A stretch of 35,522 nucleotides of DNA, from the IMG/VR virus record IMGVR_UViG_3300027968_000013, positions 1-35,522 of that record; one strand, written 5' to 3'. Positions 1-35,522 of this stretch are shown piece after piece. The translations under genes and the position numbers were made by a program. The stretch is from a virus. Each line of letters begins with the position of its first letter. The stretch's first letter is position 1. The notes under the pieces were generated by a model. It made no database searches. It saw only the letters and a program-made list of their open reading frames with translations, and was not told where the DNA came from.

Positions 1-235
1 CGGCTGCGGGAACGGCGCGGCAGCGGGCGGCGGCGGGGTGGTGTACCGGCCTGCGGCACGCTGCCACCCGCCGCGGCGCGCGGCCGGGGTCCCCTTCGCC
101 GGGCGTCCCGGCTGCGGGAACGGCGCGGCAGCGGGCGGCGGCGGGGTGGTGTACCGGCCTGCGGCACGCTGCCACCCGCCGCGGCGCGCGGCCGGGGTCC
201 CCTTCGCCGGGCGTCCCGGCTGCGGGAACGGCGCG
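1..235. repeat. Perfect 108-bp tandem repeat inside coding sequence
   Basis: The block starting CGGCTGCGGGAACGGCG at base 1 recurs at 109 and 217, giving a period of 108 bases. There are just over two visible copies, which I see as identical. The third copy diverges after about base 235 (GCGACCGTGACC). 108 bases equals 36 codons, so the array preserves the minus-strand frame and encodes a Pro/Arg-rich repeat. The array continues beyond the left edge, so the copy number is unknown. Confidence 0.9.
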
Positions 236-885
236 ACCGTGACCGGCGGCGGGGCTGCCACCTCGATCACCCAGTCCGCCTCGTCGACCGCGGTGGTGAT
301 CGTCGCGGACCCGGGGGCAGTGCTGCTGGTGCAGGCGATGACGCCCAGGTCGGTGCCGCCGCTGCTGTTGCCGATATCTCCCGTCGACGAGCCCGGCAGC
401 AGGTTCCCCGGGGACGGCAGGGTGAGGCCCCCCCCGCCGGACCCGGAAGAGTTGACCCCGCCGTACCCGTAGACCAGCAGCGACGACGCCTGCTGCTCGG
501 TGTAGGACGGAGGCGGCAGCGTGGTCTGGTAGCTGCTGCTGACAGCCACGGCGCTGCCCAGCACCGGGGACGAGGCCGCGCCGCCGCGGACCGCGTACAT
601 GACCACGCTCGGCCACACGGCGGCGGTGGCGGTCAGCGTGTACGCCCCCGGCTCGCTGGATGCGACCCGCCACGCCAGCAGGAACTGGTGGTTCGTCGGG
701 TTGGCCCCGAGGCCCTTGTTCCAGATCGCGGTCCACCCGGACGGCACATCCCATACCCCGGCCGTGTACGAGACGGCGGCGAGGATGAGGAAGTCGCCGT
801 TGCGCACCCCGGACGGCACGTTGATGGTCACCGAGGTGACGCCGTCCGGGGCGGCGCTGTCCGAGCCGACGAAGCTGAAGCTCAC
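1..885 (-). CDS. Virion protein with beta domain and Pro/Arg repeats (3' end outside window)
   Basis: Open minus-strand frame from a GTG at 885 to the window edge (295 codons, no stop). The start has a GGAGG about 4 bases upstream. Residues 1-120 (SFSFVGSDSAAP..., GDFLILAAVSY, SGWTAIW, AYTLTATA) resemble the secreted-type beta domain found in many actinophage tail or head-fibre proteins, with hydrophobic strands separated by Gly/Ser loops. A Ser/Gly-rich stretch follows. From about residue 218 there are perfect 36-residue repeats rich in Pro, Arg and Gly (PFPQPGRPAKG, GGWQRAAGRY, TTPPPPAA). The position downstream of the tape measure and another virion gene suggests a minor tail or adhesion-related protein; the function is inferred only. 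An eight-G run at 427-434 keeps the frame open here but is a possible slippage site. Confidence 0.7.
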   Translation of the reverse strand, partial: MSFSFVGSDSAAPDGVTSVTINVPSGVRNGDFLILAAVSYTAGVWDVPSGWTAIWNKGLGANPTNHQFLLAWRVASSEPGAYTLTATAAVWPSVVMYAVRGGAASSPVLGSAVAVSSSYQTTLPPPSYTEQQASSLLVYGYGGVNSSGSGGGGLTLPSPGNLLPGSSTGDIGNSSGGTDLGVIACTSSTAPGSATITTAVDEADWVIEVAAPPPVTVAPFPQPGRPAKGTPAARRGGWQRAAGRYTTPPPPAAAPFPQPGRPAKGTPAARRGGWQRAAGRYTTPPPPAAAPFPQP

Positions 886-903
886 CGGGACCTCCGGAGG
901 AAG

Positions 904-923
904 CCCCGGCCTTCAGGCCGGGG
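904..923 (+). repeat. Perfect TTCA-loop hairpin, IS605-end-like
   Basis: CCCCGGCC-TTCA-GGCCGGGG is a perfect 8-bp stem with a TTCA loop, followed by AGGAAC, in the gap between two minus-strand genes (886-958). It matches the last hairpin of the TnpB-type right ends seen at 11003 and 12205 but lacks the GGATGTCA tail. It could be a solitary transposon-end remnant or simply a strong intercistronic hairpin. There is no T tract, so a classical terminator is not supported. Confidence 0.5.
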
Positions 924-958
924 AGGAACCGCGGCCCTCAAGGCGGGGGGGGCGGCTG

Positions 959-1450
959 TTACTCCGCGTGCCAGGTGATGATCCGGGCGGTCATCCCGGA
1001 CCCGGCGCCGGCGGCTGCGGTGAAGTAGGCGGCATACAGCCCGGACGCGGCCAGGGTGATCTCCAGGCCGGTGTTCTCGTGGTCATCCGCCCACGAGGCG
1101 CCGGCGGTGAACGGCACCGCCCCGGCCCACAGTTCCGCGCCCTGCGTGAGGCCGGTGATCGCAGTGGTACCGCTGAGGGCAGTCAGCGCGGAGGCCACCC
1201 CGGACGGGCCGAGCGCGGCCGGGGTGACCCCCGCGCCGCCGCCGACGGTGCCGCTCACCTTGTTGAACGTGAACAAGACGCTGGCGTTGGACGGCGGAGA
1301 CGGCGAGGTGGCAGCCTCGACCATGACCTTGATCTTCGCCAGGTGCCCTTCGGCAGTCGCCGGCACCGCGAGATACAGCAGCGGCACCGCTGCTGTCGAG
1401 GCGATCGCCACCGCCCCGGAGTCAGTCTCATAAGCGCGGAACATGGACAT
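959..1450 (-). CDS. Probable virion structural protein downstream of tape measure
   Basis: 163 residues, with an ATG at 1450 preceded by AGGAGG at good spacing. The sequence opens FRAYETDSGAVAIAS and is built of alternating Ala/Thr/Val-rich hydrophobic strands (VPLLYLAVPATA, LEITLAASGLYAAYFTAAAG, ARIITW), as expected for an all-beta virion protein. There is no signal peptide, Cys cluster or catalytic motif. It lies between the tape measure and the repeat-containing virion gene, so a minor tail or decoration role is the simplest inference. I recognise no specific family. Confidence 0.65.
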   Translation of the reverse strand: MSMFRAYETDSGAVAIASTAAVPLLYLAVPATAEGHLAKIKVMVEAATSPSPPSNASVLFTFNKVSGTVGGGAGVTPAALGPSGVASALTALSGTTAITGLTQGAELWAGAVPFTAGASWADDHENTGLEITLAASGLYAAYFTAAAGAGSGMTARIITWHAE

Positions 1451-1530
1451 CAGGTGCCTCCTATGCGCAGGTCAGGACGGTGTTCAGGACCGCCGGGCGG
1501 ATCGCGGCCGGGGCCGGCGGCAGGAGAGGA

Positions 1531-4500
1531 TCAGGCGCCCTTGCCGCGCAGCTGCAGCCCGGTCCGCGGGTTACGCCGGGCCTGCTTCAGCAGCCCCGCC
1601 TGGATCTTCTCCGTGACCGTCTTCACGTCCGCCTCCGACAGCCCGCCGATCGTCCCCGTGCTCACGTTCACGTTCACGTTCACGCTGCCCCCGGCGGCGG
1701 GGGTGAACCCGGGCTGGCTGTGCAGCTCGGCGAGCATCCACGGCGGGACGGTCCCCGCGGGCAGCCCCGGGAAGTCCAGCTTCCCGGTGGACAGGGCGTT
1801 CATGTACGGCAGCAGGTGCGGGAACTTCCGCAGGTACGGGTAGGCGTGCAGCCACGACGCGTACGGCCCGGGATGGTGCCCGGGATGCCCGTGGCCGTGA
1901 CGGGCGGGGGCGGCGCGGGCGGCGTCGAGTTCCGCGTACAGCGGGTCCAGGATGCTGGCCCATATCCGGCTGATCTCCGCCTTCAGCCGGGCCAGCATCT
2001 GCCCTGCCGCGGTCTTCTCCTCCGCGTACAGAATGTCAAGCTGCCGCCACGCCGCGTTGACCTCCGCTTGCAGCCGCCCTACCGGCGGGCCGCCTGCGGG
2101 CATCGCGGAGATGGGCAGCCCCGCCACCCCGCCGGCGGCGAACCCGGGGATCCGCCCGCGGAGATGGTCGACGGCGCCGGCGGCGACCATGTGCTTCGGG
2201 ACGACCAGTTCCCCCGGTTCCAGCATCGCCGGCCCCCAGATGTCCCCCCCGCCGTACCCGGGGACCTTGAAACCGGACTGCGCGCCTTTCACCGGGTAGG
2301 CGGTGTACTGCCCGGAGCCGGTGACCGTGGCGAAGCTGGCCTGCTGGGCGCCGGGCAGCCCCTGGGTCACGTAGGTGATCGTGACGGTCACGTTCTTGCC
2401 GTGGATCGCGTCGATGGCCGCCTGCACGGCTCCCACGTTCGGCGCGGTCACCGTGATATTCGCGGTCTTCCCGTGGATGGCGTTGATCGCCGCCTGGGCT
2501 TGCGCGGCGGTGGTGGACGCGGTGATGATGACGTTCTTGCCCTTGACGGCGTTGACGGCCGCCTGGGCGGCGGCGGTGCTGGCCTGCGCCCGGATCTGGA
2601 TGTTCTTGTCCTTGATGGCGGCGAGCTGCGACCGCATGGAGGCGGGGTCTATTTCCGCGTTGACCTTGGCGACTACGCCGGGGGGGACGTGCAGGTTCCG
2701 CAGGATCGCGTCGACGGCGATCTTCATCTGCCCCGGCTGCACCCCGCTCATGGCCAGGCTGCCCATCAGCGCTTGCACGTTGCCGAGGGTGGGATGCTCC
2801 GCGGCGGCCATGCCATGCTGCGCCATCTGCGCGTACAGCGCGGCTTGCATCGGGCTCACGTTCGCCTGCGGGTTGAGGAAGTTCGCGACCCCGGGAATGT
2901 CCGCCACCGCCTGCACGCCCCGGGTCATGATCGCGTTGGCCTGCGCCGAGCCGACCGCCGCAGCCCTGATCGCCTTGCTGGCCTGCGCGTAGTTCATCCC
3001 CATCGACAGGCCGGGGATCCCGGCCTGCATCCCCTGCTGCAGCACCATGGCCAGCGCCATCGGGGACTGCGCTGCATACGGCAGGTACTGCTGCAATTCA
3101 AACGCGCCGAGCCCGGCGGCCTGCCCGGAGGTGATCCCGCCGAGGGTCATGAACGTCCGCAGCTGGTCCATGTTCTGCTGGGATGCGGCGATGATGCCCT
3201 GCGGGCCGGCGAACTGGGTCCAGGCGGCGGCGCCGCCGGGGGTGAAGATGTTGGTGAGGGCCTGCGCCATCAGCGCGTCCGCGGCTTTCTGGTTGCCGGC
3301 GAGGGCGCCGGCGACCTGGTTCTGCTGCGCGGTGGACAGCCTGCCCCCGGGGGCGGTGGCCATGGCCTGCGCGACCAGCGCCGGGGCGGCGAGGGCGGTC
3401 TGGTAGAGGGCTGCCGCGTTGGCGGGGCCGCCGGTCATGATCTGGGTCATGGAGTCCAGCGCCTGGTTCACCTGGGCCAGCGACGTCATCTGCGGGGCCG
3501 ACATGATGTACTTGGCGCTGGCCGCGGACAGGAGGGCGCTGGCATGGGCCATGGTGCCGCCGGTCATCACCGAGTACGCCTTGATGAAGTTCCGCAGCTG
3601 GCTCACCGCGGTCGTGTCGAGCACCCCGCCGGGGCCGATGTCTTTCGGGGAGATCATCGCCATCGTCATGAGGTCGAAAGCCTGCGACAGGGAGGCGCCC
3701 TTGACGCCGAGGTCGCTCAGCGCCTTGACCGCCTGCGGGCCGGCGGCGGTCATCTGGCCTAGCTGATTGGCGGCGTTCTTCACGTTGGCCGCGTACTCGC
3801 CCTGCAGCTGGGCGAGGGCCTGCTGGGGGGTGTAGCCGCGGCGCACCAGTTCCCCGATCGGAACGCCGACCGGGATGGTGGCGCCGCCTATGGTATCGAA
3901 GCTCACCCCGGGCGGGTGTTGCTCCGCCCGGCTCGCCTGGCCCATCGCGGGGATGATCGAGGTCAGGGAGGACGCCCCGAACGAGGCGTTGATGCTGCGC
4001 ATGAAGCCGCCCATCTGCTGGGCGGCGGGAGTCCCGAACTGTCCCTGGCTGATCCCGTAAGCAGAGGCGCCGAGCAGCGCGGTTATCGCCGCGATCGGCA
4101 GCCCGCCGATCCCGGCTTCGAGGAACCCGGCGAGCCCGGTGCCGCTGACCGCCCCGCCGCCGATCCCGGCGTACTCCGCCGTGCTCAGCCCGGCGGCGGC
4201 GGCGGCTTCCTCGGCGGTCATGGAGGTCGCGCCGAGCCCCAGCCTGCCCGCCAGCCCGGCCAGGCCCTTGATGGTGCCGCCGCCCAGCCAGAACGGCAGC
4301 TTGCCGCCGCTCAGCGCCAGCCCCCCCCACCGCCACCCTGCCTCAGCGGCCAGCCCGGTGCCGAACAGCAGCGGCCACAGGCCGCCGCCGCCCGCAAGGC
4401 CCGTGACCGACCGCAGGACCCCGGTGACGCCTTTGAGGCCGCCGAGGAGCAGCGGACCCATCCCCGGCATCACCGGTGCCAGGTTCAGCAGCGTGTCCAC

Positions 4501-6234
4501 CAGGTTCGCGCCGATGTCCCCGAACGACCGCAGGTATCCCGTCCCGCCGCCCAGCGCCCCGGCGGCCTGCCCCATCCGGCTGGGTGAGATGTTCGCGATG
4601 GCACGGTCGATCATCGCGACCGTCTGCACGCCCAGCCCCCCCGGGCCGAGGATCCCCCCCTGCCCCGTGCCCTGGCCGGCGAGGCTCATCAGGCCGCCGA
4701 TGATCCCGTACACCCCGCCGGTCGCCTGGTTCTGCGCTACCTGGAACCCGGGTGCCATGCCGAACAGCTGCCCCGGCGTCACCCCGTACGCCCCCCCGAG
4801 GGCTTCCCCGGCGGTGTAAATACCCTGCCCGCGGAGGTAGGCGGCCTGGGCGCCCTGCCAGCTGACCGCGGCGGCGGCGATCCCGGCGACCATGGCGGGG
4901 ATGATCGTGGATGCGGCTTCCATCGCGAACATGGTGGTCAGGTGGGCGGCCTGCACGGCGGGCGCCGCGCCGCCGAAGATCCTCCCGGATAGGCCCCCGC
5001 CGCCGCTGAGGAAAGCCAGCAGCCCGCCGCCGCCGCCGTCTCCCCCCCCGCCTCCGGTGCCGATGCCGTAAATACCGCGGCCGCCTGCGCCGGCACCGGA
5101 GCCGGCGGCCGCCTGCGCGAGCAGCGACGCCGACGCCGCATCCCCCAGCACGCGGGTAACCCCGTCCGCGCTCACTTCGGTGGCAGCCAGTATCTTGTTC
5201 AGCACGCCCGCGTCGTTCGCGGTCATCGCAACCGGGGGTGAGACCTCCGGGATCGCGGCATACGCCCCTTTTGCCGCGCCGAGCCTGGTGACAAGCTGAT
5301 CCCAGCCGTCCATCTGCGACAGGAACGAGTCAGCGACCAGCTTCTGCGCGGCGGTCATCCCCTCGCTGCGTGCCTGCACCAGGCCGAGGGCTTCCTGCAG
5401 GCCGCGCAGCGCCCTCGCGCTATCACCGGACAGCCGCTCCGTCGAGCGGAGGGCGTCGTTCATCGCGCTGTTCCTGGCGGCAGCCTCCGCCATGGCCGCG
5501 TTGTACTGGTCGATCACCCGGTTGTAGTCACGGATGTGGGTGCTGGCAGGGTGGGGCAGCACGGGAGGGACGCCTCCGCCGCCGGTTCCGCCCCCCGGCC
5601 GCCCGGTGGCGAGCGCGGCGAGCATCGCCGCGTCCATCGCCAGGCCCCCCGCCGCCTGACCGCCCCGCGACGCGGTCATCATCGCCAGGGCGGCAGCATC
5701 CTGCGCCACCGTGTTCGCCGCCCCGCCGCCCCCGCGCCCGGTCGCCGCGAGTGCCGCCGCCGCCGCCGCAACCGACGCGGCCGCCGCGGCAAGGCCCGCG
5801 TCTCCCCGCTCGCTGCCCGCACCCGCCGCCGCCCCCGCCGCCGCCGCAGCAGCCCCCCCGCCCCCGGGCTCCCCGACGTTCACGTACCGGGTGGTGACCG
5901 TGCGGGTCACGTCCCCTGTCTCCCGCGGCACGTCCCCCACCGTCACGTACCGGGTGGTGATCGTGATGTCCCTGGCAGCGGGCAGGTCGTCCAGCGCCGC
6001 CTTCACCCGGGCGATGCCTGCCAGCGCCCCCGCCGTGTCCACGGTCACCCTGATCGTCGCGGAGTCCGGGAGGCTGCCCAGCTCCGTCCTGATCTTCGCG
6101 ATCTGCTGCAGGACATCCGAGTCGACGGAGACGGCGAAACGCCGGTTGGCGCCGATGATCTCCCGGATCGCGGCAAGGTAGCCGGCCGCGTCCGCGGTGA
6201 AACGCTGCTCGACGTCCCTCAGGTTCCCCGGCAC
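1531..6234 (-). CDS. Tail tape measure protein
   Basis: 1567 residues, by far the longest tail gene, lying after the tail tube and chaperones, which is the classic position. It sets tail length and is threaded inside the tube. Residues about 60-130 hold paired beta repeats (ITITTRYVTVGDV, VTTRYVNVGE). A Gly/Ala-rich stretch follows, then a coiled-coil-like helix region near 240-330. Long hydrophobic Gly/Ala segments occupy about 430-750, typical of the membrane-interacting part. About 1195-1285 hold four repeats of the form A-A-I-x-A-I-x-G-K followed by a beta strand. The C-terminus includes alternating Asn-Val (VNVNVNVS), encoded by repeated ACGTTC near 1660-1690. The start is a GTG; the exact start is less certain than the family. 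No peptidase or lysozyme motif was noticed. Confidence 0.92.
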   Translation of the reverse strand: MPGNLRDVEQRFTADAAGYLAAIREIIGANRRFAVSVDSDVLQQIAKIRTELGSLPDSATIRVTVDTAGALAGIARVKAALDDLPAARDITITTRYVTVGDVPRETGDVTRTVTTRYVNVGEPGGGGAAAAAAGAAAGAGSERGDAGLAAAAASVAAAAAALAATGRGGGGAANTVAQDAAALAMMTASRGGQAAGGLAMDAAMLAALATGRPGGGTGGGGVPPVLPHPASTHIRDYNRVIDQYNAAMAEAAARNSAMNDALRSTERLSGDSARALRGLQEALGLVQARSEGMTAAQKLVADSFLSQMDGWDQLVTRLGAAKGAYAAIPEVSPPVAMTANDAGVLNKILAATEVSADGVTRVLGDAASASLLAQAAAGSGAGAGGRGIYGIGTGGGGGDGGGGGLLAFLSGGGGLSGRIFGGAAPAVQAAHLTTMFAMEAASTIIPAMVAGIAAAAVSWQGAQAAYLRGQGIYTAGEALGGAYGVTPGQLFGMAPGFQVAQNQATGGVYGIIGGLMSLAGQGTGQGGILGPGGLGVQTVAMIDRAIANISPSRMGQAAGALGGGTGYLRSFGDIGANLVDTLLNLAPVMPGMGPLLLGGLKGVTGVLRSVTGLAGGGGLWPLLFGTGLAAEAGWRWGGLALSGGKLPFWLGGGTIKGLAGLAGRLGLGATSMTAEEAAAAAGLSTAEYAGIGGGAVSGTGLAGFLEAGIGGLPIAAITALLGASAYGISQGQFGTPAAQQMGGFMRSINASFGASSLTSIIPAMGQASRAEQHPPGVSFDTIGGATIPVGVPIGELVRRGYTPQQALAQLQGEYAANVKNAANQLGQMTAAGPQAVKALSDLGVKGASLSQAFDLMTMAMISPKDIGPGGVLDTTAVSQLRNFIKAYSVMTGGTMAHASALLSAASAKYIMSAPQMTSLAQVNQALDSMTQIMTGGPANAAALYQTALAAPALVAQAMATAPGGRLSTAQQNQVAGALAGNQKAADALMAQALTNIFTPGGAAAWTQFAGPQGIIAASQQNMDQLRTFMTLGGITSGQAAGLGAFELQQYLPYAAQSPMALAMVLQQGMQAGIPGLSMGMNYAQASKAIRAAAVGSAQANAIMTRGVQAVADIPGVANFLNPQANVSPMQAALYAQMAQHGMAAAEHPTLGNVQALMGSLAMSGVQPGQMKIAVDAILRNLHVPPGVVAKVNAEIDPASMRSQLAAIKDKNIQIRAQASTAAAQAAVNAVKGKNVIITASTTAAQAQAAINAIHGKTANITVTAPNVGAVQAAIDAIHGKNVTVTITYVTQGLPGAQQASFATVTGSGQYTAYPVKGAQSGFKVPGYGGGDIWGPAMLEPGELVVPKHMVAAGAVDHLRGRIPGFAAGGVAGLPISAMPAGGPPVGRLQAEVNAAWRQLDILYAEEKTAAGQMLARLKAEISRIWASILDPLYAELDAARAAPARHGHGHPGHHPGPYASWLHAYPYLRKFPHLLPYMNALSTGKLDFPGLPAGTVPPWMLAELHSQPGFTPAAGGSVNVNVNVSTGTIGGLSEADVKTVTEKIQAGLLKQARRNPRTGLQLRGKGA

Positions 6235-6252
6235 CCGCTGTCACCCCCGGCT

Positions 6253-6750
6253 TTAAGGGTCGTACTCGCGGAACGCGTCCGCAGCTACCCGCCGCAGTTC
6301 CCCGTCGCCGATCGCCTCGTCGGTGGTCGGCCCCAGGAACGGGTGCTCCGGGTACTCCCCCCGCGCCGGGAGCCGGCGGTGATACCACGACCCTGCCGAG
6401 TCAGTCCAGTGCATGACCTTCCCCGACTTCGGGGTCAGCACGCACCCGCCGAACTCCAGCAGCCTCGCATGCTCTGCCCGGTTCCCCGCGTACGCGGAAG
6501 CCCGCAGCCCCCCCGACGCCGGGGTGGAATACATGCCCCGGGCCAGGCTCCCCGACGCTGACGCGGGCGGCGCACCCGGGGCCGCCTTATGGTACGCGCC
6601 GGGAGCATGCCGGTTGCGCTGCAGCGTGTCCCGCGCGGTCCGCTCCGCGATGTACCGGGCCATCGCCTCAGCCGCTGCCGCCGCCCCCAGGCGGGCCCTG
6701 GCCTCGACCTGCAGCCACTGGCGGATGTTCTCCTCCGGGGTGACGCTCAA
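6253..6750 (-). CDS. HK97 gp10-like tail completion / head-tail joining protein
   Basis: About 165 residues from a TTG at 6750 whose bases overlap the TGA of the upstream gene (TTGA), implying coupled translation. A longer frame to 6927 exists but lies inside the upstream gene. The body reads VTPEENIRQWLQVEARARLG, then a helical Ala/Arg region, then AEHARLLEFGG and HPFLGPTTDEA. The latter two are the hallmarks of HK97 gp10-like proteins (a hydrophobic LEFG strand and a conserved HPFL-P near the C-terminus). This family usually lies between the connector and the tail tube; here it directly precedes the tape measure. A role in tail-head joining is inferred from the family. Confidence 0.75.
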   Translation of the reverse strand: MSVTPEENIRQWLQVEARARLGAAAAAEAMARYIAERTARDTLQRNRHAPGAYHKAAPGAPPASASGSLARGMYSTPASGGLRASAYAGNRAEHARLLEFGGCVLTPKSGKVMHWTDSAGSWYHRRLPARGEYPEHPFLGPTTDEAIGDGELRRVAADAFREYDP

Positions 6751-7238
6751 CGCGGCAGCGCCCCCCTCCGCGGCTGCGGCGGCTGCCCCGGGCGCAGCGG
6801 GGCGGCGATGGTGCCGCGGGCGGGGCGCGGGTATCCGAGGCCGACACGCCGGTACCGTCCCGCCCACTCCCCGCGCCGGGGCCCGAACCCGAACCTGGCC
6901 GCCGGCTGCCCGTGGTTGAACCACCACACCCGCCTGCCGAGGGCGAGAAGCTCAGCCGCCTCCGCCCACACCCCCCGTGACACCCAGCCCCCGAGATGAT
7001 CCAGGAACACCGCGCAGTCCGCGCGGCGCCTCACCGCCGGCCACAGCGCCTGCCATTCCGGGTTGGACCGGTACAGGTCGGCGGCACACCACACGGTCAC
7101 CGGGTAGCCGGCGAGGCCGGGGAACGGGTACTCGCGGGCTGCTTCCAGCACGGGGCTGCGGTACAGGGTCATCGGGGACATCAGGTACAGGACCGGCAGC
7201 GACGAGGGAAGCGCGGGACGGCAGTAAGCGGGGAGCAT
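6747..7238 (-). CDS. Nucleoside 2-deoxyribosyltransferase-like (DUF4406-like) protein
   Basis: 163 residues from an ATG at 7238, two bases after the stop of the glycosyltransferase gene. It opens with a beta strand and loop, PVLYLMSPMTLYRSP, comparable to the YLAGPM start of nucleoside 2-deoxyribosyltransferase/DUF4406 folds. RADCAVFLDHLGGWVSRGVWAEAAELLALGRRVWWF corresponds in pieces to the aD-x-VV-x-L ... W-x-x-SRG-x-x-E-x-x-A-x-x-x-GkpV block, with a plausible catalytic Glu in the WAEAAEL segment. The last 35 residues are Arg/Pro-rich and low complexity. Such proteins bind or split N-glycosidic bonds of nucleosides, but the substrate here is unknown. Placement between a glycosyltransferase and a tail protein is unusual. 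Confidence 0.5.
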   Translation of the reverse strand: MLPAYCRPALPSSLPVLYLMSPMTLYRSPVLEAAREYPFPGLAGYPVTVWCAADLYRSNPEWQALWPAVRRRADCAVFLDHLGGWVSRGVWAEAAELLALGRRVWWFNHGQPAARFGFGPRRGEWAGRYRRVGLGYPRPARGTIAAPLRPGQPPQPRRGALPR

Positions 7239-7240
7239 CG

Positions 7241-8395
7241 TCAGGCCGCTGCGGGGCGCCTCGCCGCCATCCGCTCCAGCAGCGCGCCGATCGCCGGCTT
7301 CATGTGCTCCTCAGCCACCACGGGAACGTCATACCGCTGCACCGACTCCCGCAGCCTCACCCGGTCAACGTCCCCCCGCCGCTCATACGCCTGCTCGAAA
7401 GCCCTGGCCAGCTCCCCGCTGTCCGGCCGGATCCACCAGGCCCGGTGCACCCCGTTCCAGAACGGCAAGCCCCCCACCTGCAGCCCGTCCGGGTTCAGTT
7501 CCTCCATCGACGAGCATCTCGTGGTAATGGCCGGCACCCCGCATGCCATCGCCTCCACGATCGGGATCCCGAAACCCTCCCCGTACGTGGCCGCGCACAG
7601 CACGTCCAGCATCCCGTACCAGCCGGCCATGTCCTCCTGGGAGAAAAGACCCGCCGAATACCGGTACTGGTCCGCGACCTTCACCCGGTCGGTGATCCCC
7701 AGGTTCTCCGCGATGCACTCCAGGTCCTGCCCCCCGTCACAATGCACCCCCGTGTGCAGGAACAGCAGCGAATCCGGGCGGGACGCGGTGAACTTCGCGA
7801 ACGCCAGCAGCATCTCCGCCGGCGCCTTCCGGATCGCGTCGTTGTTCGCCGCGTTCACCCCGATCACGAACGTGCCCGGGCCGATCCCCGCCGCCTCCCG
7901 CAGCTTCCCCCGGTCCTCCGCAGGCCGGAACACGGAGAAGTCCACCGCGTGCGGCACGTACAGCGCGGAGGTGAACCCGGCGTCCCGGAACCGCTGCTGC
8001 CCGAACCGGGACATGGCCACCAGCTCCGCCCCCCCCGCCTCGGCGACCCCCCGGTCCGCCGCGGACATGGGCCGGCAGTCGCACGGCAGCCAGTGCGCCG
8101 CCGGAAGGTCCCGCAGCACCCCCGGGTCCAGCACCCACACATCCCCCAGGGTGACCACCAGGTCCGGGCGCACATGCCGGGCATGCTGCTGCAGCGACGG
8201 GGAGCAGTAGTTCCCCCCGAACCCCGGCAGCACCGGGATCCCCTCCCAGGCGGTGGCGCTTCCGTGCAGTCCCCAGAACGCGGAGATGCACACCTCGTGG
8301 CCCATCTTCCGCAGTTCCCGCGTCCACAGCGCGGTCTGGATCCCGTACCCGGAGTTCGCCCACGGCACGCACGAATGCCACAAGATACGGCTCAA
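7241..8395 (-). CDS. GT-B glycosyltransferase, GT4-like
   Basis: 384 residues from a TTG at 8395 with an AGGAG about 10 bases upstream. The N-terminal domain begins RILWHSC with NSGYGIQ (about 14-20), the acceptor-side loop typical of GT4 enzymes. The C-terminal domain has NAANNDAIRKAPAEMLLAF (about 181-199) and the donor-binding signature YGEGFGIPIVEAMACGVPAI (about 271-290), with the conserved EAMACG. Family knowledge: these retaining enzymes transfer sugars from nucleotide donors. Since the gene lies inside the tail operon, glycosylation of a virion protein, or less likely a host surface or DNA target, is inferred. No membrane segment is visible. Confidence 0.9.
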   Translation of the reverse strand: MSRILWHSCVPWANSGYGIQTALWTRELRKMGHEVCISAFWGLHGSATAWEGIPVLPGFGGNYCSPSLQQHARHVRPDLVVTLGDVWVLDPGVLRDLPAAHWLPCDCRPMSAADRGVAEAGGAELVAMSRFGQQRFRDAGFTSALYVPHAVDFSVFRPAEDRGKLREAAGIGPGTFVIGVNAANNDAIRKAPAEMLLAFAKFTASRPDSLLFLHTGVHCDGGQDLECIAENLGITDRVKVADQYRYSAGLFSQEDMAGWYGMLDVLCAATYGEGFGIPIVEAMACGVPAITTRCSSMEELNPDGLQVGGLPFWNGVHRAWWIRPDSGELARAFEQAYERRGDVDRVRLRESVQRYDVPVVAEEHMKPAIGALLERMAARRPAAA

Positions 8396-8407
8396 CCGCT
8401 GCCGCTC

Positions 8408-9027
8408 CTAGTCCTTGTCCCGCAGCTGCTCAGCCGCAGCCGCCTTCGCCGCCCTCACCACCGGCAGCCAGAACAGCTCCTGCCGCCGCAGCCGCCGCAC
8501 CACCTCCGGCGGCCACCCCCGCTCATCAGCCCACCTGTCATACAGGAACATCTCCGGCGGGAACCCTTCCGGCAACGTGAACGCCGGCGGGTCATGCGGC
8601 CGCAGGTGCCTGTCGATCAGGAACTGCGTCAGCCGGGCGGCGAGCTTTTTGGGTCCTGGCGCTCAAGCCCGTCCAGCTCGTCCAGCAGCGGCCGGACCGC
8701 CTTCCGCAGCGCCGCGTAATCCCGGGCTCTCATCGCCCGGCCGATCACCACGTCCGCCGCGGCCATGCTGTTCTGCGCGGGGACCGGCACCGGGAACGAC
8801 CATGCGGTGATGACCCGGCCCAGGAAGGCGTTCGCCCTGTCGTCTTCCAGCTCCCGGGGGGCGAAGCTGGTTTCCCCGCCTGCCGCCTGGGTGATCCTGG
8901 CGGCCCGGTTGATGATGAGCAGGTCTTCCCCGAGCAGGTCGTCCAGGTTTTTCAGGTCGACCCAGTTCTGGGTGCCGTCGGCCTGCTTGCTGGGCAGCTC
9001 AACGCGCATTCGCGGCTTCTTTCGCAT
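8408..9027 (-). CDS. Tail assembly chaperone, G-T frameshift product
   Basis: Predicted 206-residue fusion made when ribosomes slip -1 at C CCA AAA (8647-8653). The first 127 residues come from the upstream chaperone frame. The -1 frame then runs AAG CTC GCC... to a TAG at 8408, adding 79 residues (LAARLTQFLIDRHLRPHD, EMFLYDRWADERGW, LRDKD). Shift position, frame and stop all fit without editing. In lambda-like phages the G-T product guides tail tube polymerisation on the tape measure. The extension has no start of its own and looks fully coding, which supports frameshift expression over a separate gene. Confidence 0.82.
8629..9027 (-). CDS. Tail assembly chaperone (G-like, zero frame)
   Basis: 132 residues, MRKKPRMRVELPSKQADG..., ending QDPKSSPPG at the TGA at 8629. 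The compact protein has an N-terminal VELPSK strand, a helical middle (LLGEDLLIINRAARIT) and a charged helical C-terminus (LRKAVRPLLDELDGLE). It sits right after the tail tube gene, the standard place for the first tail chaperone. The upstream ATG is used here; a second ATG six codons in (MRVELP) is an equal candidate because neither has a strong ribosome binding site. The slippery site lies five codons before the stop, as in lambda gpG/gpGT. Confidence 0.82.
   Translation of the reverse strand: MRKKPRMRVELPSKQADGTQNWVDLKNLDDLLGEDLLIINRAARITQAAGGETSFAPRELEDDRANAFLGRVITAWSFPVPVPAQNSMAAADVVIGRAMRARDYAALRKAVRPLLDELDGLERQDPKSSPPG
8647..8653 (-). promoter_or_regulatory. -1 programmed frameshift slippery site C CCA AAA
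   Basis: On the minus strand the zero-frame codons are GAC CCA AAA AGC. CCCAAAA is a perfect X XXY YYZ heptamer, so both tRNAs can re-pair after a -1 slip. The -1 frame is open for 79 more codons and the zero frame stops five codons on. Location in the tail chaperone gene makes programmed frameshifting very likely. Confidence 0.85.
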
Positions 9028-9122
9028 TAGCCTGGTGAAGGGAGGACGTCAAAGGTGAGCCTACGCCGGCGGCGGGGTGCTGCGAAGCCTGCGGTGACCC
9101 GGCGTGCGATGCGGCAGCACCG

Positions 9123-10463
9123 TCAGTACGCGGCCACGTTGTTGATGAGTGTCAGGGTCATCGGGCCCAGCCCGCCGCTGCCACCGGTATCAACCGCGTT
9201 AGCTACCGCCTCATAGCTGTTGTCGTAACCCACCAGGTCTTTGTTGCGCATGATCTTGGATTTGATGTTCGCGACCTGGCTCATGGTGAAGGTGAGGGTG
9301 AACGGGGTGCCGGAGTTGGGGATGACCTCGGGGACCTGATTGGAGACGGTGATGCTGACCGGGGCCTGCGCGTTGAGGAGCATCAGGTCCAGGGGGGTCT
9401 CAGCGTTGGCCGGATCCCACTGGATGGACCCCTGGGCGGTGAGGGGGCCGCGGGCAATGATCATCGGGTTCTGCGTGCCGGCGACGATCCAGTACGCCTG
9501 CAGGGCGCGGCGGGCGCTGCAGGTGAAGTTGCCGATGCCCGCGTAGGCGCCGGCTGTGGAGATGGTGTTGCCGGCGATGACGACGGTCGAGTTCCAGGCG
9601 GGGATGGGCCGGGAGTTGGTGGTGATGTTGGTGACCGGGCTGGCGGCGGGGGCGGAGATGAAGCTCTGGCCTTGCATGCGGATCGACAGCAGCTGCTCGG
9701 CGGTGCCGGTGAAGTCGAGCTGGGACACGGCGGCGAACGGGTACTGGCGGGCGCCGTAGGGGTTGCTGGGGGCTGTCCCGTAGGTGGCGGAGGTGAACAC
9801 GTTCACGATGTTGGTCGTATCGGTGAGGGTATGGGTGGGGGGCTGCGCCCCGTACGCCCCGCCGTAGCCGAGGGGGGAGTTCAGCGCCGCCCAGCGGTGG
9901 GTGAACGGGGTGCCGCAGGTGTTCACGGTTTCCCCGGTAGGGTGGGCGAACCGCAGCGGGTACGCTTCCCCGCCGCCGCCGGCGAAGTTGATGACGTTGC
10001 TGGCCGCTGTCGACCCGATGATGACGACCTCGGCGGTCGGCGCGGTGCCGATCTGGATCGCCGCGCCCGCCGTGTACGCCGCCGGGGGGGCGGCGGACAG
10101 GGTGCAGCTGGTGGCACCGACGGGGATGATCCCGGAGACGGTCGCCGGGTTCGCCAGCCCGGACCCGGTGGTGGACAGGTCCCCGAAGACGTTGTCGAAA
10201 AAGTAGCCGTGAGAGTCCAGGAAGTTCGGCCCGTTGAGGCTGAACGTGGCCGACTCGACGCCGAGAGTCTTGTAGAACAAGTCGGTCATCGACCCGCGGA
10301 TCGCCTTGTCATCGAGGAACTTGGGGGTGTCCTCGGGTTCAAACGCGTTCTGGTCGACGGGGTGCGTGATGACCGGGCTGACCGGTTCGCCTGCGGTGAG
10401 CTCGCGGGCAACCCCCAGCCAGGTCAGGACGCTCGGATATACATTCGGACCGCCGAGGCTCAC
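9123..10463 (-). CDS. Major tail tube protein
   Basis: 446 residues from a GTG at 10463 with AAAGGCGGC upstream. The position between tail terminator-like genes and the chaperones is that of the major tail protein. The N-terminus (LGGPNVYPSVLTWLGVARE...) and the regularly spaced beta strands (FTLTFTMSQVANIKSKI, YPFAAVSQLDFTGTAEQLLSIRMQG) fit the tail-tube fold. It is longer than the usual 200-300 residues. Part of the excess is a beta module at about residues 113-180 (GATSCTLSAAPP, AGAAIQIG, PLRFAHPTGETV) that also appears in the connector and a decoration-like protein. The C-terminus ends MTLTLINNVAAY. It is expected to form the tail tube lumen. Confidence 0.82.
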   Translation of the reverse strand: MSLGGPNVYPSVLTWLGVARELTAGEPVSPVITHPVDQNAFEPEDTPKFLDDKAIRGSMTDLFYKTLGVESATFSLNGPNFLDSHGYFFDNVFGDLSTTGSGLANPATVSGIIPVGATSCTLSAAPPAAYTAGAAIQIGTAPTAEVVIIGSTAASNVINFAGGGGEAYPLRFAHPTGETVNTCGTPFTHRWAALNSPLGYGGAYGAQPPTHTLTDTTNIVNVFTSATYGTAPSNPYGARQYPFAAVSQLDFTGTAEQLLSIRMQGQSFISAPAASPVTNITTNSRPIPAWNSTVVIAGNTISTAGAYAGIGNFTCSARRALQAYWIVAGTQNPMIIARGPLTAQGSIQWDPANAETPLDLMLLNAQAPVSITVSNQVPEVIPNSGTPFTLTFTMSQVANIKSKIMRNKDLVGYDNSYEAVANAVDTGGSGGLGPMTLTLINNVAAY

Positions 10464-10530
10464 ACGCCGCCTTTCATCCGCCCGGGGGCGGAGCTAGAAA
10501 CCTGTTGATGCAAAGCGAGAGCGCCCCGGC

Positions 10531-10830
10531 TCAGCCGTCCTCGCCGTCGTCTGGCATGAACACGGGGATGCCGCCGTCCGGGACAGCCGCCGGGTCGCCG
10601 GCTGGTTCTGCGGCCTCAGGACCGCCTGCGGCTGCCTCAGGCCCGGCCGCCGGCGGCGCTGTTTCCCCGGGCGCGGTGAACCCGGCCGGGAGGTCAGGCA
10701 CCAGCCGTCCCGACGCGGGTATCACGTCATAGACCCCTCCCGGTTCCGCGGCGAGGGTCGTGCCCGTGCCCCGGTCGGTGTAGTCGGGGAAAGTGACGGG
10801 CATGTGACCGGTATAGCGGGCCAGTGCCAC
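10531..10830 (-). CDS. Small acidic/Pro-rich phage protein of unknown function
   Basis: 99 residues from a GTG at 10830 with GGAGG five bases upstream. Residues 1-50 read VALARYTGHMPVTFPDYTDRGTG, LAAEPGGVYDVIPASGRLVPDLPAGF, a compact domain I associate with small proteins next to tail genes in actinophages. The second half is a Pro/Ala/Glu-rich tail ending PVFMPDDGEDG and is probably disordered. It lies between the tail terminator-like gene (beyond an RNA-like element) and the tail tube. Function unknown. Confidence 0.6.
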   Translation of the reverse strand: MALARYTGHMPVTFPDYTDRGTGTTLAAEPGGVYDVIPASGRLVPDLPAGFTAPGETAPPAAGPEAAAGGPEAAEPAGDPAAVPDGGIPVFMPDDGEDG

Positions 10831-10920
10831 AACAGCCTCCGATCAGGCGACGGCCGTGCCGCGCATGCAGGCAGACGTGACCGGTGTCCTTGCAGGCCGC
10901 AAGCCCGGTCGTTCAGGGCC

Positions 10921-11031
10921 GGGTAAGACCGGAAGGGCCCCGGAGGATTCCGGGGAGGCGCGGCCCAGTGAAACAGGAAACCCGGCCCGTGAGGGAAGGA
11001 ATCCCGGTCCTTCAGGGCCGGGAGGATGTCA
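10921..11031 (+). ncRNA. omegaRNA-like TnpB right-end element B
   Basis: Plus-strand element in a 206-base gap between minus-strand genes. It aligns with element A at 12113-12234: GTAAGACC start, CAGTGAA-CAGGAAA core, then two hairpins and GGAGGATGTCA. Stem 1 is CC..CCC-GTGA-GGG..GG (10982-10999). Stem 2 is CCCGGTCC-TTCA-GGGCCGGG (11003-11022, one G-U pair). Read as protein, one frame gives VRPEGPRR...VKQE...GIPVLQGREDV, the C-terminal tail typical of TnpB-coding ends. The sequence after GATGTCA (from 11032) would be the guide; it overlaps the stop codon of the convergent gene. An earlier TTCA-like motif (10910-10922) may be a left-end remnant. No tnpB remains here. Expression is not shown. 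Confidence 0.6.
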
Positions 11032-11036
11032 GCGAA

Positions 11037-11552
11037 CTAGGCGTTGATGATTTCCCAGACGCTGCACTGAATCAAAGAATCGTACCTTAGCCACCGCTCA
11101 TCCTCGAGCGCCTCGATGCCGGTCCTGTACGTCATCGTCTCGCCCACGTTGTACACGGTGCTCGTCAGGTTCGTCGCCGGGTCAGTCAGCTCAGCCGGGT
11201 TCGGCTGCGCCGTCCGCAGCGCCAGCATCACCGTGTCCACGATCGACGGGAACTTCGGATCCTGCTGCGTGCCGCCCCCGGCCGACGTCCACGTGATGTA
11301 AATGTCGAACTGGTGCAGCAGCCCCTTCGTCCCCGACGCGGTGCCCGCCCCCGTGTTGCGGGGGATCGTGCCGCCTAGTTCCCCGGAGCGGTTCTCCCGG
11401 CCGTCCGACGGCCAGATGTAGATGGCGGGAACCCTCGCCCTGACACGCGGGTCCGGGGGGGTGATGTACGCCTTCGCCGCGGGGATGCCGTAGGGAAGCT
11501 CCAGATTGTCAAGGAGGCCGCGGAGAAAACCCTGGATGGTGACGATAGGCAA
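11037..11552 (-). CDS. Tail terminator / neck protein
   Basis: 171 residues from a TTG at 11552 preceded by GGGAGG at about 8 bases. It begins IVTIQGFLRGLLDNLELPYG and continues with AYITPPDPRVRARVPAIYIWPSDG, HQFDIYITW, SIVDTVMLALRTAQ and ALEDERWLRYDSLIQCSVWEIINA. The mixed alpha/beta pattern, with a long helix followed by strands, plus its place between the connector and the tail tube, fits the gpU-like tail terminator family that caps the tube at the neck. The family assignment is by pattern and position, not by a diagnostic motif. Its stop codon lies four bases from the convergent RNA-like element. Confidence 0.65.
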   Translation of the reverse strand: MPIVTIQGFLRGLLDNLELPYGIPAAKAYITPPDPRVRARVPAIYIWPSDGRENRSGELGGTIPRNTGAGTASGTKGLLHQFDIYITWTSAGGGTQQDPKFPSIVDTVMLALRTAQPNPAELTDPATNLTSTVYNVGETMTYRTGIEALEDERWLRYDSLIQCSVWEIINA

Positions 11553-11587
11553 TTCCGGGGCCTCCCGTCACCTGGCCTGCGGTTGTC

Positions 11588-11746
11588 TCAGGGCTTGAGC
11601 GGCTTCTGCGGCTTCGCCGGCTTCTGCGGCTGCCCCGGCACCGGGGGCCGGCCCGTGCTGCCGCCCTGCCAGGTCACGGCCTGGCGCCTTGCCATGTGAT
11701 GCAAGGCCCGCCGCGCGAAACGGCTGGAGGTTCTCCTGCTGGCCAT
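11588..11746 (-). CDS. Small basic Arg/Lys/Pro-rich protein
   Basis: 52 residues from an ATG at 11746 (MASRRTSSRFARRALHHMARR...) with GGAGG six bases upstream. The A of its ATG overlaps the TGA of the Cys-rich gene before it (TGATG). The C-terminus is a Pro/Lys repeat (PQKPAKPQKPLKP). The strongly basic character suggests nucleic-acid or protein binding, but no function is recognised. A longer frame to 11800 exists and was rejected because the internal ribosome site is better. Confidence 0.6.
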   Translation of the reverse strand: MASRRTSSRFARRALHHMARRQAVTWQGGSTGRPPVPGQPQKPAKPQKPLKP

Positions 11747-11907
11747 CAGCGGCCTCCGCTGCCGAGCGCGTGCCTGTAGGCGGTGACGGTTTTCTTGCAC
11801 CGGGCGCAGCAGTACTTGTGGTCCTTGGTGCGGGGGGTGAAGGTGACCGGGCAGCCCGGCCGGGCGCAGGTTTTCAGCTGCTTGGGGGGCACGGCGGTGT
11901 CAGCCAT
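11746..11907 (-). CDS. Small zinc-ribbon-like protein
   Basis: 53 residues from an ATG at 11907 with a strong AAGGAGG six bases upstream. The sequence is MADTAVPPKQLKTCARPGCP then VTFTPRTKDHKYCCARCKKT. The C-x4-C ... C-C-x2-C spacing with a nearby His suggests one zinc-binding finger of the kind seen in many small actinophage proteins. It ends at TGA, overlapping the ATG of the next gene, so the two are translationally coupled. Specific function unknown. Confidence 0.7.
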   Translation of the reverse strand: MADTAVPPKQLKTCARPGCPVTFTPRTKDHKYCCARCKKTVTAYRHALGSGGR

Positions 11908-12028
11908 AGGCCGCCTCCTTATGCGATTGCCACCTCACCAGAGTTCTGGCGCGGAGACCCCCGCCTTCAGGCGGGGAGGAAGCGCCTCCCTCCCTTCTCT
12001 AGATCGTTAACTGATCTTTTGCTAGAAT

Positions 12029-12112
12029 ATGGAATGCGCCTGCGGCGCAACCCATGACCGCGACGTGAACGCGGCGAAGAACATCTCGGCCGCCGGGCTG
12101 GCGGACAAGTAA
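12029..12112 (+). pseudogene. tnpB: tnpB C-terminal fragment
   Basis: An ATG at 12029 opens a 27-codon frame, MECACGATHDRDVNAAKNIS then AAGLADK and TAA. The C-x-C-G ... HDRDVNAAKNI string is the end of the zinc finger and the RuvC-III motif of TnpB (catalytic Asp in HDRD, conserved N-A-A-x-N). Everything upstream, including RuvC-I, RuvC-II and the helical domains, is absent, so no nuclease can be made. Past the stop the same frame still reads CGAGVRPQRRPP...VKQE...GIPSLQGGEDVN, the usual TnpB tail. Confidence 0.85.
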
Positions 12113-12234
12113 AACGCCTGTGGAGCTGGTGTAAGACCTCAACGGAGACCTCCGAGCGGGCAACTGGCAGTGAAGCAGGAAGACCAACCCGTGAGGGTTG
12201 GAATCCCCTCCCTTCAGGGAGGGGAGGATGTCAA
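12113..12234 (+). ncRNA. omegaRNA-like TnpB right-end element A
   Basis: After the tnpB stop comes GGTGTAAGACC, the CAGTGAAGCAGGAA core, and two strong hairpins: CCAACCC-GTGA-GGGTTGG (12184-12201, perfect with a GNRA loop) and CCCCTCCC-TTCA-GGGAGGGG (12205-12224, perfect). It ends AGGATGTCAA, the standard scaffold end before the guide in TnpB-associated RNAs. The guide would start at 12235 (TGTGCTCACCAG...). Element B shows the same layout with compensatory stem changes. The scaffold looks intact although the nuclease gene is gone; transcription is not demonstrated. Confidence 0.65.
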
Positions 12235-12281
12235 TGTGCTCACCAGTTCTCCCGCCAGTCCCCGGGGCTGGTGACTGTCCG

Positions 12282-13293
12282 TTAAACGGTTCGGCGGAGC
12301 GGGTGAATGAGCAGCTCGGCTTCCTCCGCCAGCGCCTGCGCCGACTTATCCGACGACTGCACCGACCCTCCAACCGCGTGGATCGTCGTAGACGTGGCAC
12401 CCCGGGTCAGCGCCTCCGCAGCAGCGAACCAGATGCACGCCTGCTCCACCGACCCCGGCAGCGTGGTCACCAGCGTCCCCGCCTGATGCGGGTAAGCCAG
12501 CGGCGACGACAAGGTCAGCGTCCCCGGCCCCGACACCGCCGACGCCGCGGTGACATGCACCGCCTCCTGCTGCCCCGAATCCTTGATCACCCCGGTCGCC
12601 CCCGTGGACGTGCCCTGGTAGCTGGCAAGCGCCCACCCTGTGCAGTCGTCCACCGCCAGCGACGTGTCCCCCGCCGCCGCCGCCGCGGTGACAGACGCAT
12701 GCGGCCAGCCGTTGACGTAGGTGACCTCGATCGCCCACCCGTTGCGGCCCATGGACCAGTTGATGTACCCGCCGCCGACCAGGATCGCCTGGCCGCCCTG
12801 CCCGGCAGCGGTCGGCGTGACCGTCCCCGTCAGCGACACCGGCGGCTGCTCCGGCTCGAAGAACCCCGCCGGCACGTCAGTCCAGGACCGCGGCCACAGG
12901 TTGCCCGGGCACACCCTCACCGACAGGACCTGCAGCACCGGCCAGTTGTAGGCGATGATCCGCGCGTTCTGCGCCGCGCTCGCACCCCAGTACGGCACCG
13001 GGTAGCGCCCCCCCGACCCGGGGCCGACGGTGACCCGGAAGTCCGGGCCGTGGTGCAGCTCGCAGTCGATCGTGGCGCGCAGCACCTGGTTGCAGTAGGC
13101 GTCAGCCCTTGCGGTGGCCCGGACGCACATGTTCCACATCTCGGCCGTGTTCGCGGCCGGGTCGTACACGCCGTCGTCTGACGGCGGGATCGTGGTGAAG
13201 TCGATGCCTGACCGGGGGCCCTAATGTCGGCGCCGTCAGCAGCGTGACCGGGCTGATGTAGGGGGCCAGGCCAACGGGCAGCGGCGTCGTCAT
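12282..13293 (-). CDS. Head-tail connector (adaptor) protein with apparent +1-base frameshift
   Basis: The main frame (12282-13169 and upstream to about 13205) encodes GIDFTTIPPSDDG, AANTAEMWNMCVRATARADAYCNQVLRATIDCE, PDFRVTV, NARIIAYNWPVLQVLSVRVCPG and the C-terminal helix SDKSAQALAEEAELLIHP, typical of actinophage head-tail connector proteins. The expected N-terminus, MTTPLPVGLAPYISPVTLLT, starts at an ATG at 13293 but in another frame. Removing one base from the five-G run at 13214-13218 joins them (APTLGPRSGIDFTTIPP) into a protein of about 337 residues. A stop blocks the main frame just upstream, so this is a mutation, a sequencing indel or a shift. A beta module shared with the tail tube lies at about residues 158-238 counted from the GTG at 13169. 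Confidence 0.72.
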
Positions 13294-13319
13294 GGGGGCG
13301 GATCACCCCCGTCCCGTGC

Positions 13320-13511
13320 TCATCGCGGTTTCCTTATCCTGGCTGCGAGCGCGCACTTCGTGCACCACCAGGCACCGTCAGCCCAGAAACCGTGACGGTC
13401 GCAGACCCCGGTACCGCAGGTGCCGCAGGTGATGGACGGTGACGACCCGCGGGCGGCGCGGCCTCTCCTGACTCCCCCGCACCGGGGACACAGGCCCGGC
13501 GCCCGGCTCAC
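13320..13511 (-). CDS. Small zinc-ribbon protein
   Basis: 63 residues from a GTG at 13511, nine bases after the stop of the SAP-like gene. It has LCPRCGGVRRG, then ITCGTCGTGVCDRHGFW, then WWCTKCALAARIRKPR. Four CxxC-like pairs and a His fit one or two zinc ribbons. The ribosome site is weak (AGCGGGG), so the start is tentative. Very short Cys-rich proteins recur throughout this phage; the function of this one is unknown. Confidence 0.6.
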   Translation of the reverse strand: MSRAPGLCPRCGGVRRGRAARGSSPSITCGTCGTGVCDRHGFWADGAWWCTKCALAARIRKPR

Positions 13512-13519
13512 ATGCCCCG

Positions 13520-14176
13520 CTAGGCGGCGAGCCGCTGGATCAGCTCGTCCTTGCTGCCGGAATCCGGCAGTCCCCGTTCCCGGCACAGCTTCTTGAGTGT
13601 CTGCGGGTGGAGAAGGCCCAGGTCCAGCGCGGCCTCGTCCGGCTCGCCGGCGGCGGCGAGGGAGGCCCTGGCTGCCATGGACGCGCCGCACTCCGGGCAG
13701 AACTTCGACCCCGCCGGCACGTCATGGGAGTTCACGCACACCACCGTGCCGTGCAGCACCCCCGCGGGAAGCTCCTTCTCCAGCAGCCACATCGCCTCAG
13801 GCGGGATGTCCAGGCCAGTCGCCCGGACCGAGGCGAGCGCCTGCAGCAGCTCGACCTGCGCCCTGCCGCGTTCCCGGCGGGTGGCATCAGTGCGTTCCTC
13901 GTCCGGGGTCAGCGGGGCGGTCTCCGGGGTGCTGGAGAACATGGGATTCCCGTCAACCACCCCGAACATCAGGGGTCCCGGCTTGCTTTTGCTGATCGGC
14001 GATTGGACGACGCCGCGCCGGCCACCCTTGAGATAGGTCTCGCAGGGGCCGCATTCCAGCTTCCAGGTCTTGACAGGAGCTCCGCTGATCACGGGCCGGC
14101 TGTGGTTCTGACCGCAACCTCCGCTCGCAACGGGGACAGCGACGCACATTACGTCGCTGCGGGCGAAGAGTGTCAT
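13520..14176 (-). CDS. Protein with N-terminal Cys motifs and C-terminal SAP-like domain
   Basis: 218 residues from an ATG at 14176 (MTLFARSDVMCVAVPVASGG...) with GGAAGG upstream. A longer frame to 14365 is an artefact of another reading frame. Residues about 20-55 contain C-x-H and LECGPCETYLKG, and residues about 160-175 contain FCPECGASM, giving two possible zinc sites. The last 40 residues, LLHPQTLKKLCRERGLPDSG and SKDELIQRL, match a SAP-type helix-extension-helix motif associated with DNA binding. It lies between head decoration/modification genes and the connector. A DNA- or head-vertex-associated role is inferred; no catalytic motif is seen. Confidence 0.68.
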   Translation of the reverse strand: MTLFARSDVMCVAVPVASGGCGQNHSRPVISGAPVKTWKLECGPCETYLKGGRRGVVQSPISKSKPGPLMFGVVDGNPMFSSTPETAPLTPDEERTDATRRERGRAQVELLQALASVRATGLDIPPEAMWLLEKELPAGVLHGTVVCVNSHDVPAGSKFCPECGASMAARASLAAAGEPDEAALDLGLLHPQTLKKLCRERGLPDSGSKDELIQRLAA

Positions 14177-14195
14177 CTGATTCCTTCCTTGTACC

Positions 14196-14534
14196 TCAGG
14201 GCACGTAGGGGCCGCGCGGCAGGTCCCTCGGCATTTCCGCCTCGGGAACCGTGGCATGCCCGCACCGGGGGCAGGCGGACGCCCAGCGGTGCGCCAGGAA
14301 CCGGCAGGACGGGCACCAGCGGCCGTCGTCCTTGCAGACGGTGAAGAACTTCTCCGGCCCCGCATCGACCAGTCCCGCGCTCGCGTAGTCCTGGTTGCGG
14401 AGCTTCCTCAGCGCCCGCGCTTCCACCGGGTCGGTGTCGTCCAGGCTGACGAAACCGCCCGGCTTCCTGGCGATGAACTTGTCCTTGCCGTCGGCGAAGC
14501 CCATGCAGCCGGGGGGAAGATGCACGCGGGGCAA
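14196..14534 (-). CDS. Conserved small phage protein with zinc ribbon
   Basis: 112 residues from a TTG at 14534, supported by a GGAGG six bases upstream and lying one base past the preceding TGA. The N-terminus LPRVHLPPGCMGFADGKDKF and ARKPGGFVSLDDTDP looks like a small beta domain. The C-terminal part, RWCPSCRFLAHRWASACPRC with GH following, has two CxxC pairs, forming a zinc ribbon. This layout (beta domain plus ribbon near the head-tail genes) is common in actinophages, but I know no assigned function. Confidence 0.65.
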   Translation of the reverse strand: MPRVHLPPGCMGFADGKDKFIARKPGGFVSLDDTDPVEARALRKLRNQDYASAGLVDAGPEKFFTVCKDDGRWCPSCRFLAHRWASACPRCGHATVPEAEMPRDLPRGPYVP

Positions 14535-14535
14535 G

Positions 14536-14832
14536 TCAGGCCTCCGTGCTGATCAGGTAGGAGACGGTCACGGTCGCCGCCGCCGAAGACACGAAGCTCA
14601 GCCCCGTCCCCCGGGAACCAGGGAACGTGCTGAACGAGGTCGGCGCGGCCCCGGGAACCACCTGAAGGCCATTACCCGGGCCCAGCACCTGCCCGGAAGC
14701 CGGGGTGGGACCCACCACGGCGGTGCCGCCTGTGGCGGTGAGGACCACGCTGCACGCGCCCGGGGGGATGAGGCACAAGGCGGACGGGGCCGTGCTGCTG
14801 CTGGCCGCCTGGCCGGCGAGGATCGCCATCAT
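14536..14832 (-). CDS. Small beta-rich probable virion protein
   Basis: 98 residues from an ATG at 14832 that overlaps the TGA of the glycosyltransferase gene (ATGA). The sequence alternates Ala/Val/Thr strands and Gly/Pro loops: CLIPPGACSVVLTATGGTAV, GNGLQVVPGAAPTSF, GLSFVSSAAATVTVSYLIS. The LxxPPGACxVxLTATGGTAVVG segment resembles head-decoration-like proteins encoded after the capsid gene. No Cys clusters or catalytic residues. A virion role is inferred from composition and neighbours. Confidence 0.6.
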   Translation of the reverse strand: MMAILAGQAASSSTAPSALCLIPPGACSVVLTATGGTAVVGPTPASGQVLGPGNGLQVVPGAAPTSFSTFPGSRGTGLSFVSSAAATVTVSYLISTEA

Positions 14833-15542
14833 GCCACCTTCCCGAGCACCCAGGCCACGTCAGGACTGAACTGCCTGCGCAGCCGCGCCACCTCATACGG
14901 CATCGTGTCCGTCATCCACTGCCGGAACGCGGCAAGGTCAGACTGCCCCCACGTCTCCTCGGCCTCCTTGTACAGGGCGTCGTACTCGGTGTCCTTGCAC
15001 ACCGAGTAGTGCAGGTGCTCGATCACGGCCTGCGGGCAGTACCGGATCAGCCCCGCCCGCCTCCCCAGCTCAGCCACCGAATTGTCCGTGTAGTAATGGG
15101 AGCATGACGGGTTGGCGAACCAGCCGAGCGCCCTCACCACATCCGACGAGCACATCCAGATCTCCGGCACGTCAGCGCGGCGCCTGTCATCCGGGTACAC
15201 CCAGCCGGAACCGCCCATGTCGTGCAGGGCGGCCAGCATGATCCCGTCCCAGCCGGGTGTCCTGAACACGTGGTCGTTGCCGACCCACATGAGCACGTCG
15301 TAGCCGCCGGCGGCGACCGCCGCGACGCTGTTCAGCTTCCCCGAGAACGGCAGCCGCGGGCCGATCACCGCGTGGGTCGCCGGCTCCCAGCCCATCCCCT
15401 CATACGTGTCCTGGTCGTCGCCGTCGGAGATGAACACCATCTCCGTCCCGGCCAGGGTCACCGTGTCCTGGTAGGACTGCAGCAGCCGCTCGCACTGCGC
15501 CCTGCGCCCCCGGGTGGGGACCATCACCAGCAGCCCGGTCAC
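14829..15542 (-). CDS. GT-A-like glycosyltransferase
   Basis: 237 residues from a GTG at 15542, inside the TGA of the methyltransferase gene (GTGA overlap). The N-terminus VTGLLVMVPTRGRRAQCERL is the first strand of a GT2-like fold. SDGDDQDTYE (about 39-48) and WVGNDHVF (about 86-93) supply acidic nucleotide-sugar/metal sites in place of the DxD motif. GWDGIMLAAL and a late His (IEHLHY) follow, as in phage-encoded GT-A enzymes. It likely transfers a sugar to a phage component. Coupled translation with the methyltransferase suggests a joint modification pathway. A longer N-terminal extension to 15602 is a frame overlap and was not used. Confidence 0.78.
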   Translation of the reverse strand: MTGLLVMVPTRGRRAQCERLLQSYQDTVTLAGTEMVFISDGDDQDTYEGMGWEPATHAVIGPRLPFSGKLNSVAAVAAGGYDVLMWVGNDHVFRTPGWDGIMLAALHDMGGSGWVYPDDRRRADVPEIWMCSSDVVRALGWFANPSCSHYYTDNSVAELGRRAGLIRYCPQAVIEHLHYSVCKDTEYDALYKEAEETWGQSDLAAFRQWMTDTMPYEVARLRRQFSPDVAWVLGKVA

Positions 15543-16090
15543 GGCTGCGGCACCCGGCCGACGTTCACGGCGTCCCACCCGGTGCGCGCCGGCCACGACC
15601 ATCCCGCCGGCTTCCGCGCCCTCGCGAACACCCCGGGCGCTTCCGGGTCCGGGGTGACGGAGACCTCCGCCAGCCCGGCGCCGTCCAGGATCGCGGTCAT
15701 GGCCGCGGCGGAGAACCTGTGCCAGTCCCCCGGGTAGCCGTGGTAGGGGAACCCCTCGGAGCGGGTGGTGAGCAGCAGCAGCCCCCCCGGCTCCAGCGCG
15801 GTGATGAGCCCTGCCAGGGCTGCCTTCCAGTCCCGGGCATGCTCCAGCATCTCAGTCGCCACGACCACGCCGAACGTGCCGAGGGACGGCAGGTCCGCCG
15901 CGTCGCACGCCACGTCCGCCCCCGGCCCCGGCCGCATGTCCGACGCCAGGTAGCCGGCGGGGCCGAGGGACTCGATGAACGGGCGGACGGTGCCGTTCTC
16001 GTCCCTCGCCCCCGCCTCGGCTATCATCCGGCCCTCCACGTCCCCCCGGCCCAGCACGGCACGCACCCACGCCTGCACCGAGGGATGCAA
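15539..16090 (-). CDS. Class I SAM-dependent methyltransferase
   Basis: 183 residues from a TTG at 16090, one base after the stop of the previous gene. MIAEAGARDENGTVRPFIES corresponds to motif I of a phage family that usually reads EIGSRDVNGSVRP. GYLASDMRPGPGADVACDAADLP supplies the acidic ribose-binding residue, VVVATEMLEHARDW is motif IV, and LEPGGLLLLTTRSEGFPYHG is the post-motif strand. Family knowledge: many of these modify sugars or small molecules in glycan pathways. Coupling to the glycosyltransferase supports glycan methylation over DNA methylation, but the target is inferred. Confidence 0.85.
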   Translation of the reverse strand: MHPSVQAWVRAVLGRGDVEGRMIAEAGARDENGTVRPFIESLGPAGYLASDMRPGPGADVACDAADLPSLGTFGVVVATEMLEHARDWKAALAGLITALEPGGLLLLTTRSEGFPYHGYPGDWHRFSAAAMTAILDGAGLAEVSVTPDPEAPGVFARARKPAGWSWPARTGWDAVNVGRVPQP

Positions 16091-16091
16091 C

Positions 16092-16613
16092 TCACGCCAC
16101 CCCGGCGGTCACCCGAAGCTGCCCCGGCAGCGGCACCGCCGTGTACACCAGCGACGACCCGGCATGGTCGCTCACCAGCGGGCTGGCGAACGTGATCTGG
16201 GACGACGCCGTGGTCGACGCGACGACCTGCGCCTCCCACCCGGTGCCTGCCGGGTTCCCGATGATGACCGTCGTCCCCGCCGCCAGCGCCGACGGCACCG
16301 CCGCAGCGAGGGTGACCGCCGTGGAACCCGCGGTGACCGCCGCCGGCGACGCGGTTGCCGCCTGGGCGCCGGGCACCACCCCGGACACCGCGTACAGGGT
16401 CTGCGTGACGTTCTGCATCTGCACCGGGCGGCTGCCGGCCGGGACGGCGAAGCCCCCCGGCTGGCTGACCCCGGCCGGGCCCACGTACACCGGGTACTGG
16501 CCGTCGTTGTGCAGCCGCAGCGTCCCGGCCTGCCCCGGGACGGGGGTGAAGATCCACGTGGGGGTCACGGCAGGGTTCACGTGCTGGTCCGTGCCCGGGG
16601 GGAAGCTGGGCAT
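16092..16613 (-). CDS. Head decoration-like protein with two beta modules
   Basis: 173 residues from an ATG at 16613 with AGGAGAGGAG upstream. Residues about 20-80 (TLRLHNDGQYPVYVGPAGVS, GFAVPAGSRPVQMQNVTQTLYAV) resemble the whole of the next upstream gene (DLIVTNGGPAPLYVGSA, LLIPAGQQVTLQGPVETVYGI), implying duplication. Residues about 92-158 (AAVTAGSTAVTLAAAVPSAL, AAGTTVIIG, ITFASPLVSDHAGSSLVYTA) carry a beta module shared with the tail tube and the connector. It lies two genes after the capsid gene. A capsid-surface role is inferred. Confidence 0.65.
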   Translation of the reverse strand: MPSFPPGTDQHVNPAVTPTWIFTPVPGQAGTLRLHNDGQYPVYVGPAGVSQPGGFAVPAGSRPVQMQNVTQTLYAVSGVVPGAQAATASPAAVTAGSTAVTLAAAVPSALAAGTTVIIGNPAGTGWEAQVVASTTASSQITFASPLVSDHAGSSLVYTAVPLPGQLRVTAGVA

Positions 16614-16638
16614 CCGGGTCTCCTCTCCTGGGACGGGG

Positions 16639-16920
16639 TCAGATGACGGAAACGACGGAGCCGAGGCCCACGTAGGCGGTGGCTGCCCCCGCCGGGGTGA
16701 TCCCGTAGACGGTTTCCACGGGGCCCTGGAGGGTCACCTGCTGCCCGGCGGGGATGAGCAGCCCCTGCGCGGCGGTGACGGCGGTGGCCGAGCCCACGTA
16801 CAGGGGGGCGGGGCCGCCGTTGGTGACGATGAGGTCCCGCTGGTAGGTGCTGGGGGCGCTGTAGAGCTGGGTGCTGGCGGTGCCGACGGAGACGGGGGTG
16901 TAGGGGGCGGCGATGGCCAC
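16639..16920 (-). CDS. Small head decoration-like protein
   Basis: 93 residues from a GTG at 16920 with AAAGGAATT upstream. The frame is open to 17175, but that extension runs through the hairpins downstream of the capsid gene and was rejected. The sequence is beta-rich: YTPVSVGTASTQLYSAPS, RDLIVTNGGPAPLYVGSA, LLIPAGQQVTLQGPVETVYG, ATAYVGLGSVVSVI. It is the first gene after the major capsid protein and is homologous to the N-terminal half of the following gene. This fits a small decoration or head-fibre-base protein; the role is inferred. Confidence 0.65.
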   Translation of the reverse strand: MAIAAPYTPVSVGTASTQLYSAPSTYQRDLIVTNGGPAPLYVGSATAVTAAQGLLIPAGQQVTLQGPVETVYGITPAGAATAYVGLGSVVSVI

Positions 16921-16954
16921 ACAATTCCTTTCGGAGGGCGAGTGAGCGGTGAGA

Positions 16955-17026
16955 AACCGCGCGGCTGGCGCGCGGTTCCGCCGTACGCCGCCAGGAACTT
17001 CTCCTGGCGTCCCTGGCGGCGTACGG
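16955..17026 (-). terminator. Two strong hairpins after the capsid gene
   Basis: Hairpin 1 is AACCGCGC...GCGCGGTT (16955-16977). Hairpin 2 has perfect 15-bp arms, CCGTACGCCGCCAGG at 16981-16995 and its complement at 17012-17026. Both lie in the 190-base gap between the major capsid gene and the first decoration gene. No T-rich tract follows on the minus strand, so they may be an attenuator, an RNA-stabilising 3' end for the abundant capsid mRNA, or a processing site, and not a full terminator. Confidence 0.55.
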
Positions 17027-17110
17027 TATTCCCAGGTCGTGGCGTCCGTTTCTCCTCCGGCCGGGCCCGGTGGAGTTAGGGCACCGCGGCCTCCTTCTTT
17101 CTTGCTTGCC

Positions 17111-19015
17111 CTAGCTGAAGGGGGTCGTGTCGGAAACTTGCAGTCCCTGCAAGATTCCGCTGTAGAACGGCGCATGCGCCACGAGGGCGCCGAGCAGGAA
17201 GATGGAGTAGCGGAACGTCGCGTCGATGACAGGCCACGCGACGGACACGTAGTCCTGGACGCAGGTCATCTCCCACGCGTTGTCCACATGGCTCCACGTC
17301 TGCGGGAGCTGGTAGGACATCAGCAGCGCCGTCCCCTGCGACAGCCAGGGGTGCACGGTCAGCTTCAGCGTGGACCTGGTGACCGGGTTGACGAACTCGG
17401 CCACCGCCGCCCCGGCGCGCACGCCGGAGATCTGGTCCTGGGAGATGTTCAGCAGGTAGTTGAGGCCCGCCCCCTGGGTGAGGATGTCGTTGGCGAGCCG
17501 CATCAGGTCACCGCCGTCGGCGACGATCTCCGACGGGTCAGCCCGGAACTTCCCCGGGGTGACGTTGTTGAGGCCGTTGTTCTCCCACAGCCCGTCGAGG
17601 GCGGTGAAGATGGCGTTGGTGGACAGGTGGGTGCCGACGGCCTGGTTGACGTACCCGCCCTGCCACACGCCCGCGCCGGACTCGAACCCGACGTTCGAGT
17701 AAGGGCCGGCGCCTGAACCGGACAGCCCGGACAGGACCGGGATCAGCCCTTCCATGCTGTTGGAGTTGCCGGTGCCCGTGTCCGCGGCCGGGGGAACCTG
17801 GTTGGCGGAAGTGGCCAGCGGGCCCTGCAAGGTGAACCGGATCCCGCCGACCGAGTTGGCGGTCTGCGCCCCGGCATAGGACACCCCGCCCTGGGTGGTC
17901 GTGCCCGCCATCAGGTACCAGGTCGCACCGGAGTTGGTGGCCACGTAAATGTTGTACTGCTGGGCACCCGGCACCGGGGTGATGGTCACGTCGGCGACCT
18001 GGCCTGCCGACCAGGGGATGTTCCCGCTGGACGGGGACGCCGGAGTCTCGCCGAAGTACGTCAGCGCCGTCACCTTCACCGAGATGTTGGCGGTGACGCC
18101 CGACAGGGCCGTCTCGTTGGAACCCGCGGTCCGCGTCGTCACCGACGGCGCGGCGGGAACCTGGAGGTTCTGGCTGGTGCCGGCCAGCAGCTGGTACTCC
18201 TCGCCCATCATCATCTCCTGCAGCAGCACCAGGTTGGCGAGCGCGGAGATGTCCTCGAAACCCTGGCCCTCGAACTGGGCCAGCCAGCTCAGCGCCTCGC
18301 TGAGCCCGAAGAAGCGGTAAGGGACGTTGAGCTTGTACTGGGTCTGCTTGCCGGACGGGGGGATGTTCAGCGGCCACGACGAGCCGGAGATTCCCGTCTG
18401 CCCGGATTCGACCAGTTCGGGGATGGCGATGTTGACGATGCCCTGGCCGCCGGTCTGGGAGCCGGACACGCCGAGCAGGCCGTACACCTGCCGGGATGCG
18501 CCCTGGCCTGCGGGGCGGGGGATCTTGTTCCGGAACAGGGTGTAGACGGGGTAGACCAGGCGGGAAGGGGCGAGGAGGTCGAACGGGACGAGCCCGTACG
18601 GGGCGCCCGCCCCTCCCAGGCTGGTCGCGGTGAAGTTCTTCCGGACCATCGCATCCCGCTGGGCCATGAACTTCATCGCCCCGGCACGCGGATGGCTCCA
18701 GAACTCGTCCCGGATCCCCGACACCACCGAGTCGGTCTCCCACGCGCCCGCCACCGTGGCGGCGCGGGTCTTCATGATCGTGTCATGGGAGCGGGTCATG
18801 ATCTCGGAGCCGTGCGACACGTCGGTCAGCGGCACGCCGCCGTTGATGACATGGCCGACGCCCTTGACAAGGTTCTTCGCCTTCGCGGTGAAGAACTCGC
18901 CGTACTCGGTGTGCCTGCGGGCTTCCATGCCCGCGAGGGCGTTCGCGGCTCCTGCCGCGGCACCGCCCATCCGAGGGGGGGTGATCCCCTCGTCCTGGTC
19001 AAGCGTTACTGCCAC
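17111..19015 (-). CDS. Major capsid protein with fibronectin-III-like insertion
   Basis: 634 residues from a GTG at 19015 with AGGAGG four bases upstream. The N-terminal part has VPLTDVSHGSEIMTRSHDTI and RDEFWSHPRAGAMKFMAQRD. The core has YKLNVPYRFFGLSEALSWLA, ISALANLVLLQEMMMGEEYQ, and a C-terminal helix/sheet region (WENNGLNNVTPGKFRADPSE, DYVSVAWPVIDATFRY), as in actinophage HK97-fold capsids. Residues about 284-400 form an insert (VTTRTAG, ISVKVTALTYFGETPASP, YNIYVATNSGATWYLMAG) with a fibronectin-III-like strand pattern. It likely projects from the capsid surface. Directly upstream is the protease/scaffold gene, the standard order. It is larger than typical capsids because of the insert. 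Confidence 0.88.
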   Translation of the reverse strand: MAVTLDQDEGITPPRMGGAAAGAANALAGMEARRHTEYGEFFTAKAKNLVKGVGHVINGGVPLTDVSHGSEIMTRSHDTIMKTRAATVAGAWETDSVVSGIRDEFWSHPRAGAMKFMAQRDAMVRKNFTATSLGGAGAPYGLVPFDLLAPSRLVYPVYTLFRNKIPRPAGQGASRQVYGLLGVSGSQTGGQGIVNIAIPELVESGQTGISGSSWPLNIPPSGKQTQYKLNVPYRFFGLSEALSWLAQFEGQGFEDISALANLVLLQEMMMGEEYQLLAGTSQNLQVPAAPSVTTRTAGSNETALSGVTANISVKVTALTYFGETPASPSSGNIPWSAGQVADVTITPVPGAQQYNIYVATNSGATWYLMAGTTTQGGVSYAGAQTANSVGGIRFTLQGPLATSANQVPPAADTGTGNSNSMEGLIPVLSGLSGSGAGPYSNVGFESGAGVWQGGYVNQAVGTHLSTNAIFTALDGLWENNGLNNVTPGKFRADPSEIVADGGDLMRLANDILTQGAGLNYLLNISQDQISGVRAGAAVAEFVNPVTRSTLKLTVHPWLSQGTALLMSYQLPQTWSHVDNAWEMTCVQDYVSVAWPVIDATFRYSIFLLGALVAHAPFYSGILQGLQVSDTTPFS

Positions 19016-19042
19016 AAGCCTCCTAGAGGGGCTGTCAGGTCT

Positions 19043-22000
19043 TCACTGGCTGATCCCCCGCATCTTGCAGAGAGTGGCGTAGGCCGCTTCCCGCTCGGCG
19101 GGGTCGGATGCGGAGTTGTAGCGGTCGGTGAGATGCCGGATCATCATCTGCTGGGTGCGCTCCGCGACCTCAGCCTGAGACAGGACACCCGCCGGGCGTC
19201 GCTGCTTGTGAACCGGGTTGAACGCCAGGCCGGAGAACGCGGCCGTGGACGGGTCCGGCTGGTCAGCGATGGCGTCGATGACGCGCTGCTGCTCAGCGAG
19301 CTTCTTGTCGTAGGATTCCCGCTGCTCGGCGAGGAGCGCCTTCGTGGCGGCGAGCTCGGCGGCGACCGGGGCCAGGGCCTCGGTGACGGCGGCCTTGATG
19401 ACCTCCGGCCCGGCCGCCGCGGGGGCAGCGGGGGCCACGGTCCGGACGGATGCGCTCCGGGCGGGCTCCCCGTACTGGTTCACGAACGGGATGCCCGCGG
19501 CCTTCTGCGCGGCCGCCGGGCCGGCCAGCGGGGTGAGGCCCAGCTGCGCCCGTGCCTCGCCGATGCTGATCTCGCCCTTGCTCACCTTCACGGCCAGCTT
19601 CCGCTGCAGGGCCCTGCGGGACTTCTGCGCGGCGTCACGGCCGAGCCGGGACCGGGCCTCGTCCACCGTCATCCGCCCGGACAGCACCTTGCGGCCCAGC
19701 TTCTTCCGCAGCTTCCGCCGCGCCTTGAGCAGGTCCGCGTCAGCGAACTGGCCGTCCCGCTCAGGCTCCGCCTTGAACACGGCAGCAGCAGCCGCCGGGT
19801 CCGGGGCGGCGCTCTTGGAGACGCCCGCAGCGGCCGGGACCGGGCGGGCCTGCGGCTGCGGGACCGGGCGGTCCAGGTCGATGGGGCAGACCAGGGGGAA
19901 CTGGCGGCCCAGGCTCTCGTGCATGGCGGCGAGCGCCTGCCGGGCCCGCTCCTTCTCCGTCACCTCGTAGCGCAGCTGCACCGGCCGGCCCGTCTCCGCC
20001 GGGTACTCCCACGACGCTTTCATGAACGACGGCGACGGCGACTGATGCCCCGCGGACAGCGGCGGCCGGGCGAAACCGTGCGCGTCCGGCGCCCCGGACG
20101 CCGCCGGCGGCGGCGCGGCAGGCCCGGCATGCCCCGGGGAGGACGCCTCATGCCCTTCGGTGATCAGCGGCCGGTTGAACTTCCCCGGGCTGATGCTGCC
20201 CGGCACCGGGGCGGTCCCCGGGCCGGGGTTCGCGTCCCGGAACGCCTTCCACGCGCCGAGCCGGAAGTCGTTCAGCACCGCCGGGTCCGCTTCCCGCAGG
20301 ATCCGCGCCGCCTGCCACGCCTGCTGCATGGCCTTCGCCCGGTCCGGGGACTGCCCGGCCGCCGCTTCCACCGCCTTGCGGTGGAAGGCGGCCTCGTCGA
20401 TGACCGTGCGGAAGTCCGCGAACGGATGGCACTTCGCGACATCCTCCGGGTGGAACGCCGGGCAGGTCAGGTCGTGGAGCCGGCCGAGTTCCGGGTCGAT
20501 GGCCGCCTGCCGGAACCGCAGCAGGGCCGCCACCTCCGGGGAGGATTTGAGGGTGGGCACCTCGAGGCGGCCCGGCTTCTCGCTGTCACCGTCCTGCAGG
20601 CCGGAGTCCTTCTCGAACGCCTCCACCTCCGCGCCGTCCGGTTCCCGGTGGGCGGGGACAGGGTCCATGTGCTCCCCTTCGGCGCCGGAAGCAGACGCCG
20701 GGGTGGGGCCGGCTTTCATCGCCGCGGTCGCCGTGGATTCCTGGAGGTCGCTGACGGGGGCCGGCTGCATGGGGGAAGCCGTCACCCCGGCTGCGGCGGC
20801 GGGGTCGGTGCGGCATTTCTCCGCGTGGCCGCCGTCCGGGGTGCTGTCCATGCCGTCCTGCGGGTCGCCGCCGCGCAGCCACGGGGGCAGCTTCTTGCCG
20901 TCCCTGGCCTTCTTGCGGGCCTTCTTGCCGTCCCTGGCCTTCTTGCGGGAAGCTCCGGCTCCGGCCGGGGCGGCTTCCTCCAGCGCGCCTGCGGCCTTGC
21001 CCTGCCCCGCGTTCTCCCCGCCGCCGCTGTCTTCCGGCTTCTTGGTCACGTCAGGAGTTGCGACACTCTCACCTTCCGCCGATGCGCTCTTGTCCTTCTT
21101 GCCCTTGCCGTCCTTCAGCGGGTTCGGCACCCCCAGTTCCTTCGCCCGCCGCGCGATCAGCCGCCGCGCCGCGGCCACGTCCCCGTGACCGGACCGGGCG
21201 AGGACCGCCGCGTTGTGCAGGTCCCCGGTGTTCTCGATCGGATAGGAGCCGTCGCTGAGGGCCTTGCCTTCTTTCGCCAGCCGGCGCCTGGCAGCCGTGT
21301 CGATGTCCCGCTTGGTGACCAGCGCCTCGGCGTCCGCGATGGCCTTGAGCGCCGCCTCGCCGTCGTCGTGCCGGGTTTCCGCTGCTGCCTGCCGTGCCAG
21401 GTCGTCGTAGTGTTTCTGGACGAACTTGTGCTGCAGGAGCCGGGCCATGTCGTTCGGGGTGAACGTGACCGACAGGTCCTCCCCGGACTTCTGCACCCTG
21501 GGCATGCTGAACGTGCCGCCGCCGCAGGCGACCGGGCCGGCCGGCCCGGGAAGATCCGCCGCCTTCTTCGTTACGCCGCCGTCCTTGGTGATTTCCGGCT
21601 CGTTCAGCGCCTTCGCGATGGCGTCGTCCGCGCCGAACACCTTCCCCACGTACTCCGGGGTACCGTCGGCGCTCTTGGCGACAAGCTGGATGCCGCACCG
21701 GGCGTTGGCCGGCCTGTCGACCAGGGAGATCTCGACGACCTGGCCGTCCGTGATCCGGCCGCCCTTGGCGACAGCGTCCCTGACGATCGTCGGCCGCGCG
21801 ATCCCCACCGAGTAGGCGCGCAGCGCCCCCTTGGAGACCAGCTTCTTGGCGACGGGCTCGACGATGAGGGACTTGACCCAGGTGGCCCCCTCGGCGTCGG
21901 TGCTGACTTCCAGCCCGACGCCGGCAGGGTCGCGCTGCGGGTTGTGCTGCACCCGGACGTTGCCGCCCGATTGCAGCCAGTCCCGGATGCTCTTGGAGCT

Positions 22001-22978
22001 GAACTGCGGGTCCACGATCTGCTGGTCATGGTCCACGGAGCCGTCGGTTGCGCGGCCGTAGACCATGAGGTCGCCGTCCGGCGTGCTTTCGACCTTCTCG
22101 ATGCCGAACGAGTAGAAGACATCGGCCTTCGTCAGCTCGCCGGAATCAGTGAGGGTAGCGGCCACACGGCTCCTTACTGTGTCAACGGCATGCCAAGCTG
22201 CCGGACGGCCAAAGTTGGCGGTATGGGTGGGGGGGTGCAGGAAGAGATAGCTGCCGGCGGATAACGCGGCCCCGCTGCCCTGATCCCTCCCGCTGCCTGG
22301 CGGCAGCGGGAACTCGGCCAGCAGCCGCGACCTCGCCGCGTACCTCGGGGGCCGCTCCCACAGGGGAAGCACGTAACCCCAGCTTGACAGGACCGAGTCG
22401 TAGCGGAGGCGGACCATCACCCCGGCGGCCTCGCAGGCGTTCAGGGCATCGGCGACATCGGCGAGGAGGGCGGCGGCCTTGCGCTGCATCTCCGGCTGGG
22501 GGGCGCGGGCCGCTGCCGGGAGCGCTGAGATGACAGCTTTGACGGCGCGCTTGCCGGAGGGCTTGCGCTTGCGGCGGCGTGCGGTCATGCTCACCTGCCC
22601 GGGGGAATCACCTGCGGGTAACTGCTTCGCCGCTTTCAGCTTCTCCCACTCCCTGACCGCGGCGGCAGCGGCGGCCCGGACCTCCGGGTGGACGCGGCCC
22701 TTCCCGGAAGCCCAGCGTTTCACGGCCCCTACTGCCAGCCGCACCGCTTCCTGCTCCGAGTGCCCGTTGCGTTCCAGGGCCTTCGCGATGTTCTCGATGT
22801 AATCGGGCAGGTGCTCAACCGGATGCTTGCGATGCCACAGCGGAGCCGGCCCCAGGGCGGTGTGAGTGGAGGCAAGTTCCGGGGTCTTCGCGGATTTCTG
22901 CATCACACTCGCCAATCCCCGTCCTTCAGGGCCGGGATCCCCGCCCCGGACGGCGGGGCCTGCGCCGCGCCACGTCAC
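19043..22978 (-). CDS. Prohead maturation protease fused to scaffold-like regions
   Basis: 1311 residues from a GTG at 22978 that overlaps the portal stop (GTGA). An ATG at 22903 is an alternative. Residues about 50-120 form a helical N-terminal domain (AVGAVKRWASGKGRVHPEVR). Residues about 285-430 match the HK97-type S78 prohead protease: VRVQHN (His about 345), LRAYSVG (Ser about 390), VVEISLVDRPAN (Glu about 416). Residues about 555-620 match the DUF6582-type segment (DIDTAARRRLAKEGKALSDG, LIARRAKELG). The remainder is Pro/Ala/Lys-rich, with a duplicated helical motif near 1080-1150 (VDEARSRLG / IGEARAQLG) and a C-terminal helix, consistent with scaffold. It cleaves scaffold and capsid N-termini during maturation. 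The size is far above the usual 200-600 residues. Confidence 0.85.
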   Translation of the reverse strand: MTWRGAGPAVRGGDPGPEGRGLASVMQKSAKTPELASTHTALGPAPLWHRKHPVEHLPDYIENIAKALERNGHSEQEAVRLAVGAVKRWASGKGRVHPEVRAAAAAAVREWEKLKAAKQLPAGDSPGQVSMTARRRKRKPSGKRAVKAVISALPAAARAPQPEMQRKAAALLADVADALNACEAAGVMVRLRYDSVLSSWGYVLPLWERPPRYAARSRLLAEFPLPPGSGRDQGSGAALSAGSYLFLHPPTHTANFGRPAAWHAVDTVRSRVAATLTDSGELTKADVFYSFGIEKVESTPDGDLMVYGRATDGSVDHDQQIVDPQFSSKSIRDWLQSGGNVRVQHNPQRDPAGVGLEVSTDAEGATWVKSLIVEPVAKKLVSKGALRAYSVGIARPTIVRDAVAKGGRITDGQVVEISLVDRPANARCGIQLVAKSADGTPEYVGKVFGADDAIAKALNEPEITKDGGVTKKAADLPGPAGPVACGGGTFSMPRVQKSGEDLSVTFTPNDMARLLQHKFVQKHYDDLARQAAAETRHDDGEAALKAIADAEALVTKRDIDTAARRRLAKEGKALSDGSYPIENTGDLHNAAVLARSGHGDVAAARRLIARRAKELGVPNPLKDGKGKKDKSASAEGESVATPDVTKKPEDSGGGENAGQGKAAGALEEAAPAGAGASRKKARDGKKARKKARDGKKLPPWLRGGDPQDGMDSTPDGGHAEKCRTDPAAAAGVTASPMQPAPVSDLQESTATAAMKAGPTPASASGAEGEHMDPVPAHREPDGAEVEAFEKDSGLQDGDSEKPGRLEVPTLKSSPEVAALLRFRQAAIDPELGRLHDLTCPAFHPEDVAKCHPFADFRTVIDEAAFHRKAVEAAAGQSPDRAKAMQQAWQAARILREADPAVLNDFRLGAWKAFRDANPGPGTAPVPGSISPGKFNRPLITEGHEASSPGHAGPAAPPPAASGAPDAHGFARPPLSAGHQSPSPSFMKASWEYPAETGRPVQLRYEVTEKERARQALAAMHESLGRQFPLVCPIDLDRPVPQPQARPVPAAAGVSKSAAPDPAAAAAVFKAEPERDGQFADADLLKARRKLRKKLGRKVLSGRMTVDEARSRLGRDAAQKSRRALQRKLAVKVSKGEISIGEARAQLGLTPLAGPAAAQKAAGIPFVNQYGEPARSASVRTVAPAAPAAAGPEVIKAAVTEALAPVAAELAATKALLAEQRESYDKKLAEQQRVIDAIADQPDPSTAAFSGLAFNPVHKQRRPAGVLSQAEVAERTQQMMIRHLTDRYNSASDPAEREAAYATLCKMRGISQ
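20891..20950. repeat. 30-bp in-frame tandem duplication
   Basis: CTTCTTGCCGTCCCTGGCCT plus ten more bases at 20891-20920 is repeated at 20921-20950. On the minus strand it encodes two copies of a Lys/Arg-rich unit (KKARDG type) in the disordered middle of the protease/scaffold protein. The 30-base period keeps the frame. Confidence 0.8.
22917..22936 (+). repeat. Degenerate TTCA-loop hairpin, IS605-end-like
   Basis: CCCCGTCC-TTCA-GGGCCGGG, preceded by AAT, closely matches stem 2 of element B (AATCCCGGTCCTTCAGGGCC) with one mismatched pair, but lacks the GGAGGATGTCA tail. It lies within the first 25 codons of the protease gene if GTG 22978 is used, or between portal and protease if ATG 22903 is used. 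It may be a relic of the same element family or a chance GC-rich hairpin. Confidence 0.4.
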
Positions 22979-25900
22979 ACGTTCTCCGGGTCGGAACCTG
23001 AATGGATCTGCCGGTCGTGCGTTTCCAGCGCGGCCATCCGGTCCCCCGGGTCGATGTTCCCCACGTAGGCGAGCACCTTCTGCCCGAGCTTCTTGCGGGC
23101 CAGGGCCCGGTGATGCCCGTCGACTATAAACGCGCGGTGAGTGCCCGGCTCCTGCACCAGCACCGACGGGGCGACATGCCCCTTATGCTCCCGGATCAGC
23201 GTGACGAACTCGTTCACCTTGCCAGGCTGGTGAGACGCAGCCCACTTGTCCTCGTCGTCGGTGTCAACCCGGTCCCACGGCACCCACACCGGGCCCACCC
23301 ACCGGGCCCGCCTGACCCACGAGATGGCGTCCGCGGGGAAGTTCTTCGCCATCTGCAGGTACACGTGCTCGGCGTCGACCGGTGACGGGTCGCTGAAGTC
23401 GCTGACGCTCTTGCGGGAATCCCCCGACGGGGGTATCCCGGTCCGCGCGCCGATCGCGGCAGCCGGGGGCTGCAGCGTGTTCTGCGGCGCCGGCCACATG
23501 CCGCCGTGCTCGCTGCCCTGGTCCGGGAACACGGCCGCGGGGGGGGCGGGCTTGCGGCCGCGGACGGGGAACTTCCCGTCTTCGTCGCCGCGCGGGTACA
23601 GGCGCGGGTGCGTCCCGGATGCGAAGTCATCTTCCCAGTGCGGCGGCTCGCCGCCCGCCGACCCGTGCCCGTCCGGGACCGCCCCCGGCCCGGCGTCAGG
23701 CCAGTGCCCGGCTTCTTCCGTCCCGTCCGCCCGGTGCGGGTACGGCCATCGCGACCCCGCGGCCTGCAGGGCCTGCGCGGCGGGGGTGAGGACCAGTTCC
23801 TCCCCGTCCTCGCTGGCCATCCGCTGCAGCGCCTTGCCGAGATCCTTCCAGTCAACGGACTCCCACTCGCTGCGGAAAGCGGCGGACAGGTTCAGGTCCC
23901 CGATCTCCTTGCGCCGGTACCAGCCGGCGCCCAGGGTCTCATCCGGGGCCGAGGCTTGCAGCGACGGCTGGAAGAACGGGGCGTCGCACAGGAAGATGCT
24001 GACCGTCTTCCCGCCGCGTTCCCGGATCAGGGTGGCGCGGCGCTTCAGCGGCGGCAGCGGCCCCGTCTCCTCCTGCGCTTCGCGCAGCGCCGTGTCCCAC
24101 GGGTCCTCGCCGGCGCGGGCGGTGCCTCCGGGGAGATCCCATTCGCCGGAGCCGGAGCGCAGGTGCAGCAGGTAGCGGTGCTTGCCGTCTTCGGGGGAGC
24201 GGGAGCGGATCAGCAGGAACGACGCGCGGGTCTCGTCGTCTTTCGCCGCCTTCCCGAGATCCGCGAGCGGCGGCTCGGCGGCGGCCTGGGAGGGGGCAGG
24301 AACGCACCGGTCCCGGACATGGACCTGGCCGATCACCCCCCCGGCGGAGAACGGGGCGTCCAGCGGGATATCCCCGTCTTCGGCCACGTCCTTGCACAGG
24401 TCGCAGGCATCCGGGGACAGCAGCAGGTGCTTGTGCGTCACCCCGTAGTCCCGGTAGCACTGGATCGCCGCCGAGTTGATAGCGCGCCCGGTCTCAGTCC
24501 AGGCGATCATCTCAGCGCGGGCCGTGCTGCCCTCGAGCCCTGTCCTCGAGATCTCGGTGAGCCAGTGCTCGCCTTCGGTGGCGATGAACCCCCGCAGCGC
24601 CTCCGTGGCATGCTCCGCGGTGAAATCGGGGGGCTCGCCGGTGACGAGGCTCCTGGCGGCGGCGTAGCCGAGATGCCATGCTTCCGTCCACAGCGGGGTC
24701 AGCACGGCGGCGAGCACGTCGCGTATCTCGCCGGAGATCAGGTCGCGGAGGGTGCTGCCGGAGACGAACATGCCGCCGGCGGCGGCTTTCTTCCGCAGCG
24801 CCGACCCCCGCGCCTCAGCATCGCGGAAGGCGCGGGCGATCTGCTGCTTGTACGCGCCGACAAGGCCCAGGTCATGTTCCCAGCCGGGCCAGCGGGCAGC
24901 GGCCTTCCCCGTGACAGCAGGCACGTCCCCGCCGTCTCGGGGAGCATCCTCCGGCGGGCTGCCGTCCCCGGAGCCGCTCTTAAGGCAGATGGCCCCGGCG
25001 CGTTCCACGGCCGTGTCGATCAGGACGCCCTTCGCCAGGTCCTCCGCTATCGCGGACAGCGCCCTCGGCGGGATGTGCTCCGCAGCCCACGTGGAAATGG
25101 CCCGGCCCTTCCGCAGGTGCCGTCTCAGCGCGTCCAGCTCGCAGGCGGCAGCCTTGTGATGCGTGGCCCGGCCCGTCGCCGCCTCCCCCCGCTTCCGGCT
25201 CCCGGCCACCGGGGACCGTGACGGGGTTCCCCCCGTCCGCGGGGTCGGCGACTGGATCGCCCCGGCCGCGGCGGAATGCTGCGGGGTGAGGGATTCCCGG
25301 TGCGGTGCCAGCGGCTTCGGGTGCGTCCCCCCCGGCAGGACCTGCCCGGCGCGGCGCACCGACGGCTGGCTGGTCCGCGACCGCGACGACGGGGTCCGCT
25401 GCCCCGTGTTGGTGCCCTGCCCGGCGCCGCCGCCGCCCTCGATGGCTGCCCGGATCAGGTCCGGGGCCATCGAGAACGGCACCGGGCCCTGCGCGGTGAA
25501 CACCACCGGCTCGGAGGTTTCCCGCAGCCCCCACGGCGGCATGTCCAGCCGGTCCCGCACCTCGTCAACCGACGCGATGCCGTTCTGGACCTGCTGAACC
25601 CCCAGCTCGGTGATCTTCGCCTTGTCCTCGTCGTCGGTCAGCCCGGCGAACTTGAATTCCATGTCCTGCTGCCCGCAGATGTCCTGCAGGACGTAGTTGA
25701 AGATGTCCGCGGCGAACAGCAGCAGCGGCTTGGTCGACTTGCGGCTGCCGACGTCGGTTTCCCGCAGCGCCATCTGCGTGGCCATCGTCGACGGGCCCTT
25801 GCTGCCCGCGCTGCCCGCGACCATCGGCAGGATCCCCAGCTCGGCGGGGTTCACGTCGAACTGCATGCACACCTGGGTCTGCACCAGCAGGTCGAACCCG

Positions 25901-27072
25901 TCGGACAGGTCCACCGGCCGCTGCGGGTTCACCCTCGACCCGGCGGGCAGCACGATCACCTTCAGGTGGTAGGCGGGGTCGCCGGCTATCCCGTTGAGGG
26001 CGTCCTGGAGTTCCTTGATCTGCCCGGGGGTCATGTTCGCGTCGCCGGGGGAGATGTACACGGCGGGGATGGTGCCCTGGGTGAAGTAGTCGAGCTGGAA
26101 CTCCTGCTTCTGCAGGCCGGAGATGATCGGCAGCAGCGCCTGCTCGACCGGGGGGTACCCGTAGGGGGTGGTGCGGCGGGGGACGAACGGCCGGTACAGC
26201 ATCACGTCGGCGCGGAACGCGTTGACCTCGGCGCCGGCGAGGCCGCCTTCGTCGATGTCCGCGCCGGAGATCACCGTCTGGTAGTCCGAGCGGGGAACCC
26301 CGTACAGGTACTGCTGGTAGGCGGGGGCGGGGGGTGCGGGCTTGCCGCCGTGCATGTCGAGCAGGGGGCGGATGGTCTCCCCGTCGACGAGGCGGATCGA
26401 GTCCAGGTCGCTGCCGAGCAGGCCCCGGCCGAGGCCCCGCCCGTATTTGGGGCGGAAGACCAGCGACAGGGCATCGAAGACGAGCACCTGCTCCAGTATC
26501 GCCTTGAACCAGTCCTGGAACCGGAAGAAGTCCGGGTCGGGATGGCGGAAGAACCTGGTGGCGGCGGCGGCGCGCTCCCCGAAGTCCCGCATCGCGTGCC
26601 GGTCGCCCTGGTAGGCCTTCGCGGCGTGCTTGGTGAGGGCGATCTCCCATTCCAGGCCGGCGATCTCGTCTTTGCGGAGCTCGATGCACCGCCGGGCGAC
26701 GGAGTACCGTTCAGCGATGGTGCGGAGCTGGTCGAAGGAGGCGAGTTTCAGGCCTTCGGCGCCGGGGAGGGTGGGCAGGTTCCAGCCGACCTGGTACTGC
26801 CACCAGCGGGGGCCGGGGAACCCGCCGGGGATGGCGGGCTGGTCGACGGGCACCGGCTGGATCGGGGACATGGGGCCGAACGCGCCGTCGGTGAACACCT
26901 GGGACGGGCGGGGCAGGAACGGGCCGTAAGACGACTGCCAGGGGGTGCCGTACATGGCGTTGGAGGCGACCTGGTTCCAGCCGCCCCACCCGCCGGCGGA
27001 CGGCGCGGGGGTGTAGCGTGCGCCGCCGGGGACGGCTTTCATCGCGGCGAGGACACCGGAGGCACGGGACAT
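22975..27072 (-). CDS. Portal protein fused to MuF-like, Nudix and ParB-like domains
   Basis: 1365 residues from an ATG at 27072 with GGGAGGAGG upstream. Residues about 80-545 are a phage portal (ERYSVARRCIELRKDEIAGL, YGYPPVEQALLPIISGLQKQ, VCMQFDVNPAELGI). A linker follows. About 730-925 form a MuF-like minor-head domain (EMIAWTETGRAINSAAIQCY, CDLCKDVAEDGDIPLDAPFS, VHVRDRC). About 948-1075 are a Nudix hydrolase with the box G-x5-E-x7-RE-x2-EE at 983-1004 (TARAGEDPWDTALREAQEET inside it). About 1235-1350 form a ParB/sulfiredoxin-like domain with FIVDGHHRALARKKL (VDGHHR at 1317-1322). Portal plus MuF fusion is known; the added Nudix and ParB-like domains are unusual and may be delivered with the DNA. 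Confidence 0.88.
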   Translation of the reverse strand: MSRASGVLAAMKAVPGGARYTPAPSAGGWGGWNQVASNAMYGTPWQSSYGPFLPRPSQVFTDGAFGPMSPIQPVPVDQPAIPGGFPGPRWWQYQVGWNLPTLPGAEGLKLASFDQLRTIAERYSVARRCIELRKDEIAGLEWEIALTKHAAKAYQGDRHAMRDFGERAAAATRFFRHPDPDFFRFQDWFKAILEQVLVFDALSLVFRPKYGRGLGRGLLGSDLDSIRLVDGETIRPLLDMHGGKPAPPAPAYQQYLYGVPRSDYQTVISGADIDEGGLAGAEVNAFRADVMLYRPFVPRRTTPYGYPPVEQALLPIISGLQKQEFQLDYFTQGTIPAVYISPGDANMTPGQIKELQDALNGIAGDPAYHLKVIVLPAGSRVNPQRPVDLSDGFDLLVQTQVCMQFDVNPAELGILPMVAGSAGSKGPSTMATQMALRETDVGSRKSTKPLLLFAADIFNYVLQDICGQQDMEFKFAGLTDDEDKAKITELGVQQVQNGIASVDEVRDRLDMPPWGLRETSEPVVFTAQGPVPFSMAPDLIRAAIEGGGGAGQGTNTGQRTPSSRSRTSQPSVRRAGQVLPGGTHPKPLAPHRESLTPQHSAAAGAIQSPTPRTGGTPSRSPVAGSRKRGEAATGRATHHKAAACELDALRRHLRKGRAISTWAAEHIPPRALSAIAEDLAKGVLIDTAVERAGAICLKSGSGDGSPPEDAPRDGGDVPAVTGKAAARWPGWEHDLGLVGAYKQQIARAFRDAEARGSALRKKAAAGGMFVSGSTLRDLISGEIRDVLAAVLTPLWTEAWHLGYAAARSLVTGEPPDFTAEHATEALRGFIATEGEHWLTEISRTGLEGSTARAEMIAWTETGRAINSAAIQCYRDYGVTHKHLLLSPDACDLCKDVAEDGDIPLDAPFSAGGVIGQVHVRDRCVPAPSQAAAEPPLADLGKAAKDDETRASFLLIRSRSPEDGKHRYLLHLRSGSGEWDLPGGTARAGEDPWDTALREAQEETGPLPPLKRRATLIRERGGKTVSIFLCDAPFFQPSLQASAPDETLGAGWYRRKEIGDLNLSAAFRSEWESVDWKDLGKALQRMASEDGEELVLTPAAQALQAAGSRWPYPHRADGTEEAGHWPDAGPGAVPDGHGSAGGEPPHWEDDFASGTHPRLYPRGDEDGKFPVRGRKPAPPAAVFPDQGSEHGGMWPAPQNTLQPPAAAIGARTGIPPSGDSRKSVSDFSDPSPVDAEHVYLQMAKNFPADAISWVRRARWVGPVWVPWDRVDTDDEDKWAASHQPGKVNEFVTLIREHKGHVAPSVLVQEPGTHRAFIVDGHHRALARKKLGQKVLAYVGNIDPGDRMAALETHDRQIHSGSDPENV

Positions 27073-27091
27073 CGGGCGCGCCTCCTCCCCG

Positions 27092-27427
27092 TCAGGTGAT
27101 CTGGAGGTAGCCCGTCCTCGTCACGGGAATCTCCGGGTTGTCGGTGATCTTCACCCACGCCACGTAGATGCCGGTGCCGAGCGTGATAACCCCCGAGGGG
27201 CCTATCAGGCAGCGGGCGCTGTACGGGTACAGGGGATTGCCGGCCGCCGTCTCCCACGACCCTGCCACCCAGTCCGCGGCCTGCGGCACCTGGGTGGCCT
27301 GCGGCAGGAACGCGAACTGCACCACGTCCGATGTCGGGTCGTAGGAGACGCCGCTTTTCTCCGCGGATACGGGGACCTTGTAATACTCGGTGGCGAGCCG
27401 GGACAGGCTGAGAGAGGAGTAGCCCAC
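27092..27427 (-). CDS. Conserved small virion-associated protein
   Basis: 111 residues from a GTG at 27427 with GGGGAGGATT upstream. It runs LSLSRLATEYYKVPVSAEKS, VVQFAFLP, then WVAGSWETAAGNPLYPYSAR, IGPSG, YVAWVKITDNPEIPVTRTGY. The pattern of a surface beta domain ending in a VWVKITDNPE.PV strand is common among genes between terminase and portal or near the capsid in actinophages. A structural role is likely; no more precise function is recognised. Confidence 0.7.
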   Translation of the reverse strand: MGYSSLSLSRLATEYYKVPVSAEKSGVSYDPTSDVVQFAFLPQATQVPQAADWVAGSWETAAGNPLYPYSARCLIGPSGVITLGTGIYVAWVKITDNPEIPVTRTGYLQIT

Positions 27428-27439
27428 AATCCTCCCCGT

Positions 27440-28198
27440 TCAGCCCGTGCCCGGCGTTCCGGTGCTCCACCCCGTGTACGGGGTGCCGGCGTCCCATCCC
27501 GTGTACGGGATGCCCGCGTTCCACCCTGCATAGGGGGTGCCGAAGGTGAAAGCCGGCGCCGCAGGGGCGGCCTTGAACGAGACGATGCCGGAGGCGGCGC
27601 CGCCGGAGACGCTCAGCGTGCCGGCCGCGGTGTCCTTGCCGGTCCCGGTCGCGGCACCCGCGATGCCCCACGCGAAGTCGTAGTAGATGGAGGTTCCCGC
27701 GACGCCGTCCGCCGCGCCGGGCGTGACGGCGCTGCCCGCCGAGTCGGTCATCGTAGTGGTGATCGTGCCGCCGCCGTTGCCGCTGTTCCAGCAGACGGAG
27801 AAGATGATCAGGTCACCGCCGGCGCTGTCGGGCGCGGCGCACGCGGCGGCCGGGCTGGCGGAGGTGCCGGAGGAGTCCACCGGGGATGACAGGGCTGCCC
27901 CGGAGAACTCGCCCAGCATGGAAATCAGCGAAGGCCCCCCGTTGGCGGACGTGAAAACCGGGGCGGTCTCGCCGGCGGCGCAGTCCGGCTTGTACCAGAC
28001 GGATGTCCACTGCGATGAGGAGCCGGCGGTGAAGGCGGCGGACCATCCCGGCGACATGGTGCTGAACGGGTCTGTGGCGGAGGAGTCGCTGCTGATAAGC
28101 CACGCCACCAGCAAGTCCCCCGCGGTGGTCGGCTGGCCGAACGCCGGGGAGAGGCCGCTGGTGTCAACGGGTCCCAGCTTGACCAGGGCGACAGCCAC
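27440..28198 (-). CDS. Virion beta protein with C-terminal GTPYTGW repeats
   Basis: 252 residues from a GTG at 28198 with GGGAGGCGG upstream. Residues 1-210 have the same strand order as the left-edge virion protein: TTAGDLLVAWLISSD, SPGWSAAF, WTSVWYKPDCAAGE, GDLIIFSVCW. Residues 220-252 are three to four copies of a 9-residue aromatic repeat (FGTPYAGWNA, GIPYTGWDA, GTPYTGWST). Beta domains with such tails occur in head fibres or adhesins, but placement between terminase and portal leaves the role open. Confidence 0.65.
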   Translation of the reverse strand: MAVALVKLGPVDTSGLSPAFGQPTTAGDLLVAWLISSDSSATDPFSTMSPGWSAAFTAGSSSQWTSVWYKPDCAAGETAPVFTSANGGPSLISMLGEFSGAALSSPVDSSGTSASPAAACAAPDSAGGDLIIFSVCWNSGNGGGTITTTMTDSAGSAVTPGAADGVAGTSIYYDFAWGIAGAATGTGKDTAAGTLSVSGGAASGIVSFKAAPAAPAFTFGTPYAGWNAGIPYTGWDAGTPYTGWSTGTPGTG

Positions 28199-28231
28199 CG
28201 CTCACCGCCTCCCCCCGGCCGGCGCCGCGGA

Positions 28232-28438
28232 TCAGGTGCCCGGCTGCTGCTGCCCTGCCGCGCCTGCCATCCCCATCAGCGTCAGGTGCGCCGCGGTGAT
28301 CAGCGCCGCCCCCAGCGGGTCCGCCCCGGCCCGCTGCAACCCCAGGTACTCGGACACGATCGCCGCATAGGCTCCGTCTTCAGGGGTGAACGGGGCGTGC
28401 GGGACACCCTGGGGGCTGTCCTGCTGCTCGTCATCCAC
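28232..28438 (-). CDS. Small unknown phage protein
   Basis: 68 residues from a GTG at 28438 that lies inside the last codons of the upstream gene, an 8-base overlap. It reads VDDEQQDSPQGVPHAPFTPE then AYAAIVSEYLGLQRAGADPL and ITAAHLTLMGMAGAAGQQQP. Two amphipathic helices follow an acidic N-terminus. A longer frame to 28540 was rejected as shadow of the upstream gene. Position between terminase and portal is where small head proteins often occur. Function unknown. Confidence 0.55.
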   Translation of the reverse strand: MDDEQQDSPQGVPHAPFTPEDGAYAAIVSEYLGLQRAGADPLGAALITAAHLTLMGMAGAAGQQQPGT

Positions 28439-28670
28439 CCGCAGCCTCCCCGTCATCATCCGGGTCGAACGCGTCGTCGGGCCAGATCGCGTCCGGCTGC
28501 TCCCAGCGGCGCCAGAACTCGACGGCCGTGACGTTGCCATTGCCGAGCTTCTCGACCCGCCGCACCCGGTTGCAGGCCCGCTGGTGGAGTGCCCCGCAGT
28601 GCTCGCAGGCTTTCCCGGCGGCGAACGCGAGCCGGGCCTCGGCTTTCTCAGCTTTCGTCAGCCTGCGCAT
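28431..28670 (-). CDS. Small CxxC protein between terminase and portal
   Basis: 79 residues from an ATG at 28670. It begins MRRLTKAEKAEARLAFAAGK then ACEHCGALHQRACNRVRRVE, VTAVEFWRRWEQPDAIWPDD and a very acidic end. CEHC-x3-H-x3-C forms a plausible zinc knuckle. The C-EHCGALH-RAC-RVRR ... VEFW layout is one I associate with small proteins of Streptomyces-type phages and prophages. Function unknown. Confidence 0.65.
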   Translation of the reverse strand: MRRLTKAEKAEARLAFAAGKACEHCGALHQRACNRVRRVEKLGNGNVTAVEFWRRWEQPDAIWPDDAFDPDDDGEAAGG

Positions 28671-28728
28671 CCGTCCCTCCGGGATAGGTGATGTGCAGGC
28701 GGGACGACCCTGGCGGGATGCCTTCCAT
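28648..28728 (-). CDS. Possible micro-ORF after terminase
   Basis: 26 codons from an ATG at 28728, MEGIPPGSSRLHITYPGGTD then AQADES, 25 bases after the terminase stop and overlapping the next start by 23 bases. The internal LHITYPGGT string is protein-like and the frame is open further upstream, so it might be the end of a gene whose start was lost. No clear ribosome site. Tentative. Confidence 0.28.
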   Translation of the reverse strand: MEGIPPGSSRLHITYPGGTDAQADES

Positions 28729-28753
28729 GACGGCGATCAGGTATGGCAGGTCC

Positions 28754-30571
28754 TCACAGCTTCCTCCCCGCCAGCCAGTTCCGCCCCGTGTAGGACACCC
28801 ACCCTGGCCGTCCCCCGGTGAACGCCGCCAGCTTCCGCATGTACGCCTCCGGGGACGGGGAGCAATGCGGGCAGGCGCGCTCATGCGGCGGGTAGGTTTT
28901 CCCGCACTTCTCGTTCAGGCACGTCTTCAGGTAGGCCGCCGACCACGGCTCCCGCCGCGGCGCCCCGCCGGCGTGCTTCGGCGCCGGCTTCACCACCCGG
29001 GCGCCGCAGTTACGGCAGGCCTCGTCCTTCTCGTAGCTGACCCGGGCACCGCAAGCCGTGCAGTCATCGAACCCGTACACCATGCCCCAGTCGCCCTGCG
29101 AGCCGCCGGCGAGGTGGATCATCGCCCACACGAACGCGTCCGCCCGGTCGTCTTTCATCCGGGAACGGTCGTCACCCTCGGCCATCGCCGAAAGCTGCTC
29201 CTCGAGCCGGGTGAAACTGTCCCCGACCATGTGGATCCGGCCCTGCATGAACAGGCTGGAGGCACCCTGCGCGCGGGCGGCCTTCCCCCGCATGCCGCGC
29301 ACCGTCCGCAGCGGGATGTTCGGGTCGACGGTGTTCAGCAGCGCCCGCATGTAGTCGCCGGTCATGTTGACCTCGCCGACCACGCAGTCCGCCTCATGCC
29401 GGTAGAAGGCCTCGGCGGCGACGTTCATCTGCTGGTCGGGGGAGAACTTCCCGGAGCAGTCCTCCAGGCAGTAGAAGTCCCCGTCCGCGCCCTCGGCCAT
29501 GACCACGATGCCGGTCTCGTCGCTGGCGTTGTTGCTGGTGGTCGCAGGGTCGATGGCCACCACCACGCGCCGCCACGCGGGCAGCTTGTCCTTGTCGGGG
29601 AACACGCGGGACTCGTTGAACTGGTCGGCCGGGAACAGCGCCCCGTCGACCTCCCCCAGCAGCTCGCCGCGGAGTTCCTGGGCGAGCATCACCGGGTTGC
29701 CGGCGTACTCGCGTTCTAGCCGCTCACGCTGCACCCGGGAGAAGTGGATGTTCTCCGCCGCGATGGCCTCGGTGAGGTGAACGCCTGTCCCCGGGCCGCC
29801 GTCCGCGGCGGCAAACTCGTACCGGGCGTCGTCGATCAGCTTGCGGATCAGCCGCACCCGCTTCGGGGTGGTGGTGATCAGCAGCCGGGGATGCTTCCCC
29901 TTCCGCAGCGCCGGCATCAGGCCCTCGTGGAAGAACTGGACGTAGCGGATCATCGCCAGCTCGTCAAACCAGCAGTACGACAGGTTCTGCCCGCGGATCG
30001 AGTCGGGCCGCTCGGCGGAGAAACCGCGGATCTGGGAGCCGTTGGGGAGGCTGATCTCCAGCCGGTTCTTGTTGTAGTCCTTGCCCTCGGTGATCTCGAT
30101 GCCGCTGCGCCGGGCCTCGGCGAGGACGCCGGATTCCCCCTCGAAGCAGACGCCGCGCACGTCGTCGTACTTGGGGGCGCAGACCCCGACGTGGATGCCG
30201 GGCATGGACAGGGCCATCTCCAGCGTCCAGTTGGCCCCGGCTTTCGTCTTCCCGGTGCCTCTCGACGTGCACATCAGCCACACCGAGTAGCCGGGGTTGC
30301 CTTTGCACGGGGGGCACTCCCGGCACCAGGGGATCTTATGCACGCACCCGCAGCGGTACCCGTGCAGGTCCGGGTCTCCGTGGCGGGGATGGTCGGGGGG
30401 AAGCTGCTTCGGCCGCGGCCCGCTGTCCTCGTCTTCGGTTTCGGGTTTCTGCCACCAGCGGAGCTTCGGGAAGTACAGGGCGCGGACCTCGGAGATCCAC
30501 TGCTCGCGGATCTCCCGCGGCCAGCGGTCGAACCCGGCGGGGAAGGCGAACCCGTCAGCCTCTCCTGGCAC
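28754..30571 (-). CDS. terL: Terminase large subunit (packaging ATPase/nuclease)
   Basis: 605 residues from a GTG at 30571. Walker A is CTSRGTGKT (about 101-109), Walker B is CWFDEL (about 200-205), and the coupling motif is ITTTP. The C-terminal RNase-H-like nuclease has VVAIDPATT (Asp about 341), a Glu near YCLEDC and DDRADAF (about 474-480). It pumps phage DNA into proheads and cuts it. Unusual Cys clusters occur: CGCVHKIPWCRECPPC (about 74-89) just before the ATPase, and two C-terminal ribbons (CTACG...CRNCG about 504-523; CLNEKC...CPHC about 551-570), adding DNA- or protein-binding zinc sites. No separate small terminase subunit is recognised nearby. Confidence 0.93.
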   Translation of the reverse strand: MPGEADGFAFPAGFDRWPREIREQWISEVRALYFPKLRWWQKPETEDEDSGPRPKQLPPDHPRHGDPDLHGYRCGCVHKIPWCRECPPCKGNPGYSVWLMCTSRGTGKTKAGANWTLEMALSMPGIHVGVCAPKYDDVRGVCFEGESGVLAEARRSGIEITEGKDYNKNRLEISLPNGSQIRGFSAERPDSIRGQNLSYCWFDELAMIRYVQFFHEGLMPALRKGKHPRLLITTTPKRVRLIRKLIDDARYEFAAADGGPGTGVHLTEAIAAENIHFSRVQRERLEREYAGNPVMLAQELRGELLGEVDGALFPADQFNESRVFPDKDKLPAWRRVVVAIDPATTSNNASDETGIVVMAEGADGDFYCLEDCSGKFSPDQQMNVAAEAFYRHEADCVVGEVNMTGDYMRALLNTVDPNIPLRTVRGMRGKAARAQGASSLFMQGRIHMVGDSFTRLEEQLSAMAEGDDRSRMKDDRADAFVWAMIHLAGGSQGDWGMVYGFDDCTACGARVSYEKDEACRNCGARVVKPAPKHAGGAPRREPWSAAYLKTCLNEKCGKTYPPHERACPHCSPSPEAYMRKLAAFTGGRPGWVSYTGRNWLAGRKL

Positions 30572-30587
30572 ACGCCTCCCGCACAGG

Positions 30588-30731
30588 TCAGGCCGGGTGC
30601 AGGGCTAGCGACGTCCCCGGCGGCTGATGCTGGCAGTCGCAGACCTGGCCGCCCCCGGCTGCCAGGTCATGGTCCCGGCCTAGTCCCGGGCAGGCCGGGC
30701 GGCCGCCGCTGCGGCAGGGAACGCAGATCAC
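30588..30731 (-). CDS. Small Cys/His-rich protein upstream of terminase
   Basis: 47 residues from a GTG at 30731 that overlaps the TGA of the previous gene (GTGA). The sequence VICVPCRSGGRPACPGLGRD is followed by HDLAAGGGQVCDCQHQPPG. CxxC, a further Cys, a His, CxC and His make one or two zinc sites likely. It lies 17 bases before the terminase start, where a small terminase would often be, but it is too short and unlike known ones. Function unknown. Confidence 0.5.
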   Translation of the reverse strand: MICVPCRSGGRPACPGLGRDHDLAAGGGQVCDCQHQPPGTSLALHPA

Positions 30732-30850
30732 GCCGCGTCATCCCCGGCACCGTCTTCCGGGCCTGCGGTGTCTTCGGGGTCCGGGTCGTCGCAGATGCAC
30801 TCGCTGGCCGGCCGGGCCGGCATGAGGCACCGGGGGCAGAGCACCGCCAT
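30728..30850 (-). CDS. Very small CxxC acidic protein
   Basis: 40 residues from an ATG at 30850 with GAGGAGG seven bases upstream. It reads MAVLCPRCLMPARPASECIC then DDPDPEDTAG and an acidic tail. The two Cys pairs could bind one zinc ion. Strong ribosome site and coupled overlap with the next gene support that it is real. Function unknown. Confidence 0.55.
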   Translation of the reverse strand: MAVLCPRCLMPARPASECICDDPDPEDTAGPEDGAGDDAA

Positions 30851-30870
30851 CGCGCAGCCTCCTCAGATCC

Positions 30871-31365
30871 TCAGATCCTCACCCGTTCAACCCCGGGCCT
30901 GCGTGCCAGGTCAGCGGGCGTCACCTGATCGGGGCTAGGCTTGCCGCACAGCCAGTCCAGCCCGGCAGCCTCCCCGCAGGCGGCTACTAGCTGGGAGCAC
31001 ATGACGTCCCGGTCGGCGCGGGCGATCCGCATGAGAAGCCGCCAGTGCCAGCCGATGTCCTCCAGGCCGATGCCGGCTATGGCGGGGAAGTTGTACCCGG
31101 TGCCGAGCATGGACTCTGCCTTGGCGGCCACCACGGCACGCTGGGCACCTGTCACGGGCTCGGCTGTGTCGGCGGCCGCGTAGGCGCCCGCGTACGCGGC
31201 CAGGCTGCCGCGGCGCACCCCTCCAGGGCGGGCCTCGATGATGCCGCCCTGATCATCAGCGACGATGAAGGCGTGGTTGACCCTCGAGCGGGTTGCCATG
31301 CGGATGACCCAGGCGGGGAAACCCCGCGTTTTCACGCACACGTACATGCCGGGCAGGAGAGGCAT
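30871..31365 (-). CDS. Permuted papain-like (NlpC/P60 superfamily, YiiX-like) protein
   Basis: 164 residues from an ATG at 31365 with GGGGAGGCGGG upstream. VNHAFIVADDQGGIIEARPG has the leading His, followed by VRRGSLAAY and, much later, DRDVMCSQLVAAC with the catalytic-type Cys. His-before-Cys order, a beta strand after the His, and the GxxI-EARPGGV element are hallmarks of the permuted NlpC/P60 (YaeF/YiiX-like) fold. These act on amide or thioester bonds. No secretion signal is seen. Its place next to the packaging genes leaves lysis, virion entry or other roles open. Confidence 0.6.
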   Translation of the reverse strand: MPLLPGMYVCVKTRGFPAWVIRMATRSRVNHAFIVADDQGGIIEARPGGVRRGSLAAYAGAYAAADTAEPVTGAQRAVVAAKAESMLGTGYNFPAIAGIGLEDIGWHWRLLMRIARADRDVMCSQLVAACGEAAGLDWLCGKPSPDQVTPADLARRPGVERVRI

Positions 31366-31383
31366 CCCGCCTCCCCCCGCCGC

Positions 31384-31539
31384 TTACCGCCGCGCCGGCT
31401 CCAGGTAGGGCACTTCCGGGTACCAGCCGAGAACCGCCGCCGCCTGCATCACCTGAGCGGCCGTAGGCCGGATCGCCGCCACCCACTCCGGGTGAGGATC
31501 CGGAGTGCTGTCATCGCCGGCGGCAAGCTCGATGCGCAC
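31384..31539 (-). CDS. Small unknown protein
   Basis: 51 residues from a GTG at 31539, 17 bases after the stop of the HTH gene: VRIELAAGDDSTPDPHPEWV then AAIRPTAAQVMQAAAVLGWY, PEVPYLEPARR. It looks fully coding and helical in the middle. No good ribosome site is visible, so it may depend on re-initiation after the HTH gene. The stop lies 19 bases before the next start. Confidence 0.5.
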   Translation of the reverse strand: MRIELAAGDDSTPDPHPEWVAAIRPTAAQVMQAAAVLGWYPEVPYLEPARR

Positions 31540-31555
31540 GCAGCGATGATAGCCG

Positions 31556-31888
31556 TCAGGCGGCTTCCCGCAGCGGGCCGGGGCGTTTCCGCAGCCGCCG
31601 CGGGTCGATCCCCGACGCCCCTATGCCGTTGTCCCGGACCCGTTTCTCGGCGGCGCGGACGGCTTCGCGGGAGTGCAGCGGCCAGCCGCGCTCGTCGAGG
31701 CCCTGCGGGGCCAGCCAGCCCCGGGCACGCCACTGCCGGATGGTCACGGGCCTCACCCCGGCCAGCCGGGCGGCCTCGGCGGTGGTGAGCAGGCCGTCTC
31801 CGCGGCAGGGACGCATGACCACCTGCCCCGGATCCACGGAAAAGCCCCGGGCGCGGCGCGCTCCGGGGACACCTGTGCTCAGCATCAT
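31556..31888 (-). CDS. MerR-like helix-turn-helix DNA-binding protein
   Basis: 110 residues from an ATG at 31888, or from the second ATG at 31885. LLTTAEAARLAGVRPVTIRQ and WRARGWLAPQGLDERGWPLH form the winged helix-turn-helix of excisionase/MerR-like proteins, with a C-terminal Arg-rich helix. A consensus promoter ends two bases before the ATG, so translation may be leaderless; an internal ATG at 31816 preceded by GGGGCAGGTGG is an alternative start. It likely controls neighbouring genes or acts in DNA processing such as packaging; a small terminase role was considered but has no support beyond position. Confidence 0.72.
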   Translation of the reverse strand: MMLSTGVPGARRARGFSVDPGQVVMRPCRGDGLLTTAEAARLAGVRPVTIRQWRARGWLAPQGLDERGWPLHSREAVRAAEKRVRDNGIGASGIDPRRLRKRPGPLREAA

Positions 31889-31890
31889 CA

Positions 31891-31919
31891 GTGTTACACC
31901 CCGCCGCGGGCAGAGTCAA
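31891..31919 (-). promoter_or_regulatory. sigma70-like promoter TTGACT-17-TAACAC
   Basis: On the minus strand, TTGACT (31919-31914) is followed by exactly 17 bases and TAACAC (31896-31891). The ATG pair of the HTH gene begins two bases after the -10, so transcription would start at or near the second ATG (31885), giving a leaderless message. This is the best promoter I can see in the window. Confidence 0.6.
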
Positions 31920-31931
31920 AAACCCTGCCGG

Positions 31932-32873
31932 TCAGGCGGCGTGGCACGCCGGATGCCCCCCTGCACGGCACTCGCAGGCATCCCACGCGCACTCCCCGTG
32001 CCGGCCCGCCTGGCAGCGGCGGCACGACAGCCCCGGCACCGACCGCGCCCACGACGCGTACATGTCCGCCCACGTGTGGAACTGCGCCTCGTCCATCTCG
32101 TCCCGGCATTCCGCGCACCGGGAGTGCATCGCCGGCCGCGACGGGTCCGACGGCGGCTCCGCCCGCTCCAGCGCCATCGCCTCGCATTCCCGGCAGGGAA
32201 TGCCGTCGAACGTCTCCGGCCGGGCTTTCACCTGGCCGAGGATACGCCGCGCCCGGTAGTGCAGGCCGAGGATCTCGTTCCCCGCCTCAGCGCCGCCCAT
32301 GGCGGGCAGCATGTGCGCCTCCCCGGACGGCAGCACCGTCCCCTCCTCTCCCGGGTCGGCGGACGCCAGCCATCCGGCGGCTTTCACCGGGTCGAACATG
32401 ATCCGGGTCATGGGCCCGGGCTGCAAGGCGAGCAGCACGTCCACCCGGTCCGGCCAGATGGCTTTCACCGCGGCGGCGACGGCTTTTTCCGGGCGGTGCA
32501 GGACCGCCTGGCGGGAGGGGGGGTCGGTGAGGCGGGCGGCGTCGGCGACCCGCTCATGCCAGGAGGCGAGCACCGCGCCCATCTCCCAGGCCAGGGCGAG
32601 CACTTCCAGCCTGAGCGGGTCACGGGGCCCGGGGACGGAGCGGACGGCTTTCCCGGTGCGGGGGCGTTCCCGGGCGGCGAGCAGCAGCCGGACGCAGGCT
32701 TCGGGGAGCTCGGACAGCCGGGCGGCTATGACGGACCGGCAGGCGGGGCAGAAAGCCTGGAAGGTGCGCGCCCCGTGCCATGTGCCGTCGCCGCCGCGGA
32801 TGGCGGCGTGGCAGCGGGGGCCGCTGGCGCATTCCTGCCTGGCGTCGCCTGGGGGCTGGCCGGGGGGAGGCAT
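31932..32873 (-). CDS. Cys-rich zinc-finger protein of unknown function
   Basis: About 313 residues from an ATG at 32873 (MPPPGQPPGDARQECASGPR). An upstream TTG at 32909 would add 12 residues, and neither has a clear ribosome site. The N-terminal part has ECASGPRCHAA and FCPACRSVIAARL. The middle is helical and holds LEVLALAWEMGAVLASWHE and KAIWPDRVDVLLALQPGPMT. The C-terminal third is packed with Cys (IPCRECEAM, SRCAECRDEMDE, LSCRRCQAGRHGECAWDACE). This layout (two zinc regions around a helical core) is typical of a conserved actinophage protein found near the start of the late region. DNA or RNA binding is inferred. Confidence 0.65.
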   Translation of the reverse strand: MPPPGQPPGDARQECASGPRCHAAIRGGDGTWHGARTFQAFCPACRSVIAARLSELPEACVRLLLAARERPRTGKAVRSVPGPRDPLRLEVLALAWEMGAVLASWHERVADAARLTDPPSRQAVLHRPEKAVAAAVKAIWPDRVDVLLALQPGPMTRIMFDPVKAAGWLASADPGEEGTVLPSGEAHMLPAMGGAEAGNEILGLHYRARRILGQVKARPETFDGIPCRECEAMALERAEPPSDPSRPAMHSRCAECRDEMDEAQFHTWADMYASWARSVPGLSCRRCQAGRHGECAWDACECRAGGHPACHAA

Positions 32874-32909
32874 GACCGGAATGATGGCGGACGGGCGGGG
32901 GGAACGCAA

Positions 32910-33195
32910 AGCGGGACACGGGCGTTACCTGGGCGTTACCCGTCCTCGGGCTCGCGCAACGGGCAGCGGTGCCAGTTGCCGTCAGGATCCGGGTGGTCTT
33001 GCGGAGCTGCCCTCCGGCTGCGCGGGGCGTGGCCTGGACGGCGCGGGTAGCATGCGGGCCGCGGTAGACGGTCTCAGGCAAGGCGTGGTCCTGGAGCTGG
33101 GCGACGGTGCGCTGGCCGCGGTCCAGCTCGCCATCGCCCGTAGCCCGTTCCATTGCGGGCGGAACCCCCGAGCCGCAGCGGCATGGCGGCCTGCC
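32910..33195. other. Gap with an orphan coding-like stretch
   Basis: With the upstream part of the previous gene this leaves about 320 bases without a clear gene. A minus-strand frame ending at TAA 32936-32938 encodes APQDHPDPDGNWHRCPLREP then EDG, a very protein-like ending, but it has a stop about 45 codons upstream and no ATG, GTG or good site. It may be a frameshifted or decayed small gene. A direct repeat GGGCGTTACC occurs twice at 32920-32940. Confidence 0.4.
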
Positions 33196-33525
33196 TTACA
33201 GGCCGCGCTCCCGGAGCCACTCCCCGACGTCGACGGAGCCTCCGGGGCCGGCCGGTTTCTTCGGCGCTTCCCGGATCGCCCTGCCCAGTTCAGGATCTCT
33301 CCGCAGCCGGATGGTGACAAGAGCATCCTCGGCCAGGCACGTCAGGTAGCCGGGATCGCCGGTCCGCTTCCAGGCCAGCGCGGCGCGCAGCAAGCTGCGG
33401 GCGATCTCGCCGGCACCTTCCCCGGGCAGGCCGGCGACGACGTCCATCAGCCCGGCCAGCTCGGGATCGTCACGCGCCGGCAGGCCGGGCACCCGCGTGA
33501 ACCCCTGCTTGACTGGTGCTCCCAT
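33196..33525 (-). CDS. Helical protein of unknown function
   Basis: 109 residues from an ATG at 33525 with GGGAGAGGGGAAG upstream; a longer frame to 33582 was rejected. It reads MGAPVKQGFTRVPGLPARDD then LAGLMDVVAGLPGEGAGEIA, RSLLRAALAWKRTGDPGYLT, ALVTIRLRRDPELGRAI. It is mainly amphipathic helices with a charged C-terminus ending VGEWLRERGL. I do not recognise the family. It lies within the cluster of small genes before the terminase. Confidence 0.6.
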   Translation of the reverse strand: MGAPVKQGFTRVPGLPARDDPELAGLMDVVAGLPGEGAGEIARSLLRAALAWKRTGDPGYLTCLAEDALVTIRLRRDPELGRAIREAPKKPAGPGGSVDVGEWLRERGL

Positions 33526-33551
33526 GACTTCCCCTCTCCCATCCCGGTCGC

Positions 33552-34226
33552 TCATTTCGGGCGCTGGCACGTCTTGCACCACGCCCCCGGCTGGAGCCGG
33601 TGCTGGCAGCGCCTCCGGGCGGCGCCTCCCGGCTGCCGCAGGGGAACCCCCCCGTGGCCCGGCGGCTCCGGCACCTCATGGACGGGCAGGACAGGAGCGC
33701 CGGCTGTGGCCGGCTTGAACACGGCGGTGCCGGGTGCCACGGGCGGCAGCGGGGCGGCGGCGGCAGGCACGGGCACGTGGAGGGCTTCCAGGGCCTCGGC
33801 CACCTTCCGGTCGACGAGCCGCGCCACCGCAGCCTCGAGGACGGCCCCCTGCGGGCCTGTGCGGGCCTGCGCGGGCTTCTCCCCCTCCGCCGCCCCGTCA
33901 TCCCCGCCGGACGCGGCGGGGGCCTGCGGCGGCCGCTGGCAGCCCGCGGTGACAGCCAGGTGGGCGCGGCACTTCTGCCGGCTCACCTGTGTCACCGCAT
34001 CGGCTAGGGCGGTGATGAGCGGCGAGCCTGTCAGGTCCCCCCATGCGAGGGGTACCGGCTCGCCGCAGCGGCTGCAGCGGATGTAGCCGGCGAGGGCGTC
34101 GGCGGCGTCGCCGAGGATGGTTGACGGGGCGGCTTGCACTTCCGCGGCTGCCGCGGTGAGGTCAGCCCAGGAGGAATCCCAGGCGCGCACCGAGTGGTTG
34201 GAACGCCTGTCACGGGTCACGGTCAC
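33552..34226 (-). CDS. Protein with two Cys regions, unknown function
   Basis: 224 residues from a GTG at 34226 overlapping the stop of the membrane protein gene (GTGA). It has IRCSRCGEPVPLAWGDLTGS with VTQVSRQKCRAHLAVTAGCQ near residues 50-95, a long Pro/Ala-rich linker, a helix VLEAAVARLVDRKVAEALEA, and a C-terminal CQHRLQPGAWCKTCQRPK. The two zinc-type sites at either end with a disordered middle suggest an adaptor or nucleic-acid-binding protein. Family not recognised. Confidence 0.6.
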   Translation of the reverse strand: MTVTRDRRSNHSVRAWDSSWADLTAAAAEVQAAPSTILGDAADALAGYIRCSRCGEPVPLAWGDLTGSPLITALADAVTQVSRQKCRAHLAVTAGCQRPPQAPAASGGDDGAAEGEKPAQARTGPQGAVLEAAVARLVDRKVAEALEALHVPVPAAAAPLPPVAPGTAVFKPATAGAPVLPVHEVPEPPGHGGVPLRQPGGAARRRCQHRLQPGAWCKTCQRPK

Positions 34227-34558
34227 CGGGTTTCCTCCTCCCGGGCCGCGGCCCGGTCAGCGCGGTGCCCGAGGAAGTACACGCCGGCGGCTGCGGCGAT
34301 GACCCCCCAGTAGATCAGCTCGGCGATGGTGGAGTGAATGTCCCACCGCCATGAGGTGCCGGCCGGGCCGCCTTCCCCGTGCCAGACCATCGCGGGCCAG
34401 AAGGCGATGACGATGAGGATGAAGCCGATGATGATCCACGGCCCCCCGTTCCCGGCGCTGTTGCCGGCCTGCTGGTAGCGGCGGCCGTGGCTGTATGCGG
34501 TCCTCCCGCAGGCCGGGCAGTAGCCGGGTCTCCCGCAGGACGGGCATCTCGCTGTCAT
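34223..34558 (-). CDS. Small membrane protein with N-terminal zinc ribbon
   Basis: 111 residues from an ATG at 34558 with GAGAGGGGACG upstream. MTARCPSCGRPGYCPACGRT is a four-Cys ribbon. Two hydrophobic segments follow: WIIIGFILIVIAFWPAMVW (about 43-61) and LIYWGVIAAAAGVYFLGH (about 82-99), ending in a charged tail. The layout gives both ends in the cytoplasm or both outside. It could be a lysis-associated or regulatory membrane protein, but no endolysin is next to it. A longer frame to 34807 was rejected. Confidence 0.65.
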   Translation of the reverse strand: MTARCPSCGRPGYCPACGRTAYSHGRRYQQAGNSAGNGGPWIIIGFILIVIAFWPAMVWHGEGGPAGTSWRWDIHSTIAELIYWGVIAAAAGVYFLGHRADRAAAREEETR

Positions 34559-34599
34559 GACGTCCCCTCTCTCATGCCGGGTGCTCCCGTGCCCCCAGT

Positions 34600-34656
34600 G
34601 TATTACGGCCCCCCTCCCGGCGCAATACGGTTCTGTAGTACGGCCTTGCGTGCGCG
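34600..34656. promoter_or_regulatory. Cluster of GTATTACGGCC-type motifs
   Basis: In the 164-base gap before the membrane protein gene, GTATTACGGCC (34600-34610), CAATACGGTT and GTAGTACGGCCT (34635-34646) recur. The last continues into TGCGTGCGCG-like sequence matching 19 of 22 bases at 35243-35264. Repeated sites upstream of two gene starts suggest regulator binding or a promoter family. On the minus strand the site contains TAATAC, but no good -35 is at 17 bases. Confidence 0.4.
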
Positions 34657-34722
34657 GGGGTTTCCCGGCTGTACAGCGGGGAGCCGTGACAGCCGCAGCC
34701 GTGACGCCCCCGCTCATCTCGT

Positions 34723-34923
34723 TCAGCGAGGTGCGCGTCCTTGCCCGCGGGCCCGCTGTCCGCGCATGGGCGGAGATCCGCAAGCAGGCGATTTCTCCGC
34801 GCACCACTCACCGGCACGCTCGCGGCGGTATGCCCCGGCGCCTGCGAGGGCCTGGGCGATGAGAGCGGCCTGCGCCGTGGTGATGGTTGCCGTCCCCCGG
34901 GCGCGGCGGCCGTGGCGGCTCAC
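34723..34923 (-). CDS. Small conserved phage protein
   Basis: 66 residues from a GTG at 34923 that overlaps the TGA of the previous gene (GTGA). It has RGTATITTAQAALIAQALAG then AGAYRRERAGEWCAEKSPAC. The helix-rich ...QAALIAQALxxAxxYRR... with trailing Cys pair is a pattern I have seen in short proteins of Streptomyces-type phages. The C-terminus is Arg-rich. Function unknown. Confidence 0.55.
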   Translation of the reverse strand: MSRHGRRARGTATITTAQAALIAQALAGAGAYRRERAGEWCAEKSPACGSPPMRGQRARGQGRAPR

Positions 34924-35105
34924 CGGGGCATCTTCGTCCCGCGGGGGTCCGCTGGCGGCTGCTCCAGCCGGTTCAGCCTGGCGGCCTCGCGTTTCCCGCA
35001 TGTCCGGCAGAACAGGCCCATGGAGGCGTTCAGCCGGGAGAACACCTCGACGGCGGCTGGGCGCCCGCACCGGCAGCGGCCGATCTCACGCATGTATGCC
35101 ATCAC
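34920..35105 (-). CDS. Small zinc-ribbon protein, start uncertain
   Basis: About 60 residues from GTG 35105 or ATG 35102: MMAYMREIGRCRCGRPAAVE then VFSRLNASMGLFCRTCGKRE, AARLNRLEQPP. CRC-x-R ... FCRTC gives a plausible zinc site. The frame stays open to about 35192 and encodes LFDDIPPPEQRAGTTSDSAE before the chosen start, which looks genuinely coding; however there is no normal start codon there. The upstream stretch carries a palindrome, so the true start or an upstream frameshift is unresolved. Confidence 0.55.
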   Translation of the reverse strand: MMAYMREIGRCRCGRPAAVEVFSRLNASMGLFCRTCGKREAARLNRLEQPPADPRGTKMPR

Positions 35106-35183
35106 CGTGCCCCATTCCGCGCTGTCTGATGTTGTTCCCGCCCGCTGCTCCGGCGGGGGAATGTCATCAAACAGCCTCGCGCG

Positions 35184-35197
35184 GGTAAGCGCTTACC
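35184..35197. promoter_or_regulatory. Perfect 14-bp palindrome, candidate operator
   Basis: GGTAAGCGCTTACC is identical on both strands, about 80 bases upstream of the first small gene of the operon. Perfect palindromes of this size with TAAGCGCTTA centres suit dimeric repressors. A GGGAGAGAAGG on the minus strand abuts it. No matching copy was noticed elsewhere in the window. Confidence 0.5.
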
Positions 35198-35522
35198 TTC
35201 TCTCCCAGGCGCCGGCCACCCGCCCCCTACCCCAGGCCCGGCGTATTACGGCCTCGCATGCGCGCGTGCACCCACCCCACCATCCGCCACCCTCCGTCAC
35301 CTGCACCTACTAAGCGTGACCAGGCTCCTTTGCCCCCCACAACCCCACCAACACGAGAGCCAGCTTGACGGTCCTCTCCGTTTTGCCTGGTCCGCCGCGG
35401 ATCATCCGGTTCTGGATGACCGGGGCGGGCCCCCCGCCCAGCCCCCGCGCACCCGCCCGCGACCATCACACCCCGCCACCACCGCGCACGCAACCCATCA
35501 CACCACCACCGCGCACGTCATT
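35198..35522. other. Upstream intergenic region with repeats
   Basis: No convincing gene. It holds a GTATTACGGCC motif (35243-35253), an 8-bp inverted repeat GACCAGGC/GCCTGGTC enclosing 59 bases (35318-35392), and a 15-base direct repeat CCACCACCGCGCACG at 35476 and 35503 near the edge. A minus-strand reading contains MIRGGPGKTERTVKLALVLV before a stop at about 35312, which could be the tail of a gene, but it has no start or clear context. The composition is lower in G than the rest. Confidence 0.4.

Follow-up and report, generated by a model that had tools for sequence, protein, structure and literature searches.

PATEs of Haloquadratum (PMC3119063) are short elements that lack a transposase and consist of fused IS605-type ends. 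In the haloarchaea, these arose by repeat-mediated deletion of the core of IS605-type elements, which left the near-terminal palindromes as direct repeats (PMC3119063). Element B has the same make-up and probably the same origin. It lies in a 35,522-bp linear IMG/VR record (the window, i.e. the whole stretch of DNA analysed) that contains phage late genes, mostly on the - strand, and comes from a soil actinophage. However, unlike the PATEs, B is a single copy in an actinophage, its right end (RE) includes most of the scaffold of a TnpB guide RNA, and it is only a candidate for mobility. A Rhodococcus/Streptomyces clade of elements with tnpA and tnpB (L027, L028, L033 and L188-L191) and the element of PIS 136 (L196) resemble B in the context of the left-end (LE) palindrome, the TGAC|C flank, helices P1 to P4 and the RE, but in B both genes are missing, TCAA has lost its final A and P0 its 5' strand. 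The IS605 orfB element of Thermobifida phage P1312 (KT021004) is the parent type of a second element in the window, element A, which it matches at 80-81 % at both ends; its left-end type differs from that of B. The TldR-gRNA cassettes of prophages (PMC13418256) also represent a transposon-derived guide RNA in a phage. In those cassettes, however, a TnpB-like protein that binds the guide is retained and the target of the guide is known; B has neither of these, nor a linked nuclease-dead TnpB-like protein with a conserved guide.

End homology identifies B (10882-11032, + strand, 151 bp) as an internally deleted IS200/IS605 element in which the LE is fused to the RE, without tnpA or tnpB. One neighbour is a 99-aa gene (10531-10830, - strand), and the other is a 171-aa gene (11037-11552, - strand) that is convergent to B, which sits downstream of its stop codon. 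The product of the latter, previously labelled a tail terminator, has no match in Pfam or PHROG. As its predicted structure (pLDDT 81) resembles phage connector and tail terminator proteins, namely the Bxb1 connector, T5 p142 and lambda gpU (TM-scores of about 0.3-0.5), the label is plausible. An alignment of the major tail protein searched against genome contigs found no relatives.

The element had originally been predicted to span 10841-11052, but 10841-10881 lie outside it. The left boundary was set at TGAC|C (10881/10882) because the sequences of two Rhodococcus copies part company to the left of GTGACCGC and because NTGAC precedes the left ends of L028, L029, L092, L095, L098 and L172. 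Comparison with other left ends marks the TGAC flank (10878-10881, + strand) as the insertion-target (TAM-like) motif of B. The 46 bp to the left of the LE (10836-10881) are without counterpart in most relatives. The right boundary is at 11032.

All features of B described here are on the + strand. The LE near-terminal palindrome, CCCGGTCG-TTCA-GGGCCGGG (10904-10923), had not been recorded previously. It matches the left ends of full elements and is a direct repeat of the RE palindrome, CCCGGTCC-TTCA-GGGCCGGG (11003-11022, also P4), at 21 of 23 positions. B therefore has near-terminal palindromes related to those of full elements at both ends, together with the TGAC|C left flank and GAAT ahead of the RE palindrome. 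The probable deletion junction, GGGCCGGGT/AAGACC (10916-10925), and its putative microhomology were placed by aligning the ends of L027, L028 and L171, and the junction supplies the 5' arm of P1 (10916-10921), which pairs at 6/6 positions with the 3' arm CGGCCC (10961-10966). P2 (10938-10955) and P3 (CCGGCCC-GTGA-GGGAAGG, 10982-10999) follow. The presumed guide (11033-11052) is flanking phage DNA and, as predicted, overlaps the stop codon of the convergent gene (11037-11039). The predicted residual C-terminal TnpB frame, VKQE...GIPVLQGREDV (VKQETRPVREGIPVLQGREDVS, 10968-11090), is also present, and the TnpB motif is absent from it.

The LE of B is 93 % identical over 30 nt to a stretch of the Rhodococcus plasmid L033 that lies about 1.7 kb from the right end of the element there, and it also matches L027 and Streptomyces L028 (75 % over 53 nt). 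The RE matches the right ends of full elements. In members of this clade from Streptomyces, Mycobacterium and Saccharomonospora phage PIS 136, tnpA adjoins tnpB and is divergent from it. No TnpA domain was found in the record, and the only match to a TnpB domain is a fragment in element A, so there is no intact TnpB. With its ends fused, no transposase gene and a putative repeat at the junction, B is very probably what remains, after a PATE-like core deletion, of an IS200/IS605-family element with tnpA and tnpB. As scans of genome contigs gave no nearly identical full parent, we infer the deletion from matches of 75-93 %. Searches of viral and genome contigs with DNA patterns for the omegaRNA core and the LE/RE junction found none, though such strict patterns are no proof of absence.

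Initially, an intact element like those of Rhodococcus and Streptomyces would have inserted 3' of TGAC in the space behind the tail terminator gene. Its core, with tnpA and tnpB, would then have been lost between short repeats, GGGCCGGGT of the LE palindrome and the start of the omegaRNA region, fusing LE to RE either before or after arrival in the phage, and the relic would have drifted since. The 3' arm of the LE palindrome, GGGCCGGGT, resembles the 5' arm of P1 in the parent omegaRNA (e.g. GGGGCCGT in L027), and a deletion between GGGCCGGGT and this P1-arm repeat would leave a P1 5' arm shifted by one base, which is what B shows. P1 of B was considered as a selected helix and rejected; its 5' arm is identical in sequence to the arm of the LE palindrome from which it derives, so the pairing is more likely fortuitous.

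Element A (11935-12234, + strand) is an internally deleted element of the P1312 type and includes an LE palindrome (11959-11976), a TnpB remnant (12029-12113) and an omegaRNA region (12113-12234), all on the + strand. Its left end is 80 % and its TnpB tail plus right end 81 % identical to the P1312 element, and the TnpB fragment passes the PF07282 cut-off. The P1312 TnpB is ~46 % identical to a B-type TnpB. A and B thus belong to two different IS605 types, A with P1312-like ends and B of the Rhodococcus/Streptomyces type with tnpA and tnpB.

As originally predicted, B is the right-end (omegaRNA) element of a TnpB transposon and has diverged from A. The blocks said to be shared with A (CAGTGAA-CAGGAAA, CCCGTGAGGG, the TTCA-loop hairpin and GGAGGATGTCA) are all present within 10965-11031 (+ strand). 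The two elements are 82 % identical over 66 nt, and the likeness is not random, as a covariance model built without either of them scores B at 53.8 bits (E 4e-12). It had further been proposed that most stem pairs differ while pairing is kept. However, the terminal hairpin, 8/8 paired in both, differs at only 3/8 pairs (C-G to G-C, T-A to G-C and C-G to T-G; two double changes and one single change). In the CCCGTGAGGG hairpin (P3), A pairs at 7/7 positions, whereas two G-A mismatches reduce B to 5/7. Pairing is therefore kept in the first hairpin and only partly in the second. Moreover, because A and B come from different IS605 types, their differences predate insertion and do not record change inside the phage. 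The comparison of A with B was consequently dropped as evidence of selection on its own. Selection in the phage was to be considered unsupported if the two ends came from unrelated full IS copies and, as to origin, this is essentially what was found.

Across the transposon family, on the other hand, the stems do covary. Covariance model R1 was built from 23 full elements, leaving out A and B. In this alignment 89.8 % of cells are paired and the covariation score is 0.565, versus a shuffled mean of 0.160. None of 500 shuffles reached 0.565, and slid partners gave at most 0.173. For 67 distinct sequences the score was 0.555, a value that leans towards the model because the alignment was fitted to it. 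P0 is the cleanest helix, with CCUG/CAGG changing to GCUG/CAGC and GACG/CGUC and 98.5-100 % pairing in the family. The strong covariation among full elements shows that selection acts on RNA structure within the transposon family, and the expectation of covariation above background among homologues is confirmed at that level, while the A/B differences give no such evidence for this phage. For P4 alone, a DNA palindrome used by TnpA explains the pairing equally well; P0 to P2 lie outside the palindrome and favour RNA. The stems of B are inherited transposon features, namely the scaffold of the TnpB RNA and, for P4, also a DNA palindrome bound by TnpA, and B most likely has no specific role in the phage at present.

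Among related phages, 21 that have the terminator gene contain about 6-20 bp, or other, unrelated DNA, at the junction occupied by B. Searching 56 related loci (446 kb) with R1 gave no significant hit (best E 0.22) and a B-like element is absent from them. In the whole records of 45 relatives, R1 hits adjoining TnpB were found at other places in three, and TnpB-domain matches over the cut-off in four. TnpB elements thus commonly invade these phages, and B is lineage-specific.

The junction after the tail terminator gene is an insertion hotspot. L038, L039 and L045 have 180-480 bp of extra DNA at this place, with small opposite-strand genes in those read. In mycobacteriophage Job42 (L031, 1343-2563), a TnpB gene is convergent to the tape measure gene and ends exactly at its 3' end, a position similar to that of B. 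L198 and L199 (G006 and G005) contain full TnpB genes of other clades, and the one in L198 adjoins a late gene homologous to window positions 6253-6927. The omegaRNA model also hit L026 (1028-1144, - strand) and L110 (1655-1803), either on the opposite strand or immediately after a full element, which hints at tandem or TnpB-less copies elsewhere. The window also includes two solo TTCA-loop palindromes on the + strand, one between late genes (904-923; R1 scores 30.9 bits at 842-928) and one, with a single mismatch, at a late-gene junction (22917-22936). They resemble IS605 ends and are possibly terminal-only remnants. A candidate third right end at 9041-9051 (GGAGGACGTCA) was rejected, as it has no omegaRNA-like context and scores 7.6 bits with R1.

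B could instead resemble an active PATE or MITE, a non-autonomous mini-element that TnpA still moves in trans. It retains TGAC|C, GAAT and the two near-terminal palindromes, in a layout comparable to IS608 (PMC5934647). However, the right cleavage site of B (11029-11032) is TCAG, not the TCAA found in 49 of 49 sampled full elements; TCAA is also the right cleavage sequence of IS608 (PMC5934647). In addition, no second copy turned up in the window or among the 56 related loci, and a search of viral contigs with the exact junction pattern gave none either. The altered site is one base and could be a sequencing error. Continued mobility is very improbable.

A second alternative is that B is a TnpB-less, stand-alone guide RNA used in trans by a TnpB of the host or of another phage, which would cut empty sites and so protect the insertion or attack rivals. 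TnpB is known to work by such donor-site cutting (PMC8612924). B still keeps P1, P2 and about 108 nt of scaffold. The guide RNA of AmaTnpB is processed to a 106-nt scaffold (PMC10278001), a length that B still has, so the truncated RNA might still be usable. However, P0 lost its 5' strand together with the core, and R1 marks its pairs as broken. P4 is predicted not to form: its pair probability in the predicted ensemble is 0.001, whereas A and 11 full elements all reach 0.98 or more. In B the P3 arm CCCGGCCC is predicted to take up the P4 arm GGGCCGGG instead; this rests on single-sequence folding and is approximate. Judged against the family consensus structure, the right-end scaffold is therefore retained in A and not in B. 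The 3' gene end in which the guide lies is fairly conserved. In relatives the best match to the guide is 18/20 (L038), but GCGGC, not TGAC, stands beside that match and all others have at least 4 mismatches; TGAC adjoins a good match in none of the relatives. The proposed comparison of the guide region with related phages thus gave no sign, at the level of sequence, that B is aimed at them. There is also no intact TnpB in the record, and no sigma-70-like promoter was found, which is a weak test for actinobacteria. Use of B as a guide RNA in trans is very improbable. With one strand of P0, the most conserved helix, lost, P4 predicted to misfold and the cleavage site altered, B looks to be under relaxed constraint.

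Element A, which scores 88.4 bits with the covariance model in an unfiltered scan of the window, is a better candidate for a stand-alone guide RNA. At 12113-12254 all helices, TCAA and the guide region are kept, and there is no TnpB. More broadly, protein-less guide RNAs from IS605 right ends (B or, more plausibly, A with its intact scaffold) might be carried by the phage and used with the TnpB of a host or co-infecting phage to guard late-gene junctions, or to cut rivals that lack the insertion, but we consider this extremely unlikely. Equally remote is a role of the hairpins within the late operon, where they would have been kept as terminator-like or intercistronic RNA elements: four perfect TTCA-loop hairpins (counted as TTCA/TTTA-type, 7 bp or more) lie at late-gene junctions in the 35.5-kb window, against two in 446 kb of relatives, but a terminator-type T run is missing, relatives do without the hairpins, and two of the four are ends of A and one an end of B.

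B is essentially ordinary in kind, a PATE-like IS605 relic that is decaying and retains part of an omegaRNA. It illustrates that the LE/RE fusion of a TnpB transposon is easily misread as a selected phage RNA, and that the two can be separated by finding the left end, checking empty sites and seeing whether the most conserved helix of the family survives. As no Rfam family matched the window at gathering cut-offs, the covarying P0-P4 consensus of this omegaRNA clade may be of use for annotating TnpB guide RNAs of actinobacteria and actinophages. If A is expressed, the use of TnpB-less guide RNAs in trans becomes testable.

Follow-up and report, generated by a model that had tools for sequence, protein, structure and literature searches.

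The window studied here, i.e. the whole 35,522-nt stretch of viral DNA (IMG/VR record IMGVR_UViG_3300027968_000013), contains two short insertions, elements 1 and 2, and the remains of a third. They are very probably recent, PATE-like non-autonomous derivatives of IS200/IS605 elements, moved in trans by a Y1 transposase, in which the omegaRNA scaffold was kept because it forms the right end. Elements of this kind are already known, and elements 1 and 2 are further examples. We favour this reading because single full-length elements match element 1 at both ends, because the two ends of element 2 match L106, and because related contigs lack both elements, copies without tnpB recur elsewhere and Y1 is present in 4 of 7 bacterial genomes carrying the family.

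Extent and ends of element 1

The components of element 1 are as follows (window positions).

11935-11939, plus strand: left target pentamer TCACC, also the expected TAM; TCATC stands there in most full-length relatives, TCACC in L105
11940-12234, plus strand: element 1, a 295-bp non-autonomous IS200/IS605-type (TnpB) derivative made of left end, tnpB tail and right end
11948-11952 and 11982-11986, plus strand: outer helix of the left end, GGCGC/GCGCC, from folding
11958-11978, plus strand: left-end hairpin with a TTCA loop, from folding; same hairpin in the P1312, T. fusca and Microbispora elements
12023-12028, plus strand: retained -10 box TAGAAT of the putative tnpB leaderless promoter, from comparison with 33 full-length relatives
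12029-12112, plus strand: last 27 tnpB codons (HDRDVNAAKN, with the RuvC-III Asp), MECACGATHDRDVNAAKNISAAGLADK and stop, open from an ATG created at the deletion junction
12117-12234, plus strand: complete omegaRNA scaffold, four helices, 118 nt, end GGATGTCAA; 140 bits with model R2, 35 of 35 consensus pairs, 97% identical to the L116 scaffold
12235-12254, plus strand: predicted guide TGTGCTCACCAGTTCTCCCG, which is the right flank of the insertion; positioned by homology with element ends

Since the left end is intact (11940-12028) and matches those of full TnpB elements at 91-92% identity, element 1 is an internal-deletion derivative that has both ends. These subterminal hairpin ends can each be traced to single full-length elements: the G002 copy is 92% identical to the left end and 93% to the tail plus right end, and the G003 copy 91% to the left end and 88% to the right part. 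Before its tnpB start, Thermobifida phage P1312 reads GGAGTTCTGGCGCGGAGACC-hairpin-GGAGGAAGCGCC...TTAACTGATCTTCTAGTAAAATGTGAG. The corresponding sequence of the window is AGAGTTCTGGCGCGGAGACC-hairpin-GGAGGAAGCGCC...TTAACTGATCTTTTGCTAGAAT, after which the tnpB tail follows at once. The comparison shows that the core has been deleted: a single internal event removed about 1 kb, from just past the -10 box at the left end up to about codon 342 of tnpB. When the region was used as a blast query, the matches were tnpB 3' ends in phage P1312, mycobacteriophages and Streptomyces plasmids.

A preliminary description of this DNA had placed a minimal TnpB element at 11960-12256, with the tnpB tail followed by a complete-looking right end. 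The right end is indeed there, but the whole element spans 11940-12234 and has a left end too, which that description did not discuss. The same description had recognized the final 27 codons of tnpB with the RuvC-III Asp, found at 12029-12112, and had set the guide start at 12235, which agrees with the location of the element end at 12234. The two hairpins it had named are both intact, one being CCAACCC GTGA GGGTTGG and the other CCCCTCCC TTCA GGGAGGGG. Its view that the RNA half was kept and the nuclease lost is borne out by the full set of 35 pairs next to a mere 27 tnpB codons, and its report that tnpA was absent by a search of the 35.5 kb record, where no Y1_Tnp domain was found.

Of the 22 full-length relatives that could be parsed cleanly, 21 had TCATC as the pentamer ahead of the left end and one had TCACC (11 more left ends, several visibly with TCATC, were not parsed by the script and are outside this count). 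The TCACC of element 1 is therefore a motif found in left ends of the family; it also precedes the left ends of the relatives of element 3 (see below). In 16 of the 22 cases the pentamer, read on the other strand as G(A/G)TGA, is the beginning of a frame that is 80 codons or longer or that continues to the end of the locus; this suggests that the family tends to insert just ahead of the start codons of genes on the opposite strand. The preference of the family for sites after TCATC, usually with an ATGA gene start on the opposite strand, was noticed at the left ends of L003, L005, L081, L099, L105 and other loci.

One oddity was noted at the junctions: the right flank (12239-12250; CTCACCAGTTCT; TGTG CTCACCAG TTCT) resembles the left junction (11934-11947; CTCACCAGAGTTCT), a likeness that is not predicted by a clean IS605 insertion.

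The omegaRNA scaffold

As an earlier covariance model, R1, had included the window's own scaffolds, a second one, R2, was built without any window sequence. In the covariance search that had been suggested beforehand, this self-built model gave 140 bits (E about 1e-31) at 12117-12234, and Rfam returned no family at the gathering score over the whole window. Weaker R2 matches in the window, e.g. 18864-18969, are probably due to chance. The element 1 strand folds better than 200 of 200 dinucleotide shuffles (z -2.9), and an alignment of 21 scaffolds displays two-sided, pair-keeping changes at 16 of the 35 consensus pairs. By sequence and structure, the scaffold of element 1 belongs to the TnpB omegaRNA family up to the guide junction. 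With 35 pairs out of 35 it is above many copies that adjoin an intact tnpB, and it has four differences from the L116 scaffold in 118 positions. Random substitution at the observed divergence leaves all pairs whole with P = 0.08 (versus L116) or 0.04 (versus L095). This hints at constraint on the scaffold; the test is a weak one and is no proof of use in the phage, since it also counts the time spent beside tnpB.

Promoter and guide

The 33 full-length relatives have a [TC]ANNNT hexamer 8-13 nt ahead of the start codon, with A at -12 in 30 and a pyrimidine at -13 in 28 (the T at -8 was fixed by the pattern used in the search). A hexamer 8-13 nt before the start codon is the layout of actinobacterial leaderless promoters, and by this analogy the hexamer is probably one. 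Because TAGAAT is retained at 12023-12028, the promoter, scaffold and guide of element 1 could form an RNA gene, with transcription possibly driven by TAGAAT and reaching the scaffold and guide by way of the tail.

No match to guide 1 was found in IMG/VR with an exact 18-mer, and within the window a second target was limited to a chance-level match with 3 mismatches. For the guide of element 2, the 18-mer search of IMG/VR gave a single match; it lies in an unrelated contig and was rejected as a target, being a chance match. These results bear on the proposal that the RNAs have been exapted as regulators, directing a repressor or nuclease derived from TnpB to a gene of the host or of a rival phage. 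Phage-encoded repressors derived from TnpB (TldR) are known (PMC13418256). The guides here match solely their own right flanks, as those of any fresh insertion would, the record has no gene for a dead TnpB, and the elements are not conserved across relatives, so that we consider exaptation extremely improbable. TldR-type regulators have a nuclease-dead TnpB beside the guide, where element 1 has just its 27 tnpB codons.

Elements 2 and 3

The last 66 bases of element 1 have a second copy in the window, at 10966-11031 (blast). It belongs to element 2, 1.2 kb from element 1; a third sequence, element 3, is reduced to a left end. Both had escaped the preliminary description.

10878-10882, plus strand: probable left target TGACC of element 2, to be compared with TGATC ahead of the L106 left end; a weaker case than element 1
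10883-11032, plus strand: element 2, a 150-bp derivative of another omegaRNA subtype, with the left-end hairpin fused straight to the omegaRNA core; from L106 homology
10909-11032, plus strand: omegaRNA core of element 2, without the outer stem and ending in GTCAG; 74 bits with R2, 27 of 35 consensus pairs
11033-11052, plus strand: predicted guide of element 2, CGAACTAGGCGTTGATGATT, which includes the stop codon of the head-tail gene lying upstream
about 882-929, plus strand: element 3, a left-end-only scrap, TCACC + GGGACCTCCGGAGGAAG + TTCA-loop hairpin; 26 bits with R2, G019 left end

The scaffold of element 2 is of the T. fusca/L106 subtype (82% identical to that of L106 over 110 nt) and its left end, GGCCGCAAGCCCGGTCGTTC...GCCGGGTAAG, is homologous to the L106 left end. 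As the fusion sits inside a GGTAAGACCG-like repeat, GG(G)TAAG(A/G)CCG, that left end and omegaRNA share, element 2 appears to be the product of a repeat-mediated core deletion. It has also lost the tnpB promoter. The loss of outer stem and promoter is what is expected if the transposition ends alone matter. Element 3 (about 887-929) is 96% identical over 47 nt to a left end of G019 that has TCACC and is followed by a full TnpB; as a third, left-end-only scrap it fits serial decay.

The decayed state of elements 2 and 3, the former without promoter and outer stem and the latter with one end only, together with the failure to find further copies of the element 1 or 2 derivatives, speaks for the elements being inert by now: immobile, without useful transcription and heading for loss. 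Such a fate is compatible with the same origin, and we give it a little less than an even chance, for element 1 keeps both ends and all its helices and pairs better than many copies that still bear tnpB.

Full-length relatives and other copies

A scan of 84,980 genomes with the left-end pattern returned 12 stretches. Four were true relatives, from T. fusca, a Microbispora MAG, Nonomuraea jabiensis and a MAG labelled Steroidobacteraceae; the same scan of IMG/VR gave one further relative, which is P1312-like. The tnpB frame begins after the left end in all five. The contig of the MAG labelled Steroidobacteraceae (L076, G002:C262) carries two actinobacterial-type TnpB elements and may be mis-binned.

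Among 300 Streptosporangiaceae genomes, 214 had a match to element 1, and TnpB elements with scaffolds 95-97% identical to its own occur in this family. The cognate TnpB with a matching right end, for which a search had been proposed, is thus found in actinobacteria, with near-identical right ends. Full TnpB elements such as L116/G143, L076/G002, L080/G003 and that of phage P1312 (KT021004) have left end, tnpB tail and omegaRNA as in element 1 (identity up to 97% for the scaffold and 93% for tail plus right end), but their TnpB, of about 368 aa, is intact, where element 1 has only 27 codons. Candidate TnpB partners thus exist in nature.

Of 30 scaffolds fetched from seven genomes, 25 were next to a near-full tnpB, 3 had none or only its tail, 1 had a partial gene and 1 was at a contig edge; the three with tnpB missing or reduced to its tail had no adjacent left end. 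In IMG/VR, four or five of the 37 stretches with the right-end pattern were without tnpB. Copies lacking tnpB are therefore a recurrent minority (3 of about 29 host-genome scaffolds, 4-5 of 37 viral ones). A Y1 transposase was present in four of seven bacterial genomes carrying the family and was not found in the other three, G001-G003. The left-end pattern revealed no other copy of the element 1 derivative in the 84,980 genomes or IMG/VR, and no copy spanning the whole element was seen in the 300 Streptosporangiaceae genomes (two candidates were scored per genome, so a low-scoring copy could escape). A search of IMG/VR with the element 2 junction gave no further copy either.

Two other arrangements were observed. 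In a viral contig (L031:9988-10437), a tnpB tail with a complete right end directly abuts the end of a CRISPR-like array (repeat GTTCCCCGCGCTCGCGGGGATGAACC). Near 1501-1560 of L153 (G019), a GGTCAA right end seems to be fused to a left end, giving a terminal-only form about 50 nt long that is comparable to the shortest PATEs.

Insertion sites and related contigs

The recognizable packaging and head genes of the window are on the minus strand. Elements 1 and 2, on the plus strand, are intergenic among the minus-strand head-tail genes, at 4 and 47 nt beyond stop codons. No scaffold of either element was found in 26 locus records from 25 related contigs with one or both flanking genes. At site 2, L061 has a 171-aa gene, 11 nt and the next start, versus about 206 nt in the window; at site 1, L053 has a 295-aa gene, 23 nt and the same small zinc-ribbon-like gene as the window, where about 374 nt are present. 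Related contigs without scaffolds and with short gaps between the same genes make it most likely that the elements entered this phage lineage after its split from them; loss from all 25 contigs is a less simple alternative. The comparison of related phages recommended in the preliminary description has thus shown the element to be absent from every one of them. No exact empty site for element 1 was found among these contigs, and as the nearest are only 70-78% identical to the window in DNA, we infer the insertion point from a boundary model in which the element-free site would read TCACC followed directly by TGTGCTCACCAG.

The position of both inserts, intergenic and antisense between minus-strand genes shortly after stop codons, would also suit an effect limited to the late mRNA, in which they would act only as transcription or folding signals. 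The related contigs manage without them and there is no conservation, which makes this very unlikely.

The nearest cultured phages are below 60% identity. With strict cut-offs, the capsid-like protein was unmatched in 347 genomes of the order and the terminase in 395 genomes of the class in searches for prophage relatives. A minor point concerns a very long portal-like frame of 1365 aa at 22975-27072; it has further matches, to a minor head protein and to a NUDIX hydrolase, and is possibly a fusion.

Origin of the elements

IS200/IS605-type TnpB elements, common in actinobacteria, would have hit the phage. As judged from the family (PMC8612924), a Y1 transposase acting in trans would recognize the end hairpins and insert the element as a single strand 3' of TCAYC, without target duplication. 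Element 1 then stems from its single deletion, and element 2 from a deletion between the repeats common to the left-end hairpin and the omegaRNA. We infer that the omegaRNA persists because the scaffold serves as the right end and because the insertion happened recently. Four points stand against the derivative reading: the failure to find an exact empty site, the likeness of flank and junction in element 1, the single copies, and the failure to find Y1 in G001-G003. It accounts for everything save that likeness.

The palindrome-associated transposable elements (PATEs) of Haloquadratum walsbyi (PMC3119063) are comparable to elements 1 and 2: they are transposase-free and have IS605-type ends with near-terminal palindromes, no target duplication is expected, and some were formed by repeat-mediated core deletion. 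They differ in being multi-copy in a chromosome. In the phage, elements 1 and 2 are each present once, and element 1, unlike PATEs, keeps a promoter, a tnpB tail and a complete omegaRNA. Elements 1 and 2 have no transposase gene and bear IS605-type palindromic ends; they lack amplified near-identical copies. Since no other copy of either was found, they are PATE-like and do not make up a homogeneous PATE family.

Possible use of the element 1 RNA

The anatomy of element 1 would allow the use of a host TnpB. Its omegaRNA, transcribed from its own promoter, might be loaded into a TnpB supplied by host or prophage; element-free phage genomes would hypothetically be cut at TCACC plus guide, and repair or survival would favour the carriers. 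Element 1 has the -10 box, a complete scaffold and a guide, TnpB elements with scaffolds 95-97% identical are found in Streptosporangiaceae, random substitution would disrupt one pair or more in 92-96% of trials, and gene-drive behaviour of TnpB has been reported in plasmids (PMC11870625). The latter drive illustrates the working principle; it has TnpB in cis, whereas element 1 would need that of a host. ISDra2 TnpB/reRNA (PMC8612924; structure PMC10097598) is like element 1 in that the guide RNA spans the tnpB 3' end and the right end, the guide is taken from the flank and the left target is the TAM; it differs in having TnpB and TnpA, a TAM TTGAT instead of TCAYC, and another scaffold.

Against such a drive, the searches of 347 and 395 genomes for prophage relatives pointed to no host, the guide 1 target was not found elsewhere (IMG/VR 18-mer), element 1 has not spread to the 25 related contigs, its left pentamer is TCACC and not the common TCATC, and the pairing test is weak and includes time beside tnpB. 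We hold this scenario to be unlikely. Slimmer still is the chance that element 1 is a selfish element consisting of a guide RNA alone, which would borrow the TnpB of the host and home between co-infecting phages without encoding a protein. The suggestion, made in the preliminary description, that the phage uses the RNA did not gain support: no further copies were found, intact pairing fits recent arrival alone, and element 2 is without outer stem and promoter. Mobilisation by a host TnpB, homing and the directing of a host nuclease, all raised there, are hypothetical proposals.

Standalone and trans-acting omegaRNAs were reportedly described by Altae-Tran et al. in 2021. If the element 1 RNA were used, it would be a mobile element of extremely small size, drive-like and consisting of a guide without protein, and host TnpBs would be reprogrammable by incoming phage DNA. 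As full-length relatives are at hand, action in trans is directly testable with named TnpB-scaffold pairs. If the elements are ordinary non-autonomous derivatives, as we favour, they still represent two independent core deletions in one phage, with the omegaRNA kept both times.
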